From the NCBI RefSeq assembly GCF_003946445.1, contig NZ_RHOF01000023.1, forward strand, positions 1 to 58,678: a DNA stretch of 58,678 nt, written 5' to 3'. Below the pieces are notes generated by a model, which saw only the letters and a program-made list of their open reading frames with translations, did not search any database and was not told where the DNA came from. The translations under genes were made by a program, and so were the position numbers. Source of the stretch: Loigolactobacillus jiayinensis. GTDB lineage: Bacteria > Bacillota > Bacilli > Lactobacillales > Lactobacillaceae. Below, in pieces: positions 1-58,678 of the stretch; within the stretch, counting starts at the first letter, position 1, and each line of letters begins with the position of its first letter.

Positions 1-123
1 GATTTTGACTTAAATTATTAGTTTTTACCCTCTTGACTTATAACCACAAGGCTTACTTAATAGCTTCAATGGTACCACGACTCCGTTTGCAGTTGGTAGT
101 GGATCGGCTTAGACAAATTAAAG

Positions 124-139
124 TTAGGGCTGACCCTAA
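124..139. promoter_or_regulatory. NreC-type operator
   Basis: Perfect inverted repeat TTAGGG-CTGA-CCCTAA. It contains the TAGGG-N4-CCCTA palindrome described for NreC binding upstream of staphylococcal nitrate and nitrite reductase promoters. It sits about 40 bp upstream of a TATAAT box and the DUF1858/DUF438 genes, and an nreABC set is encoded nearby. Binding is inferred from the match. Confidence 0.75.
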
Positions 140-145
140 TTTTTC

Positions 146-164
146 ATTGAGAATCGTTCTCAAT
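146..164. promoter_or_regulatory. Fur-family operator (Fur/PerR/Zur-like palindrome)
   Basis: ATTGAGAA-TCG-TTCTCAAT is a perfect 8-bp inverted repeat around three bases, close to the 7-1-7 Fur box layout. It overlaps the expected -35 position of the promoter whose -10 box is at 180-185, so bound repressor would block transcription. Which family member binds cannot be told. Confidence 0.55.
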
Positions 165-185
165 GGTAGCGTTAACTGTTATAAT
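157..185 (+). promoter_or_regulatory. Promoter of the DUF1858-DUF438 operon
   Basis: A perfect TATAAT is at 180-185. Seventeen bases upstream is a poor -35 hexamer, TTCTCA (157-162), inside the Fur-like palindrome. A weak -35 with a perfect NreC-type box just upstream is the usual layout of an activator-dependent promoter. Confidence 0.5.
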
Positions 186-216
186 TGAAGTTATTTAGTA
201 GAAGGGGGTTTAGTCT

Positions 217-453
217 ATGGCAACACTCGATCTGCAACAATCAGTTTATGAATTAGTAACGGCACACCCTGAAGTGGCCGATGTTTTATATGAAATTGGA
301 CTAAAAGATATTAAGAATCCGGCGATTCTCAACACAATGGGCCGGTTTATGACAATTCCTAAAGGGGCAGCTATGAAAAAAGTCCCACTGACGGAAATTA
401 TCGATAAATTAGAAGCAAAGGGATTTGAGGTGATCAATGATGCCGGAAACTGA
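217..453 (+). CDS. DUF1858 domain protein
   Basis: A 78-residue protein that is essentially one DUF1858 domain, with the typical opening in which a short helix leads to HPEVADVLYEIG and later LNTMGRFMTIPKGA. The domain is often found alone or fused to DUF438/hemerythrin proteins; its molecular role is unknown. AGAAGGGGG lies just upstream of the ATG. The 3' end overlaps the start of the next gene by 17 bases, so the two are translated together. The upstream region carries NreC-type and Fur-type palindromes, which ties the pair to nitrate and iron status by inference. Confidence 0.85.
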   Translation: MATLDLQQSVYELVTAHPEVADVLYEIGLKDIKNPAILNTMGRFMTIPKGAAMKKVPLTEIIDKLEAKGFEVINDAGN

Positions 454-2059
454 ACATAATAGCGTTTATCGCCAGAAAAAAATTGTCGAAATTCTAAAAA
501 TGTTGCACAACGGTGGTAGTTTTGATGAAGCCAAGCGAGTTTTTGATAGCACCTTCTCCAGCGTTGATGTGTCAGAAATTACCTCAGCCGAGCGCGAATT
601 GATTGGTAGCGGCTTAAACCCGATGGAAATTCAACGGCTATGTAACGTCCATGCCGCTGTTTTTAAAGGGTCGATCAATCCTGGCTCCGGTGATAGCGTT
701 GAGGAAGTCCCAGGCCATCCCGTTGCCGTCATCAAGTTGGAAAATACCGTCATCACGTCACTGCTAGATGATGAGTTATTGCCAGTCTTGAAAAAGTGGC
801 AACAATCCAGTAATGACGATACGCCAGCACCACGCGACCAAGAATATTTACGACGCATGAAAACGGCTTTAAATGATTTGCGTACGATCGATAAGCACTA
901 TTTGCGCAAAGAAAATTTGTTGTTCCCAATTATGGATCGGTATGGCATCACCGCACCACCAAAGGTTATGTGGGGTGTCGATGATGATATTCGTAGCTGG
1001 ATCAAGGATGCCATTCGGCTGGTCAACGCTGAGCCGACGCCACCTAAATACGATATCGAGGCCGCCATCGAAAAGGCGCGCAAGGATATTGAAGAAATGA
1101 TCTTCAAGGAAGAACAGATCTTGTTGCCAATGGTCGCTGAGGTTTTCACGCCAGATGATTGGGCGCTGATTCAAAGCGAAAGTGACGATATCGGCTACAC
1201 GCTGATTTCGGAACCACTACCTTGGCAGCCGTCAGAGCGCGATTACGCGGAAGCTGCCAAGCGTAAACCGTCAAAAATGGCCCAAGAATTGAATAAAATG
1301 GCGCAATCGATGGCAGACGAGCAAGAATTAGCTAATAAACGCCACCTTGAAACACCGGCACCAACTGATGATGAACCGCTGATTCCTGATGATTTAAAAG
1401 CAAAAGCTGATGATCCTGCAGCAATAGCGGCATTACCGTTACATTTACGTGCTGAAATGGGTCAAGTCCAAGCCGATGAACCAGCTAAGGAAGACGCACG
1501 AGCGCAAATCAACGTTAATATTAGCCAACCACCAGTAGAAAAGAAGCCAGAAATGCCTGATTTTGTTAAGCAGATGTTGGCTGATGAAGACGCAAAGCCG
1601 GCACACAAACGGCGGCCGCGGATCACGGAATCGCATTTGGAGATTGGGGCAGATAATCATGCCACGATCGTCATGCCAACCGGTGATCTTGATTTAAGCC
1701 AGTTAACGGCTGTTTTCAGCGTATTACCAGTTGATGTCACCTTCGTTGATGCCGGCGATATTGTGCGCTGGTTCTCCGACAATGGCGACCGAATTTTCCC
1801 ACGGACACGCGCAGTCATCGGTCGTGCGGTGGTCAATTGTCACCCACCTAAGAGTATGGGCAAGGTTCAAAAAATCTTGGACGATTTCCGCAGCGGGGCG
1901 CAACAACATGCTGATTTCTGGATCGACTTACACGGTACTAAGAAAGTCTACATTCGCTACTTCGCCATGCACGATACCAAAGGCAAGTACCTTGGCTGTT
2001 TAGAAGTTTCTCAGGACATTACGGAAATTCAACAACTAGGTGGCGAAAAACGCCTGTAA
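437..2059 (+). CDS. DUF438-hemerythrin-PAS protein
   Basis: A 540-residue cytoplasmic protein. The N-terminal ~80 residues are DUF438. Residues ~90-250 look like a hemerythrin/HHE four-helix domain with spaced His and Glu (IDKHYLRKENLLFPIMDR, then EEMIFKEEQILLPM), expected to hold a di-iron site. A long charged linker rich in Ala, Asp and Pro follows, then a C-terminal PAS domain (~410-530) ending LGCLEVSQDITEIQ. Proteins of this layout are candidate sensors of O2 or NO. Two adjacent ATG codons follow GAGG and either may start. Placement beside nar and nre genes suggests a role in nitrosative or iron stress during nitrate respiration, not demonstrated. Confidence 0.85.
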   Translation: MMPETEHNSVYRQKKIVEILKMLHNGGSFDEAKRVFDSTFSSVDVSEITSAERELIGSGLNPMEIQRLCNVHAAVFKGSINPGSGDSVEEVPGHPVAVIKLENTVITSLLDDELLPVLKKWQQSSNDDTPAPRDQEYLRRMKTALNDLRTIDKHYLRKENLLFPIMDRYGITAPPKVMWGVDDDIRSWIKDAIRLVNAEPTPPKYDIEAAIEKARKDIEEMIFKEEQILLPMVAEVFTPDDWALIQSESDDIGYTLISEPLPWQPSERDYAEAAKRKPSKMAQELNKMAQSMADEQELANKRHLETPAPTDDEPLIPDDLKAKADDPAAIAALPLHLRAEMGQVQADEPAKEDARAQINVNISQPPVEKKPEMPDFVKQMLADEDAKPAHKRRPRITESHLEIGADNHATIVMPTGDLDLSQLTAVFSVLPVDVTFVDAGDIVRWFSDNGDRIFPRTRAVIGRAVVNCHPPKSMGKVQKILDDFRSGAQQHADFWIDLHGTKKVYIRYFAMHDTKGKYLGCLEVSQDITEIQQLGGEKRL

Positions 2060-2065
2060 GCAAAA

Positions 2066-2096
2066 AAGCTGTTCGCAATTGCGAGCAGCTTTTTTG
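2066..2096. terminator. Bidirectional terminator
   Basis: AGCTGTTCGC and GCGAGCAGCT pair around AATT, flanked by A6 on the left and T6 on the right. It lies between convergent genes and can serve both strands. Confidence 0.85.
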
Positions 2097-2132
2097 GGTT
2101 TCGAACAGTATAAGTTAAGCGAAAGGTACTAT

Positions 2133-3110
2133 TTATTTTTGGCGCTTTAGTAACCGGCGGGTCAATTTTTCTAGATCATTGCGTGCCCGTGAGTCCGGTA
2201 AAGTTTGAATATCGAGTAGTGCTTGATCAGTGAGCTCATTGGCCATGGTTTGTGCTTGTTCAAGGCCGCCGCTATCAATGACTAGCTGTTGTAATTCTTG
2301 TAGCTCAACCGGGGTCAAACGCGCTTGCTTACTGAGTAAGGCGCGTGTTGCTTCTGGCTGTGTTTCCAGCGTGAATAATAGCGGTAAGGTGTAGATGCCT
2401 TGTTGGATATCTTGCAAAATTGGTTTGCGGATACTATCTTGCGTCCCGGTGTAGTCGAGAATATCGTCAAGAATTTGATAGGCTAGGCCAAGTGAGCGGC
2501 CGATTTGTTCACCAGTTTCAACAATGATTTCGTCAGCGTGGGCCAACTTAGCGCCTTGTGCACAGGCTAAGGCGAATAACTTGGCTGTTTTGCCTTCAAT
2601 TTCACGCAAATATTGGGCAACGGTTTCGTTGAGCCGATAATTCAGATCATATTGATCTAGCTCACCGGATAAAATACCGTGCATAGCTTTAACGTTGGTG
2701 TCGATATCGTCAAAACTCTCTGCAGAGCGCAACACTTGGTCAAAATACAGCGTAAATAACAGATCACCGGCATAAACGGCATTGCGATTGCCAACGCTGG
2801 TTTGCACCGTTGCTGTATGGCGGCGTTCAGTGGCTTGATCGATCACATCATCATGGATCAATGTGGCTAAATGTAAAAGTTCGATGGCTGCCGCGCCGGC
2901 CTGTAACCGGGCTGGATCTGCAGTTGTACCGAATTCGCTGAACAGATAAAATAGCCCGGCGCGGACTAATTTACCCCCATTTTGGATCAAAGCTTGCACA
3001 CGCTGATTGACAGCGGGCTGCTTAACGCGTGCAGCCTTAAGCAAATAAGGTGTCAGCGGGGTTAGTTTTTCTTGAATGTGGGGGAAGTCATCCCAAATTT
3101 GAAGCGTCAT
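2133..3110 (-). CDS. Polyprenyl diphosphate synthase (heptaprenyl/HepT type)
   Basis: A 325-residue trans-isoprenyl diphosphate synthase. It condenses isopentenyl diphosphate units onto an allylic primer. The first Asp-rich motif is DDVID (residues 87-91) and the second DDILD (215-219), with GGKLVRAG near residue 45. Length and motifs fit the long-chain catalytic subunit that makes the menaquinone side chain. It is the last gene of the minus-strand series that carries the Moco and nre genes, and nitrate reductase needs a quinol donor, so menaquinone supply is the likely job. GAGGT precedes the ATG. No small HepS-like partner or other men gene is present. Confidence 0.85.
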   Translation of the reverse strand: MTLQIWDDFPHIQEKLTPLTPYLLKAARVKQPAVNQRVQALIQNGGKLVRAGLFYLFSEFGTTADPARLQAGAAAIELLHLATLIHDDVIDQATERRHTATVQTSVGNRNAVYAGDLLFTLYFDQVLRSAESFDDIDTNVKAMHGILSGELDQYDLNYRLNETVAQYLREIEGKTAKLFALACAQGAKLAHADEIIVETGEQIGRSLGLAYQILDDILDYTGTQDSIRKPILQDIQQGIYTLPLLFTLETQPEATRALLSKQARLTPVELQELQQLVIDSGGLEQAQTMANELTDQALLDIQTLPDSRARNDLEKLTRRLLKRQK

Positions 3111-3125
3111 AGGCTACCTCTTGTT

Positions 3126-4109
3126 CTAGTGATTGAATTTGGCGATCTCGCCGGTTAATTGCTCAGCCAGTGGCATAAACACGGCGCTGAACATCCGTTC
3201 GAGATCTTTTTGAGTGGTTTTAGTATCGGTGGCTAATTCGCTGGACTTGTCCCAAGCGTCTTTGCGCATTCGCGATAACAAGCCACCCTTAATATGATTT
3301 AAATGCTTGGCTAACTTACTATCTTCAGCGGTATATTTGCGCAAAAAGTAGTAAAAGATTTCATGGAAAGTATTGTCTAGATCCCAGAAGAAGGTACTCC
3401 GTAAAATCCGATCATTCATCGCTTGGCCAAATAACTGCTCACCGACGATCTCGTGAGTGGCAAAGGCGGCTGCGGAAGAAATCACCGTTTTAACTTCATG
3501 ATTATCTGATAAATAACGACTAAATTGATCTAATTCAGCATCAGGTAATTCAAAGCCGACCATTTTTTCACGTTCGGCGGCCGACATATCAGTTAATTGG
3601 CCGACAAATTTAGGCGCGATTTTCTTGCTATCAGTGATCAGGTCAGCAACTAATTCTTCTAATAAAGCTTGGTTTTTGGCTAAGTAAATTTTGACTTGCG
3701 CCCAGATTTTATCAAAAGCTGTGGTGAAGTCACTGAAAAGTTCATCAGCAGTGGTGACCAATTCGCGTTCAATCGTGGCTTTTTCAGTATGTGGTTCAAA
3801 TTGTACCACTAATGGCAGTGCAAAGGTATCCTCGCCGGCAATTAAGGCCTCGGTTTGGCGCTTTTTAGCAGTGTAGTCACGTAATTCCTGTAGATCCAAC
3901 AAGCCGAGCGGGGCGATGGTCAATTCAGAGTTAGTCGCCATAATTTGCAGGGCAAAGGGGCTGGTTGCATCTTGATTTTGGGTAAATGACTTCAGTGTTG
4001 TTAATAATGTGGACCGACTTTTTAGCGGATCTTCAGGATCAGCGTAAAAGCCAGATGTATAGATTGGTGTATTTTCGTATTTTGCATTTAATTTTGCTTG
4101 AATATCCAT
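3126..4109 (-). CDS. Unrecognised 327-residue protein
   Basis: I do not recognise a family. The protein is soluble, acidic-to-neutral and predicted largely helical in its second half, without a signal peptide or membrane segment. No CxxC, nucleotide-binding or obvious catalytic motif is seen. AAAGGA lies upstream of the ATG. It ends 15 bases before the polyprenyl synthase start, so the two are probably cotranscribed. Its place at the distal end of the nitrate series suggests an accessory role, but the sequence does not say which. Confidence 0.7.
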   Translation of the reverse strand: MDIQAKLNAKYENTPIYTSGFYADPEDPLKSRSTLLTTLKSFTQNQDATSPFALQIMATNSELTIAPLGLLDLQELRDYTAKKRQTEALIAGEDTFALPLVVQFEPHTEKATIERELVTTADELFSDFTTAFDKIWAQVKIYLAKNQALLEELVADLITDSKKIAPKFVGQLTDMSAAEREKMVGFELPDAELDQFSRYLSDNHEVKTVISSAAAFATHEIVGEQLFGQAMNDRILRSTFFWDLDNTFHEIFYYFLRKYTAEDSKLAKHLNHIKGGLLSRMRKDAWDKSSELATDTKTTQKDLERMFSAVFMPLAEQLTGEIAKFNH

Positions 4110-4225
4110 TTGATCAGTCCTTTTGTAGGGTACCAGTCAACGCGTGTGCTGGCAAGTCGCAATTAGCGTGTTTTTGGAAAAGCAACTAACGCTAAGACAG
4201 ATAATTTTATGCTGATAGCCGCAAT

Positions 4226-4486
4226 CTAGGCTGTCGGTTGGTGCGCTGCCAAAAATTCTTCGCCAGCTTTAGTCAAGCTAGCTTGGTGCAGGTCGATGCT
4301 GGCGATTGGCTTGTTGGTGCCATCTTCAACGAACGCATCAGTAATTAATTTTTCCTGCACGGCATAATGCGTGGTTTGGTAGAGCATTGATTCTGGGTTG
4401 ATGCTGCGTGCTTGGCGGAACCGATGCCGCGAAACATCGGTTAAAATACCAATCAATTCTTCAGTGCGACTAACATTATGAGCCAT
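4226..4486 (-). CDS. Small protein, possible winged-helix fold
   Basis: An 86-residue protein with an N-terminal helix (TEELIGILTDVSRHRF), a middle resembling a winged-helix core, and a C-terminal LTKAGEEFL that resembles the wing-end segment of small YjcQ/DUF2513-like proteins. The resemblance is weak and no function is assigned. AGGTCTCC precedes the ATG. It follows the flavodoxin-like gene by 27 bases in the same direction. A 116-bp gap without a clear hairpin separates it from the next gene. Confidence 0.6.
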   Translation of the reverse strand: MAHNVSRTEELIGILTDVSRHRFRQARSINPESMLYQTTHYAVQEKLITDAFVEDGTNKPIASIDLHQASLTKAGEEFLAAHQPTA

Positions 4487-4513
4487 AAGGAGACCTGCTT
4501 TCTTTGTGTGAGT

Positions 4514-5275
4514 TTAGCGCCGCCGATGCCGTAAAAAAGTGAAAAAGTGCAATAAACTGGCTAGCAGAACATAGAAAATGAGGACAAAAGTAGCGTATGT
4601 GATCCAAAATTTACCACCACTAAAGACGCCGAAAATCAATTGTTGTAAGCCCATTGTGACTAGTGCCATCACGGCAATCATGCAAAATAACTGTATGTAT
4701 CGTTTCACGGTATTGTCATCCTTTTTTTGTTTAGTGGCGAGCTTGGCGCCCCAACGCTGACACAAAGCCAATTTAGCTGGATCAGGTTGCTTTTGGCTCC
4801 AAGTGCCGGTGCCGACAATTTCGGTAACTTTGATCAAGCCAGCACCAGTCATGGCGCGGTCGATGGTTTTAAACGTGTCATCAGTGATACCGACAAAGAA
4901 GTTCTCCAAGCTGGACTGAAAACAAGTGGTCAGTGATAAATAGTGTTTATCTTTAAATTGGGCTGGTAGCGTGTCGGCAGCTTTAGTCATTCGAACCATC
5001 CGTGGGCGCATACAATCTAAGAAATTCTTCATGACACCGGACAGCGCACCCCAATAAGTTGGTGCGGCCATGATCCAAATATCACTTTCCTGCAGCTTTT
5101 TTTCTAATTTATCTAAAACTGGGTTCAGCTGACCTGTGTCTGGTGTGATCGTATAATCAGCCAGATAAAGGCATTCATAAGTAACGGTTTGCGGTAAGCC
5201 CTTAGCAATCGCTGCCAAGTACTGCGCCGTTAAACCGTCTTTTTTATGCGCACCCAAAATTCCTAAAACTTTCAC
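4514..5275 (-). CDS. Flavodoxin-fold NAD(P)H-dependent oxidoreductase with C-terminal membrane anchor
   Basis: A 253-residue protein. Residues 1-185 form a flavodoxin-like FMN reductase domain: the start KVLGILGAHKKDGLT fits the FMN phosphate loop, and APTYWGALSGVMKNFLDC is the family's second flavin contact. Residues ~193-248 are two hydrophobic segments followed by RHRRR, which would tether the flavin domain to the inner membrane face. The start codon is GTG, 11 bases after AGGAGG. Soluble relatives normally lack the anchor. Its location directly downstream of nreC suggests membrane electron transfer, but the partner is unknown. Confidence 0.75.
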   Translation of the reverse strand: MKVLGILGAHKKDGLTAQYLAAIAKGLPQTVTYECLYLADYTITPDTGQLNPVLDKLEKKLQESDIWIMAAPTYWGALSGVMKNFLDCMRPRMVRMTKAADTLPAQFKDKHYLSLTTCFQSSLENFFVGITDDTFKTIDRAMTGAGLIKVTEIVGTGTWSQKQPDPAKLALCQRWGAKLATKQKKDDNTVKRYIQLFCMIAVMALVTMGLQQLIFGVFSGGKFWITYATFVLIFYVLLASLLHFFTFLRHRRR

Positions 5276-5444
5276 GGTGACGATTTCCTCCTACTACACA
5301 ATTAAGGTAATTTGTTAGCCTAGCTGCTAATAAATCAGGTTGTTGGCGGTGATATCTATTTTTTAGCACGATTAAAGGCGCATAGGGATAACAGGCGCAG
5401 CTTTTGCCGTAAGAAATATGATTTCAAAAATAGATCTATGTAAA

Positions 5445-5469
5445 AACTATATACAAAAAGTATATAGTT
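5445..5469. promoter_or_regulatory. Perfect 10-bp inverted repeat, putative operator
   Basis: AACTATATAC and GTATATAGTT are separated by AAAAA, upstream of the minus-strand flavodoxin-like gene. No T-run follows the right arm, and the AT-rich symmetrical arms look more like a repressor operator than a terminator. The neighbouring small winged-helix-like gene is one candidate binder. Confidence 0.45.
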
Positions 5470-5521
5470 ACTAACTCTTATCATAATAATTTTGGCGTGC
5501 CACCGCCATTAGGGTATTACC

Positions 5522-6181
5522 TCAAAAGTCGATCAAACCGTGATGGAGTGCATAGTGAACTAACTCGACGCGATTTTTAAAACCTAGCTTACGGTTAATG
5601 CTGGCTTTGTGCGCTTCAACGGTTTTGATCGAAATATATAATTTTTTAGCAATTTCTTTGTTTGAATAGCCTAGCGCAATCAAGGGTAAGACTTCACGCT
5701 CACGGCTAGAAAGGTCTGCATAGCCCTCCATTTTTAGGTTGACATTATTATCGTTATCATTGATTTCCGCCACATCTGTTTTGGTCAAAATAATATTTTG
5801 ATCAACGTAGGTTTGGTGGTTGGCCACTGCCTTCAAAGCACTAAGTAACTCGGTATCTGGTGAGCTTTTTAGCACATATGAATCAGCACCATTTTGCATT
5901 GCACGGTCAATATAATCCTGCTCTTCATGCATTGAAAGAATGACGATGCCAACCTTAGGAAAGCGGTCATGGATTCGCTGCGTGGTGATCAGACCATTTT
6001 CACCAGGTGGCATATTTAAATCAAGGACGATCAGGTCAACGCCAGCACGCTCCACTTCGAAAAACGCTTCGTTGCCACTAGCTGCTTGCGCAACAACTTG
6101 AAAATTAGCTTGCTGGTTGATAAGGAATGACAGACCACTACGCACGATGGCATGGTCATCGGCAATCAATACTTTATACAA
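5522..6181 (-). CDS. nreC: NreC-type response regulator
   Basis: A 219-residue NarL/LuxR-family response regulator. The receiver domain has Asp8-Asp9, the phosphoacceptor Asp54 in LIVLDLNMP and a conserved Lys in YVLKSS. A C-terminal LuxR-type helix-turn-helix (~150-215) contains LSSREREVLPLIALGYSNKEIAKKL-like features split over two helices. It pairs with the histidine kinase just upstream. In staphylococci NreC-phosphate activates narGHJI and nitrite reductase promoters under anoxia, and a matching binding palindrome is at 124-139. AGGGA precedes the ATG. Confidence 0.88.
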   Translation of the reverse strand: MYKVLIADDHAIVRSGLSFLINQQANFQVVAQAASGNEAFFEVERAGVDLIVLDLNMPPGENGLITTQRIHDRFPKVGIVILSMHEEQDYIDRAMQNGADSYVLKSSPDTELLSALKAVANHQTYVDQNIILTKTDVAEINDNDNNVNLKMEGYADLSSREREVLPLIALGYSNKEIAKKLYISIKTVEAHKASINRKLGFKNRVELVHYALHHGLIDF

Positions 6182-6294
6182 GCGCGGTCCCTGCTTTCTG
6201 CGGTTAAGGCAAGATTGCTGCCTTAACGATTTATTTTTAGCTGACTTTTCACTTAAATCACGCTGCGAAAAGGCGCTTAGCGATGCTGATAAAA

Positions 6295-7332
6295 TTAGGC
6301 GATTGGAAAAGTAGCTGTCACGGTGGTGCCACTACCTGGTTCTGACGTGATCTGGAAGGTACCGTTTAACGACTTAACGCGTTCATTCATGTTGAGCAAG
6401 CCCAGCGAATGACCATTGAAGCTAATGTGTTGTTTAACGTCAAAGCCCGTGCCATCATCGATGACCTCTAAACTGATTTCGTGCTCGTGGGCAACGAGGA
6501 ATAAATTAATTTCGTTGGCCTGAGCATGCTTTAAAGCGTTGGTCATAGCTTCTTGTGCGATCCGATAAAGCACTGTTTGGACGTCTTCCGATAATTTGAG
6601 TTCCGCGGTATCGCGGGCGACAACGGTAATATCGATACCGGTATTTTCCTCTAATCGTTTAGCCAACGCTTTTAGTGCAGCTGGCAGTCCAAAACTATCA
6701 AGAACTGACGGCCGAATATCCAGTGCCATACCCTTGATTTCCTGCAAAGTAGCATACAATTGACTTTCGATTTGCTTGGTTTGCCGTTCAAATGCGGCTG
6801 AATCGGCATCCTGGACAGCTGATTCCAAGTGACGCACGCCCATGATCGACGAGTAAACGCCTTGCGCAATACTGTCATGTAAATCTTGTGACAGCCGCTT
6901 ACGCTCTTCTTCATGCGCGCGGTTGACGTACTGCACTAACTTACGCTGCTGCGCCAATTGATCGACCCGTTGCATCAAATCATTACTTTTCAACGTCAGG
7001 GAATAAACGTTTTGTGCAGGATCTAACTCAGAATACACTAGGAAAAAGGACAATGAGTGGCCATCTTTGACCGGCAATGTGAATGGAATCGCCGTTTTGG
7101 CCATATCTAAAGCAGCACAGTTAAAGCAATCATTGGTATTGGACCGTTGTTGCCTAACAACACTGTTCATTAATTTAGTAATATAAGCGGTGCTCAACGC
7201 ATAGTCAGCCTGCAGCGCTTGGGCCGCATGGTTGCTGACTAGTAATTGATCATCACGAAAAATGAAAATCGCATCTGGCGTTTCATTGAAATTTTTTTCA
7301 ACCCAACTGACAGATTCTAACATGTTGTTCAC
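6295..7332 (-). CDS. nreB: NreB-type sensor histidine kinase, incomplete cysteine set
   Basis: A 345-residue cytoplasmic kinase. Residues 1-120 form a PAS-like input domain; the HisKA_3 dimerisation motif is RLSQDLHDSIAQG with His152; the ATPase domain ends with DDGTGFD, GLLNMNERV and GSGTTV. Staphylococcal NreB binds an oxygen-labile [4Fe-4S] cluster through four cysteines in two pairs. Here only one pair, Cys69-x2-Cys72, is present in the PAS domain and the second pair is missing. It is still most like NreB by layout and by its nreA and nreC neighbours. No membrane segment is seen. Confidence 0.85.
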   Translation of the reverse strand: MNNMLESVSWVEKNFNETPDAIFIFRDDQLLVSNHAAQALQADYALSTAYITKLMNSVVRQQRSNTNDCFNCAALDMAKTAIPFTLPVKDGHSLSFFLVYSELDPAQNVYSLTLKSNDLMQRVDQLAQQRKLVQYVNRAHEEERKRLSQDLHDSIAQGVYSSIMGVRHLESAVQDADSAAFERQTKQIESQLYATLQEIKGMALDIRPSVLDSFGLPAALKALAKRLEENTGIDITVVARDTAELKLSEDVQTVLYRIAQEAMTNALKHAQANEINLFLVAHEHEISLEVIDDGTGFDVKQHISFNGHSLGLLNMNERVKSLNGTFQITSEPGSGTTVTATFPIA

Positions 7333-7509
7333 CTCGAAACTTAACAGTTACTATGATAGCAGATTAGCAAAGCGCTTTCAGCTGTTTTTAACCGACTTCG
7401 CAATTAAAAATTGTAGTACATTAGATTGTTAGCAATTCGTAGTCCTGCAGATATAGGTAGAATAACGAACTAACACCCCTAATAGCAAGTTTTTGAATTG
7501 AAAAGGGTA

Positions 7510-7540
7510 TAAAAAAAGTGACAAGGAAGACCTTGCCACG
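7510..7540 (-). terminator. Terminator after nreA
   Basis: On the minus strand GTGGCAAGG and CCTTGTCAC pair around TCTT, followed by seven T. It separates nreA from nreB, so nreBC probably has its own promoter or depends on read-through. Confidence 0.8.
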
Positions 7541-7554
7541 TGATGAAGCGTGAT

Positions 7555-7992
7555 TTACTGGAATTGTTGTAAATATTCCTGCAACACGTGACTGGAGTGA
7601 GCAGTGACTGATTGTTGTTGCCGATAGCCGGCTAATAAAACACCAATGACGATTTGATCCTCATCAAAAATTGGTACCGCCACCGCACTAGTCAAGTGTT
7701 CGATCATCGTGATCGGCTGCGACATATAGCCTGCGTATTGATGATGAGCTAAGTCGTTTTCAGCAAATGGTTCGCCGGTACGAATGACCAATCCAGCAAT
7801 ACCGATACCGCTACGCAAAATGATTTTGCGGAAACGTTGGTTGGTATTACCAGCCGCATACTGCCAGCGAATCTTGTGCCAGCTGGTCGCATCTTGTAAG
7901 GCAACGCCAACAAAATCAAAGTCTTCTTGCTGATGGATTGTACGTACTAGTTCGTGATAAGCGATGTTTTTGGCGATCTTTTCGTCACCCAT
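7555..7992 (-). CDS. nreA: GAF-domain nitrate receptor NreA
   Basis: A 145-residue single GAF-domain protein. In staphylococci NreA binds nitrate and in its free form inhibits NreB, so nitrate relieves the block. Motifs such as GIGIAGLVIRTGEPFAENDL and AVAVPIFDEDQIVIGVLLAGYR fit a GAF core. A longer reading frame begins at 8022, but AGGAAGGAG lies 10 bases before the ATG at 7992, which I take as the start. The gene is followed by its own terminator and then by nreB, giving the order nreA-nreB-nreC. Confidence 0.82.
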   Translation of the reverse strand: MGDEKIAKNIAYHELVRTIHQQEDFDFVGVALQDATSWHKIRWQYAAGNTNQRFRKIILRSGIGIAGLVIRTGEPFAENDLAHHQYAGYMSQPITMIEHLTSAVAVPIFDEDQIVIGVLLAGYRQQQSVTAHSSHVLQEYLQQFQ

Positions 7993-8102
7993 ATCAGTGT
8001 CACTCCTTCCTGAGTATAGCATAATTTAGTCGGTTTTTTACGCTAGAACTAGATTTTAATCACATAGATGTCGAAAAAACTAGTTAAAATTTATAATTTA
8101 TG

Positions 8103-8330
8103 TTATTTTTCAGTTTCTAAAAATTGTTTATAATGATCGTAATCGCGCCGAATTGGCTGAATTTGTTGTTCGAGATCCTCAATCGCTTCATCCTGTTCCA
8201 AGGTGCGTAGATCAGCACGTTGATCGGCAATTTCATTTTCGAGTAGGGTACGATGAATGCGCAGGTCCATTAATGCAATGTTCAATAATTTTTGAAAATC
8301 AGCATCGGACATGTCGTTTTTATTTAGCAT
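8103..8330 (-). CDS. Small coiled-coil protein
   Basis: A 75-residue, highly charged, helical protein with heptad-like spacing (LENEIADQRADLRTLEQDEA, then IEDLEQQIQPIRRDY). No family is recognised. A GTG nine bases upstream is in frame, but AGGAAG lies eight bases before the ATG at 8330, favouring this start. It overlaps the 3' end of mobA by 11 bases, so the two are translationally linked. A role in the nitrate reductase or Moco system is suggested only by position. Confidence 0.65.
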   Translation of the reverse strand: MLNKNDMSDADFQKLLNIALMDLRIHRTLLENEIADQRADLRTLEQDEAIEDLEQQIQPIRRDYDHYKQFLETEK

Positions 8331-8907
8331 GGGGTTCACTTCCTATATTTTGATTCAGATTAGTCAATGCGTTACTGGCAGGTACGTTTAGGGGCTGACA
8401 GCGGGCGATGTTGACGATAAAGGTTTGTAACCGGCGCTGGCCACTGGTTAAAAATTGGCGGACGGTAGCCTGCTCAGTGTAAAAATGGGCCAACGCGTAA
8501 TGCGCTTGTGCAGGCGTTTGTAGAAAATGCCGCGGCTGTTGTGCCAGTTTTGTTAGCAGGTCCGGGGTTAGATAAGGATAATCGGTTGCCACCATTAGAT
8601 AGTCGCGGCGCCGCGGTTGTTGTGCCGTAACGGCGTACAAACCGCCAAGTGGCCCGCAATCTGTAAACTCAGGCTGATCGACGCAAACTTGCACGTGATC
8701 ATTGGTGGCGAATAAATGCTGTAAGGCGACGGCATTATCAGCGTTGGCGGCAATAAAAATTTGTGCCGTTAAGGGCAATAAATGTTGCACCGCTAAAACT
8801 ACATTCGGTTGTGTTTGCGCCGCCACGATAGCCAATGCTTTATCACGGCCAAAGCGGCGCGAACGCCCACCGGCCAGCACGATACCAGTTGGTTTATTTT
8901 TCAGCAT
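8320..8907 (-). CDS. mobA: Molybdenum cofactor guanylyltransferase MobA
   Basis: A 195-residue nucleotidyltransferase that adds GMP to Mo-molybdopterin to give MGD, the cofactor form used by NarG. The signature [14 protein letters not shown] begins about residue 12, and DCGPLGG and a short version of the PYL loop follow. The frame is open to 8937, but the ATG at 8907 gives the usual short lead before LAGG. It overlaps moaC by 14 bases and is overlapped by the coiled-coil gene, forming a tightly packed series. Confidence 0.88.
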
Positions 8908-9376
8908 GATAGGTGAAGTGGCCGCTTTTGCCGCCATCCTTCTCCAATAAATGCACGTTGCTGATCAGCATGCCGCGATCCATGGCTTTACACATGTCGT
9001 AAATCGTTAGTAGGCTGATCTGACAGGCGTTCAAGGCTTCAATTTCTACACCGGTAACGTGCTTAGTCTTAACGGTGACCACCGCTGTGATCGTATCTTG
9101 CTCGTTATCGCTAAAATGAATATCAACACCAGTTAATGGAATTAAATGGCACATTGGAATGAGGTTACTGGTTTGCTTAGCGGCCATGATACCAGCGACT
9201 TGGGCCACGGCCAGCACGTCACCTTTTTTCATAGTGCCGGCGTGGATGCGGTCTAAGGTTTCTGGATGCATCGTGATCTGGCCGGTGGCTTTGGCAGTAC
9301 GTGCCGTGACGGCTTTAGCAGTCACATCAACCATTTTGGCGCGATTTTGGTCGTTGAAATGAGTTAGTTCAGCCAA
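8894..9376 (-). CDS. moaC: Cyclic pyranopterin monophosphate synthase MoaC
   Basis: A 160-residue protein with the MoaC core: [15 protein letters not shown] near the N-terminus, ILAV-type helix, the conserved [11 protein letters not shown], and [27 protein letters not shown]. It makes cyclic pyranopterin monophosphate from the MoaA product. GAAGGA precedes the ATG one base after the mobB stop. moaA, whose product it needs, is not in the window. Confidence 0.93.
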
Positions 9377-9871
9377 TTAGAGTCCTTCTTTCTGTAAATA
9401 GGTCGTAAACCAAGCTTGGCGCGCTGCGGTAGTACCGAAATCAAGGCAGTCGTTGAACTCAGGTGCGTGTAAGCTGGCGTAGGCCATAATGTGACTTAAG
9501 TGATCAAAGTCGCTGGGCCGTTCACCTGGACGCACCAAAACAATTTTCGGATAGGCGGCTTTTTTAAAGCCTTCTAATAGGCAAAATTGGCCTGGCTGCG
9601 CGTAAGTGGCAATCAATTGTGCAGCGGTTGGCGGTTGGGTCACCTGCTGCTGTAACATGACAGCCTGATCCGTTGCTAGCAAAACCGTTTGGGTGCCGGC
9701 AGCGGTGAAACGCGATGTGTCAGTACCTGGTTGATCCATTTGGCCACGATGCACGTCGTGTTTAAGCACAAAAACGGCGTGCTGGCGCTGTTTTAAAATG
9801 ACCAAAAAGTCATTAACAGTCGTCGTTTTACCACTTTTTTTAAAGCCGACTACTTGAAGGGGAGTAACCAT
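9377..9871 (-). CDS. mobB: Molybdopterin-guanine dinucleotide biosynthesis protein MobB
   Basis: A 164-residue P-loop protein; the Walker A motif is GFKKSGKTT at residues 9-17. It aids MobA in MGD formation by binding GTP. The KHDVHRGQMDQPGTDTSRF stretch and LLEGFKKAAYPKIVLVR are family hallmarks. GAGGTGG lies inside the end of moeA, which it overlaps by 22 bases, so translational coupling is likely. Confidence 0.9.
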   Translation of the reverse strand: MVTPLQVVGFKKSGKTTTVNDFLVILKQRQHAVFVLKHDVHRGQMDQPGTDTSRFTAAGTQTVLLATDQAVMLQQQVTQPPTAAQLIATYAQPGQFCLLEGFKKAAYPKIVLVRPGERPSDFDHLSHIMAYASLHAPEFNDCLDFGTTAARQAWFTTYLQKEGL

Positions 9872-11070
9872 GTTTCCACCTCGCTGTGCAGTGGTAACGG
9901 TTCATGGCTGTGCGGAATTTTGAATAGGCAGGTGGTTGATTGTAAGTTGCCTAGCGCACCAGAAACGTCACTGCCGTTTAATTGGACTTGATAATGACCA
10001 TCGACTAGTTGATAAACACCACGCAAGACTTTATCGTAGCCGTTAGTTTTCGGATAAACACGTGCCAATCTAGCGCTGACTTTTTGGCTGCGTGATGGCT
10101 GATGAACCCAACGGCGTAGTAAAGGTTCAGTGAATAAGTAAAAACCAGTATAGCAAGCACCAGGGTTGCCTGACAAGGCAAAAATTAAAGTATCGTCATC
10201 GACAAAAGCGGTGGTGACACTGCCGGGGCGCATTTTCAATTTATTAAATAATAATTGATCGGAATCGCGTGCGGTAGTGGCTAAGTAATCGAAATCGCCG
10301 ACTGAGACGCCACCATCAGTAATGATTAAGTCATTGGTCTTTTTCAACCGCTCTAAGTTGGTTTGAAGTAGTTCGAAATCATCAATTAGTTGAATCGTTT
10401 CGGTGACGATGGCGCCGCTTTCTGCGACTAAGTTAGCGATCAATGGACCATTACTGTTGAAAATTTTACCAGGTTGTGGTGCATCGCCGGACTGCAATAA
10501 TTCGGTGCCAGTGGTGACGATGGCAACGCGTGGTTGGCGGTAAACGTTAACTTCAGTGGCGCCAAAAGCAGTCAATAGACTAAGGCCGCCAGGGTTTAAT
10601 TCAGTACCAGCGGCAATCAACAAGGCGCCGGCTTTGAACTCGGAGCCAGCCGGGGTAATGTTATCGCGGTCTTGGCTGACCATAATTTTAACGGCATCTG
10701 GCTGGTCAGGCACGCTGCGGGTTTGTTCCAGCATAATTACTTTAGCGGCATTGTCTGGTACAAAGGCACCAGTCATGATCCGTGCTGTTTCATTTTCACC
10801 CAGGTCGCCGTCAAAGGTAGCACCGGCCTGAATTTCGCCTACAACATGAAAATTCTTGGGAAAATCGTGATCGTCGGCGTCACGAATGGCATAACCGTCG
10901 TAACCAGAGCGACGGAAATTGGGATAATCGTACGCCGCTAATGCATCTTCAGCGAGAACGCGATGATTGGCGTCGCTGATGGCGATGGTTTCAACTTGTT
11001 GTGGTAGCTTTAAAGCTACCAATTTAGCTTGAGCTTCTTCTAATGTAATTGGTTTACGTCGTTCTAACAT
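9850..11070 (-). CDS. moeA: Molybdopterin molybdenumtransferase MoeA
   Basis: A 406-residue MoeA, full length for the family. It inserts molybdate into adenylylated molybdopterin. Seen: RRSGYDGYAIR, GEIQAGA, RIMTGAFVP, the MoaB/Mog-like domain with VAIVTTGTEL and FNSNGPLIANL, TDGGVSVGDFDYL, and FALSGNPGACYTGFYLF. It lies nine bases downstream of moaB and overlaps mobB, in one Moco operon. Confidence 0.94.
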   Translation of the reverse strand: MLERRKPITLEEAQAKLVALKLPQQVETIAISDANHRVLAEDALAAYDYPNFRRSGYDGYAIRDADDHDFPKNFHVVGEIQAGATFDGDLGENETARIMTGAFVPDNAAKVIMLEQTRSVPDQPDAVKIMVSQDRDNITPAGSEFKAGALLIAAGTELNPGGLSLLTAFGATEVNVYRQPRVAIVTTGTELLQSGDAPQPGKIFNSNGPLIANLVAESGAIVTETIQLIDDFELLQTNLERLKKTNDLIITDGGVSVGDFDYLATTARDSDQLLFNKLKMRPGSVTTAFVDDDTLIFALSGNPGACYTGFYLFTEPLLRRWVHQPSRSQKVSARLARVYPKTNGYDKVLRGVYQLVDGHYQVQLNGSDVSGALGNLQSTTCLFKIPHSHEPLPLHSEVETWLLPFK

Positions 11071-11079
11071 AAATGTAAC

Positions 11080-11547
11080 CTACTTTCGTCTTTCAAATAA
11101 CAAATGGTGTAATTCTGGCAAAATTAGCTGCTGCAGTGCCGTTTGACAAGCACTGGTCGAGCCGGGCAACACAAAGCACAATTGCTCGCGGACGTTGAAG
11201 CCAGCCAAGGCCCGTGAGGCTAGGGCGTGGGTGCCGATTTCTTCAAAACTAATTTGACGAAATTGTTCGCCAAAGCCGGGAATCGTTACAGGCAGCAGTG
11301 GTTCTAAAGCGTCAAAGGTAACATCGCGGCGGGCGATACCAGTGCCACCGTTGGTAATAATAATATCAGGATCAGTTTGTTCTTCCTTTAAGAAGGCACT
11401 TTGAATCGCCACAATATCATCAGGGACAACTAAGCGCTGACTAACAGAGATTTCTGCAGTCGCTAACGCGGTAGCAATCGTTTGACCACTTTTGTCATTG
11501 TCTAAGGTACGGGTATCGCTGATGGTTAAAATTGTTGCCGTAGTCAT
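11080..11547 (-). CDS. moaB: Molybdopterin adenylyltransferase-family protein MoaB
   Basis: A 155-residue MoaB/Mog protein with ILTISDTRTLDNDKSGQTI at the N-terminus and TNGGTGIARRDVT as the molybdopterin-binding loop, followed by FVLPGSTSACQ. It adenylylates molybdopterin before metal insertion. The frame is open to 11592, but the ATG at 11547 follows GAAGGT and overlaps the moeB stop as ATGA, so I use that start. Confidence 0.9.
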   Translation of the reverse strand: MTTATILTISDTRTLDNDKSGQTIATALATAEISVSQRLVVPDDIVAIQSAFLKEEQTDPDIIITNGGTGIARRDVTFDALEPLLPVTIPGFGEQFRQISFEEIGTHALASRALAGFNVREQLCFVLPGSTSACQTALQQLILPELHHLLFERRK

Positions 11548-12590
11548 TGTGGTTGACCTTCTTTCTTGATTGGAGCTTTCAGTAGCTGCCACAGCGCGCG
11601 ATAATGCTGCTGGGCTTGTTGTTCATTTAATTTATAGAGTTGTACTTTGCCGGTTTTAAAGTAGCTGGCCGGTGCCTCATGCCAAGTGAAGGTCACCATA
11701 CTTGGTGTTACCCGATACGCAACTTGATTGGCGGCTAACGTAGCCGTCACTTCGGTAATGCTACGGCTTTGAGGCAAATACACGGACCACGCATCGCTGC
11801 CACATAAGCGGCGCAATAACGTTCTATCATTGAGCTTGATTGAAACCTGTTCGTGCTGACAAACAGGACAGTCCGGCTGCTTTTTAACGTGAAAGGTTTG
11901 CTGAGCAGGCGGCCAACAACTGACCGTCGTTAACTGGTCGAGCGCACCTTCACCGCTAACAATGTAACGCATGGCAATTGCTACTTGTAAGCTGGAGACC
12001 AAGGGAATCAGCGGGGTGGCCACACCTAAAATGTCGCAGTCACGTTCTTTTAGCTTGGTTAGATCAGGGAAGACGCATTCTAGGCAAGGACCCTGACTGG
12101 GATTTAGCAACATCAATTGGCCGGAAACACCAGCACAAGCGGCAAAGACAAACGGAAAATGCTGATTTAGCGCTAACCGGTTGAGCATATCGCGCACGCT
12201 AAAATTGTCGCTACAATCGAGTGCTAATGTCAATGGCTGCATTTGTGCTAACAGCTCTGGCCGCAGTTCTACTGGGAAAACTTCGATTTGAACTTCGTGA
12301 TTGATTTGGCGTAATTTGGCGGCGGCGGCATCGACCTTGAATAGCTCGTTGGCCGCATCAGCTTCGGTGAACAGGCTTTGTCGCTGTAAGTTAGTCTCAC
12401 TAACGGTATCAGGGTCGACGAGATAAAGCGTGCCGACACCAGCACGGACTAATTGTTCCGCGGCGTAAGTGCCTAAGGCGCCGCAGCCGACGAGCATAAT
12501 CGTGCTGGCACTGATTTCAGCTTGGCCAGCGGCACCAATTTGTTTGACGCGAATTTGCCGATCATAGCGTTCGATGATGTTCACCTCCAC
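11544..12590 (-). CDS. moeB: MoeB/ThiF/HesA-family sulfur-carrier adenylyltransferase
   Basis: A 348-residue E1-like enzyme. RYDRQIRVKQIGAAGQ and the nucleotide loop LVGCGALGTYAAEQLVRAG open the protein; DNFSVRDMLNR and a zinc site of CLEC (after GPC) and CPVC follow. It would adenylylate the C-terminus of a ubiquitin-like sulfur carrier, MoaD in this context, although moaD is not in the window. About 100 residues after the zinc site do not look like a rhodanese domain and I cannot assign them. It is the first gene of the minus-strand Moco operon, divergent from narG. Confidence 0.85.
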   Translation of the reverse strand: MEVNIIERYDRQIRVKQIGAAGQAEISASTIMLVGCGALGTYAAEQLVRAGVGTLYLVDPDTVSETNLQRQSLFTEADAANELFKVDAAAAKLRQINHEVQIEVFPVELRPELLAQMQPLTLALDCSDNFSVRDMLNRLALNQHFPFVFAACAGVSGQLMLLNPSQGPCLECVFPDLTKLKERDCDILGVATPLIPLVSSLQVAIAMRYIVSGEGALDQLTTVSCWPPAQQTFHVKKQPDCPVCQHEQVSIKLNDRTLLRRLCGSDAWSVYLPQSRSITEVTATLAANQVAYRVTPSMVTFTWHEAPASYFKTGKVQLYKLNEQQAQQHYRALWQLLKAPIKKEGQPQ

Positions 12591-12985
12591 TTGGTTTCTA
12601 GATCAGGGTTATAAGTTGAGTTTGAAATACTTTTAATGGCAAAATAAGAGCTGTAAACGGAAAAATTAAGCGCTCACACAAAATCTGCTCATTTTTTACA
12701 AAAACTTCTATGTTTTTCGCAAAATTCGGGCAATTCCCTAATCGAAGTATAGCATTGTAAATGATATTGTGAATATTAGGGAAAAGTCTTACTTTTGTGT
12801 GCAACTTTTCGCCAACCAAGATAGCGGCACCAAATGATCCAATTGAACAAATTAGTTCACTGAGTTATTTTGGACGTTTTTTTGATTGTTAAACCTTCAG
12901 TAAAGTTAATGTGTAGTAACCAGTGGTACAGCAACGATAACGTTCAAAAAATCGCAATCAAGTTCTGGAAGGGACGTGAGTCATC
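12591..12985. promoter_or_regulatory. Divergent moeB/narG control region
   Basis: This 395-bp gene-free stretch is AT-rich and separates two divergent operons. On the minus strand a TATACT (12747-12752) could be the moeB -10 box, with an imperfect NreC-like half site TTAGGG (12776-12781) beyond it. Another imperfect GGG/CCC pair is at 12728-12739. Toward narG a weak pair TTGATT (12882-12887) and GTTAAT (12905-12910) is 17 bp apart. The open frame inside this region is not credible as a gene. Confidence 0.5.
12844..12859. promoter_or_regulatory. CRP/FNR-spaced palindrome upstream of narG
   Basis: TGAAC-AAATTA-GTTCA is a perfect 5-bp inverted repeat with six bases between arms, the geometry of CRP/FNR-family sites. 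If the weak promoter at 12882-12910 is real, the palindrome is centred near -65, a class I position. The binding protein is unknown. Confidence 0.4.
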
Positions 12986-15900
12986 GTGAAATCTCGCTTT
13001 TTCAAGCAAGTTGAGAAGTTTAACGGCAGTTTTACCCAGCTAGAAGAAAATAACCGTCGTTGGGAAAAATTGTACAAGCAACGTTGGGCCCATGACAAAG
13101 TCGTTCGTACGACACATGGGGTCAATTGTACAGGTTCTTGTAGTTGGAATGTTTATGTCAAACAAGGCATTATTACTTGGGAACATCAAGCAACGGATTA
13201 CCCGTCGTGCGGCCCGAATATGCCAGAATTTGAACCCCGTGGCTGCCCACGTGGTGCTAGCTTTTCTTGGTATGAATATAGCCCGGTTCGGATCAAGTAT
13301 CCTTATATCCGCGGCAAGTTGTGGCAATTATGGACTGACGCGAAAAAAGCTACCGGTGATCCAGTAGCAGCGTGGCAAAGTATTGTTGAAGATAAAGAAA
13401 AAACTAAATACTACAAGAGTGCCCGCGGTCATGGTGGCTTAGTTCGTGTTCATTGGAACGAAGCGCTGGAATTGATTTCTACCATGCTGATCTACACGTT
13501 GAAAAAATATGGTCCTGATCGTATCGCTGGTTTTTCACCGATTCCAGCTATGTCGATGATCAGTTACGCTTCTGGTGCCCGTTTCCTTTCATTATTAGGC
13601 TCAGAAATGTTGAGTTTCTATGATTGGTACGCGGATCTACCACCGGCTTCACCACAAGTTTGGGGTGAACAAACCGACGTGCCAGAATCCAGTGACTGGT
13701 ATAACAGTCAATACATCATGATGTGGGGCTCCAATGTGCCATTGACACGGACGCCTGATGCGCATTTCATGACCGAAGCACGTTATCATGGTGCTAAAAT
13801 TGTGGCCGTCAGCCCTGATTATGCGGAAAACGTTAAGTTCGCCGATAACTGGTTAGCGCCACATCCCGGGACCGACGCGGCATTAGCGCAAGGGATGACC
13901 CACGTTATTTTAAATGAATATTATCAAAAGCGGCAAGAGCCACAATTTATTAACTACGCTAAGCAATTTACTGACTTACCGTTCTTAGTTTTCTTAGATC
14001 CAAGTGCCGCTAATGATAGTCACTTTACATCAGGTCGCTTTGTTCGTATTAGTGATTTGACTAGCGACGAAGCAGTCGCCAATGCGGAATGGAAACCAGT
14101 TGTTTGGGACGAAGATACGCAGAAAATCGTCGTACCAAATGGCACAGTCGGCCAACGCTGGGAAGATAACCGTAAGTGGAATCTGACCTTGAAGGACGAC
14201 GATGGGAACCCAATTAATCCTGAATTAAGTGTTGGCGCCGATAGCGAAAATGTTATCGTTGACTTTCCAGTATTTGACAGCCAAGGTAATTCTGTTTTAC
14301 CACGGCATTTACCAGTCCGTTCGGTGACGCTCGCTAATGGTCAACAAAAATTAGTTACTACCGTTTACGATTTGATGATGAGTCAATACGGCATTAAGCG
14401 CAATGCGGATGACGATTTGGCTGCCAATGGCTACGATGATGCAGCTAGCACATACACACCAGCGTGGCAAGAAGGTGTGACTGGCGTTAAGCAAAGTATC
14501 GTTGTGCAAATTGCACGTGAATTCGCGCAAAATGCCATCGACACTGGCGGTAAATCAATGGTGATCATGGGTGCCGGAATTAATCACTGGTTTAACAGCG
14601 ATATGAATTACCGGACGATCATTAATATGTTACTGCTGTGTGGCTGTGAAGGCGTTTCTGGTGGCGGCTGGGCCCATTATGTTGGCCAAGAAAAGCTACG
14701 ACCAGCTGAAGGTTGGGCGACAATTGCCTTTGCCAATGACTGGCAACCAGGTGGCGCCCGCCAGCAAAATGGGACTTCCTTCTTCTATTTTGCCAGCGAT
14801 CAGTGGAAGTACGACGAATTGGACAATCGCGCGTTGAAGTCACCAGTTAAAAAGGTGAAACACAGCTACGATCATCCTGCCGACTACAACCAAATGGCGA
14901 TCCGCCTTGGTTGGTTGCCTGGTTATCCACAATTTAACCGCAACTCCTTGGACTTTGCCAAGCAGTATCAGACCACCGATATTGGTGAAATTAGCAAAAA
15001 AGTGGTTAGCGAGCTGAAATCTGGCGACTTACATTTTGCTGCTGAAGATCCTGATGCACCATTGAATCAGCCTAAAGCGATGTTTGTTTGGCGCTCGAAC
15101 TTATTTGCTTCATCTGGTAAGGGCCAAGAATATTTCATGAAACACTTATTAGGCGCTGAAAATGGGTTATTGGCGAAGAGTAATGATAACTTCAAGCCAA
15201 CTGAAATGAAGTGGAACGACGAAACGGTCGAAGGCAAGCTAGACTTGTTGGTTTCCTTAGATTTCCGGATGGTTACGACGCCATTGTATGCTGATGTTGT
15301 TTTGCCGGCAGCAACTTGGTACGAAAAGGAAGATTTGTCATCTACTGATATGCATCCGTTTATCCATCCATTTAACGCTGCTGTTAGCCCATTATGGGAA
15401 TCTAAGAGTGATTGGCAGACCTTTGCTGCTATTGCCCGTAAGTTCTCTAGTATGGCGGCTAAATACATGCCAGAGCCAGTTTATGATTTGAAGACACAAC
15501 CATTGGCGCATGATACCAAGCAAGAAATCTCACAACCATTAGGCGAGATCAAGGATTGGAAGTACGGCGAAGTTGAACCAATTCCGGGTAAAACAATGCC
15601 AAGCTTATCCTTAGTCAAGCGTGATTATACGCAGGTTTACTCAAAGTATGTTGCCTTAGGACCACATGCTAACGGTAATACTGGCGCCACTGGTTATTCT
15701 TACAGTGTTAAGCCAGAATACGCGGAGTTACGTGATCGTAACTCGGTTTGGGATGATGGTATCAACGCTGATTGTCCAAAACTAGATCAAGATAAGAAAG
15801 TTGCGGAAGCAGTCTTATTGCTGTCTAGTGCAACCAATGGTCATGTGGCACAACGGGCTTGGGCTGATGCTGAAGCTAAAACTGGCCGTAAGCTGCAAGA

Positions 15901-16657
15901 TATTAGTGCTGGGCGTACTGAGGAGAAGATCACCTTTAAGGCCATCACCACTGAGCCACGGGAAGCCATCCCAACGCCAGTTTTCAGTAGCTCCAAGCAT
16001 GACGGTAATCGCTATTCACCATTTACCTTAAATATTGAACGTTTAGTGCCATTCCGAACCTTAACCGGTCGGCAACAGTTCTATTTGGATCACGAAACGT
16101 TCCAAGAATACGGTGAAGAACTCGCCACGTACAAGCCAACCTTGCCACCGACAGTCATGGGGCCAAAAGACACCAAGATCACGCCGGAAGCTAACGAGTT
16201 GACGCTACGTTATATGACACCGCATGGTAAGTGGAATATTCACACGATGTACTACGATAATTTGACCATGTTAACGTTATTCCGCGGTGGCCCTAACGTT
16301 TGGCTCAGCCCAGTAGACGCTGATAAAATCGGCATCAAGGATAACGATTGGTTGGAACTTTATAACCGTAATGGTGTTGTCACCGCGCGGGCTGTCGTTA
16401 GTCACCGGATGCCTGAAGGTTCCATGTATATGTATCATGCACAAGATATGGAAATTCAAGAACCGCTGTCAGTTATCACTGGTAACCGTGGTGGTAGCCA
16501 TAATGCGCCAACGCAAATTCACATTAAGCCAACGCAAATGGTTGGTGGCTATGCACAATTGAGTTACGGCTTTAACTATTATGGTCCAATCGGTAACCAA
16601 CGTGATCTTTACGTTAAAGTCAGAAAATTGAAGAAGGTGAACTGGAATGAGGATTAA
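12986..16657 (+). CDS. narG: Respiratory nitrate reductase alpha subunit NarG
   Basis: A 1223-residue Mo-bisMGD subunit that reduces nitrate to nitrite on the cytoplasmic side of the membrane. His44, Cys48, Cys52 and Cys87 fit the FS0 [4Fe-4S] ligand set with the HxxxCxxxC spacing. Long matches to the family are seen at the N-terminus, around GFSPIPAMSMISYASGARF with YDWYADLPPASPQ, and at the C-terminus (YGPIGNQRDLYVKVRKL). The start codon is GTG after GGAAGGGACG. It overlaps narH by 11 bases. It is not exported and lacks a twin-arginine signal, as expected for NarG. Full length with no break. Confidence 0.97.
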   Translation: MKSRFFKQVEKFNGSFTQLEENNRRWEKLYKQRWAHDKVVRTTHGVNCTGSCSWNVYVKQGIITWEHQATDYPSCGPNMPEFEPRGCPRGASFSWYEYSPVRIKYPYIRGKLWQLWTDAKKATGDPVAAWQSIVEDKEKTKYYKSARGHGGLVRVHWNEALELISTMLIYTLKKYGPDRIAGFSPIPAMSMISYASGARFLSLLGSEMLSFYDWYADLPPASPQVWGEQTDVPESSDWYNSQYIMMWGSNVPLTRTPDAHFMTEARYHGAKIVAVSPDYAENVKFADNWLAPHPGTDAALAQGMTHVILNEYYQKRQEPQFINYAKQFTDLPFLVFLDPSAANDSHFTSGRFVRISDLTSDEAVANAEWKPVVWDEDTQKIVVPNGTVGQRWEDNRKWNLTLKDDDGNPINPELSVGADSENVIVDFPVFDSQGNSVLPRHLPVRSVTLANGQQKLVTTVYDLMMSQYGIKRNADDDLAANGYDDAASTYTPAWQEGVTGVKQSIVVQIAREFAQNAIDTGGKSMVIMGAGINHWFNSDMNYRTIINMLLLCGCEGVSGGGWAHYVGQEKLRPAEGWATIAFANDWQPGGARQQNGTSFFYFASDQWKYDELDNRALKSPVKKVKHSYDHPADYNQMAIRLGWLPGYPQFNRNSLDFAKQYQTTDIGEISKKVVSELKSGDLHFAAEDPDAPLNQPKAMFVWRSNLFASSGKGQEYFMKHLLGAENGLLAKSNDNFKPTEMKWNDETVEGKLDLLVSLDFRMVTTPLYADVVLPAATWYEKEDLSSTDMHPFIHPFNAAVSPLWESKSDWQTFAAIARKFSSMAAKYMPEPVYDLKTQPLAHDTKQEISQPLGEIKDWKYGEVEPIPGKTMPSLSLVKRDYTQVYSKYVALGPHANGNTGATGYSYSVKPEYAELRDRNSVWDDGINADCPKLDQDKKVAEAVLLLSSATNGHVAQRAWADAEAKTGRKLQDISAGRTEEKITFKAITTEPREAIPTPVFSSSKHDGNRYSPFTLNIERLVPFRTLTGRQQFYLDHETFQEYGEELATYKPTLPPTVMGPKDTKITPEANELTLRYMTPHGKWNIHTMYYDNLTMLTLFRGGPNVWLSPVDADKIGIKDNDWLELYNRNGVVTARAVVSHRMPEGSMYMYHAQDMEIQEPLSVITGNRGGSHNAPTQIHIKPTQMVGGYAQLSYGFNYYGPIGNQRDLYVKVRKLKKVNWNED

Positions 16658-18206
16658 AGCGCAAATTGGGATGGTCTTAAACTTAGACAAATGTATCGGC
16701 TGTCACACGTGTTCAGTAACGTGTAAAAATACTTGGACGAATCGCCCAGGGGCTGAGTACATGTGGTTTAACAACGTTGAGACTAAGCCTGGTGTCGGCT
16801 ACCCAAAACGTTGGGAAGATGAAAGTCACTATCATGGTGGCTGGGAACTTAACAGCAAGGGTAAATTACAATTAAAAGCAGGCAACAAATTAAATAAAAT
16901 TGCTTTAGGTAAGATTTTTTACAATCCCGACATGCCAGAACTAGATGATTATTACGAACCATGGACCTATGATTACCAAACGTTATTTGGCCCTGAAAAG
17001 AAGCATCAGCCTGTCGCACGGGCAAAATCACAAATCACCGGCGAATATATGGATCTTAAAAATGGTCCAAACTGGGATGATGATTTAGCAGGCTCACCAA
17101 ATACGTTTGATCAAGATCCAAATATGCAAAAAATTGAAACTGACATCAAGGCTAACTTTGAACAGGCCTTCATGATGTACCTGCCACGGTTGTGTGAGCA
17201 TTGTTTGAACGCACCCTGTGTAGCTTCTTGCCCATCTGGTGCGATGTACAAACGGGACGAAGACGGCATTGTGTTAGTCGATCAAGAACGCTGCCGCGGC
17301 TGGCGTTTCTGCATGACGGGCTGCCCTTACAAGAAAGTCTACTTCAACTGGCGGACGAATAAAGCAGAAAAATGTACTTTCTGTTATCCAAGAATTGAAG
17401 AAGGCATGCCAACTGTTTGTGCTGAAACTTGTGTTGGCCGGATTCGCTACATCGGTGTTATGTTATACGACGCTGATCGCGTGGCTGAAGCTGCCGAAGA
17501 ACCTGATGATACTAAGTTATACGAAAGCCAATTAAGCTTATTCTTAGATCCCAATGATCCTGACATTATCGAACAAGCTTATGCAGACGGTATCAGCGAT
17601 GAAATGATCACTGCTGCCCAAAATTCACCGATTTACCGGATGGCCGTTACTGAAAAAATTGCCTTCCCATTGCATCCCGAATATCGGACAATGCCAATGG
17701 TTTGGTACGTACCGCCTTTATCACCAATCATGAACTACTTTGAAGGCCGCGATTCGATCGGTGATCCAGAAATGATTTTCCCTGGTATTGATGAAATGCG
17801 GATTCCAGTTGATTATCTAGCTAACTTGTTAACTGGTGGTAACCGGATCGCGATTAAATCAGCCTTGTACAAATTAGCGATGATGCGCTTGTACATGCGG
17901 GCACGGACTAGTGGCAAGGATTTCGATACTGAAAAGTTAGCACGCGTTGATTTAACTGAACGTAGCGCAACATCATTGTATCGCTTGTTGGCCATCGCTA
18001 AATACGAAGATCGTTTTGTTATTCCAATGAACCATAAAGAACAAGTTGAAGATGCTTACGACGAACAAGGCACATTAGGCTATGATGAATGCCAAGGCTG
18101 TAGCTTAGCACCACAGCACAGCAGTATGTTCCGCAAAGCTGAAGCTGGTAAGTCAACGGCAGAAATTTATGCCGAAACATTCTATGGGGGGATCTGGCGT
18201 GATTAA
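16647..18206 (+). CDS. narH: Respiratory nitrate reductase beta subunit NarH
   Basis: A 519-residue iron-sulfur subunit that passes electrons from NarI heme to NarG. Cluster ligands begin with Cys16, 19, 22 and 26 (CIGCHTCSVTC). Three more Cys groups follow at CEHCLNAPCVASC, CRGWRFCMTGC and CTFC with the later CAETC. The Trp in CRGW replaces one Cys, as in other NarH proteins that carry a [3Fe-4S] cluster there. It overlaps narG at the 5' end and narJ at the 3' end. Confidence 0.97.
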   Translation: MRIKAQIGMVLNLDKCIGCHTCSVTCKNTWTNRPGAEYMWFNNVETKPGVGYPKRWEDESHYHGGWELNSKGKLQLKAGNKLNKIALGKIFYNPDMPELDDYYEPWTYDYQTLFGPEKKHQPVARAKSQITGEYMDLKNGPNWDDDLAGSPNTFDQDPNMQKIETDIKANFEQAFMMYLPRLCEHCLNAPCVASCPSGAMYKRDEDGIVLVDQERCRGWRFCMTGCPYKKVYFNWRTNKAEKCTFCYPRIEEGMPTVCAETCVGRIRYIGVMLYDADRVAEAAEEPDDTKLYESQLSLFLDPNDPDIIEQAYADGISDEMITAAQNSPIYRMAVTEKIAFPLHPEYRTMPMVWYVPPLSPIMNYFEGRDSIGDPEMIFPGIDEMRIPVDYLANLLTGGNRIAIKSALYKLAMMRLYMRARTSGKDFDTEKLARVDLTERSATSLYRLLAIAKYEDRFVIPMNHKEQVEDAYDEQGTLGYDECQGCSLAPQHSSMFRKAEAGKSTAEIYAETFYGGIWRD

Positions 18207-18771
18207 TATTGAACGCGTGGACCAATTACGGCCTGGCTTCGTTTATTTTTCGCACTGGCTGGATTACCCTAGCGACGAATTATTGCGGCCAACGCTGGTT
18301 GCTGATTTTGCTCGCGACTATCCAGAAACACCGAATAAAGCGGCGTTGGTGGACTGGATCAAGCAATTACAGCAGAAATCGTTATTTGACCTACAGCAGG
18401 AATATTCAAATCTCTTTGACTTGAATAAGCGGTTTACGCTATATTTAAGTTACTACCGTTATCAGGACTCGCGGGAACGCGGGCAACTGTTAGCTAAATT
18501 GAAGATGTTGTATGAAATGTTTGGCGTCTCCGTTGACGGCGACGAACTGGCGGATTATTTTCCGTTGATGCTGGAATTTTTGACCTATGGCAATTGGGAT
18601 CAGGACGAGCGTCAACAAGATATCGACCTAGTATTCCAAGTCATTGAAGATGGCACCTACAATCTATTGAAAAATGAAGCTGAATATGCCGGAGAAGCGT
18701 ATCTTGAATTGATTCGCCTACTACGGCAAGAATTCAAATCCTGCATCGTCGCACAACAGGAGGTGTCATAG
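18199..18771 (+). CDS. narJ: Nitrate reductase maturation chaperone NarJ
   Basis: A 190-residue helical chaperone of the NarJ/DmsD superfamily that assists cofactor insertion into NarGH before membrane docking. The segment FSHWLDYPSDELL and the later YLSYYRYQDSRERG are typical. A longer frame starts at 18169, but GGGGGGA sits seven bases before a GTG at 18199 that overlaps the narH stop, so I take that start. narI begins directly after the stop. Confidence 0.88.
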   Translation: MINIERVDQLRPGFVYFSHWLDYPSDELLRPTLVADFARDYPETPNKAALVDWIKQLQQKSLFDLQQEYSNLFDLNKRFTLYLSYYRYQDSRERGQLLAKLKMLYEMFGVSVDGDELADYFPLMLEFLTYGNWDQDERQQDIDLVFQVIEDGTYNLLKNEAEYAGEAYLELIRLLRQEFKSCIVAQQEVS

Positions 18772-19470
18772 ATGATTGCGAGCCATCCGTTTCAATTTTT
18801 CTTGTGGTCAATTTATCCGTATCTTATGCTGGGGTCATTTGTCTTCGGCACAATCATCCGCTTCGCCTTTTTCCACCCAACGGTCACCGCTAAATCTAGT
18901 GAACTGTTGGAAAAGAAGACGTTGATGATCGGTAGCATTATGTTTCACGTCGGCATTATCGGTGTGTTCTTTGGCCATATTATCGGGGTGCTGATCCCGA
19001 AAGCATGGACTGACGCGCTAGGTATCAGCGATGAGTTTTACCATCATATTATTGCGATGCCAGCCGGTGCGTTTTTCGGCATCTTGGCAACAGTCGGGGT
19101 CTACATCTTGTGCTTCCGCCGTTTCCATGATCACCGTGTGTTCCATGCCAGCTCGACTGGTGATTTAGTCGTCATTGTGGCGTTGACTGCCGAAATTACA
19201 TTAGGGATGCTGTCCTCATTTGTTGCTGGACCAACCAATCCTGACTTTAATTATCGGACGTCACTAGCAATCTGGGTACGCCAAATTTTCATGTTCCACC
19301 CAGATTTTCGCTTAATGCTCCAAGTACCATTAATGTTTAAATTCCACGTGATTTTCGGTTTTATGATTTTTGGTGCCTTTCCATATACACGTCTGGTGCA
19401 CGCTTTGGCGTTACCATGGCAGTATGTTTCACGGCGCTTTATCGTTTATCGGCGGCGGCCAAAAATTTAA
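18772..19470 (+). CDS. narI: Respiratory nitrate reductase gamma subunit NarI
   Basis: A 232-residue membrane cytochrome b with five predicted transmembrane helices. It oxidises menaquinol and anchors NarGH. Histidines in helix contexts (MFHVGIIGVFFGHIIG and FKFHVIFGFMIFGAF) are candidate axial ligands for the two b hemes. AGGAGG within the end of narJ serves as ribosome binding site. Related lactobacilli rely on supplied heme and menaquinone for this enzyme; whether this one does cannot be seen here. Confidence 0.95.
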   Translation: MIASHPFQFFLWSIYPYLMLGSFVFGTIIRFAFFHPTVTAKSSELLEKKTLMIGSIMFHVGIIGVFFGHIIGVLIPKAWTDALGISDEFYHHIIAMPAGAFFGILATVGVYILCFRRFHDHRVFHASSTGDLVVIVALTAEITLGMLSSFVAGPTNPDFNYRTSLAIWVRQIFMFHPDFRLMLQVPLMFKFHVIFGFMIFGAFPYTRLVHALALPWQYVSRRFIVYRRRPKI

Positions 19471-19480
19471 GGTTAATAAT

Positions 19481-19516
19481 AAGTTCTTACTCTTTTTTAG
19501 AGTAAGAACTTTTTTG
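19481..19516 (+). terminator. Terminator of narGHJI
   Basis: AAGTTCTTACTCT pairs perfectly with AGAGTAAGAACTT around a T-rich loop and is followed by a T run. Confidence 0.9.
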
Positions 19517-19568
19517 TTGTCTTAATCATGATTAGCACAGATTAATTATTTTTACTTTTGATTTAGAC

Positions 19569-19597
19569 TTGACTTAGAATGATTATCATTTAGAATA
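19569..19597 (+). promoter_or_regulatory. ahpC promoter with PerR/Fur-like operator
   Basis: TTGACT (19569-19574) and TAGAAT (19591-19596) are 16 bp apart. Between them lies AGAATGATTATCATTT, close to the core of Fur-family boxes (compare GATAATGATTATC), so a bound repressor would cover the promoter. PerR is the expected regulator of ahpC in Gram-positive bacteria; Fur cannot be excluded. Confidence 0.7.
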
Positions 19598-19635
19598 AAG
19601 GTTGTAGGCAATTAAATTTTAGGAGGCTACCACTT

Positions 19636-20199
19636 ATGTCATTAGTTGGAAAAAAGATTGGCGAATTTAACGCACATGCATATCGGCAGGGAGAATTTGT
19701 TGACGTTTCAGATAAAGATCTATTAGGTCATTGGAGTATTGTCATGTTCTATCCCGCGGATTTTTCATTTGTTTGTCCGACTGAATTAGAAGATTTACAA
19801 GATAATTATGCTCAATTACAGTCATTGGGTGTTGAAGTTTATTCTGTTTCTGCAGATACACACTTTGTACATAAAGCGTGGCACGATGATTCTGAAGCTG
19901 TTGGCAAGGTTCAATATACAATGATTGGCGATCCTTCTCAGAAAATTATTCGGCTATTCGATGTTTTAGACGAAGAACAAGGTCTGGCGCAACGTGGGAC
20001 TTTCATTCTTGATCCAGAAGGTGTTGTTCAAACGATGGAAGTCAACGCTGATGGCATCGGCCGTAACGCTAGTGAATACTTAGACCGCATCAAGGCTGGC
20101 CAATACGTCGCTGCGCATCCTGGCGAAGTTTGTCCTGCTAAGTGGAAGGAAGACGAAGCAACCCTCACGCCTGGTTTGGATTTAGTTGGCAAAATCTAA
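19636..20199 (+). CDS. ahpC: Alkyl hydroperoxide reductase subunit C (2-Cys peroxiredoxin)
   Basis: A 187-residue typical 2-Cys peroxiredoxin. The peroxidatic Cys47 is in DFSFVCPTE and the resolving Cys166 in [10 protein letters not shown]. It reduces H2O2 and organic peroxides in the cytosol and is recycled by AhpF, encoded downstream. AGGAGG precedes the ATG. The 313 bp before ahpF hold a structured repeat rather than a simple operon gap. Confidence 0.96.
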
Positions 20200-20202
20200 A
20201 TA

Positions 20203-20418
20203 GTGCTAAAAGGCGCTTAGATTTGAGCACTAGCCTACTACTCCGCAATCAGAGAAGTTTATTAGCAAAGAACGCTAATAAACATTGATGTTACGGGCGT
20301 TGGCCATTCTTGTGGCAAAAAGCTTGCCGCAAGAAACATGGCAGTAAGGCAATAAGTAACGCGTAGTGATGCGTTTGACCTTACGTAGCTAGGCGCAATA
20401 ATCTGCCTTTTTTTGCAC
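20203..20418 (+). repeat. Structured 216-bp element, copy A
   Basis: First copy of an element shared with 28039-28254. The ends pair (AAAAGGC at 20208-20214 with GCCTTTT at 20405-20411; AGATT with AATCT). Inside are a perfect 10-bp hairpin, GTTTATTAGC (20257-20266) with GCTAATAAAC (20274-20283), and a long hairpin at 20303-20342 with GCCAT/ATGGC and CTTGTGGCAA/TTGCCGCAAG including one G-T pair. A third hairpin at 20344-20384 has loop GTAGTG, and conserved TAGC...CTAC and GTAGCTA segments can pair. It may be a structured RNA or a miniature mobile element. It fills most of the ahpC-ahpF gap. Confidence 0.75.
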
Positions 20419-20512
20419 GTTTCAACCAACTCAGTCTAAAGAACAATATGAAAAGGCCGTTAACACGGTCTTTTTTCAAACAGATTCAAGCTTTTAAGGA
20501 GGGTCTACGTTT

Positions 20513-22081
20513 ATGGCAATTGATGAAACAATTAAACAACAACTTGCTGGATACTTAAAATTATTGGAACATGATGTGGTGATCACCGTCGATTTAGGAA
20601 CTGATCAGCGTTCGCAAAAAGTCAGTGATTTTGTGAACGAAGTGAGCGCACTATCACCTAAAATTACGGTAGCGAGTGGTCAATTAAAACGGCAACCAAG
20701 CTTTGCCCTTGATCAAGCTGGCCAAGCTAGTAGCGGTATTGAATTTGCCGGTGTTCCCCTAGGTCATGAATTTACCTCATTTGTGTTGGCGCTGCTACAA
20801 GTGTCTGGGCATGCACCAAAAATCAGTGCTGAAACAAAGCAACGAATCGAAGCTATCACCACTGACTTATATTTTGAAACTTTTGCTAGTCTTAGCTGTC
20901 ATAACTGTCCTGATGTTGTGCAGGCACTGAATATTATGAGCGTGCTGAATCCACATATTAGCCACACCATGATCGAAGGTGGCATGTATCAAGATGAAGC
21001 CACGGAGAAAAATATTCTTGCCGTACCAACCGTCTTTTTAAACGATGAAGAATGGCACAATGGTCGTGCTACGCTGGAAGAATTAGTCGATAAAGCTGCT
21101 GGCGCGGCGCCACAACATGTCGCTGAAGATTGGACTGACCAAGAATTCGACGTTGTGATCGTTGGTGCTGGTCCAGCTGCGGGTAGTGCTGCAATTTACG
21201 CGGCGCGCAAAGGTATTTCTACAGCGATTGTTGCTGATCATTTTGGTGGTCAACCACTTGATACAGTAGGAATTGAGAACTTGGCTGGAACTGATTATGT
21301 TGAAGGCGAACAGTTGATGGCTAATATTCAAACTCAGGTCGAAAAATACGGCGTTAAAGTATTAACTGGCCAACGCGTTGAACATATTGCTAAGCATGAA
21401 ACGGTAGAACTGACATTGGCGTCCGGCGATGTGCTGAAAGCCAAAACAGCAATCATCGCTACAGGGGCACAGTGGCGGACAATCGGCGTTCCTGGCGAAG
21501 CTGAGTTTAAGAATAAGGGTGTTGCGTACTGCCCACATTGTGATGGCCCGCTGTACGCCGGTAAAGACGTTGCCGTCATTGGTGGCGGTAATTCTGGCAT
21601 TGAAGCCGCAATCGATCTAGCCGGTATTTGCAATCACGTCACCGTACTTGAATTTGCACCAGCGCTTGGTGCTGATAGTGTTTTGCAGGCTAAAGCGAAC
21701 AGCTCAGCTAACATCACCTTGATTACTAACGCTGCCACCAAAGAAATTACCGGTGCTGGTCGCGTTAACGGCTTAACTTACACTGATCGTACTAGTCAAA
21801 CAGAACATCATTTGGATCTAGAAGGTGTCTTCGTCCAAATCGGCTTAGTACCAAATACAGATTGGATCAGCGCACCACTCGAAGTTAGTTCACATCATGA
21901 AATTGTCACTGATGCGCGCCAAGCAACTAACGTAGATGGTATCTTTGCCGCTGGTGATTGCACTGATTCCGCTTATAAGCAAATTATTATTGCCATGGGT
22001 GCTGGCGCTACTGCAGCCTTAAGTGCTTTTGATTATTTGGTTAGAACTAGCGTTAAAAAAACTGAAAAAGTAATGGCTTAG
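20513..22081 (+). CDS. ahpF: Alkyl hydroperoxide reductase subunit F
   Basis: A 522-residue FAD disulfide reductase that transfers electrons from NADH to AhpC. The N-terminal tandem thioredoxin-like domain (~1-195) carries CHNC; the thioredoxin-reductase-like part has GAGPAAGSAAIYAARKG for FAD, active-site CPHC in GVAYCPHCDGPLY, and the NAD loop GGGNSG. It ends with GIFAAGDCTDSAYKQ. AAGGAGGG precedes the ATG. Full length. Confidence 0.96.
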   Translation: MAIDETIKQQLAGYLKLLEHDVVITVDLGTDQRSQKVSDFVNEVSALSPKITVASGQLKRQPSFALDQAGQASSGIEFAGVPLGHEFTSFVLALLQVSGHAPKISAETKQRIEAITTDLYFETFASLSCHNCPDVVQALNIMSVLNPHISHTMIEGGMYQDEATEKNILAVPTVFLNDEEWHNGRATLEELVDKAAGAAPQHVAEDWTDQEFDVVIVGAGPAAGSAAIYAARKGISTAIVADHFGGQPLDTVGIENLAGTDYVEGEQLMANIQTQVEKYGVKVLTGQRVEHIAKHETVELTLASGDVLKAKTAIIATGAQWRTIGVPGEAEFKNKGVAYCPHCDGPLYAGKDVAVIGGGNSGIEAAIDLAGICNHVTVLEFAPALGADSVLQAKANSSANITLITNAATKEITGAGRVNGLTYTDRTSQTEHHLDLEGVFVQIGLVPNTDWISAPLEVSSHHEIVTDARQATNVDGIFAAGDCTDSAYKQIIIAMGAGATAALSAFDYLVRTSVKKTEKVMA

Positions 22082-22086
22082 ATGAT

Positions 22087-22127
22087 AAAAGTCACGCGCT
22101 AGTTATACTAGTACGTGACTTTTTTTG
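22087..22127 (+). terminator. Terminator of ahpF
   Basis: AAAAGTCACG and CGTGACTTTTTT arms with an inner CTAGT/ACTAG pair, followed by a T run. Confidence 0.88.
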
Positions 22128-22168
22128 TGCTATATTTCTCCTGTTGATGGACATAACGTAGTAGTCAT

Positions 22169-23500
22169 TCAATAATGCAACGTCAACTGATGATCTGGTA
22201 AGTTATGATCGCCGTTTAAGGTATTGAATGGCTGCGTTAATTGCGGATTTTGCGCTGCTAATTTATAACCAGTGGTGCGTTTTAACTTAACAAATGCGGC
22301 TGACTTAGCGAAATCATTACCAGTTTCGAAGCGCCAATTCAGGTCAATCAAACAGTTGATTTCAGCGCTAGTCTGTTGCTTAGTTAAGCCATTGTCAGTT
22401 GTGCCTAGTCGTGCAACCATATTGCGGTTCATCTGCTGAAATAGCTGTTTCAAATGTTGCTGGTAGTGAACTAAATTTGGTTGTTGCCGCTGCTTAGTGG
22501 TTAGGTAAGGCGTTAAATTAAGTTGGTGCATTTGGTAGTGAAATTTATGCGGCGTTAAGGTGACAACGCCGTAGCTAGCCGGTGTCATCGAGAAGCTACC
22601 GCTGACAATTTCAGTGGTGGCGCATTTTTTAGCCGGATCGGCGGAAATATCTTGGGCGTGGATGTGACCGGAAAACAATACGGGTACGTGGTAGCGATTA
22701 AGCAGTCGGCGTAAGGTAGCCGCATTATCCAGCACCCAGCCTTCTTTCATCTGTGAGTGGGCGTACAAATTGTGATGCGTGAAAACCAGCGTTTGCTGTC
22801 CGGCCGCCTTGGCGCTGTGTAACTGTTCCTCGATCCAAAGCAGGGTGCTTTGCTTGAGTTTACCGCCAGTATTCGGCGCGTCGGTGGTAGGCTGGGTCGA
22901 ATAAGTATTGTCGTCTAGCATTAGGAGCCGATAACGCTTGTTCAAATTAACTGCATAGCTCAACGAATCATTATCGACAGCGCAGGCAGCTTGATAGTCG
23001 TCAGCAAAAATTTGTCGCCACGCGCTGGGGCTAATTTGCGTCGTCGCTTTTTGTTGCTTACCGGAAAACTGACGGGCCCAGCCGTCGTTAATATCGTGGT
23101 TGCCGGGAATAATCAGCACAGCAATCCCCGCTTGGCGTAGTGGTTGCAGCCGCTGAGTTAAACTTTTAGCACTGGCTAATTCGCAATTAAACGTAATATC
23201 GCCAGTGATGATCACTGCAGTTGGCCGTTTTTTCAAAGCGGTTTGCACTAAAGCGTGTAGTGCGACTGGCTGATCAGTTAAATCCTTACCGGCCGCTGTT
23301 TTAATGATCTGATTAAAGGCCGACTGATTATCATGCAGACTAGGCGCGATAAAATGGGGATCTGATAGCACCCAAAAACTTGGCTTGGAACTTTTAGTTA
23401 AGTAGTGATCAGCGGCGTGAGTCGTGGTCAAGCCTAGAGTCAACAAACAAGCGGTGATCAATAACGTTAGAATAATCGGTACCCGACGCACGGTGGTCAC
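22169..23500 (-). CDS. Secreted calcineurin-like metallophosphoesterase
   Basis: A 443-residue protein with an N-terminal signal peptide (RR, then a long hydrophobic run ending TTHA-ADHYL). The metallophosphoesterase motifs are in order: SDPHF, GDITFN, GNHDIND, THHN and GHIHAQD, giving a two-metal site. Its substrate is not evident; lactobacilli carry such extracellular phosphodiesterases of unknown target. A second, all-alpha C-terminal region (~330-443) is without recognised motif. It stands alone, facing ahpF. Confidence 0.85.
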   Translation of the reverse strand: MTTVRRVPIILTLLITACLLTLGLTTTHAADHYLTKSSKPSFWVLSDPHFIAPSLHDNQSAFNQIIKTAAGKDLTDQPVALHALVQTALKKRPTAVIITGDITFNCELASAKSLTQRLQPLRQAGIAVLIIPGNHDINDGWARQFSGKQQKATTQISPSAWRQIFADDYQAACAVDNDSLSYAVNLNKRYRLLMLDDNTYSTQPTTDAPNTGGKLKQSTLLWIEEQLHSAKAAGQQTLVFTHHNLYAHSQMKEGWVLDNAATLRRLLNRYHVPVLFSGHIHAQDISADPAKKCATTEIVSGSFSMTPASYGVVTLTPHKFHYQMHQLNLTPYLTTKQRQQPNLVHYQQHLKQLFQQMNRNMVARLGTTDNGLTKQQTSAEINCLIDLNWRFETGNDFAKSAAFVKLKRTTGYKLAAQNPQLTQPFNTLNGDHNLPDHQLTLHY

Positions 23501-23778
23501 TTCCTTTTTATATCTATTGTAGAAAACTCTGCCGAGAAAAACAAATACGTAGCGAAGTCAGCAGACATAGCCGGATGGAGCTACTTCGCGCCGATAATAA
23601 TTTTTAAGGTGCAATTATTTTGTTACTACCAAACCAGACGGGCTTTATACACTGGCGCACAAGGTTAGTTATGCCTCACATGACAGTGAGGTTGGCGAAT
23701 AAATAACGTGAACTTCTCCACATTGATTTTGAGCCAACGCGCAGCTATAAAATCAAAAAGTGCCGACCAATGTTAATG
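23501..23778. other. Gene-free stretch with hairpins
   Basis: No credible gene. Several inverted repeats are visible, including GCGAAGT (with AGC) against GCTACTTCGC near 23553-23595 and CTCAC/GTGAG near 23676-23692. Together with the toxin relic that follows, this looks like decayed accessory DNA. Confidence 0.4.
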
Positions 23779-24039
23779 ATGCGTCAAGATAGTTATAATC
23801 GCGCGCCGCAGCTAGTTATTGGTTGTCCAATTAATTCAACAATGAAATAGCGATTGCTTTTAGTACCAAGCACAACGGCTGTTCTTTCTGAGGCCAGTGT
23901 TGTCAATACCAATCAATTATTTTCACTGGATTATACTGAACAGGCTGGCCGTAAACTAGAAGGATTGGGCGTATTGGATGAAGCAACCTTTTACCAAGTT
24001 GCACAGAATATTCTGTGCAACTTTAACGCACCACTGTGA
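23779..24039 (+). pseudogene. PemK/MazF-family toxin remnant
   Basis: The frame reads MRQDSYNRAPQLVIGCPIN and then a TAG stop at 23848-23850. It continues in the same frame through LLLVPSTTAVLSEASVVNTNQLFSLD and ends GVLDEATFYQVAQNILCNF. This order (YNRA, VxCPI, NxxQLFSLD, LDExTFYxVAQ) matches the central and C-terminal parts of PemK/MazF endoribonucleases. The N-terminus with its catalytic Arg is missing and no antitoxin gene is present, so I call it a relic. The part after the stop forms a 61-codon open frame but lacks a ribosome binding site. Confidence 0.7.
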
Positions 24040-24060
24040 GTTAGCACAGTTTTTACCAAT

Positions 24061-24107
24061 AAAAAAACCATTCAATTAAATTATGTCATTGAATGGTTTA
24101 TTTTTAT
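24061..24107. terminator. Bidirectional terminator
   Basis: AAACCATTCAAT pairs perfectly with ATTGAATGGTTT; A and T runs flank both sides. It serves the minus-strand alcohol dehydrogenase and any read-through from the toxin relic. Confidence 0.85.
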
Positions 24108-24123
24108 TGAATTTGCTAATCGT

Positions 24124-25293
24124 TTACGCTTGGTCGTAAGCTGTTTGGAACAATTTAACGATATCAGCTTTAGTGCCTTTGCGTGGATTAGAAAAGGCGT
24201 TACCATCTTTCAAAGCGTTAGTAGCCATCAATTCAAAGTCTTCTGGCTTAGCGCCGATTTCTTTGATGCTGGTAGGAATACCAACATCGCGGGACATTTG
24301 ACGCATCGCCTTGATGGCTAATTCGGCAGCATCGCGAGTTGATAACCCAGCGATATTTTCGCCCATGGCTTGTGCTAATTCAGCAAAGCGTTCTGGGCAG
24401 GCTACGATATTATATTCTTCGACTGCTGGCAACAGTAAGGCACAGCAGACACCATGAGGCGCGTCATATTGACCACCGAGTTGATGAGCCATGGCGTGCA
24501 CATAGCCTAGATCAGCATTATTAAAGGCCATCCCAGCTAACATTTCTGCTTGAACCATATCGGTACGTGCTTGAACGTTATGACCGTTAGCAACGGCTTC
24601 GCGCAAGCTACCTTCAATCAATTTAATAGCTTGCAAGCACATACCATCAGTAATGGCGTTGTGGTTGGTCGAGACAAATGGCTCAATTGCCTGAACAAAG
24701 GCATCCATCCCAGTGGCGGCAGTCAATGAAGCAGGGACATCAAGTTGTAACATCGGATCGTTAAATGAAACTAGTGGGACATTGCGCCAAGAAACGATGA
24801 CAAATTTTAAATGTGTTTCCTGATTAGTGATCACACAATGACGCGTTAATTCAGAGCCAGTACCCGCAGTAGTATTGACAGCAATCAATGGTGGCAAAGC
24901 GTTTTTCAGCGTTTCGATACCGGCTAATTTGGTAATGTCATCACCATTAGTCAAAATAATGCCGGTTCCTTTACCAGTATCATGGGCAGAGCCACCGCCA
25001 ATTGTAATCAAGCTATCGCAATTATTTTCTTGATAGACTTGTTTAGCAGCTTGGATATTGTGAATTTTTGGATTAGGTTCAACACCAGTATAAATAGCGT
25101 ACTCAACCTGTGCTTTTTTGAGTGATGCCAGTGTTTGTTCCACTGGACCATTCGGCACACCAGCTAAGAAGTTATCCGTTATGATCAGGGGTTTCTGCAT
25201 ATTAAGTGCGTTAACTCGATCACCAATTTTTTCAATCACGCCTGGGCCAAAAAAGTTCACACTAGGCATTAAAAAATCAAAGTTTTTCGCCAT
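24124..25293 (-). CDS. Iron-containing alcohol dehydrogenase
   Basis: A 389-residue group III alcohol dehydrogenase resembling 1,3-propanediol/lactaldehyde dehydrogenases. The nucleotide motif is GGGSAHDTGKG; TTAGTGSELT and the His-rich segment VHAMAHQLGGQYDAPHG with preceding Asp supply the metal ligands. It interconverts an alcohol and aldehyde with NAD(H); the substrate is not evident. The frame is open to 25323, but GGAGGAAGAGAC directly precedes the ATG at 25293. Confidence 0.9.
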   Translation of the reverse strand: MAKNFDFLMPSVNFFGPGVIEKIGDRVNALNMQKPLIITDNFLAGVPNGPVEQTLASLKKAQVEYAIYTGVEPNPKIHNIQAAKQVYQENNCDSLITIGGGSAHDTGKGTGIILTNGDDITKLAGIETLKNALPPLIAVNTTAGTGSELTRHCVITNQETHLKFVIVSWRNVPLVSFNDPMLQLDVPASLTAATGMDAFVQAIEPFVSTNHNAITDGMCLQAIKLIEGSLREAVANGHNVQARTDMVQAEMLAGMAFNNADLGYVHAMAHQLGGQYDAPHGVCCALLLPAVEEYNIVACPERFAELAQAMGENIAGLSTRDAAELAIKAMRQMSRDVGIPTSIKEIGAKPEDFELMATNALKDGNAFSNPRKGTKADIVKLFQTAYDQA

Positions 25294-25328
25294 GTCTCTT
25301 CCTCCATGCACTTTATTTAACAAAGTTT

Positions 25329-25356
25329 ATTCTAGTACTTTTAAATTGTAAGTCAA
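25329..25356 (-). promoter_or_regulatory. Promoter of the alcohol dehydrogenase gene
   Basis: On the minus strand TTGACT (25351-25356) and TAGAAT (25329-25334) are 16 bp apart. Confidence 0.65.
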
Positions 25357-25412
25357 GTTATTACAGTATAATAAATAGCTGATGTTAGCGCTTTTTGCTA
25401 GTGTTATTAGGC

Positions 25413-25454
25413 ATTTTTTACGTGACTGTAAAAAATAATAATAACGTTTATAAT
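25413..25454 (+). promoter_or_regulatory. map promoter region with inverted repeat
   Basis: ATTTTTTAC and GTAAAAAAT (25413-25421 and 25428-25436) form a perfect 9-bp inverted repeat just upstream of TATAAT at about 25446-25451. It overlaps the -35 area, so it may be an operator, but it could also be chance in AT-rich DNA. Confidence 0.4.
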
Positions 25455-25540
25455 GGAAGATGCTTGAATTATTGTGAAAAGGTGTCTATTTTTGTAGTGC
25501 TAATAAATAAATGGTTTTAAACCATAGGAGGATTCAACTA

Positions 25541-26335
25541 ATGTCACTTATTACGTTAAAATCAGACCGCGAAATTCGCGGGATGCAAAAATCAGGTGCA
25601 GTTTTAGCCGGTATGCACCTAGGCTTGCGCAAAATTATTAAACCAGGAATTTCTAGCTGGGATATTGAAAAGTTTGCGCTGCGCTATTTGGCGGAAAATA
25701 ACGCTAAGCCAGAAGAAAAGGGCTTTGAAGGCTATGAATATGCGACTTGTGTTAGTATCAATAACGAAATCTGTCACGGTTTTCCGCGTAAGGATGTTTT
25801 GTTGAAAAACGGCGACTTAGTCAAAGTCGATACCGTGGTTTCTGTAGATGGCTACATGTCTGATTCTTGCTGGGCTTATGCTGTCGGTGAGGTCAGTGAT
25901 GAAGTCAAGGACTTGATGGCAGTTACTAAAAAGGCACTCTACTTAGGTATCGATCAAGCCATTGTTGGTAACCGTATTGGCGATATCGGTAATGCCATTC
26001 AAACCTACGTTGAAGACGAACACGGGTATGGAGATGTGCGCGATTATATCGGTCACGGCATTCAACCGACCATGCACGAATCACCTGATGTGCCCGGCTA
26101 CGGTAAGGCTGGTAAAGGCCTGCGCTTGCGGGCTGGTATGACGATTACCATCGAACCAATGGTTAATGCGGGTGACTGGCGTTGCGATAGCTCAGCCCCC
26201 GATGGTTGGACGGTAACCACGGTTGATGGTTCATTGAGCTGCCAATACGAGCATACTTTAGTCATCACTGATGATGGTCCCAAAATTTTGACCTCACAAG
26301 ATCCTGAATATGACGCTAAATATTTACTCAAATAA
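25541..26335 (+). CDS. map: Methionine aminopeptidase, type I
   Basis: A 264-residue metallopeptidase that removes initiator methionine. The metal ligands appear in VKVDTVVSVDGYMSDS (two Asp), the His in GHGIQPTMHE, the Glu in TIEPM and the last Glu in CQYEHTL. The frame is open from 25511, but GGAGG nine bases before the ATG at 25541 sets the start. It stands alone. An insert-like stretch RCDSSAPDGWTVTTVDGS is normal for lactobacillar forms. Confidence 0.93.
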   Translation: MSLITLKSDREIRGMQKSGAVLAGMHLGLRKIIKPGISSWDIEKFALRYLAENNAKPEEKGFEGYEYATCVSINNEICHGFPRKDVLLKNGDLVKVDTVVSVDGYMSDSCWAYAVGEVSDEVKDLMAVTKKALYLGIDQAIVGNRIGDIGNAIQTYVEDEHGYGDVRDYIGHGIQPTMHESPDVPGYGKAGKGLRLRAGMTITIEPMVNAGDWRCDSSAPDGWTVTTVDGSLSCQYEHTLVITDDGPKILTSQDPEYDAKYLLK

Positions 26336-26337
26336 AC

Positions 26338-26385
26338 AAACGCAACCATCAAGCTGATAGCCAGTTTGGTCGTTGCGTTTTTTAT
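26338..26385. terminator. Terminator of map
   Basis: AAACGCAAC and GTTGCGTTT close a hairpin with a T run on the right. It also lies at the 3' end of the convergent broken regulator. Confidence 0.75.
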
Positions 26386-27318
26386 TGATAACGGTGCATG
26401 ATCGTCTGTAATTGTTGTAAGTAGCTTGCTTTTAGCTGTTCCGGATATTCAATGGTTATGTGCTCGCCGAAAGTGATCAGATAGTGGGTCATATAGGCCA
26501 ACTCTTCGCGATTATAACCGCCAGTAAGATAGGTCACACCGGCAATTGTTTCTAGGGTCATGTTAGGGTAGTTATTTTTCAAAAAGAGTTCCTTACCAAA
26601 TGCGGTCAGCCGACATTTAAACGGGATGTTATGGTAACTGTGTTCGTAATCCGCCTGTAATTGACTTAATTCAGCTTGGGAGTAGGTTGGCGGCGCTTGT
26701 TCGGTCAATGGCCAGTTCAGTCATATAATCGCACCGATAAGTGCCCCACTGCTTTTTTTGAATAGGATAGGCGCTACAAAACCAAATCCCATTGCGGTAA
26801 AAAAGCTCATAGATCTGCAATTGCACTTTTTCCAGCGTGTATTGGGTGTAAGTGACATCGACCAGTTTGCTTTCTAAAATGGCCTGGGTAATTGTTGCTA
26901 GGTTCGCCGGCGCATTGATCGGCGCAACATTGTAATAATGAATCACATCGAGAATCTTGGTGATATCAGCTTGTTGTGCCACCGGCATCGTTGCCAACAG
27001 TTTCTGGCGAATTTGTGAGTAGGATTTTTCAAAGGGGGTACTCGATAGTGAGTTTAACGCTTCTAAAGCAAAAAAGATGGCGCGAACTTCTTCCTTGTTA
27101 AAATAAATCGGGGTTAACAGTTTTTGGCTGATCAAGTGATAGCCACCGTGACGACCATTTTCAACGTAGAAGGGTAAGCCTAAGGTCTCTAATTCAGCAA
27201 TGTCGCGCAAGGCGGTCCGTTTGGAAATGTTAAATTCCATGATCAAATCACGAAGCTGAAAATGATGTTTAGCACTTAGAAAAATAAGTTCTTGATTTAA
27301 GCGTTCTGATTTTTTCAT
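26382..27318 (-). pseudogene. HTH-WYL transcriptional regulator split by a frameshift
   Basis: Two overlapping minus-strand frames make one YafY-like regulator. Frame 1 (27318 down to 26671) has the N-terminal helix-turn-helix (FQLRDLIMEFNISKRTALRDIAELETLG) and most of the WYL sensor domain, ending soon after YRCDYMTELA. Frame 2 (26708 down to 26382) supplies the usual C-terminal part, YHNIPFKCRLTAFGKELF onward through TYLTGGYNREEL. A one-base shift near 26695-26715 would restore a single protein of about 310 residues. It is divergent from the azoreductase gene, its likely target. It could be a true mutation, a sequencing error or, less likely, recoding. Confidence 0.75.
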
Positions 27319-27399
27319 TGTAACTCCTTAGTTAAAGGTGCCGTATTTTGGCACCTTTTATCGTTATACTCAGTTTAACAAATACAAGGGAGCTTTAAC

Positions 27400-28026
27400 A
27401 TGCAAACATTAATCATTAATGCACAGCCAGATTTATCTAGCGCCGATCACTTTTCAACCAAATTACAGGAGCTATTCTTAGCTAAATTTACAGCCCAATT
27501 TCCGGACGACAAGCCGACCATTTTAAATCTGTATGACACCCAGATTCCACGGATCGAAGCTGGCCAGTTATTAGATGTTTGGAACCAAGCGGATTTAGCG
27601 ACTGATACGGCCGCATTAGCGCAGGTCTCGGCTGAGTTGTTGGCACAGTTTAAGGCCCACCACCGAATTGTGATCGTATCACCACTGCACAATTTCAATG
27701 TGACCTCGCGGATGAAAGATTATTTGGATAATATTTTGATTGCGCGCGAAACCTTTAAATATACCGCTGTCGGCTCAGTGGGGCTGATGACCGATGATTA
27801 TAAAGTGCTGTTGTTGCAGGCTAGCGGTTCGATCTACACCAACAATGATCGTTACACGTCACTAGATATTTCCCGCTTTTATTTGCAGAAAATGTTTGAA
27901 GAGATTATGGGCTTTGACCAATTCTATATTGCGCGCGCTCAAGGAACCGCCACATTAGCGGCCAATCAAGTTCTAGCGGCTGCAGCTGCGGAGCTAGACC
28001 AAGCATTCGCGCAATTTTACGTATAA
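27400..28026 (+). CDS. azoR: FMN-dependent NADH-azoreductase (AzoR family)
   Basis: A 208-residue flavodoxin-fold quinone/azo reductase. The N-terminal INAQPDLSSADHFS loop and the later SPLHNFNVTSRMKDYLDNIL are the family's FMN-binding elements (the latter corresponds to P-x-Y/H-NF-x(2)-P/T). It reduces quinones, azo dyes or nitro compounds with NADH; the natural substrate is unclear. AGGGAGC precedes the ATG. The divergent WYL regulator next door probably controls it, but is frameshifted. Confidence 0.85.
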   Translation: MQTLIINAQPDLSSADHFSTKLQELFLAKFTAQFPDDKPTILNLYDTQIPRIEAGQLLDVWNQADLATDTAALAQVSAELLAQFKAHHRIVIVSPLHNFNVTSRMKDYLDNILIARETFKYTAVGSVGLMTDDYKVLLLQASGSIYTNNDRYTSLDISRFYLQKMFEEIMGFDQFYIARAQGTATLAANQVLAAAAAELDQAFAQFYV

Positions 28027-28038
28027 ACAAAAAGGAGA

Positions 28039-28254
28039 GTGTAACATAAGACGATTAGCTCCTGAGCATTAGCCTTCTACTCCGCAATCGTAGATATATT
28101 AGCAAAGTTCGCTAATATATCCTGGATGCTACGGACGATGACCATTCTTGTGGCAAAAACCTTGCCGCAAGAAACATGGCAGATTGACGAATAATACACG
28201 TAGTGGATTATTCGGCGATCGTAGCTAAGCGGAGGGAGCTGTCTTATGTTACAC
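28039..28254 (+). repeat. Structured 216-bp element, copy B
   Basis: Second full copy, exactly the same length as 20203-20418. The ends pair perfectly (GTGTAACATAAGAC with GTCTTATGTTACAC, plus AGCTCC with GGAGCT), though their sequence differs from copy A. The 10-bp hairpin is ATATATTAGC (28094-28103) with GCTAATATAT (28111-28120): two base pairs differ from copy A and both stay paired. The long hairpin near 28140-28180 is nearly identical between copies. The third hairpin (28182-28220) has GATTG/CGATC and CGAATAAT/ATTATTCG with the shared CGTAGTG loop. It lies just after the azoreductase stop. Confidence 0.75.
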
Positions 28255-28262
28255 GTTTAAGC

Positions 28263-28326
28263 TATAATGTTCGGCAATAAAAAAGAGGCTGCGACATAAT
28301 ATTACTTATGTCGCAGCCTCTTTTTA
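28263..28326. terminator. Repeated bidirectional terminator
   Basis: GAGGCTGCGACATAA pairs perfectly with TTATGTCGCAGCCTC, with A and T runs outside. The preceding TATAATGTTCGGCAATAAAA is found again, inverted, next to the terminator at 37561-37625. GAGGCTG-GACATAA hairpins are a widespread terminator repeat in lactobacilli and relatives. Confidence 0.85.
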
Positions 28327-28331
28327 ACGAG

Positions 28332-29264
28332 CTATTGAATTTGATAAGCATTATCCAGCAACTCAACTTTGGCTTTTAATCCGGCGGTTAAATAGATCTG
28401 CTGGTTTTTGGTCACATAAATAGCAGCTAAATCAGCCTGTTGCGCAATTAATTTGCTGCTGGCCAATCCCTGATAAAAGGCAATTGTTGTCCAGATATCC
28501 GCGGTCAACGAGTCAGGGGCAATAATCGTTACGCTGGCTAAATTATTTTCAATCGGGTAGCCAGTCTGACTATCAAACATATGATGGTAATCGTGGCCAT
28601 CAAGTTGTAAGTGGCGTTCGTAAATACCAGAGGTCACCACTGCGGCGGCCGTTGTCGTTAAACGTAAAATCATTTGGCCGCGTTGCTGCTGTGGCGCTTG
28701 AATGCCAACGCGCCATTGCTGCTGACCAACTAAGAGAATATTGCCGCCAAGATCGATAATTCCTTGAGCCACGTGGCGTTGTTGCCACAGTGTGCGGATC
28801 GCGTCAGCAATATAGCCTTTGGCGATAGCGCCGAGATCAAGCTCCATCCCGCTTTGCCGTAGAAAAACGCTGTGTTGCTGCTCATTGAGTTCGATCTGCT
28901 GTGGATCGATCAAGGGTAACTTAGTAGTGATTGCTCGGTCGCTAGGTTTATGGGCATCGCTAAAGCCGATGCGCCAAAGCTTAACTAATGGGCCGATTGC
29001 AACGTTAAAACCAAGTTGTTGCAAGCTAACATTAACGGCGGTTTGCACTAACTGATAGACCAGCGCAGAAACAACGACTGCATGTTGTCCAGCAGCATGG
29101 TTGATCGCCATAACTTCTGATTGCGGCCGGTTAACGGTCAGTAGATCTTCGTAATGCTGGATCAGTTGGTAAGCGGCCTTAATGTCAGCTTCAGTTGCTG
29201 GTGCAAAAACAGTTAAATTGATCAAAGTTCCTAAGGCAAAATAACTTTTCTTAAGCGGTGGCAT
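28332..29264 (-). CDS. apbE: FAD:protein FMN transferase ApbE
   Basis: A 310-residue flavin transferase that attaches FMN through a phosphoester to Thr or Ser of FMN_bind domains. Motifs: FALGTLINLTV, ELDLGAIAKGYIADAI, GIIDLGGNILLVG, and VVTSGIYERHLQLDGHDYHHMFDSQTGYP. No signal peptide or lipobox is seen, so it acts in the cytosol. It starts five bases after the flavoprotein gene upstream, whose C-terminal FMN_bind domain is its obvious substrate. Confidence 0.9.
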   Translation of the reverse strand: MPPLKKSYFALGTLINLTVFAPATEADIKAAYQLIQHYEDLLTVNRPQSEVMAINHAAGQHAVVVSALVYQLVQTAVNVSLQQLGFNVAIGPLVKLWRIGFSDAHKPSDRAITTKLPLIDPQQIELNEQQHSVFLRQSGMELDLGAIAKGYIADAIRTLWQQRHVAQGIIDLGGNILLVGQQQWRVGIQAPQQQRGQMILRLTTTAAAVVTSGIYERHLQLDGHDYHHMFDSQTGYPIENNLASVTIIAPDSLTADIWTTIAFYQGLASSKLIAQQADLAAIYVTKNQQIYLTAGLKAKVELLDNAYQIQ

Positions 29265-29269
29265 TTAAA

Positions 29270-31666
29270 TTAAGCCTTAACCGTTTTGGCGATAGCGTTT
29301 TTAACCGCACTCTTGATGGCGTTGCTGGAAGCTGAAGCGCCAGAAACGGCGTCAACATCGTAACTATTAGCGGCGACCATTGCTGCTGGTAATTGTTCAA
29401 CCGCAGCTTTACCGACGTCTTCACTTTCACTTTGCTTAACCACTTCAACGGCTTGAATTTTATCGTCAGTGTAGGTGACGCGGACGACTACTTGGCCACC
29501 AATACCGGCTTCACTAACACCTAAATATTGGTTAGGTCCCACGGTGATATCTTGCAATGAATCTTCAGCACCTAAATCATTACCACCAAGTTCAACAGTG
29601 GTGGTCGGTGTGACTGTAGCGGCGGTCGTTGTTTCCGCTTTTGCTTTAGCAGCATTTTCACCGGCAATTTTACCGAAAATCAAACATTCAGCTAAGTTAC
29701 TCCCACCGGCATATTGGTTAGCGTTGGCGCCACCAAGTTCACCTGCACCGTATAAATGCGGAATTGGTTGTTGCTTCGTATTCAGAATTTCAGCGTTAGC
29801 ATTGCGGCGTGGGCCACCTTGCGTATTGAGCATGCCGGATTCTAATTTAACGGCGTAGTAGGGGCCAGCAGTGAAGGCGCGCATAGTTGCAGCGTCACGG
29901 TGTTGACTATAGTCGACGCCATTTTCAGCAAAGCTGTTAAATTCAGTGACCGTCTGTTGTAACGTCGTTGCATCTAAATCAGTTTTAGCAGCTAAATCAG
30001 CTAAACTAGCAGCCTTAATTAAGCGGCTAAAGAAGTCAGGATCAGGTAGTTGGTCTGCAGCCTTGAATTGGTCATATTGCTGTTGATCAAAAATCAAGTA
30101 AGGATGATCCTGAGCCGTTGGGATGCGCCAAGTACCATGATTGTACAAGCGACCGTGGCGGTTAGCTTCGTCTTCGCGGAAGTAGCGGCTGCCATCATCG
30201 CCGGCAACAAAAATACTACCAGTGTACAAGTCAGACCAAGGCGCCAAAATCAATTTGCCGCGTTCGCCGGGATGAGTCGCAAAGGTCATGCCAGCTAGCA
30301 TACCGAGACCTTCGTAGCTCTTCATGTGCCACATATCGGCGCCAATTTCTTCGGCCATTTTAATGCCATCGCCTTGGTTGTACAATGTGCCAATTGGTGC
30401 CAAATGGGGAGCGCCTAAGTAATCCTGGATCGCCTGTTTATCAGTTTCAAAACCGCCACAAGCGAGAACAACACCGTTTTTAGCTTGAATGTTGACGCTT
30501 TGGCCATTGCGCTTGATCGTGACGCCGGTGATTGCTTTAGTCAACGGGTCTTGAATCAGATGTTGCGCGGGTGATGCTAACCAAACATCAATATTTTGAT
30601 GACGGTCAACGACATGTTGACGCAAGTTTTTCCATAGAGCAGCATCGAAAAAGCCTTCGTGGACCATGCTCAGATCAAAGGTATCGGCACCTGCATATTC
30701 TGGATATTCTGGTGCTAAACCTTTAGCAACTTCGCCTTTAGTTCCATTTTTGTAGGTATCGTTGTAGCTGACAGGTTCGACATCCAAATAATCGCGGAAA
30801 TAGTCGCGCATCTTAGTCATGCCGTGAACGTAGGTTTGTAATAAGTCGGCATCTAAATCAATTGGGCCGAGCATGGCTTTGTAGTAAGCCAACATTTTAT
30901 CGTAGTCAGTCCCAGTGGCAACCACTTGGCCGGCATAACGAACATTGCCGCCTTCATGGCCTTCTGGTGCTGCATCAGTCAATAAGACCTTAGCACCGTT
31001 ATCAGCAGCAAAACGAGCAGCAGTGGCCCCTGCTGCACCGAAGCCGATGACAACAACATCATACGCACCGTGCCAAGTAATTTGTGGTTTTTCAACCATT
31101 TTTGGTGCTTCCTTTCTGTATTGTTGATTAATGATCCGTGCAAAATCAACGTAATGCGCAAAGCATTCCTCTAGGAAACTAATTGTTTGTGCATCTTTTA
31201 ATTGGTGTTGGGCGTCAAAGGCATCCTTAACGTGGCCGAGTAAGAACTCGTCGCCTGGTAGAACGATGGCGCCAACACCAGGTGAATCTAAAATTTGGCG
31301 TAAATGTTGTTGTGCGCGGGAAGAGCCTTGTGGGCCGTACGAAGCGCCAACAATCATCACCGGCTTGTGAGTTAACGGATGAACTTGGCAGGATAACCAT
31401 TCTAGCGCGCTTTTTAGGGCAGCGGGGATAGAATGATCATATTCTGGGGTCGCAATGATCACACCGTCAGCACTATCGATTTTAGCCGCTAGTTGCGCGA
31501 CAGTTGCCGGCGTTGGCTTCATGATATTTTCGTTAAATAAGGGTAATTGATTAATTTCACAAATTTCGATCGTATGCTGTGCGCCGAAATGTGCTTGCAT
31601 ATATTGTAGCAAAATACGGTTATTTGAATAATCCGCATTTGTACCAACGAGACCAATAAATTTCAT
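29270..31666 (-). CDS. Cytosolic three-domain flavin reductase (fumarate/enoate reductase family)
   Basis: A 798-residue protein. Residues ~1-185 are an NADPH-dependent FMN reductase domain (IIATPEYDHSIPAALKSALEW). Residues ~205-680 are an FAD-binding fumarate-reductase/KSTD-type domain with VVVIGFGAAGATAARFA and GGSNLAECLIFGKIAGENA. The C-terminus (~705-798) is an FMN_bind domain whose SGAS (775-778) is the expected ApbE flavinylation site, with Ser in place of the more common Thr. No signal peptide is present. Related three-domain enzymes reduce fumarate, acrylate or hydroxycinnamates with NADH; HcrB of L. plantarum beside a LysR gene is one comparison. The substrate is unknown. The ATG at 31666 is preferred over a TTG at 31678. 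Confidence 0.85.
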   Translation of the reverse strand: MKFIGLVGTNADYSNNRILLQYMQAHFGAQHTIEICEINQLPLFNENIMKPTPATVAQLAAKIDSADGVIIATPEYDHSIPAALKSALEWLSCQVHPLTHKPVMIVGASYGPQGSSRAQQHLRQILDSPGVGAIVLPGDEFLLGHVKDAFDAQHQLKDAQTISFLEECFAHYVDFARIINQQYRKEAPKMVEKPQITWHGAYDVVVIGFGAAGATAARFAADNGAKVLLTDAAPEGHEGGNVRYAGQVVATGTDYDKMLAYYKAMLGPIDLDADLLQTYVHGMTKMRDYFRDYLDVEPVSYNDTYKNGTKGEVAKGLAPEYPEYAGADTFDLSMVHEGFFDAALWKNLRQHVVDRHQNIDVWLASPAQHLIQDPLTKAITGVTIKRNGQSVNIQAKNGVVLACGGFETDKQAIQDYLGAPHLAPIGTLYNQGDGIKMAEEIGADMWHMKSYEGLGMLAGMTFATHPGERGKLILAPWSDLYTGSIFVAGDDGSRYFREDEANRHGRLYNHGTWRIPTAQDHPYLIFDQQQYDQFKAADQLPDPDFFSRLIKAASLADLAAKTDLDATTLQQTVTEFNSFAENGVDYSQHRDAATMRAFTAGPYYAVKLESGMLNTQGGPRRNANAEILNTKQQPIPHLYGAGELGGANANQYAGGSNLAECLIFGKIAGENAAKAKAETTTAATVTPTTTVELGGNDLGAEDSLQDITVGPNQYLGVSEAGIGGQVVVRVTYTDDKIQAVEVVKQSESEDVGKAAVEQLPAAMVAANSYDVDAVSGASASSNAIKSAVKNAIAKTVKA

Positions 31667-31748
31667 TATATAAAACAACCTTCTTTACACAAGATTATGC
31701 GCTAAACGTAATAAGACATTTTTGCAAGTAAAAAAACAGATTGAATAA

Positions 31749-31779
31749 TGAAAGGGCTTACCTTGGAGACAAGCTCTTT
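31749..31779. other. Hairpin in the flavoprotein/LysR divergent region
   Basis: GAAAGGGCTT and AAGCTCTTTC pair with one G-T across a short loop, between the two divergent starts. It could be a regulatory site or a leader hairpin. A TATAAT at about 31852-31857 probably serves the LysR gene. Confidence 0.35.
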
Positions 31780-31884
31780 CACTCTTTATAATAACTCATT
31801 TAACTAAATTGTGAAATAATTATTTTGTGTTAAAGTTATGCAACTTTTGGCATATAATGAAAATAGAAATGAAGGTGAGTCGCA

Positions 31885-32811
31885 ATGACCCCGCTACAAA
31901 AAGATAAACAATTCATTACGATCTTGGAAACTGTTGCTCAGGTTGGCAACATTACGGCAGCAGCCGAAGCATTATTTATGACCCAGCCGGCTGTTAGTAA
32001 ATTAATTCACCAGCGTGAAACTCAATTGGAAACGCAGTTGATCAAGCGGCAACATCACCCGCTACAATTGACCTACGCCGGTGAATATTATTTGCAACGA
32101 CTACAACACATTACGGCGCAATATGACTCGCTATATCATGGGCTGGCGACGCTAAATGAAGCGGGCCACGGCCGTTTGACTATTGGCGTGACCCAATCAT
32201 TAGGGGAGCAAATTTTACCACGCCTATTACCCCAATTTCACGCGGCCTATCCACAAGTTGAGTTACGGCTAGTCGAATATCCAAGTAGCGAAGTGGAAAA
32301 TGAATTACTCAATGACAATCTTGACTTATATATTGGCGTGTTACCAGTGGATAATCGCAAGATCCATTATCATTTATTTGATCGTGAGCCCATATATTTA
32401 CTACTTCCGCCTAGTCATCCAGCCTATCAGCGCTCAACCAAAAAAGTGACGGTGATCAATGATTGCCGCGCACTGATCGATGGGCAGCCACTGATCTTGG
32501 AAAATGAAAATTCTGGCTTTCAGCGCTTAATTGCTCAATATTTAGCAAAAAATGATCTATATCCAAACATCGTATTACGCACCGCCAGCCTTGATACTGG
32601 TATCAAATTAGTTCAGCAGAATTTCACTGCCGCCACTTTTGTACCACGCTCCGTTTGGCAAAGTCACCCCACGACGACACCCTTGGCGACGTACCAGCTG
32701 ACGACGACCGAATTACAAAGTGAAACGGTAATTGCCTATAAGCGTGACCGCTTACTGACTAAACAAGAAAAAGCGTTTATTGATTTGGCGGTGCAGGTGG
32801 GCGAAAAATAA
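31885..32811 (+). CDS. LysR-family transcriptional regulator
   Basis: A 308-residue LysR regulator. The N-terminal winged helix-turn-helix reads VAQVGNITAAAEALFMTQPAVSKLIHQRE, and the ~90-300 effector domain starts GRLTIGVTQSLGEQILPRLLPQF. It is divergent from the flavin reductase/apbE operon across 218 bp, the usual layout for a LysR gene and its target. By analogy it would activate that operon when the enoate substrate is present. GGTGA precedes the ATG. Confidence 0.9.
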   Translation: MTPLQKDKQFITILETVAQVGNITAAAEALFMTQPAVSKLIHQRETQLETQLIKRQHHPLQLTYAGEYYLQRLQHITAQYDSLYHGLATLNEAGHGRLTIGVTQSLGEQILPRLLPQFHAAYPQVELRLVEYPSSEVENELLNDNLDLYIGVLPVDNRKIHYHLFDREPIYLLLPPSHPAYQRSTKKVTVINDCRALIDGQPLILENENSGFQRLIAQYLAKNDLYPNIVLRTASLDTGIKLVQQNFTAATFVPRSVWQSHPTTTPLATYQLTTTELQSETVIAYKRDRLLTKQEKAFIDLAVQVGEK

Positions 32812-32817
32812 GCAAAA

Positions 32818-32846
32818 TAAAAAAGCCAACTAAAAAGTTGACTTTA
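32818..32846. terminator. Terminator between convergent genes
   Basis: AAAGCCAACT and AGTTGACTTT pair (one mismatch) around AAAA, with A/T runs outside. Confidence 0.65.
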
Positions 32847-33242
32847 AGCGCCCATCTTCCAATAGCCAATATTACTGGCGGCTAAGGTTTCAAAATAGGC
32901 GAGTACTTCAATGGCAGCGTGGCGATCGACATGCGCAATCGCGTTAAAACCAGAGCCAGTCGGAACGACGTTGCTCATACTAGTGATTTGATTGCCATTT
33001 TCAATGGTAACTTCGGCAAAGGTGGCCGACCAATCGTTGCCTATATTTTGCGCAAAAACAAAGAATAAATTGAAATCAGCGCTTAAATAGGCAGGCATAG
33101 CCCAAGCTTCAGCGTCCATTGGTTCAGGGGTGACATTCTCCTGAAAAACTAATAGTGGGGCAGTTTTAGCTGTAATTGGTTGATTTAAAATAAAAATGGC
33201 GTTTTCGAATTCGGGACTACCCGGTTCTGCAGGTAAATTCAA
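32844..33242 (-). CDS. Unrecognised 132-residue protein
   Basis: No family recognised. The protein is acidic, lacks signal peptide and membrane segments, and has an alternating hydrophobic pattern (FNLFFVFAQNIGNDWSATFAEVTIE) that suggests a small beta-rich fold. GGAGG precedes the ATG. It follows the 327-residue protein gene in the same direction after 53 bases, so they may be cotranscribed. Confidence 0.6.
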   Translation of the reverse strand: MNLPAEPGSPEFENAIFILNQPITAKTAPLLVFQENVTPEPMDAEAWAMPAYLSADFNLFFVFAQNIGNDWSATFAEVTIENGNQITSMSNVVPTGSGFNAIAHVDRHAAIEVLAYFETLAASNIGYWKMGA

Positions 33243-33295
33243 GGCAGAGCCTCCTTAAGTGGCTTATTTTTGAAATCTAAATAGACAAACAGTGT

Positions 33296-34279
33296 CTAGT
33301 CACTGAAGTTATCTAAATAAAATGCGTATTTCGTTTTAATTTGTTTGATTGGTTCATCCATCACATGTTCGTAACCTTGGTCATCAACTAAGAAATATTT
33401 GTAGATGATCGCCGTTAAACGTCTGCGTAAAACCGCGTTAGCAACAGGAATTGGCGTGGTATGAATTTCAAAGTCCTTCAAATAGGCTGGCGTCAATAAT
33501 TCAGCGAAGTCGTTAAAAGTATCAGCAAAAACTTGTGCGTAAGCCTTATCGGCATATTTTAGCTCGGTTTCTTCTAATTTTGTGTAATAGACTTTGTCGT
33601 CCAGCTTTTTTTCATTTTTGATAATGTGCTGTGCGTCGTATTCATGTGTCAAGTAGGCATCCCAATCACGGAACGCATAGGCGGATAAACGTTCAACAAA
33701 TTTTTGGCCTTCAGACGATAGATTTTGGCGTTTTAGGGCATGGGAATCATTAATGAAATAAGGATGCGCTAAACGCTGAATGACAAAATCATAGAAAGTT
33801 GCTGGTTCGATTTCACGAACACTATCTGGATTATACAAGGGTCCTTCACCATCCTTAGTTGGTAAGTTACGTAGACCTTGACGCGTTTGATCCACCGCGA
33901 AAATTAAATCTTCTACATCGGTGTTATTAGGGTCGGGGTTACGACTGATGACTTGGAGTACTTGCGTGTATAAGCGCACCAAGTCATTTAATTCAGTTTT
34001 TTGATTATTGAAAACTGCTTTTTGTGCCTCGTATTTACGCGTTTCACGTTCTAATTGTTCTTCTAGCGCAACGGCCATCCGTTCAATCTGTACAGGTAAA
34101 ACCGGCTGATCAAATGATTCCTCAGCCACGGTATGTACAGCTTTACGCAATGGCGGCCGCATTTCAATGAAGTCAGGATAATCGAAAACGTTATGGAACT
34201 CTTCTTGTGGTTTCGCAGCATGCGTTGGCTCATTTTGATTACCAGTTAACGCTGCGTGGTCAATATGAAAATGTGCCAT
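33296..34279 (-). CDS. Unrecognised 327-residue coiled-coil protein
   Basis: No family recognised. A soluble acidic protein; residues ~80-135 have heptad-like charged helix (VALEEQLERETRKYEAQKA) that suggests a coiled coil, and the remainder is mostly helical. No catalytic motif is apparent. It has the same length as the unknown protein at 3126-4109 but I see no convincing sequence similarity. It lies between two other unrecognised minus-strand genes. Confidence 0.65.
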   Translation of the reverse strand: MAHFHIDHAALTGNQNEPTHAAKPQEEFHNVFDYPDFIEMRPPLRKAVHTVAEESFDQPVLPVQIERMAVALEEQLERETRKYEAQKAVFNNQKTELNDLVRLYTQVLQVISRNPDPNNTDVEDLIFAVDQTRQGLRNLPTKDGEGPLYNPDSVREIEPATFYDFVIQRLAHPYFINDSHALKRQNLSSEGQKFVERLSAYAFRDWDAYLTHEYDAQHIIKNEKKLDDKVYYTKLEETELKYADKAYAQVFADTFNDFAELLTPAYLKDFEIHTTPIPVANAVLRRRLTAIIYKYFLVDDQGYEHVMDEPIKQIKTKYAFYLDNFSD

Positions 34280-34363
34280 GATGGATCCACCTATCTTTCT
34301 GAGTATAAAACTACGTCTACTATAAATGTTTTGTCGCTAAATGGGAATTAGTGAAATGCCTAA

Positions 34364-34654
34364 TTAAAATTGATTAAGTTGACCGAATAGATTTAATAAG
34401 ATCACAACGAAAACGGCAATGTTGCCTAAAAAAGAAAAAATAATGATGGCAAAGCGCCACGTGAAAATTTGGTAGCCGCGCTGCTGATAGTCAGAACGCT
34501 GTTTGCGACCGCGGTAACTGAAGACGGCGCGAATCGTAGCAATCAATAAAACCGTTTGCAATAAGCTGCCGATTAATGGCGAATATGTCTGACCAGTTAG
34601 GAAATAATAATTGGCTAGTGTTAAAAAACCAGTAACAATGGCTAATAAAGACAT
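34364..34654 (-). CDS. Small membrane protein
   Basis: A 96-residue protein with three predicted membrane helices: residues ~3-22, ~26-45 and ~70-92. A charged stretch RGRKQRSDYQQRG separates the second from the third. GGAGG seven bases before the ATG at 34654 sets the start; an upstream in-frame start at 34696 lacks a ribosome binding site. Function unknown. Confidence 0.65.
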   Translation of the reverse strand: MSLLAIVTGFLTLANYYFLTGQTYSPLIGSLLQTVLLIATIRAVFSYRGRKQRSDYQQRGYQIFTWRFAIIIFSFLGNIAVFVVILLNLFGQLNQF

Positions 34655-34792
34655 TAAGGTACCTCCAATACATATTCTAACAAAATTTAGCCGCAAGCGG
34701 TGCTTTTTTTAGGTGAAATTTGTTCCAATTAATGGTAAATATAAGTTTATAGTGAAACGTTTGCATAATGAAATGAAAATAACGTCCTTTTT

Positions 34793-34808
34793 CGTTCCAC
34801 GTGAAACG
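34793..34808. other. parS-like site (ParB/Spo0J binding)
   Basis: CGTTCCACGTGAAACG matches the parS consensus TGTTNCACGTGAAACA at 14 of 16 positions. Only the outermost T and A are changed, to C and G, which keeps the symmetry. It is intergenic, and parS-like sites bind ParB to help segregate the origin region. Whether ParB binds this variant is not known from sequence. Confidence 0.55.
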
Positions 34809-34861
34809 GTAACGACAGGTAAGCCACTTAATTAGTATGGCTGGAAAATAGGCTTTATATC

Positions 34862-34919
34862 AAAAAAGTGCTGTGAACAGCGCAACCAGCAATCAGGTTG
34901 GCCTACACGGCACTTTTTT
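34862..34919 (-). terminator. Terminator of the M50-like peptidase gene
   Basis: AAAAAAGTGC and GCACTTTTTT enclose an inner CAACC/GGTTG pair; the hairpin is flanked by A and T runs and could act on both strands. Confidence 0.7.
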
Positions 34920-34963
34920 GGTGATCAGAACATTAATGATTAGTAAGTTTAAGATAGCAGGGT

Positions 34964-35752
34964 TTAATGAGCGAGCCGTAATAAGCGCAACAGGGCATTT
35001 AATAACCCGCTGATGATCACGGACAGAATCAACCAGCTGGCAATCAGTAAACCAGCACGCTTGACCAAACTGGTTGTTGAACGACTTAATCCTAAAAAAG
35101 TGAGCAAGCAACTAATAACTAGCACTAGCAGTAAGGCTGGTAAGACGCCACTAGCCGAGTTTTTGAAATCAGCTGAGCTTAAATCAAAGCCACCTAAAGT
35201 GATATTGATCATCAGTAGTAACCAAATAAGTAACAGGGGAAATGAACTGAAGGCTTGGCCGAAACTACTGAGTAACCACTGCAATGAATCACCAGTAGGC
35301 GCCATAATAAATGCGTTCAGCCGCTGATAAGTTGTTGGCAGTAGTAGATAGGTACTGAGATACATGGCGGCAGTACAGCCAAAAATCGGCGCGATCCCGA
35401 TGAATAAATTGCCCAGCGTTGGCCATAAACGCTTAGTTGAAGCGTGTTGAACGTACCCAAGTGCTTGTTCTGAAGAATTAGCGTTAAGGTGCCACGGCAG
35501 GACGACTAATTTAAAGCCGATAATTTTGTGGTGAAAAAGTAATGCCGTTAATAAATGGCTGGTTTCGTGTAAAATAATGCCTAAACCGCCTAAATAAACT
35601 TGGGCTTGCAGACCAAACTGATTGACCAGCATTTGTTTGGAACTACGATTTAGGTAAGTGAGTAGCAGCACCAATAAAAATGGCAGTAAAAATAGATAAC
35701 CAATGATCGGCAAAAAGGTGGCAATAAATGCCGCTATAAAATGTGAAAACAT
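34964..35752 (-). CDS. Membrane metallopeptidase, M50-like
   Basis: A 262-residue membrane protein with about six hydrophobic segments. HETSH at residues ~62-66 (ILHETSHLLTALLF) is an HExxH zinc motif at the start of a helix, as in M50 site-2 proteases. NLFIGIAPIFGC further on fits a membrane zinc protease of the DUF3267/M50 type. A clear second NPDG-like motif is not seen. Its substrate and partner are unknown; it stands alone with its own terminator. Confidence 0.65.
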   Translation of the reverse strand: MFSHFIAAFIATFLPIIGYLFLLPFLLVLLLTYLNRSSKQMLVNQFGLQAQVYLGGLGIILHETSHLLTALLFHHKIIGFKLVVLPWHLNANSSEQALGYVQHASTKRLWPTLGNLFIGIAPIFGCTAAMYLSTYLLLPTTYQRLNAFIMAPTGDSLQWLLSSFGQAFSSFPLLLIWLLLMINITLGGFDLSSADFKNSASGVLPALLLVLVISCLLTFLGLSRSTTSLVKRAGLLIASWLILSVIISGLLNALLRLLRLAH

Positions 35753-35896
35753 CGTTGTATCCCTTCTAAATTAAGCTAAATATGACTCAGTTTAGCATTT
35801 TGAGAGTGAATAAAAAGGCAAAGACACTTTTTGTAATTCATTTTTAAACTTCAGCCAAAAGTGGGCGTAAAACTAAAGGCCTTTCTAAATCCATGC

Positions 35897-35925
35897 TAGG
35901 CAAATCAAAGGTTAACTCGTATACT
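35897..35925 (+). promoter_or_regulatory. Promoter of the nucleoside hydrolase/ECF operon
   Basis: TAGGCA (35897-35902) and TATACT (35920-35925) are 17 bp apart, placing the RNA start just before the riboswitch. Confidence 0.5.
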
Positions 35926-35962
35926 AAAAATGTGCATTTATAAAATCAGACAGCGGTCTGGA

Positions 35963-35996
35963 CTGGTTCGGAAACTTCCCAGGATAAAAAACCAAG
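35963..35996 (+). ncRNA. preQ1-I riboswitch (class I, putative)
   Basis: A compact H-type pseudoknot can be drawn. P1 is CTGG (35963-35966) with CCAG (35979-35982). The loop begins TTC as in the conserved GGUUC. After P1 comes the A-rich tail GATAAAAAA (35983-35991), then CC (35992-35993), which can pair with loop GG (35970-35971) as P2. This corresponds to the UAG/CUA pairing of the B. subtilis aptamer. SD GGAGG (36007-36011) follows, which fits translational control. The downstream pair of genes suits a queuosine-precursor regulon. Confidence 0.72.
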
Positions 35997-36018
35997 CATC
36001 TCAAATGGAGGTCGGAGA

Positions 36019-37008
36019 ATGAATGCAAAGAAAGTCATTATTGATTGTGATCCAGGCATTGACGATAGTCTAGCGTTGATGCTAGCGGTGGCATCACCTG
36101 AGTTCGATATTATCGGGATCACGATTGTCTGTGGCAATGTGCCCACAGGCTTAGGCGCAGAAAATGCGCTGAAAATTTTACAACAAGCACAGCGTTTGGA
36201 TATTCCGGTTTATTTAGGTGCCACGCAGCCGTTGAAGCGCGAGTACGTTAGCGCTCAAGATACCCACGGCATGGATGGTTTAGGTGAATCAGAATTACCT
36301 AATGTGACCACGGTGCGACCACATGTTGGTGCAATTGGTTTTTTGAACCATACGTTGCAGGCTAACAGTGATGTAACCGTGATTGCACTAGGACCGTTGA
36401 CAAATATTGCTCTAGCGCTACAACAAGAACCAGCAGCATGGCAGCACGTTAGCGAATTTGTGTCGATGGGTGGTAGCTTCCACAGCCCAGGTAACTGTTC
36501 ACCGGTCGCCGAATATAATTATTGGTGTGATCCTGATGCGGCCCAACAGGTTTACGCAAAAATGCCAGTGCCAATTAAAATGATCGGCTTAGACGTAACG
36601 CGACAAATTGTGTTAACGCCGAGTTTGCTGGCCTACGCCCAACGCGTTAATCCAGTTGTCGGCGGCTTTATCGCCCAGATCACTAAATTTTATTTTGATT
36701 TTCATTGGCAACAGGAGCGGGTAATTGGTTGTGTGATCAACGACCCGTTGGCAGTCGCATACGCCTTAGATCCTAGCTTGTGCCAAGGCTTTACCAGCTA
36801 CACAACTGTAGTCACTGATGGCATTGCGCTAGGGCAGTCGATCAGTGATACCGCCAATTTTTGGCACCAACCAAATAATAGTCTCATTTTAACCGAAGTA
36901 GCGGCTTTTCGTTTTTGGCAATTGTTCTTGAATCGGGTTATAAATGCACAAGAACCTGAATTAAGTGATATTTTAAAACAATTACATTATACGGAGGCAC
37001 AAGGATGA
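36019..37008 (+). CDS. Nucleoside hydrolase, candidate queuosine hydrolase (QueK-like)
   Basis: A 329-residue inosine/uridine-preferring nucleoside hydrolase family protein. The Ca2+-binding Asp cluster is DCDPGIDDS (Asp9, 11, 15, 16); ALGPLTNIALAL and SMGGSFHSPGNCSPVAEYNYWCDPDAA are also typical, and CVINDPLAVAYALDP carries the final Asp. It cleaves an N-ribosidic bond. Family members called QueK release queuine from queuosine. The riboswitch upstream and the ECF S-component cotranscribed four bases into its stop support that reading, but substrate specificity cannot be read directly. GGAGG precedes the ATG. Confidence 0.85.
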   Translation: MNAKKVIIDCDPGIDDSLALMLAVASPEFDIIGITIVCGNVPTGLGAENALKILQQAQRLDIPVYLGATQPLKREYVSAQDTHGMDGLGESELPNVTTVRPHVGAIGFLNHTLQANSDVTVIALGPLTNIALALQQEPAAWQHVSEFVSMGGSFHSPGNCSPVAEYNYWCDPDAAQQVYAKMPVPIKMIGLDVTRQIVLTPSLLAYAQRVNPVVGGFIAQITKFYFDFHWQQERVIGCVINDPLAVAYALDPSLCQGFTSYTTVVTDGIALGQSISDTANFWHQPNNSLILTEVAAFRFWQLFLNRVINAQEPELSDILKQLHYTEAQG

Positions 37009-37559
37009 AACGGAAAATGAAACCGCGAGTGCTGGTTTTTCTAGCACTGTGTGTGGCTTTGAATTTAGTTGGTGGCAACTTGGCGCTACTGTTACGTTTG
37101 CCGGTTTACTTAGATACGTTAGGGACCATTTTAGCCGCGGCTTGTTTAGGCCCTGGAGCAGGGATGCTAGTTGGTTTAACTAGTAGCTTGGTCACTGGTT
37201 TAACCACCGACCTCTTCTCGCTATATTATTTGCCGGTACAGTTGGTCGTCGGCTTAACTGCTGGGTTAGTTTATCGTTACCGACCACAAGCTCAAGCCAA
37301 AAATGTTTGGTGGCGGGCGCTGGCAATTTCGTTACCCGGAACGTTGATCAGTACATTAATTACGGTGCTGCTTTTTAACGGGATCACTTCATCTGGTTCG
37401 AGTCTACTAGTCCAAGTGTTAGCTGGCTTAGGTTTAGGTAAAACCGCGGCAGTATTTATTGTTCAAGTCGGTACTGATTATTTAGATCGGGTGATCGGTG
37501 TTACTTTTGTCGCTGCTGTGTATCGAGTAGTCACAACACGTCTACCTGCTAATAACTGA
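37005..37559 (+). CDS. ECF transporter S component, candidate QrtT-type queuosine/queuine importer
   Basis: A 184-residue membrane protein with about six helices. The segment LPVYLDTLGTILAAACLGPGAGMLVG is typical of one ECF S-component family. It would bind a substrate and use a shared EcfAA'T energy module encoded elsewhere. It starts in the ATGA overlap with the hydrolase stop, so the two are coupled. QrtT-type S components are predicted to carry queuosine-related substrates and are reported beside IunH-like hydrolases; the assignment here is by context. Confidence 0.75.
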   Translation: MKRKMKPRVLVFLALCVALNLVGGNLALLLRLPVYLDTLGTILAAACLGPGAGMLVGLTSSLVTGLTTDLFSLYYLPVQLVVGLTAGLVYRYRPQAQAKNVWWRALAISLPGTLISTLITVLLFNGITSSGSSLLVQVLAGLGLGKTAAVFIVQVGTDYLDRVIGVTFVAAVYRVVTTRLPANN

Positions 37560-37560
37560 A

Positions 37561-37625
37561 AAAAGAGGCTGTGACATAGATAAAATTATGTCGCAGTCTC
37601 ATTTTTATTGCCGAGCATTATAGGT
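37561..37625. terminator. Repeated bidirectional terminator, inverted copy
   Basis: GAGGCTGTGACATA and TATGTCGCAGTCTC pair with wobble and T-rich flanks. The right flank TTTTTATTGCCGAGCATTATAG is the reverse complement of the TATAATG(T/C)TCGGCAATAAAA next to the terminator at 28263-28326, so this is a dispersed copy. Confidence 0.8.
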
Positions 37626-37650
37626 TAACTGTCTGCTGGCACACTCTTTT

Positions 37651-38592
37651 TTAATTTTCTGGCAAATATTTTTTTAAGAAGTCAACAATGTGGCGTTGAT
37701 AGCGTTCGGGGTCCTGCCAGAAGCTTTCAACGTGAGTTGCACCTTTGACTAACCAAAATTCGCGGGGGCCTTGCGTTGCCCGATAGTTACTAAAAGCCAT
37801 TTCACTGGGAACAAAAACATCATGATCACCATGAATGAAGAAAATAGGTAAGTGATTTTTCTGTAACTGAGTGGTTGATTGCACTGCATTCAGGTAATAG
37901 CCTAATCGGCGCTTATTGATCAAGCTAACTAATGGAACAAACGGATATTTTGGTAAATGAAACTGCTTTTTTAGTAAGTAAGCTAGCTCGGCTTCAATGC
38001 TGGAATAGCCACTATCGGCGATCAAAACTTTAACTTGCGGTGGTAGTTTTTCACCGCTCATCATTTCCACTGTAGCACCGCCCATGCTGGCACCAAATAA
38101 AACAATTTCAGCGTCGGTACCGATCGTGTCGATGATTTTTTTCAACCAATCCAAGTAATCTACGCGATCTAACCAACCAAAATTGATGTATTCACCAGCG
38201 CTGTGACCGTGACTGCGATTATCAGGTAGTAGCACGTTAAAGCCTAAGCGATGAAACATTTGCGCGTAATTGGCCATGGTTGCACCATCACCTTTGTAAC
38301 CGTGAGAAATGATCACGACCCGCTTGCTATTAGCCGCTGGAATGAAATGGGCAACTAAGTGATTGGCTGCATCATCAGGATGTAATTGCCAAGTGGCCTT
38401 ATCCACTTGCTTATACCAATCCATGTATTGCCAATAAGCATCCGCATATTTTTGCTTGTCGGCGGACGTTTCTGGAACATAATCGACACGCTTGAAGGCG
38501 TAGTCGAACAGGCGCAGACTGGCACCGAAGACACCGGAAGCGACGACGATTGGTGCCGCTAGTTCCGCTGCCGTTCGTTTATTTATTTTCAT
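37651..38592 (-). CDS. Alpha/beta hydrolase
   Basis: A 313-residue serine hydrolase. The nucleophile elbow is GASMGG, the oxyanion region VIISHGYKGDGATM, the acid lies in FIHGDHDVFVP and the His in GATHVESF. A hydrophobic N-terminus (ELAAPIVVASGVFGAS) may anchor it to the membrane. LLPDNRSHGHSAGEYINFGW is common in lactobacillar cell-envelope-linked hydrolases of unknown substrate. It is convergent with the ECF gene. Confidence 0.85.
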   Translation of the reverse strand: MKINKRTAAELAAPIVVASGVFGASLRLFDYAFKRVDYVPETSADKQKYADAYWQYMDWYKQVDKATWQLHPDDAANHLVAHFIPAANSKRVVIISHGYKGDGATMANYAQMFHRLGFNVLLPDNRSHGHSAGEYINFGWLDRVDYLDWLKKIIDTIGTDAEIVLFGASMGGATVEMMSGEKLPPQVKVLIADSGYSSIEAELAYLLKKQFHLPKYPFVPLVSLINKRRLGYYLNAVQSTTQLQKNHLPIFFIHGDHDVFVPSEMAFSNYRATQGPREFWLVKGATHVESFWQDPERYQRHIVDFLKKYLPEN

Positions 38593-38663
38593 TTTGTTAT
38601 CGCCTCTTCTAAGTAAGTAGGCTTATTATACGCGGTTTTCATGAAAAATCCCACTGACTTAGC

Positions 38664-39905
38664 TTATTCATCTTGTATTTTTGGTCGTAGCCAATGGCCA
38701 ACCAGTTCACGGTTACTGAATAGTACTGGGACCAATAAAACCAAAGCTAACAGCCCACATGCGGGAAAGCCCCAAAAGCCAGAGAAAATATCCATCACAC
38801 CACCAACATAGAGACTGCCAATTGGTGTCGTACCTTGATTCAGTAGGACGTAAACACTCATAATGCGACCGCGCAGTTCATTGGGAATAGCGAATTGAAA
38901 CGATGCATTTGATTGGTTCAAGAAAATCATATTGCAGAAGCCGTTGACCACCATCATTGCCATGGCAAGGCTAAATGAGTGAACAAAAAGCATTAGTGAC
39001 TGGACAGCTGCGGCACCAATACCGGCAAATAAGTAGATATTACGTTGCAGGCCAAAGCGCGACATATAACTCATCAAAAAAGCGGCAATTAACGAACCAA
39101 TACCAGTGGCTGATAGCAAGTTGGCGTAAGTTTGCGCACCAGAATGCAGCACCGTTTTGGCAAAAATTGGGATGATCACGTTGTTGTTGAAGTTCAGGGT
39201 ACAAACGATCAACATTAATTCGGCGCTTAAACGAATATTAGCATGCGACCAAGCGTAGTTCAGACCTGACTTAACATCAGCCCAAATACGCTTATGTGAG
39301 GGAGTTGCTACCACAGCTTTTTGCTTGATCAAAAATAGACCTACTAACACGGCCACGTAACTGATCGTATCGACTAGAAAACAGAAACCAACGCTATATT
39401 TTACCATTAACAAGCCGGCTAAGGATGGGCCAGCAATTTTACCTAAATTAAAAATGGTTGAGTTTAATGAAATACCATTCATTAGATCCTTTTGGCCAAC
39501 TAATTCAACGACAAACGACTGCCGGGCTGGGGTATCAAAACTTTGTAGAATACCATAACCAATCGCAATCAGTAGGACTTGCCAATATTGAACAACTTTT
39601 AGATAGACAATGGTCGTCATGGTCAGGCCTAAAATTAAAAAGCCTAATTGTGTTAAAATCAGGATTTTACGCTTAGAATAACGGTCGATCAAGGTACCGG
39701 CGACTAAGGTCAATAGTAAGATTGGGATGAATTGGCAAGCGGATAAAATACCAACTAATAAAGCTGATTTAGTCATTTCATAAACGAGCCAAGTTTGGGC
39801 AGTACGCTGGACCCAAGTCCCCATAATCGAAACACATTGGCCCAGCCAGAAGTAACGAAAATTCTTGACGCGTAGTGAAGAAAAAGTACTACGTAAAACG
39901 TTCAT
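38664..39905 (-). CDS. MFS transporter (MFS_3/efflux type)
   Basis: A 413-residue protein with 12 predicted helices. The N-terminus FRYFWLGQCVSIMGTWVQRTAQTWLVYEMT and the loop GTLIDRYSKRKIL between helices 2 and 3 are typical of the MFS_3 family of exporters. The substrate is unknown; relatives export drugs or siderophores. It lies upstream of the hydrolase in the same direction after 71 bases. Confidence 0.85.
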   Translation of the reverse strand: MNVLRSTFSSLRVKNFRYFWLGQCVSIMGTWVQRTAQTWLVYEMTKSALLVGILSACQFIPILLLTLVAGTLIDRYSKRKILILTQLGFLILGLTMTTIVYLKVVQYWQVLLIAIGYGILQSFDTPARQSFVVELVGQKDLMNGISLNSTIFNLGKIAGPSLAGLLMVKYSVGFCFLVDTISYVAVLVGLFLIKQKAVVATPSHKRIWADVKSGLNYAWSHANIRLSAELMLIVCTLNFNNNVIIPIFAKTVLHSGAQTYANLLSATGIGSLIAAFLMSYMSRFGLQRNIYLFAGIGAAAVQSLMLFVHSFSLAMAMMVVNGFCNMIFLNQSNASFQFAIPNELRGRIMSVYVLLNQGTTPIGSLYVGGVMDIFSGFWGFPACGLLALVLLVPVLFSNRELVGHWLRPKIQDE

Positions 39906-40158
39906 AACAGCCGCCAGCTTTTCATTTTAATTAAAGACTAACAGCTGAAAAATTGATTTCAGCTGCTGAATAAACATATTATTAGACTTCTGTGCGGGGA
40001 TGTCAATTAGTTGTGTGCGTCGTAGCACTATCTATTTCCCACTCATCAGGTTTTCAGGTATACTAGACTCTGAACTTAAATTGTTAGCTATATTTTAAGT
40101 AGCAACAGCGGCGTGTGAAAGTTGAGCCGCTGTTTATGAAGTAAGGAGCGAATATTTA

Positions 40159-40845
40159 ATGACGAAAACTCGAGCCGAACTGAAGGCTGAGGCAAAAGCG
40201 TTACTACGTGGCCATTGGGGCAAGGCGATTTTACTGAATTTAGTACCAACTGTTTTAACGGTGGTTTTAGTTGGCGTCATGATGTCAACTGGCATGCTCC
40301 AAGATGACGTCAGTACGTTAGCTTGGCTATTCCAGGTCTTAAGTCAAGTTGTGATCACCTTAACGACGGCAGGGGTCGCAATGACTTATGTGCGTTGGTT
40401 AAGGGATCTAGAACATAAAGTACGACCATTTCGCGAACCGTTTATCCCATTTGACGCGGGCTGGTTTATCCCGTTACTCGTTCTGGCGATTGCTATTGAC
40501 GTTTATACGACATTATGGTCGTTACTGTTTATCATTCCTGGTGTCATCAAGTCATTTTCTTACAGTCAGACGTATTTGATTTACCAAGATGATCGTTTGG
40601 CGGGGCAAAAGCCGGCGACACCATTAGCGGCAATCACCCGTAGTCGTCAGCTGATGGATGGTCATAAAATGGCGTACTTTATCTTAATGTTAAGTTTTCT
40701 CGGCTGGGATATTTTAGGCGTGGTCACTGCTGGGATTGGTTTCTTGTGGATTGCACCATATCAATCCGCCACTTACGCCGCTTTTTACAATGATTTAGTG
40801 CGGATACAAGCACAAGAATTAGATAATGAACAACCAACTGCATAG
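40159..40845 (+). CDS. DUF975 family membrane protein
   Basis: A 228-residue protein of the DUF975 family, with an N-terminal RAELKAEAKALLRGHWGKAI motif and about five hydrophobic segments. The loop PGVIKSFSYSQTYLIYQDD and the later SRQLMDGHKMAYFILMLSFLGWDIL are typical. Function is unknown. AAGGAGCG lies upstream of the ATG and a terminator follows directly. Confidence 0.85.
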   Translation: MTKTRAELKAEAKALLRGHWGKAILLNLVPTVLTVVLVGVMMSTGMLQDDVSTLAWLFQVLSQVVITLTTAGVAMTYVRWLRDLEHKVRPFREPFIPFDAGWFIPLLVLAIAIDVYTTLWSLLFIIPGVIKSFSYSQTYLIYQDDRLAGQKPATPLAAITRSRQLMDGHKMAYFILMLSFLGWDILGVVTAGIGFLWIAPYQSATYAAFYNDLVRIQAQELDNEQPTA

Positions 40846-40848
40846 AAT

Positions 40849-40884
40849 GTACGAGTCACTTCGCGATGGAAGTGACTTTTTTTG
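40849..40884 (+). terminator. Terminator of the DUF975 gene
   Basis: AGTCACTTC and GAAGTGACT pair around GCGATG, followed by a run of T. Confidence 0.85.
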
Positions 40885-40887
40885 CGT

Positions 40888-40932
40888 AAAAAAGCGGCTG
40901 AGGTAGGGGTAGGCCTACTTCAGCCGCTTAGT
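40888..40932 (-). terminator. Terminator of the 51-residue membrane peptide gene
   Basis: AAGCGGCTGA and TCAGCCGCTT arms with inner GTAGG/CCTAC pairing; on the minus strand the hairpin is followed by a T run (the A run at 40888-40892). Confidence 0.75.
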
Positions 40933-40941
40933 GCGCGGAAA

Positions 40942-41097
40942 TTAGTGGGTGTCTTTGACAACGGTGTGCGCTTTGCCTTTTTCTGCATGTAACAATGGCG
41001 AATTCTTCGTTTGACGGTTGATCCAGAGCACACTGGCTTGGCCCAACAGAATTGGTGTAAACAGTGCAACGACAATGATTTCAATATCTTTCAGCAT
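40942..41097 (-). CDS. Small single-span membrane peptide, 51 residues
   Basis: A short minus-strand frame from ATG at 41097 to TAA at 40942. The protein begins MLKDIEIIVVALFTPILLG, continues with a hydrophobic run ending ASVLWINRQ, and has a charged tail with LHAEKGKAHTVVKD. One transmembrane helix is predicted. AAAGGAAGTG lies upstream of the ATG and a T-run hairpin follows. No homolog is recognised. Strong translation signal plus terminator supports it as a real gene; it is followed upstream by another small unknown gene. Confidence 0.6.
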   Translation of the reverse strand: MLKDIEIIVVALFTPILLGQASVLWINRQTKNSPLLHAEKGKAHTVVKDTH

Positions 41098-41128
41098 CGT
41101 GCTCACTTCCTTTCAACGCAGCGGCTAA

Positions 41129-41386
41129 CTAGATCGTTGCCGCATTAGGAACCATCCAGTCAAATGAAAGTAACTGGTGAAAATGGCGACCAACTGGGAT
41201 CCAGAGGCCAGAAGTAAGAATATTTTTAAGTGAAGCCCAAAATAGAGGATCTTCACGCTGTTTTTCTGATGTTTTAATTGTTAAGACGTCACCATTTTCA
41301 GCTTTGGCAATAATCTGGGGGTAGGCCACGCTAACGAGCTGGGCGGTAATTATATTTTGCATTTTTTTATCGTAATCAAGAATCAT
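41129..41386 (-). CDS. Unrecognised 85-residue protein
   Basis: No family recognised. The N-terminal part (MILDYDKKMQNIITAQLVSVAYPQ) looks helical and the C-terminal part is hydrophobic without being a clear membrane helix (LKNILTSGLWIPVGRHFHQLLSF). AAGGGATG lies upstream of the ATG. It is in the same direction as the 51-residue peptide gene, 31 bases before its start. Confidence 0.5.
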   Translation of the reverse strand: MILDYDKKMQNIITAQLVSVAYPQIIAKAENGDVLTIKTSEKQREDPLFWASLKNILTSGLWIPVGRHFHQLLSFDWMVPNAATI

Positions 41387-41552
41387 ATTTACTCATCCCT
41401 TGCTTTAGTTGATAAATACAGTTTACGGCTGCTGGCTTAAAGCAAACCTAAAAAAGTATGACGGATTTGTAGCGATTTACTTAGGAAAAGATTAAATGGT
41501 TAAGACAAAGTAAAAAAGTGACTGACAGTAGTGCAAGCTTGACGTTCGATAA

Positions 41553-41593
41553 CAAAAATCGGGCCACAGCATCATTTTGCTGTGGCTCGATTG
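41553..41593 (-). terminator. Terminator of thrC
   Basis: GAGCCACAGCA pairs with TGCTGTGGC around AAAATGA on the minus strand, followed by a T-rich tail. Confidence 0.8.
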
Positions 41594-41606
41594 GTTTGAT
41601 TTTAAG

Positions 41607-43103
41607 TTAAGCGTGTAATTTCAAAATATCCGCAATGATGCTGCGCATTTGTTCCGGAGTAGTTTCCCGGTTGTGTAGTACTGGGGCGCCAATCAATTCA
41701 CTAATTGCAGGTGGTAATGGTTGGTTGATAAAGTCGGCTAAACGTTGATCAGCTAAAATACCGTCAGTTGATTCACTATCACCGGCTAGCGCAGTCAAAA
41801 CTGTATTCGGGAACTTAAATGGACTTGCAGTCGAAATGGTGACCGTCAGCGTTTTGTCACCAGTTGCTTCATGATACTGGCGGGCAACCGCGGAAGCGAC
41901 AGCCGTATGCGGATCGATCGTGTACTGATTTTCGCGGAAAATGCGGTTGATTTCCTTAGTGGTAGCTGCTTCGTCAGCGTAACCGGCGTAAAAATCACTT
42001 AATTCAGCGCGCATCGTATCGTTGATTTCATAGTGCCCCGTGGTAGTTAGTGCATCCATTAAATGCTTTGTGGCCGCACTATTATGGCCGGTTAGGCGGA
42101 ATAATAGGCGTTCTAGGTTACTAGAAACTAAAATATCCATTGATGGCGATGATGTAACATGGAATTCGCGGTTGCGGTCATAGGTGCCAGTGCGGAAAAA
42201 GTCGGTTAACACGTTATTACGGTTAGAAGCACAAATCAGTTTATTAACCGGTAAGCCTAATAATTTAGCGTAGTAAGCGGCCAAAATATTACCGAAATTA
42301 CCAGTGGGCACACTGATGTTGATTTTATCGCCTAATTTAATCGCTTTTTGGTTCAGTAATTGGGCATAGGTATAGATGTAGTAAGCAATTTGTGGCACCA
42401 AACGACCGATATTGATCGAGTTTGCGGAAGAGAATTGATAATGATTGCGTGCTAATTCTTGGCGGAAGTCTTGGTCGTTAAAAATCTGCTTAACCTTAGT
42501 CTGTGCTTGATCAAAATTACCGGTCAACGCGACCACCGCAGTATTAGCACCAGTTTGGGTCACCATTTGTTGCTTTTGAATGGGGCTAACGCCATCACGT
42601 GGATAGAAGACAATGATCTTGGTGCCAGGAACGTCAGCAAAACCAGCCATTGCCGCTTTACCAGTGTCACCAGAAGTGGCCGTTAAAATCACGATATCCT
42701 TGTCCACGTGATTTTTCTTTGCGGCGGTTGTCATCAAATAAGGCAATAGGGAAAGCGCCATATCCTTAAAGGCAATCGTTGGGCCATGGAATAATTCCAG
42801 AAAATACCCATCTTGTGATTGGCGTAATGGAGCAATCGCTGGGGTATTAAATTTCTTATCATAAGCTTGATCAATACAAGCGCGCAGTTCTTCTTCAGTG
42901 AAATCGCTGAAAAACGCCTGCATCACATGATAAGCGACTTCTTGATAAGAAGCGGTACTCAAGCGCGCAAAATCTAGATCCAATTGTGGCATGGCTACTG
43001 GTACATACAAGCCGCCATCAGGGGTCAGACCTTGTAAAATAGCTTGTGAGGCGGTGACTGCCTTGGTAGCGGCGTCACGTGTGCTCCGATAAAGTGTTTC
43101 CAT
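41607..43103 (-). CDS. thrC: Threonine synthase
   Basis: A 498-residue PLP enzyme of the long threonine synthase type. It converts O-phosphohomoserine to threonine. The PLP-binding Lys is in HGPTIAFKDMALSLLP, with TATSGDTGKAAMAGF and NIGRLVPQIAYY after it. It stands alone, without hom or thrB nearby, and no T-box is visible upstream on the minus strand. No amino acid leader was seen. Confidence 0.94.
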   Translation of the reverse strand: METLYRSTRDAATKAVTASQAILQGLTPDGGLYVPVAMPQLDLDFARLSTASYQEVAYHVMQAFFSDFTEEELRACIDQAYDKKFNTPAIAPLRQSQDGYFLELFHGPTIAFKDMALSLLPYLMTTAAKKNHVDKDIVILTATSGDTGKAAMAGFADVPGTKIIVFYPRDGVSPIQKQQMVTQTGANTAVVALTGNFDQAQTKVKQIFNDQDFRQELARNHYQFSSANSINIGRLVPQIAYYIYTYAQLLNQKAIKLGDKINISVPTGNFGNILAAYYAKLLGLPVNKLICASNRNNVLTDFFRTGTYDRNREFHVTSSPSMDILVSSNLERLLFRLTGHNSAATKHLMDALTTTGHYEINDTMRAELSDFYAGYADEAATTKEINRIFRENQYTIDPHTAVASAVARQYHEATGDKTLTVTISTASPFKFPNTVLTALAGDSESTDGILADQRLADFINQPLPPAISELIGAPVLHNRETTPEQMRSIIADILKLHA

Positions 43104-43330
43104 ATTAAATTATGCTCCTACTCTTTTTTATTTCATTTGCTTTATATTTTAAATAATTTAGGTTACCGAATGATGGGCCTATGCGCGCTAATGACAACAC
43201 ACGCTACCCAAATCATACCATATTGTTAGCCAATTTTTTCGTCTAAGCCGTCAACTTTTATCGTTTTGAAACATTTAGAATACCATGAATTGTAAATGAG
43301 GGCTAGATGAAAAATAAATGAAAATTAGTG

Positions 43331-43359
43331 TTGACAATGAAAAAATAAATTGTTAGGAT
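43331..43359 (+). promoter_or_regulatory. Promoter of the leu operon
   Basis: A perfect TTGACA (43331-43336) and TAGGAT (43354-43359) are 17 bp apart, upstream of the leader peptide. Confidence 0.8.
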
Positions 43360-43406
43360 AAGGACATCAAATCAAGCAAATCAATTAAGAAAAGGAGCTG
43401 ATCGTT

Positions 43407-43466
43407 ATGAACAACCAAATGAATACTCAAACGAACAACTCCTTATTCTTTGCCCTCCTCCTCTAA
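43407..43466 (+). CDS. Leucine leader peptide (attenuator)
   Basis: A 19-residue frame MNNQMNTQTNNSLFFALLL, with AAGGAG nine to ten bases before its ATG. Four of its last seven residues are Leu, with LLL at the end (three consecutive CTC codons) before TAA. A hairpin follows within three bases and a strong terminator about 70 bases later. Leu-tRNA shortage would stall ribosomes at CTC codons and alter folding. This is the classical layout of a leu attenuator; nothing else plausible is encoded here. Confidence 0.85.
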   Translation: MNNQMNTQTNNSLFFALLL

Positions 43467-43468
43467 AC

Positions 43469-43498
43469 AGGACTCTACACATCAATGTGTTGAGTCCT
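43469..43498 (+). promoter_or_regulatory. Leader hairpin of the leu attenuator
   Basis: AGGACTC and GAGTCCT close an ACACAT/ATGTGT inner stem. It begins three bases after the leader stop, where a stalled ribosome would interfere. Only a weak T run follows. Confidence 0.65.
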
Positions 43499-43541
43499 AT
43501 TCGTTTTAGGGAAGTAGGGCTCAATGCAAAGCGGTAATTTA

Positions 43542-43586
43542 GCTAGCACCCTATTTCTTAACCGAGATAGGGTGCTAATTTTTTTG
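43542..43586 (+). terminator. leu attenuator terminator
   Basis: TAGCACCCTAT pairs with ATAGGGTGCTA around TTCTTAACCGAG, followed by seven T. It lies just before leuA and is the likely point of premature termination. Confidence 0.8.
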
Positions 43587-43624
43587 CTGATAATTCTGAG
43601 AAAACAATGAGGAGCGTGTTCAAA

Positions 43625-44791
43625 ATGAAAAAAATTCAATTCTTTGACACAACATTACGTGATGGTGAACAAACAATCGGCGTTAACTACAGCATTAAGC
43701 AAAAAGTGATGATCGCCAAACAATTAGAAAAATGGGGTGTTGATGTCATCGAAGCCGGTTTCCCAATTGCATCGCCAGAAGATTTTGCTGCTTGTAAGGC
43801 CGTCTCTGAAGCCGTGACGCACACCATGATCACTGGCTTGGCCCGCTGCAAAAATGCTGACATTGATTCTTGTGTCCAAGCCACACAAAATGCCCGCATC
43901 AAGCAAATCCACGTTTTTATCGCCACTAGCCCAATTCATCGTGAAGATAAGCTACATATGACGAAAGAAGAAGTGATTCAAAGCATTCATGATCACGTCA
44001 CTTACGCGCGCCGCTTTTTCGATATTGTTGAGTTCTCACCAGAAGATGCGACACGGACTGAGCTTGATTTCTTAGCTGAAGCAGTGCAAACCGCCATTGA
44101 CGCTGGCGCTACAGTTATCAACATTCCGGATACTGTTGGGTACACGAATCCAGCTGAATTTGGTCAATTGTTCCAATATTTACAGCAACACATTGCCAAC
44201 TTTGCTGACATTACTTTTTCATCCCACTGTCACAATGACTTAGGCATGGCCACAGCTAATACCTTAGCTGCTATCGAAAATGGGGCTACCCGCGTTGAAG
44301 GAACAGTCAATGGTATCGGCGAACATGCTGGTAACGTTGCATTGGAACAAATTGCTGCTAACTTTTATGTCCGGCGTGACTATTATCAATGCACTGATAA
44401 CATCAACTTGGAATACACCAAGGAAACCAGTGAGATGGTCAGCCGCTTCTCAGAAATGCAAGTGGCGAACAACCAACCGGTGACTGGGGTCAACTGTTTC
44501 GCAATTGAATCAGGGATCCATCAAGATGGCTTCTTAAAGAACCCACAAACGTACGAAATTTTGACACCACAAACTGTTGGCATGCCGGAAACATCCTTAC
44601 CATTAGGCAAATTATCTGGTAGCCACGCGGTTATGGACAAATTAAATCATATCGGTTATGACATTGATCGCAGTGACATGCGGCGGATCTTCCCGCGCTT
44701 TAAAGCCATCGCTGACCAGACAAAACTGGTTTCAGATGCAGAATTACACACAATGATGCAAGACTATAAAAAGGACGTGATCTCGGCATGA
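43625..44791 (+). CDS. leuA: 2-isopropylmalate synthase, short form
   Basis: A 388-residue catalytic TIM-barrel enzyme joining acetyl-CoA and 2-ketoisovalerate, the committed step to leucine. [12 protein letters not shown] and [14 protein letters not shown] give the active site and metal ligands; [20 protein letters not shown] is also family-typical. It ends at a DYKKDVISA tail and lacks the ~110-residue C-terminal LeuA_dimer domain through which leucine inhibits full-length (~510 residues) enzymes. NifV/homocitrate synthase relatives are shorter too, but the leuBCD context supports LeuA. The ATG at 43625 follows AGGAG; the frame is open from 43607. Confidence 0.88.
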
Positions 44792-45849
44792 GCGCAACAA
44801 TCGCAGTATTACCTGGCGACTATATCGGACCAGAAATTATGCAAGCAGGATTAGCGGTGCTAAAAGCAGCCGCAGCAACAACGAATTTTGACTATCAACT
44901 GAAATCTTATCCGTTTGGTGGCGCTGCAATCGACGCAACTGGGGAACCATTGCCAGAAGCGACATTAAAGGGTGCGCAGGCCGCCGATGCGATATTATTG
45001 GCAGCAATTGGTGGTCCTAAATGGGACGATGCACCACAGCGGCCAGAAGCAGGATTGTTAGCAATTCGTAAAGCATTAGGCCTGTTCGCTAACATTCGAC
45101 CCACTCAGGTGATTCCTGCGTTAGTACCACGCTCACCATTAAAAGCGGATATCGTCAGCGGAACTGATTTTGTGATCGTCCGCGAATTGACCAGTGGCAT
45201 TTACTTTGGTGAACCACGTGAGTTAGCTGCCGATCATGCAATCGACACAATGGTCTATCAGGCCAGTGAAATCGAACGTATCCTGCGAGCTGGTTTTGAA
45301 CTAGCGCAAACACGGCGCCGCCACGTCACGGTTGTCGATAAAGCCAATGTTTTAGCAACTAGTAAATTGTGGCGACAAATTGCTGAGCAAGTTGCACCAG
45401 ATTATCCTGATGTGACGGTGGATTACGAATATGTTGACGCCGCCGCAATGAAAATTGTTCAGCAGCCGACTCACTTTGATGTCATCATTACCGAAAACTT
45501 GTTTGGTGACATTCTGAGTGACGAAGCAGCAACCATTACTGGTTCGTTGGGGACAATTCCATCTGAAAGCCGTGGTATCAGTGGCCCAAGCCTATATGAA
45601 CCAATTCACGGTTCCGCACCAGACATTGCCGGTACGGGCAAGGCGGACCCATTATCAATGATCAATTCAATTATGCTAATGTTGCGTAATAGTTTTCAGG
45701 CTAACACAACAGCCGATAAAATTGCCAAAGCTGTGGCAGCAACGCTGGCAGCGGGCATCATGCCACCAGATCTAGGCGGTACAGCAACAACTGAGTCAAT
45801 GACCAACGCAATCATTGAACAAATCAAAACGAGAGAAGCGATGAACTAA
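44788..45849 (+). CDS. leuB: 3-isopropylmalate dehydrogenase
   Basis: A 353-residue NAD-dependent beta-hydroxyacid oxidative decarboxylase. [26 protein letters not shown]-type segment, [16 protein letters not shown] and [16 protein letters not shown] are conserved, and the substrate-binding Arg and Lys residues are in place. The ATGA overlap joins it to leuA. Follow-on step to 2-ketoisocaproate. Confidence 0.95.
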
Positions 45850-47222
45850 TGGCACAGACAATGTTTGATAAAATTTGGGCTAAACATGTAATTACTGGTG
45901 AAACTGGCCAGCCCCAACTGATCTACGTTGATCTTCATCTTGTGCATGAAGTAACATCGCCACAAGCATTTGAAGGCTTACGGGAAAATAACCGTAAAGT
46001 ACGTCGTCCCGAGCGAACATTTGCCACAATGGATCATAATGTTCCGACTGAAGATATTTTCAACGTCAAGGACGTTATTTCACGTAAACAAATGGACACG
46101 CTAAAGAAAAATTGTGATGAATTTGGTGTTCGTTTGGCTGCTTTAGGTGACCGCCAACAAGGAATCATCCATGCAATCAGTCCTCAGCTAGGGCTGACAC
46201 AACCCGGTCAAGTTGTCGTTTGTGGCGACTCACATACCTCGACGCATGGTGCATTTGGCTCCATTGCTTTTGGGATTGGGACCTCTGAAGTTGAACATGT
46301 TTTCGCTACCCAGACCATCTGGCAAGCAAAACCAAAAACTATGGGGATTCATGTCTCAGGGCAACTACCTAAGGGTGTGTATGCTAAGGATTTGATCATG
46401 GCTTTAATTGCGCAAAATGGGGTGGATTTCGGTACTGGTTATGCCATTGAATTTTATGGTGACACGATTGAACGCATGTCAATGGAAGAACGGATGACCA
46501 TTTGTAACATGGTTATCGAAGGTGGCGCTAAATCCGGAATTATCAAGCCGGATCAAACAACCTTTAACTACGTTGCTGGCCGTGAATATGCGCCACAAGA
46601 TATGGCAGCAGCTAGTGACTATTGGTCACAGTTCTACACTGATGACGAAAGTGCCTTTGACCAACAATATGACTTTGATGCAACTAAATTAGCACCTTAC
46701 GTTTCCTGGGGGACAAATCCGGGGATGGCGGTACCAATCGATCAGCCATTTCCTGAGCCTAAAGATATCAACATGCAGAAAGCTTACGATTACGAGGGCT
46801 TAACGCCACAAGGGCAGGCACGGGATATTGATTTAGGCTTCATTTTCATTGGCTCGTGTACTAATGGTCGCCTATCTGATCTAGAAATTGCCGCCAATAT
46901 TATGCGTGGTCGTAAAATTGCGCCTAACATTACAGCACTAGTTGTACCAGCTTCACGCGCGATTCGTGATGAAGCTGAACGCCGCGGCTACGGTAAAATT
47001 TTCCGCGATGCTGGCTGTGAATGGCGTGAACCCGGTTGCTCAGCTTGCTTAGGGATGAACCCCGACCAAGTCCCTGCTGGTGTTCATTGCGCGTCAACAT
47101 CTAACCGTAATTTTGAAGGCCGCCAAGGTGCTGGCTCCATGACACATTTGGCCAGTCCCGCTATGGTGGCTGCCGCAGCACTGCATGGCCATTTTATTGA
47201 TATCCGCAGTGAAGCAATTTAG
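45849..47222 (+). CDS. leuC: 3-isopropylmalate dehydratase large subunit
   Basis: A 457-residue aconitase-family subunit. Iron-sulfur ligands are the Cys in [13 protein letters not shown] and the pair in [39 protein letters not shown] is also typical. It isomerises 2- to 3-isopropylmalate together with LeuD. Its ATG overlaps the leuB stop (TAATG). The 182 bp before leuD hold an inverted repeat element. Confidence 0.95.
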
Positions 47223-47267
47223 AGTGTCTTGTTCAATTGAAGATTTTAAAATAAATTTAGCTGAAAC

Positions 47268-47379
47268 GTGTTTAAAAAGGCAGATTATTACATATAGCTA
47301 CGCTTAGTCAACGATACATTTCATATATCTTATGCCTAAGCTAGCCTATACTTCATAATCTGAGCGCCTTTTTAAACAC
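47268..47379 (-). repeat. Short inverted relative of the structured element, copy C
   Basis: A perfect 14-bp terminal stem GTGTTTAAAAAGGC / GCCTTTTTAAACAC, then GATTAT / ATAATC. Read on the minus strand its ends (AGTG... and ...CACGTTTCAGC) match copies A and B, and the block ending GGCAGATTATT with TAGCTACG nearby matches copy A reverse complement. The middle is much shorter and lacks the long hairpin. Its place between leuC and leuD makes it an insertion within an operon. Confidence 0.65.
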
Positions 47380-47404
47380 TCTTTAAAGAAAGGCGGCATT
47401 TAAC

Positions 47405-47992
47405 ATGGAACCAATTACAATTCATACAGGTAAAGGTGTTGCCTTGATGCGCAACGATATTGATACAGATCAGATCATTCCTAAGCAATTTTTGAAAAAT
47501 ATTCTGAAAACAGGTTACGGTATTCATGCTTTTTATGATTGGCGCTATTTAAAAGATAGCGGGCGGCCCAATCCTGACTTTATCTTAAATAAGCCTAGTT
47601 CTAAAGGTGCGACGATTCTAGTAACTGGGAATAACTTTGGTTGTGGGTCATCACGGGAACATGCCGCGTGGGCAATCAAGGACTGGGGCTTCAAGGTGAT
47701 CATTGCCGGCGGTTACAGCGATATTTTCTACATGAATTGCACTAAAAACGGCTTATTGCCAATTGTTTTGCCGCAAGCAGCGCGTGATATTCTAGCTAAA
47801 GCAACGCCAGAAGAGACGATCACCGTTGATCTAGAACATCAAAAAGTTAAATATGCTGACCACGAGTTTGCTTTTGACATCAATCCAACTTGGAAAGAGA
47901 AGTTTATCAACGGAATTGATGATATCGATCTAACCATGAGTTATGAGCAAAAAATTGAGGATTTCGAAGCACGGATTCCCAGCTTTGGTTAG
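47405..47992 (+). CDS. leuD: 3-isopropylmalate dehydratase small subunit
   Basis: A 195-residue small subunit with the substrate-binding loop [21 protein letters not shown] and [13 protein letters not shown]. It pairs with LeuC. AAAGGCGGC precedes the ATG. It is separated from leuC by an inserted repeat element, unusual for this operon, but the reading frame is intact. Confidence 0.95.
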
Positions 47993-48042
47993 TTTAAGCT
48001 ATAGCCAGTAGTAAGATTAGCGTCATTATAGGCGCACATTAA

Positions 48043-48091
48043 CGAAAAGCGGCGTTGTGGCGAAAGCCCAATGCCGCTTATTTTTAAAGAA
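48043..48091 (+). terminator. Terminator after leuD
   Basis: AAGCGGCGTTGTGG and CCCAATGCCGCTT pair around CGAAAG and are followed by ATTTTT. It lies between leuD and the MFS gene, so it may end the leu operon. Confidence 0.7.
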
Positions 48092-48106
48092 AACGGAGGA
48101 ACAGCG

Positions 48107-49396
48107 ATGGAAATCACTTCATTAGAACGACGCATGGATAATAGTGCGACAACGCCATTATTTTATAAAATTTTTGCTTTAGTTTCCGGTGGCATGTTCC
48201 TCGATGGCATTGATATCTATATGGCCAGTGGCGTCAGCAGCGTCTTGTTAAAATCAGGCTGGTCAACCTTAATGGAAAATACAGTTTTCTTATCAGTCGG
48301 TTTTTTAGGCTTATTCATCGGTTCGTTGTTAGCTGGCCTAGTTGGTGACCGTTATGGCCGCCGTCGTGCCTACCAAATGAATTTGCTATTATTCGGTGGC
48401 TTTACCTTTTTAGGCGCAGTTGCCCCTAATATGACGCTACTGATTGCGTGTCGCTTTTTCAGTAGTATTGGCTTAGGGTCAGAAATTGTGACTGGCTATG
48501 CCATGCTAAATGAATTTGCACCGATTAAATCGCGCGGGCGCTGGTGTGCCAGTGCGTCGTTAATTGCCAATTGTGGTGCACCGATCACCATGTTACTGTG
48601 TGCGGTACTAATTCCAAGATTTGGCTGGCGGATTATGTTTGTTTTAGTTGGCGCCTTTGCCATTGTTTTGTGGATTTTACGTCGTGATATTCCCGAATCA
48701 CCACGTTGGTTGATGGCACAACATCGATACACCGAAGCTGAAGGAATCATTCAACAGTTGGAGGATGCGCATACGCACGAACAAGCTGATTTTAAGGCGC
48801 CAGTAACGCCAGAAGCACATGAACCAAAAATTGGCCGTAGCTTATTTGTTGCCATGGTTGCCGTTTCAGCTACGATCATTTGCCAATATACCTTCACAAC
48901 TTGGGTACCGACCTTATTAGTTAAACGTGGAATCAACGTGGTCAATTCATTAAGCTTTTCAACGGTGATGATGTTAGGCGCACCAGTTGGCGCCTTGATC
49001 GGAGTTTTGCTGGTTGATCGGATCGGCCGTAAAAAACTGATTGTCCCCACCTTTATTTTAACCGCTGTTTTCGGTTTATTATACGCCGTGCAAACTAACG
49101 CGACAGCAGTTATGATCGTTGGGTTCTTGTTAACGGCTTGCTTATACGTTTTGATGGCTAGTGTGGTCGCCGTCTATGTTGCCGAATTATTTCCCACTGC
49201 ATTTCGCTTCCGTGGCTCAGGTATTGCCAACGCCACTGCCAAATTATTAACCGTCGGCATGCCTTATGCCGTCGCTGCATTCTTAACTTGGTTCAGTGCA
49301 ACTTGGATTTTTGTCACAATCAGTGCAATTGCGCTGTTAGCTGCCATCGTTGTTTGGTGGTTTGGTCCAGAAACGCGACAAAAAGCGATTCGTTAA
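48107..49396 (+). CDS. MFS transporter (sugar/acid-type)
   Basis: A 429-residue protein with 12 predicted helices. GDRYGRRRAYQMNLLLF and, in the second half, VDRIGRKKLIVP are the A-loop motifs; PESPRWL closes the N-half as in sugar and aromatic-acid transporters. It resembles metabolite:H+ symporters of the niacin/benzoate type. The substrate is unknown. The frame is open from 48071, but GGAGG before the ATG at 48107 sets the start. Confidence 0.85.
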   Translation: MEITSLERRMDNSATTPLFYKIFALVSGGMFLDGIDIYMASGVSSVLLKSGWSTLMENTVFLSVGFLGLFIGSLLAGLVGDRYGRRRAYQMNLLLFGGFTFLGAVAPNMTLLIACRFFSSIGLGSEIVTGYAMLNEFAPIKSRGRWCASASLIANCGAPITMLLCAVLIPRFGWRIMFVLVGAFAIVLWILRRDIPESPRWLMAQHRYTEAEGIIQQLEDAHTHEQADFKAPVTPEAHEPKIGRSLFVAMVAVSATIICQYTFTTWVPTLLVKRGINVVNSLSFSTVMMLGAPVGALIGVLLVDRIGRKKLIVPTFILTAVFGLLYAVQTNATAVMIVGFLLTACLYVLMASVVAVYVAELFPTAFRFRGSGIANATAKLLTVGMPYAVAAFLTWFSATWIFVTISAIALLAAIVVWWFGPETRQKAIR

Positions 49397-49399
49397 ACG

Positions 49400-49450
49400 C
49401 CAAATAAGCCAGTTTACTCGTCTTAAACACGAGCAGACTGGCTTATTTTT
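49400..49450. terminator. Bidirectional terminator
   Basis: AAATAAGCCAGT with inner ACTCGT pairs with ACGAG and ACTGGCTTATTT; T runs flank it. It separates the MFS gene from the convergent LacI gene. Confidence 0.88.
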
Positions 49451-49456
49451 GTGCGC

Positions 49457-50461
49457 TTATAAACTACTGGCGCGCAGAATTAATTTACTGGCAAAGGTTA
49501 GCATATGCGGCACGGCGTCAGGTTCAGCCACACGTTCTAAAAGTAAACTAACTGCATTTTCGCCTAAAGTTTCAGTGTAGGCATGGACGGTGCTTAATGT
49601 TGGATTAGTAAATTGGGCGATAGAAATATCATTAAAGCTGATCAAACTAACTCGTTCTGGTATTTTAATATCTGCTTCTTGCAGTGCATGAATTGCGCCG
49701 ATTGCCATTGTATCGTTACCAATGATAAAACCATGGGGTAGATCAGTGCCTAATTCAGTGATTGCTTGCTGCATCAGATTATAACCAGATTGTGGTGTGA
49801 AATCACCAGCGAAGATTAATTTGTCATTGAAATAGCCTAACTTTTCTAAATAGGTTTTATAGGTCTGTTCTCGTGGATCCGGTAATACTAGTTTCTCTGT
49901 TTTGGTGTGCTCAATACCAATTAATAAACCGATATCGGTTATTTTTTTGGTGAAGAAGTAATCAATTATTTGCCGGGTTGCTAAAGTATAGTCACCGTTT
50001 ACGCAATCAAAGCCGAGGCCTAGTGTATTAACACCGATAAAAACAATTGGTAGCTGGTAGCGACTAAGGGCCGTGATTTCAGTATGATCAAATTTACCAA
50101 CAGCGATAATACCGATATATGAGCTATCAAAATCAATTTTTTCTATGATTTGATCGATCGAATAGACTGTGCTAGCAAATTTTAGGTCATGCGCTTTGGC
50201 TTCAATGCCATATTGAATTTGCATATAAAATAAATCGCCTAGTTCTTCAGTGTTTGAGTGCCATTGAACGATCGCAATCTTTTTCTTTTTGAGCCGGTAT
50301 TTGGCAAGTTTCTTTTTTTGATAATTCATTTCTTCAGCAATTTTAAATACACGTTGGCGAGTTTCATCACTAACAGATAGCTTGTCGTCATAATTCAGAA
50401 TACGCGAAACGGTTGCAGGCGATACTTTAGCATGCTCAGCGATATCTTTAATTGTGGTCAT
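49457..50461 (-). CDS. LacI-family transcriptional regulator
   Basis: A 334-residue repressor. The helix-turn-helix is TTIKDIAEHAKVSPATVSRILN and the sugar-binding periplasmic-protein-like domain occupies ~60-334. Divergent from the rhamnosidase gene and its promoter, it should respond to a sugar or glycoside taken up by the neighbouring transporter. It may bind the two GTAAACG-containing sites upstream of the rhamnosidase. AGATCT overlaps the RBS region; the ATG is at 50461. Confidence 0.9.
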   Translation of the reverse strand: MTTIKDIAEHAKVSPATVSRILNYDDKLSVSDETRQRVFKIAEEMNYQKKKLAKYRLKKKKIAIVQWHSNTEELGDLFYMQIQYGIEAKAHDLKFASTVYSIDQIIEKIDFDSSYIGIIAVGKFDHTEITALSRYQLPIVFIGVNTLGLGFDCVNGDYTLATRQIIDYFFTKKITDIGLLIGIEHTKTEKLVLPDPREQTYKTYLEKLGYFNDKLIFAGDFTPQSGYNLMQQAITELGTDLPHGFIIGNDTMAIGAIHALQEADIKIPERVSLISFNDISIAQFTNPTLSTVHAYTETLGENAVSLLLERVAEPDAVPHMLTFASKLILRASSL

Positions 50462-50538
50462 ATAAGATCTCCCGTTTCTTAAATTTTAGTAAGTAAATTC
50501 ATTATAAAGCTTTTGGTTTAAAAATTGAAATTTGAATT

Positions 50539-50554
50539 AGTAAACGTTTTAAGT
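50539..50554. promoter_or_regulatory. Putative LacI-type operator upstream of the rhamnosidase promoter
   Basis: AGTAAACGTTTTAAGT is a near-palindrome around a central CG, the style of LacI-family operators. It shares GTAAACG with the site at 50596-50609. Confidence 0.5.
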
Positions 50555-50559
50555 AAAAC

Positions 50560-50587
50560 TTGACATTTACCAAGTAAAGAATATAAT
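50560..50587 (+). promoter_or_regulatory. Promoter of the rhamnosidase operon
   Basis: A perfect TTGACA (50560-50565) and a perfect TATAAT (50582-50587) are 16 bp apart. An inverted repeat AAGTAAA (50572-50578)/TTTACTT (50587-50593) spans the -10 box. Confidence 0.8.
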
Positions 50588-50595
50588 TTACTTAT

Positions 50596-50609
50596 TGTAA
50601 ACGGTAACA
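50596..50609. promoter_or_regulatory. cre-like/LacI operator over the transcription start
   Basis: TGTAAACGGTAACA is close to the CcpA cre consensus TGWAARCGYTWNCW, with one clear mismatch. It lies just downstream of the -10 box. It may be a cre site, a second operator for the divergent LacI protein, or both. Confidence 0.55.
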
Positions 50610-50636
50610 AAAGTTCTGAAAAAGGAGTTGTTTCTT

Positions 50637-52658
50637 TTGTCTAAATGGATCTGGTATCAAGGCGATTTTGAAATTTATCATAGTATGAAACAGAATTTTG
50701 ATCGTGAAGAACGCGGTGGTATGTGGCCGGCATACTGGTACACCTCGGGTTGGAATCATAATGTTGTCTTTTCAAAAGTTTATGAATTAACTGAACCACA
50801 GAATTTTAATCTTGTATTTCAGGGTCATGGCTATGTGAAAATCACAGAACTGGCAACTGCAAAAGAAAGTAAATTCCCACTTGATGCAACTATAAATTGT
50901 CCAGCGGGGCAGGTTAAAATTGAAATTTCAGTTGGGAACTTGTCCGGTTTACCTTGTATCTACGTTATGGGCAAAAAAATTAATTCAGATAGTGATTGGT
51001 TAGTCACAAACTTTATTGGCGATGCAATATCAGTCGGCTGTAGCTCAATGTTTGTAAATAAAGAACAGAATCCAATGGTGTTTGAGTATCAACATGAATT
51101 GCGGCAAGCAAATAAGGTTGAGCATGTTAATGGTGGGACGTTGTTTGATTTCGGCCATGATATTACGGCACAAGTTATTGTTCAGTATGAACGCAAGTTT
51201 ACGCCAATCACATTATGCTACGGAGAGAGTAAAACCGAAGCTTTGGATGTTGAAGCGTGTTATTTAAAGCATAATATTAATACACCGGCCAATGATAAGT
51301 TTGGTCAATACGATACCAAGAAATTGGCATTCAAAACGCGCTTACGGGCATTTCGTTATTTATTTTTACCTAACCTAGATACAAATGGCGTATTACAAAT
51401 AACTGCTGATTATCAATTTGTCCCGTTTCCCCAAAAAGGATATTTTACTTCGGTTGATCAGCAGCTAAACCAGATTTGGCAAGTGGCTGATCGTACATTT
51501 AGACTTTGCTCAGGAAACTTTTTTATTGATGGTATTAAGCGTGATCGTTGGGTTTGGTCAGGTGACGCTTTTCAAAGTTATTTTATTAATCAATATGACT
51601 TTTTTGACAAAGAAATTGTTAAACGTACGATTCTGGGACTACGTGGCGAATTAGAGGTTAAGCAGCATTTAAATACTATTGTCGATTATTCGATGTATTG
51701 GATCATTAGTATTGAACTATATTATCAAACCTTTGCGGACAAAGAATTTGTTCGACAAACATATCCAAAAATGAAAGCGCTGCTAGATTACTGCTTAGCA
51801 CAGACCAATAATCTTGGTTTTATTTTAGGCCGTTCAGGAGATTGGATCTACATTGACTGGGCTGATTTTGATCATGCGGGTGCACTCTGTGCGGAACAAA
51901 TTTTGTTGGCACGAGCATTACAAAGCATGATTAGAGTTGAAAAGATTTTGGGCAAAGCAACGACCGAAACAGAGACACGCTACCAGAAATTGCGCGCCAA
52001 CATTGATCGTTATTTCTGGGACGCTGACAAACAGGCTTATATTGATAGTTATGAGTCAGGTAAACGGAACGTCACGCGTCATGCTAATATTTTTGCTATT
52101 CTATTTGGTTATACGACGGAGGAGCAAACTAAAGAGATCGTGACCCATGTCATTCAAAATTCACAAGTACCACAAATTAATACACCATATTTTAAATTTT
52201 GGGAATTAGAAGTGTTGGCCCAAACTGGTCAATTTAAAAATGTTCTTCAACAAATCAAAAACTATTGGGGTGGCATGCTAGAAAATGGTGCCACTACATT
52301 CTGGGAATATTTTGATCCAACAGAACAAGGCGCTGCTAAATATGCAATGTATGGTGATAAATATGGTAAAAGCTTATGCCATGCTTGGGGTGCAAGTCCA
52401 ATCTATTTAATTGGTCGCTATTTAATGGGTGTTGAACCGACTAGCCCTGGTTATCAGACCTTCAAAGTCACACCGCAAGTCGAGCTATTTCAGAATGTCG
52501 ACTGTGCCTTTCCGCTAAATGAAGCTGGCGATTCAGTCCAGATTAAAACAACCGCTACTACGCTAGCTGTATTGGCAACTAAAGCAGGCGGCACGCTGAT
52601 CTATCAAGGAAAGCAAATTGAGTTACCACCAAATCAACAGGTTACGGTGACGTTGTAA
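50637..52658 (+). CDS. Alpha-L-rhamnosidase-like glycoside hydrolase (GH78 family)
   Basis: A 673-residue protein without signal peptide. The N-terminal ~270 residues look like beta-rich carbohydrate-binding modules and the rest an (alpha/alpha)6 barrel. FIDGIKRDRWVWSGDAFQ fits the catalytic region of GH78 (QRDER..WxGD); ATTFWEYFDP and SLCHAWGASPIYLIGRYLMG are also family-like. It would remove rhamnose from plant glycosides in the cytosol. The TTG at 50637, nine bases after GGAG, is preferred to a TTG at 50628. It is slightly AT-richer than the neighbouring genes, hinting at later acquisition. Confidence 0.82.
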   Translation: MSKWIWYQGDFEIYHSMKQNFDREERGGMWPAYWYTSGWNHNVVFSKVYELTEPQNFNLVFQGHGYVKITELATAKESKFPLDATINCPAGQVKIEISVGNLSGLPCIYVMGKKINSDSDWLVTNFIGDAISVGCSSMFVNKEQNPMVFEYQHELRQANKVEHVNGGTLFDFGHDITAQVIVQYERKFTPITLCYGESKTEALDVEACYLKHNINTPANDKFGQYDTKKLAFKTRLRAFRYLFLPNLDTNGVLQITADYQFVPFPQKGYFTSVDQQLNQIWQVADRTFRLCSGNFFIDGIKRDRWVWSGDAFQSYFINQYDFFDKEIVKRTILGLRGELEVKQHLNTIVDYSMYWIISIELYYQTFADKEFVRQTYPKMKALLDYCLAQTNNLGFILGRSGDWIYIDWADFDHAGALCAEQILLARALQSMIRVEKILGKATTETETRYQKLRANIDRYFWDADKQAYIDSYESGKRNVTRHANIFAILFGYTTEEQTKEIVTHVIQNSQVPQINTPYFKFWELEVLAQTGQFKNVLQQIKNYWGGMLENGATTFWEYFDPTEQGAAKYAMYGDKYGKSLCHAWGASPIYLIGRYLMGVEPTSPGYQTFKVTPQVELFQNVDCAFPLNEAGDSVQIKTTATTLAVLATKAGGTLIYQGKQIELPPNQQVTVTL

Positions 52659-52717
52659 AAACGCGTGCACTTATTAAAACCTAAATTAAACGTAATAAAT
52701 AAAAAGGAGTGAACAAT

Positions 52718-54031
52718 TTGAATCAAGAAAATGAAAAGCTATCAAAACGAGATTGGTCGTTGATTTCAGTTGCAGCAATTGCGTCATACTTAGATGCTGC
52801 GCTACTTGTTAGTACAGGTGTTGCATTATCGATTTGGGCAGGATATTTTCATATGTCGCCATGGTTGGCTGGTATTTTAAGTACGATGTTAACCATTTCA
52901 GTTGCAGTGGGGTCATATGTTGGCGGGAATTTGTCTGATCGTTTTGGCCGAGTTCGCGTATTTAATTTAGATATTTTATTAGTGGGAATTGGTACCGCTA
53001 TTATCACATTTGCTTACAATATTCCAACGTTATTAATTGGTTTAGCAATTGCCGGGTTAGCATCTGGTGCCGACTTACCAACCTCGTTAGCTGTTATTTC
53101 TGAACGGATTCCACAGCAACATCATGGGCGTGCTATTTCTTCTACTGAAATTTTCTGGTTTTTAGGTATCATGATATCGCAAGGTATTGGTTTTGTAACT
53201 GCTAAGATGGGAATCATCGGTCCCCGCACAATGTTTGCTTGGTTGACCATTGTGGCAGTTGCTACTTGGGCCGTGCGTGCTTTTTCTAAGAAATTTAAAC
53301 AAATTGAAGACCAGTTATTGGCTGAAAACCAAGCTAGTTCAGGTAATGGTAATGAAGAACAGCAAAAGGTTAAGCTATCTACTTTATTAAAGAATCCGCA
53401 CTATTTAATGCCACTGATTTTATTAACGGTATTCTATCTTTTTTGGAATCTACCGGCGAATACATGGGGCTCATTTTTAAACTACTTTATGGTTGTCGTT
53501 AATCATCAATCTCAGTCAACAGCAACGTTAATTGGTTTTGTGACGAACATTGTTGCAGTAATTATTCTTTATAGTATTTACATGCGTTTTGCGGATACTA
53601 AATATCGTTACGTGATGATGCATATTGGCTTAGGCCTCTCACTAGTTTCATTTGTTATTTCAGCATTTTTAGGTCGACTTTGGGTGATTTTTGCCATTTG
53701 TTATTTCGTTTATTCTGTCTGCAACGTATTAGATGGCGAGTCAATTTATAAAATTTGGACCCAGTCGTTTTATCCAGCAGATGTAAGAGCAACTATGACT
53801 GGCTATTCATACGCAATTGTGCGTGCTTTTACAGCCGTATTTTCAATTTTCACACCGGTAATTATGAATTTCTCACCTGATCTATTAATGTGGTTATTGG
53901 CTGGCTCCTTAGCTATTTGTTGGCTATCCGCTATTATGTTAACAAGATTGGTTAAAGGGTATGGGTTAAGTGATCCCGTGTACAATCCTGTTTCAACTAC
54001 AATAGAAGAAAATAGTAATACGGTTAAATAG
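52718..54031 (+). CDS. MFS transporter, rhamnosidase-linked
   Basis: A 437-residue MFS protein with 12 predicted helices. GNLSDRFGRVRVFNLDILLVG is the A-loop motif. Two in-frame possibilities exist (GTG at 52709, TTG at 52718); AAAGGAG overlaps the GTG, so the TTG eight bases later is preferred. It is 59 bases after the rhamnosidase and probably imports the rhamnosylated substrate or exports a product. Substrate unproven. Confidence 0.8.
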   Translation: MNQENEKLSKRDWSLISVAAIASYLDAALLVSTGVALSIWAGYFHMSPWLAGILSTMLTISVAVGSYVGGNLSDRFGRVRVFNLDILLVGIGTAIITFAYNIPTLLIGLAIAGLASGADLPTSLAVISERIPQQHHGRAISSTEIFWFLGIMISQGIGFVTAKMGIIGPRTMFAWLTIVAVATWAVRAFSKKFKQIEDQLLAENQASSGNGNEEQQKVKLSTLLKNPHYLMPLILLTVFYLFWNLPANTWGSFLNYFMVVVNHQSQSTATLIGFVTNIVAVIILYSIYMRFADTKYRYVMMHIGLGLSLVSFVISAFLGRLWVIFAICYFVYSVCNVLDGESIYKIWTQSFYPADVRATMTGYSYAIVRAFTAVFSIFTPVIMNFSPDLLMWLLAGSLAICWLSAIMLTRLVKGYGLSDPVYNPVSTTIEENSNTVK

Positions 54032-54048
54032 TTTTCAAATATAGCTTA

Positions 54049-54090
54049 AGATAGGTTGCGTTACCTTGAAATGTGCGCAATCTATTTTTT
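54049..54090 (+). terminator. Terminator of the rhamnosidase operon
   Basis: ATAGGTTGCG and CGCAATCTAT pair around a loop, followed by a T run. Confidence 0.75.
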
Positions 54091-54202
54091 CACCTATATT
54101 TTGGTGAGGTAATAAGTTATTGTATTAAATAATTTATACCGGTAGCATGAGTTGATTTTTACGCGGTAAGTGGGGATGAAGCCGATTGAATCGGATAAAA
54201 AG

Positions 54203-54240
54203 CACAAAAAAGGTTAGCAACCGTAAAAGGTGCTAACCTA
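54203..54240 (-). terminator. Terminator of the iron ABC operon
   Basis: AGGTTAGCA and TGCTAACCT pair; on the minus strand the hairpin is followed by TTTTTT. Confidence 0.85.
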
Positions 54241-54253
54241 AGTGGACATATCT

Positions 54254-55180
54254 TTATTTATTTGCTTTGATCAGCGCGTCGGTTACGATTTTCAACTGTG
54301 CACGCGTTGCAAATGGATCATAGTAGTACATTTTATTAAATGGTAATTCAATGACTCGATTGGCTTTAACTGCGGCCAATGATTGCCAAATTGGGTTCTT
54401 CTTCATCGCTACTAAGGCTGGATCTTTCTGACCTTTGGTGCTAGAAGTGGTGACGAACATGTAATGCGCTTGGTATTTTGGTAAGGATTCAACTGAGATC
54501 TCCTTGAAACCAGCGCTAGAATCTACTTTTTGTAAAGGTTTAGAGAGCTTGAAGCCTAGTGCCAACATAGCTTGGGCGCCACGGCTAAAGCCGGAACCAT
54601 AAGCATAAAGTTTACTGCTCTGCATTTCATAAACCCCGAAGGAACTCTTGCGGCTAATTTTAGCGGCTTCTAAACGCTTAACCTGTTTTTTAGCGGCGGC
54701 GTTGAAGGACTGTTTGAAGGCTTTAGCTTGCTTGGGCTGATTCAATAACTTAGAAAAATAATTCATTGATGCAGTAAACTGCTGTGTTTTTTGATAAGGA
54801 ATTTGCACGGTAGGCGCAATTTTTTCCATTTTCTTAGTATCAGCTTCGTTGCTAGTAATGATCAAATCAGGTTTTAGCTTCAAAACAGCTTCAGCACTCA
54901 TCGGCGTACCAACGTCGGTGATTTTTTTAACCTTACTTTGATTTAGGTAAGGATTGGCCATTTCTAACTTGGTGGAGCCAACGACGTTAACGTTCAGGGC
55001 CATTACTTGACCTAGGTATAAGCCGGCAACCACACGCTTGGGATGATTGGGGACTTGGATGGTACCGTTAGCTGCCTTAAAGGCGTGGGTATCAGCCGCA
55101 GCAACTGGTCGCGGAACAAAGACTAGCAAAGCGAATGCAGCTAACAAAACGCCGCAGATCCGCTGTAATTTTTTTGACAT
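54254..55180 (-). CDS. Iron-siderophore ABC transporter substrate-binding protein
   Basis: A 308-residue class III periplasmic-binding-type protein (FecB/FhuD). The order VPNHPKRVVAGLYLGQVMALN, LKPDLIITS and the long central helix fits. The N-terminal signal peptide (KKLQRICGVLLAAFALLVFVPRPVAAA) ends in VAAA-DTHA; no lipobox Cys is seen. Gram-positive members are usually lipoproteins, so this form may be released or held by another partner. It is the last gene of an import operon, 16 bases after the first permease gene. Confidence 0.85.
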   Translation of the reverse strand: MSKKLQRICGVLLAAFALLVFVPRPVAAADTHAFKAANGTIQVPNHPKRVVAGLYLGQVMALNVNVVGSTKLEMANPYLNQSKVKKITDVGTPMSAEAVLKLKPDLIITSNEADTKKMEKIAPTVQIPYQKTQQFTASMNYFSKLLNQPKQAKAFKQSFNAAAKKQVKRLEAAKISRKSSFGVYEMQSSKLYAYGSGFSRGAQAMLALGFKLSKPLQKVDSSAGFKEISVESLPKYQAHYMFVTTSSTKGQKDPALVAMKKNPIWQSLAAVKANRVIELPFNKMYYYDPFATRAQLKIVTDALIKANK

Positions 55181-55196
55181 AATAAGGACCTCCAGA

Positions 55197-56198
55197 TTAA
55201 ATTGATTCTTGATCAGCTTGGTGGAGCAAAAGATAAACGAAGTAAGGCATTGTGATCACCGCAACGACTAATCCAACTGGTAATTGGCTCGGGGCAAAAA
55301 TATTTTCGGCGACTACTGCTGCAAATAAAATTAAATTGACGCCGATCAGTGCGGTTAACGGTAAATAATGGCGGCCATGATTACCGACTAGGCGGCGGGC
55401 AATGTGCGGTGCCATTAAGCCGACAAAGCTGATTGCACCGCCACCAGCGACCGCTAAGCCAGCTAATAAAACGGCTAGCAATAACAAAACTTGGCGCTTG
55501 CCAGCTACTGCCAAGCCGAGGCCACTGGCAGCTTGCTGGCCTAAAGTGAGAATATCACTGGCCCACAAACCACGTAAAGTTAGTGGTAATAAAATAAGTA
55601 GTGCGCCGCCAAGAACAGCGATATAGGACCAATCTTGGTTCCAGAAATCACCGCTGATCCAGACGATTAATTTATCAAAATCGAACTGATCTAATTGCAG
55701 CTCGATCAATAGAATAATGCCATTAAGTAAAGTCCCACTGGCGATTCCTAATAACAGGAGTTGTAACGGCTGTTGTAGCCGCCGCTGAATAAAGACGATG
55801 CAGGCGCCAACTAAGCTACCAAGTACGGCAAAAATAGGTAAGCCGACCGTTTGGCTCAAAGGAATATTTAGATGGCTAATGGCTAGAAAGACCACTGCAC
55901 CTAAGCTAGCACCAGCGTTGATGCCCATAATGCTGGTGTCAGCTAATGGATTTTCCGTTACTAATTGTAAAATAGCACCACTTAAGCCTAAACAAACGCC
56001 ACAGATGACGCTTAAAGCGATTTGTGGCAACCGAAATTGAAGCAAAACTAAGTCTGCTTGCGCACTACCATGACCGCTAAAAACTTGGCGAATATCAGTC
56101 CATGAAAGGTGAATACTGCCATGGGTCAGTTGGAAGATGACCAAGCCGACAAATAACAAGCTGAACAAGGTACACCAAATTTGAAAACTTCGCTTCAT
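55197..56198 (-). CDS. FecCD-family iron-siderophore permease subunit
   Basis: A 333-residue membrane permease with 8-10 helices. SGAILQLVTENPLADTSIMGINAGASLG and GAISFVGLMAPHIARRLVG are the family hallmarks (the latter before the ATPase coupling region). It overlaps the next permease by four bases. Confidence 0.9.
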   Translation of the reverse strand: MKRSFQIWCTLFSLLFVGLVIFQLTHGSIHLSWTDIRQVFSGHGSAQADLVLLQFRLPQIALSVICGVCLGLSGAILQLVTENPLADTSIMGINAGASLGAVVFLAISHLNIPLSQTVGLPIFAVLGSLVGACIVFIQRRLQQPLQLLLLGIASGTLLNGIILLIELQLDQFDFDKLIVWISGDFWNQDWSYIAVLGGALLILLPLTLRGLWASDILTLGQQAASGLGLAVAGKRQVLLLLAVLLAGLAVAGGGAISFVGLMAPHIARRLVGNHGRHYLPLTALIGVNLILFAAVVAENIFAPSQLPVGLVVAVITMPYFVYLLLHQADQESI

Positions 56199-57175
56199 GT
56201 GGTTAACGCCCCCTGTTTACGCCAGAGAAAGGCGAATAGAAAGATGCCGCCAAGAATGGCACTTAACGCGCCTAATGGCAATTCAAATGGTGGCCGTGCT
56301 GATTTGGCTAGTGCATCACCGAAGCTGAGAAAGGCACCGCCAGCTAACAACACTTGGCCAACCGTTTGCTTAAAACGATGACCACTAATAATCGCGATAC
56401 ATTGCGGTATGCCTAAGCCGACAAAAGCAATATTGCCCGCCACAGCGACACAGCCGCCCGCTGCTAACACGATTAAAATCGATGCAAGCACCCGCGTGCC
56501 GTTACGCTTACTACCCAAACTTTGCGCTAATTGATCATTTAACGTCAAGATTGTTAATGAGTTGCGTAAGTAAACAATGGCTAGTAACACAATTAATAAA
56601 ATCAACGCTAGCAACCAAACGGAATCGTAAGTGACACCGGAAAAGCCGCCAACCAATAAAGTTCGGTATTGCGCTGTTGTTTGCGTTAATAGGCTGACCG
56701 CGTATGCCACGCTGACTAGAAAGCCAGAAAAAATACTGCCACCCAGAATTAGCCGCAACGGTTGCATACCGTTACGAGTCAATGATAACCCCAATACGAC
56801 GCAAAACGCCAGCAGCGCACCAACTAACGCTAAGCCGAAGCGCGCGCGGATGGTGAAGGGAATGCCTAACACGGTACCGACAATCAAAGCTAGATTGGCG
56901 CCACTATTAACGCCTAAAATGGCTGGATCTGCGATTGGATTGCGTGAAATTGTTTGCAGTAACTGACCAGCCACGGCTAATTCAGCACCGACTAGGACAC
57001 TCGCTAAGGCCCGTGGTAGCCGAACTGATAGAATCGTTTGCGCCTGCAAACCTGGTTGGGGATGAAGCACCGTTAATGGGCTAAACCAAGTTGGACCGCT
57101 ACAAAGATTGATGATAAAACCAGCAATTAACAGAACAATCAAAACGAGGTAGATCCGTTGCGTTCGCTTGATCAT
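56195..57175 (-). CDS. FecCD-family iron-siderophore permease subunit
   Basis: A 326-residue permease homologous in layout to its downstream partner. LLQTISRNPIADPAILGVNSGANLALIVG and GNIAFVGLGIPQCIAIISGH mark the family, the second being a variant of the usual FVGLxxPHxxR with Gln for His. Together the two permeases would form a heterodimer. It overlaps the ATPase stop by one base. Confidence 0.9.
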   Translation of the reverse strand: MIKRTQRIYLVLIVLLIAGFIINLCSGPTWFSPLTVLHPQPGLQAQTILSVRLPRALASVLVGAELAVAGQLLQTISRNPIADPAILGVNSGANLALIVGTVLGIPFTIRARFGLALVGALLAFCVVLGLSLTRNGMQPLRLILGGSIFSGFLVSVAYAVSLLTQTTAQYRTLLVGGFSGVTYDSVWLLALILLIVLLAIVYLRNSLTILTLNDQLAQSLGSKRNGTRVLASILIVLAAGGCVAVAGNIAFVGLGIPQCIAIISGHRFKQTVGQVLLAGGAFLSFGDALAKSARPPFELPLGALSAILGGIFLFAFLWRKQGALTT

Positions 57176-57987
57176 TAGTGCGCCTCCGCAGCAGTAGGCG
57201 CTGCTATGAATGTATCGTAGCTAGTGATCATCGGACAGCCCAAACGTGGTTCTGGCGCCACTGTCGCATCGATCTGAAAAACTTTAGCTAGCATTCGTGA
57301 CGTAAAAATCTGATCAGGTCGGCCTTGATACATGACTTGACCGTCTTTTAAGCAAACTAAAAAATCACAAAAGCGCGCGGCTTGATTTAAGTCATGGAGT
57401 ACGATGATGATCGTTTTATGTTGTTCTTGATTCAATTCCTGTAATAACTTAAGAATCTCAAGCTGATGGGTCAAATCAAGATAAGTTGTTGGTTCATCTA
57501 ACAATAAAATATCGCTATTTTGCGCTAACGTCATCGCGATAAAGGCACGCTGACGTTGACCGCCAGATAAATTAGCTAGACTACGAGTGGCTAGGCCCTC
57601 TAAGTTAGCGGCAATCAAAGCTTGGTCGATCGCCGTTTCATCATCTGTTTGTAAACCGTGCAGCGGTTTTTGGTAGGCGAAGCGGCCATAAGCAACGAGA
57701 TCGCGCACCAATGTATCTTCCGGTGCTTGCGGATTCTGTGGCAAACTGGCAATATTTTGCGCACGTACTTTTGGCTTGAATTTAGCTAGTGGTTGACCGT
57801 TTAAAACAACTTTGCCGGCAGCGGGTTGGCGGAAGCCGGAGAGTACGTTAAGCAGTGTTGATTTACCACTACCGTTAGGGCCAATTAAACCGATAATTTG
57901 GTGATCAGGAAACTTTATATTTAAATGCTCGATAATCATGTGGTTCGGATAACCGATACATAAGTCATGTCCTTCAAGTTGTGTCAT
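57175..57987 (-). CDS. Iron-siderophore ABC transporter ATPase
   Basis: A 270-residue ATPase. Walker A is GPNGSGKST, the signature LSGGQRQRAF, Walker B DILLLDEPTTYLD, then HDLNQAA as the His switch. It energises ferric siderophore or heme import with the downstream permeases and binding protein. AGGAGGGG precedes the ATG at 57987 (a TTG at 57993 lacks spacing). Only a weak -10 (TATAGT at 58023-58028, minus strand) is visible and no clear Fur box is seen. Confidence 0.92.
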   Translation of the reverse strand: MTQLEGHDLCIGYPNHMIIEHLNIKFPDHQIIGLIGPNGSGKSTLLNVLSGFRQPAAGKVVLNGQPLAKFKPKVRAQNIASLPQNPQAPEDTLVRDLVAYGRFAYQKPLHGLQTDDETAIDQALIAANLEGLATRSLANLSGGQRQRAFIAMTLAQNSDILLLDEPTTYLDLTHQLEILKLLQELNQEQHKTIIIVLHDLNQAARFCDFLVCLKDGQVMYQGRPDQIFTSRMLAKVFQIDATVAPEPRLGCPMITSYDTFIAAPTAAEAH

Positions 57988-57993
57988 GCACAA

Positions 57994-58334
57994 CCCCTCC
58001 TACTTCGCAATTAAGATGTTTTACTATACGTATGCGGCTAATATGCTAACGCTCACAATAGTCTTAGTCTAACGGAAAAACGCTTCATTTTGAGTGAGCA
58101 TGGGAAGACTTTTAGAAATTAAACAGCCAAATTAGTTTTAGATTAAGAATTAATGAAAATCCTTCTTCTTAAGTTTATATTTTAGCAGAAGAAATACTGT
58201 CTGGCTAGGCTAAATGAAAAATGTTCTCAATTAGAACTTTAATTAAATAATTCTAATTTTAACTCAGCGGCTTTTAACTTTAACTGAGGTTTGCTATGCT
58301 ATTAAGCAAGTGATAATAAAAGGAGCCGATTAAA
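57994..58334. other. Gene-free stretch upstream of the iron ABC operon
   Basis: About 340 bp without a gene. It contains an inverted repeat AATTAGAA (58229-58236) / TTCTAATT (58251-58258), and GTTCT/AGAAC (58223-58237). No strong promoter is obvious for the minus strand except the TATAGT noted above. Confidence 0.5.
58229..58258. promoter_or_regulatory. AT-rich inverted repeat, possible Fur-family operator
   Basis: AATTAGAA and TTCTAATT are separated by 14 bases, upstream of the plus-strand gene at 58335. The TTAGAA/TTCTAA halves resemble the Fur-family half-sites seen at ahpC, but the spacing is wider. It could be coincidental in AT-rich DNA. Confidence 0.3.
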
Positions 58335-58580
58335 ATGGCAGAAAAGAAAACGCTAGCGGATTATGAAGTTGACATTCCTAAGGTAAGCGACTTACTTAAT
58401 GGTACGCCAGTAACTAAGAAATTCTTTGATGAGTTAACGCCGGGTTACCAACGAGAATGGGCGCGTTATATTTTTGGTGCCAAAGCTGAGGCAACTAAAC
58501 AACGGCACATTGCGGACATGCGCACGATTTTAGATGCCGGGTATAAATCCAAACGTGGTTACGGTCAACGGAGTAAATAA
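58335..58580 (+). CDS. YdeI/OmpD-associated (OmdA-like) protein, short
   Basis: An 81-residue protein that looks like the OmdA-type C-terminal domain of YdeI proteins (FFDELTPGYQREWARYIFGAKAEATKQRHIADMRTIL). Longer relatives carry an N-terminal YdeI domain; this one consists mostly of the C-terminal domain. Its role is unclear; relatives have been linked to antimicrobial tolerance. AAAGGAGC precedes the ATG and a strong hairpin follows. It stands alone. Confidence 0.7.
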   Translation: MAEKKTLADYEVDIPKVSDLLNGTPVTKKFFDELTPGYQREWARYIFGAKAEATKQRHIADMRTILDAGYKSKRGYGQRSK

Positions 58581-58633
58581 GCCGCTTACAATTTGAACGA
58601 AAAAAGCGATGACAAATTTAAACTTGTTGAAGT

Positions 58634-58676
58634 GAACCCCCGGTATTGGACCAGAATCCAATACCGGGGGTTTTAC
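58634..58676 (+). terminator. Strong hairpin at the window end
   Basis: AACCCCCGGTATTGGA and TCCAATACCGGGGGTT pair perfectly around CCAGAA, then TTTTAC. It is the probable terminator of the short YdeI-type gene and may also act on whatever lies beyond the window. Confidence 0.85.
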
Positions 58677-58678
58677 TA

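Follow-up and report, generated by a model that had tools for sequence, protein, structure and literature searches.

A composite folded repeat, often near gene ends, in Loigolactobacillus jiayinensis and its relatives across Lactobacillales

Related repeats and the elements of the window

The nearest precedents of the element reported here, an outer hairpin termed O which in some copies carries a second module termed I, are BOX, bcr1-bcr3 and perhaps Efa-1. BOX of Streptococcus pneumoniae is, like O, small, modular, multicopy and folded, and its inner module can be absent or repeated with the outer fold undisturbed, as in O (PMC3049150). The boxA-boxB-boxC logic resembles that of O and I when compared by description, whereas the sequence and fold of the two families are unlike by eye and O has no Rfam match. 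Terminal inverted repeats and target duplications are reported for BOX, which is nearly confined to pneumococcus and its near relatives according to the portion of that source consulted (PMC3049150); of the 40 Lactobacillaceae genera sampled, in contrast, 20 contain O, and no duplication was seen.

The bcr1-bcr3 repeats of Bacillus cereus are MITE-like and often lie in untranslated regions or operon gaps, and co-transcribed bcr3 accompanies a longer mRNA half-life (PMC3446304). They can be likened to O by description as MITE-like folded intergenic repeats, but they are recorded in the B. cereus group, and neither a stop-codon position nor a linked terminator was found described in the accessible part of that paper (PMC3446304). 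Efa-1 of Enterococcus faecalis (163 bp, 65 copies, intergenic, two adjacent hairpins) resembles O plus its terminator in size and layout, a comparison by description only, and is possibly an enterococcal relative of O; the same paper, in its accessible part, reports no such family for L. johnsonii (PMC2267715). ERIC, SPRITE and REP are also folded intergenic repeats, some of them terminator-like, as far as the consulted parts of the sources go (PMC3049150, PMC2267715; for REP, PMC3733652). SPRITE, unlike O, is a simple 18-bp duplex with a U-tract (PMC3049150), and REPs have GTAG or CGTC at one end, whereas O has GTAG only internally, by eye. Among the literature matches listed, from a search with most subscription journals outside its coverage, no such family is described in lactobacilli.

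The window analysed here is the whole 58,678-nucleotide stretch of L. jiayinensis contig NZ_RHOF01000023.1. Its features, scored with a covariance model of O (R1) and a mostly sequence-based model of module I (R2), are as follows.

5293..5422, + strand: weak relative of module I (R2, 35.3 bits, E 6e-6)
20201..20422, + strand: copy A, O (5' foot TAGTGC.., 3' end CACGTTT) interrupted by module I; R1 matches the 3' half (33.9 bits)
20240..20342, + strand: module I of copy A, two hairpins (R2, 118.8 bits; the R2 alignment includes copy A)
20451..20476, + strand: short hairpin with T-run between copy A and an ahpF-like ORF, by eye
28037..28258, + strand: copy B, O with module I (R1, 32.7 bits), starting 10 nt past the stop of ORF 27400-28026
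28079..28180, + strand: module I of copy B (R2, 106.5 bits; the R2 alignment includes copy B)
28259..28279, + strand: linker behind copy B (AAGCTATAATGTTCGGCAATA..), resembling linkers of other genera
28280..28325, + strand: terminator-like perfect 20-bp hairpin behind copy B
47264..47381, - strand: solo O without module I (R1, 97 bits), between leuC-like and leuD-like ORFs

Copy A starts 1-3 nt past the stop of an ahpC-like ORF (19636-20199), and a hairpin similar to that at 20451..20476 stands at the same place in two relatives without O, by eye. The solo copy is antisense to both the leuC-like and the leuD-like ORF and lies 23 nt ahead of the leuD-like start. In a terminator consensus scan, copy A contains predicted terminator-like sites and copy B has no hit; the hairpin at 28280..28325 was left uncalled because its T-run lies within the repeat. 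The sole Rfam match of the window is a PreQ1 riboswitch at 35957-36001 (+), with 39.2 bits against a gathering score of 39.

Architecture and covariation of the outer hairpin

The preliminary description took copies A and B (20203-20418 and 28039-28254) for a 216-bp element of equal length with internal hairpins, shared blocks and terminal stems differing in sequence but still paired. Inspection of both sites bore this out: both are 216 nt long at these positions, and the internal hairpins, the common blocks and the paired, dissimilar terminal stems are all present. The two pair swaps claimed for the 10-bp hairpin are right by eye (GTTTATTAGC/GCTAATAAAC versus ATATATTAGC/GCTAATATAT). Both copies fold more stably than all of 200 shuffles each (z = -5.9 for A and -8.9 for B). 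The corrected ends, about 20201-20422 for A and 28037-28258 for B, lie slightly beyond those coordinates, and both copies finish with CACGTTT.

The unit is a composite, as separate parts of a copy A query were matched separately by blastn in its own genome and in relatives. Both copies consist of a 117-nt outer hairpin O (GAGTG...CACGTTT) and a two-hairpin module I of about 103 nt (103 nt in A, 102 nt in B) placed in an internal loop of O, after CCTA in A and after CCTT in B. O, which also occurs alone, is mostly 116-119 nt long and runs from GAGTG through a foot of 14 bp, a bulge of 4 nt in the 5' arm and a stem of 7 bp to an internal loop, a further stem, a second internal loop and a variable tip, with CACGTTT at its end. 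Module I is found elsewhere alone or in head-to-tail arrays with a unit of about 95-106 bp. On one contig of Loigolactobacillus backii (NZ_RHNQ01000026.1), the sole record from the pattern scan, it sits in a different stem of O and is flanked by an apparent TCT repeat, by eye. RNAalifold returned only four pairs for module I, probably because two hairpin types were aligned together.

Further nesting was observed at a few loci. At L043, L054 and L055 another insert (GGAGCACAGTTATAAAG..) lies within the second hairpin of I, which makes a threefold nesting of repeats. At five loci of the own genome (L003, L007, L010, L022 and L028) portions of O and I are replaced or broken up by a module running from CGACTTGGACTTGCCG.. 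to ..GAGCGACAGTG. The inner hairpin of O is apparently present again in the stretch behind O at L117, L145 and L156, by eye.

Selection on the folded form, as first proposed from the two copies, holds in outline, for covariation is massive across 118 distinct copies. Among 16 minimal O copies, 26 of 42 pairs are changed on both sides and 94.5% of cells are paired, as against at most 46.1% when the partners are slid by 1-3 columns. In the 118-copy alignment, which was fitted to the model and hence leans toward it, 38 of 41 pairs are changed on both sides, with 94.5% of cells paired, slid partners reaching at most 45.5% and none of 500 shuffles matching any measure. O does possess terminal inverted repeats in the form of its imperfect 14-bp foot, in which 95.0% of the cells of these 118 copies are paired. 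The bulge pattern C-G..N-[AT]G is found in 82 of the 115 Lactobacillaceae copies; beyond this family 26 of 29 copies have it, mostly as GTTT.

In several genera O is followed by a linker of about 25 nt and then by a terminator-like hairpin, and in Latilactobacillus the spreading unit is O plus linker plus terminator, about 190 bp. Its limits are displayed by two non-allelic copies in one genome (G146): their 96.3% identity covers 190 columns, begins one base ahead of GAGTG and stops at the T-run.

Distribution, gene ends and turnover

A covariance-model search of relatives, which the preliminary description had proposed together with an Rfam search, revealed many O copies beyond A and B. The own genome holds 52 R1 matches to O at E<=0.01, a few of which are reverse-strand echoes or fragments, and blastn with copy A gave 39 matches there on many contigs. 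The same query matched 9 of 60 genomes of relatives, including all seven further members of the genus, one of them through no more than 24 matching bases. With R1, O was detected in 183 of 397 Lactobacillaceae genomes, in the 20 genera already mentioned, and in 58 of 395 genomes (25 of 81 genera) of a sample of the order, 28 of these 58 lying outside Lactobacillaceae with weaker scores. Thirteen of these 28 genomes were re-examined and gave 29 copies, from 29 of 30 loci (L209, at a contig edge, being excluded); most have the same length, foot and bulge, many also have the linker and terminator, and a few are nearly perfect hairpins lacking clear loops. In a sample of the class 3 of 299 genomes had matches: the L. 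jiayinensis genome itself, another member of its order and, from a different part of the class, G903 with tandem pairs. Module I is narrower in distribution, with 18 of 397 Lactobacillaceae genomes and 7 of 40 genera (R2, E<=1e-5).

Copy numbers from the genome surveys are lower bounds, as only a part of the first-look candidates was scored; two sister genomes thus hold at least 136 copies in 1.9 Mb (G121) and at least 114 in 2.1 Mb (G146). These two are probably Latilactobacillus, since they fall in the genus of G091, and one copy of that genome (L143) matches a Latilactobacillus curvatus record without any difference over 131 bp. No match was obtained by blastn of copy A and one O unit against a phage collection. 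Blastn of copy A and five O queries against a plasmid collection gave three records in all (two of L. curvatus, one of Aerococcus tenax), each of which carries housekeeping genes in the part examined. The records CP117684.1 and CP127381.1, each about 592 kb and filed as plasmids, have housekeeping genes aboard (groL and mutS; dnaN and gyrA) and look like parts of chromosomes. The single match in the Aerococcus stretch (L267) is weak, at 26.2 bits, lies where no gene is annotated and is outside the site counts given below.

The position of O relative to genes was analysed in a multi-genus set, in which 96 searched loci gave 130 matches and 115 were kept, the 15 dropped being 7 repeats of listed places, 5 weak or over-long matches and 3 reverse-strand echoes. 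ORFs were called by a simple in-house script, except in the annotated records of the plasmid collection. Six of the 115 non-redundant copies are inside called ORFs, and 71 of the other 109 have an upstream gene on the same strand. The start of O lies between -22 and +20 nt from the upstream stop in 55 of these 71, and within 1 nt of it in 22. In two annotated L. curvatus records, whose stretches were picked for containing a match, eight of nine O sites begin between -1 and +2 nt relative to the stop of an annotated gene (mutS, APC permease, rpiA, C1 peptidase, ABC-F protein, groL, DUF6506 protein and bacteriocin immunity protein), and the ninth is 285 nt off.

Ordinary terminators served as the comparison. 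In stretches of the two Latilactobacillus genomes, 22 of 31 O copies start no more than 1 nt from the stop as compared to 9 of 62 terminators (p = 1e-7), counts in which orthologous sites of the sister genomes are in part included twice. In the multi-genus set, 30 of 50 O copies and 13 of 32 terminators fall within -3 to 5 of the stop (Fisher p = 0.11, rank test p = 0.02). A stop proximity that is special everywhere thus fails in the multi-genus set, and is retained for Latilactobacillus. An enrichment of TAG stops next to O (10/31 versus 68/315, p = 0.18) was rejected.

The 42 O sites in Latilactobacillus spacers include 14 convergent and 2 divergent ones, against a background of 45 and 48 among 302 spacers; the rest are 17 unidirectional sense, 7 antisense and 2 mixed sites. 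Convergent O pairs sharing one terminator-like hairpin were observed. In unidirectional spacers of the multi-genus set, 30 copies are sense and 28 antisense. Of the 346 ORFs in the Latilactobacillus stretches examined, 31 have an O behind the stop, which is not a genome-wide rate, the 20-kb stretches being chosen around known copies and anchors. For the same reason their density (37 copies in 180 kb and 40 in 220 kb) is above the minimum estimated for the whole genomes.

O has spread and has been lost repeatedly, its dispersed copies being present or absent at orthologous sites of relatives. Eighteen of the 20 sites in G121 have at least one full O in G146, with the copy number equal at 7 and different at 11, and of 22 sites in G146, 18 have a full O in G121, 2 have none and 2 are unmappable. 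At two of the four sites where the sister has no full O, one tandem unit is missing next to a degenerate O, and at the other two the inner hairpin has been lost; a clean insertion into a virgin site was not found among these four aligned sites, as all retain debris in the sister. Tandem copies are usually separated by 7 nt. One G146 site has an extra convergent unit absent from G121, and its 98.3% identity to a copy elsewhere in G121, a non-allelic one, points to recent dispersal.

At the locus of copy A, where O and I lie behind ahpC, AhpC was found in 5 of 8 genomes of the genus, the other 3 giving no match. Short O-like debris with no model match is visible by eye in G004 and G002 (AhpC 96% and 95% identical), and none is present there in G001 (90%) or G005 (54%). 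Behind rpoD, O occurs in one of six genomes from the genus to which G091 belongs; a hairpin stands there in the rest, except in G191, which has debris by eye. Flanks of the 115 copies revealed no target-site duplication, since no offset has an excess of matching flanks and the highest z, 4.3, is due to 3 copies; in old copies a duplication may have decayed. A TA duplication was rejected, T being at -2 in just 25 of 115 copies.

Origin and meaning of the repeat

These results are best explained, with a probability of roughly 55%, by O being a non-autonomous, BOX/bcr1-like dispersed repeat that is under selection for its fold and in many cases forms the 3' end of an mRNA. The evidence in its favour is the fold, the covariation, the spread of the family, the unit ends in Latilactobacillus, the preference for stop codons, the dispersal and the turnover. 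The selected form would be one long hairpin with fixed interruptions, dispersed across Lactobacillales, the common form travelling with its linker of about 25 nt and an intrinsic terminator (about 190 bp) and providing the upstream gene with a 3' end that starts at or near its stop codon. O would then be transcribed as an mRNA 3' end, its fold terminating or protecting the message, and a trans-acting enzyme may recognise the fold in RNA or single-stranded DNA and move the element. Copies once placed would multiply or vanish as head-to-tail units and through loss of the inner hairpin; in A and B the second family, I, would have been inserted into the internal loop of O, whose outer stem still closes. 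The role as a 3' end is not valid for all copies, given the 28 antisense copies of the multi-genus set, the 7 antisense and 2 mixed sites of Latilactobacillus and the antisense solo copy before leuD. Also against this explanation are the nearly equal closeness of ordinary terminators to stops in the multi-genus set and the debris retained at all four sister sites that lack a full O.

Many dispersed copies, inverted ends, presence or absence among relatives and the two orientations in unidirectional spacers (30 and 28) would also be expected of a plain MITE with imperfect terminal inverted repeats and a resident DDE transposase, with RNA folding as a by-product of its palindromic ends and the stop positions as a by-product of selection against other insertions. 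This explanation is conceivable and is considered unlikely, because the 115 copies have no target duplication, the covariation reaches beyond the ends over the entire 117-nt hairpin, conserved bulge and loops included, and O starts nearer to stops than terminators do. O might instead be an amplified variant of a bidirectional transcription terminator, its structure kept for termination, which would agree with the A-rich and T-rich foot arms of many copies, with their terminator-like positions and with the stem-loops with 5' A-runs near stop codons that the consulted part of one source describes in low-GC Firmicutes (PMC1590033). Such an origin appears quite improbable, for many copies have a separate terminator beyond the linker, some feet have no T-run (copy B, GTCTTATGTTACAC), and termination has no need for a conserved 4-nt bulge and loops across 117 nt.

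Quasipalindrome correction during replication converts both arms of a hairpin together and is able to mimic compensatory change, so that the double changes could arise without selection on the fold. It should, however, remove bulges and internal loops, which are kept in copies of several families; as the explanation of the double changes it is therefore very doubtful, and it may be a contributor. A still bolder and highly improbable extension would make O a mobile 3' untranslated region, SINE-like, common to several Lactobacillales families, spreading behind stops via an RNA intermediate and serving as a landing platform for I. In that reading the Latilactobacillus unit, whose ends are the stop codon and the predicted end of transcription, equals the 3' tail of the mRNA; the RNA intermediate is pure inference, and the antisense copies count against it.

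The proposal of an undescribed noncoding RNA or a miniature mobile element, made from the two copies in the window, is thus partly supported. It stands in outline, as non-allelic copies are nearly identical and the Rfam search found no family above gathering score at copies A and B or at eight O loci of relatives from several genera. The outcome that it named as refuting, a known MITE with transposase, did not emerge from these comparisons of the repeat itself. That first reading was right on structure; what it missed is that the unit is composite, that the family spans the order, where O stands relative to stop codons and that a linker and terminator travel with O.

For annotation, the consequence is that O is a repeat family matched by no Rfam family. 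The sister genomes, with their unequal copy numbers at the same gene, provide natural tests. If the preferred reading of O as a dispersed, often 3'-terminal repeat is true, a sizeable share of the genes in some food bacteria would have the same folded module behind the stop. This would bear on mRNA ends and stability in the industrially used order Lactobacillales, and on the old question of the role and movement of small bacterial repeats.
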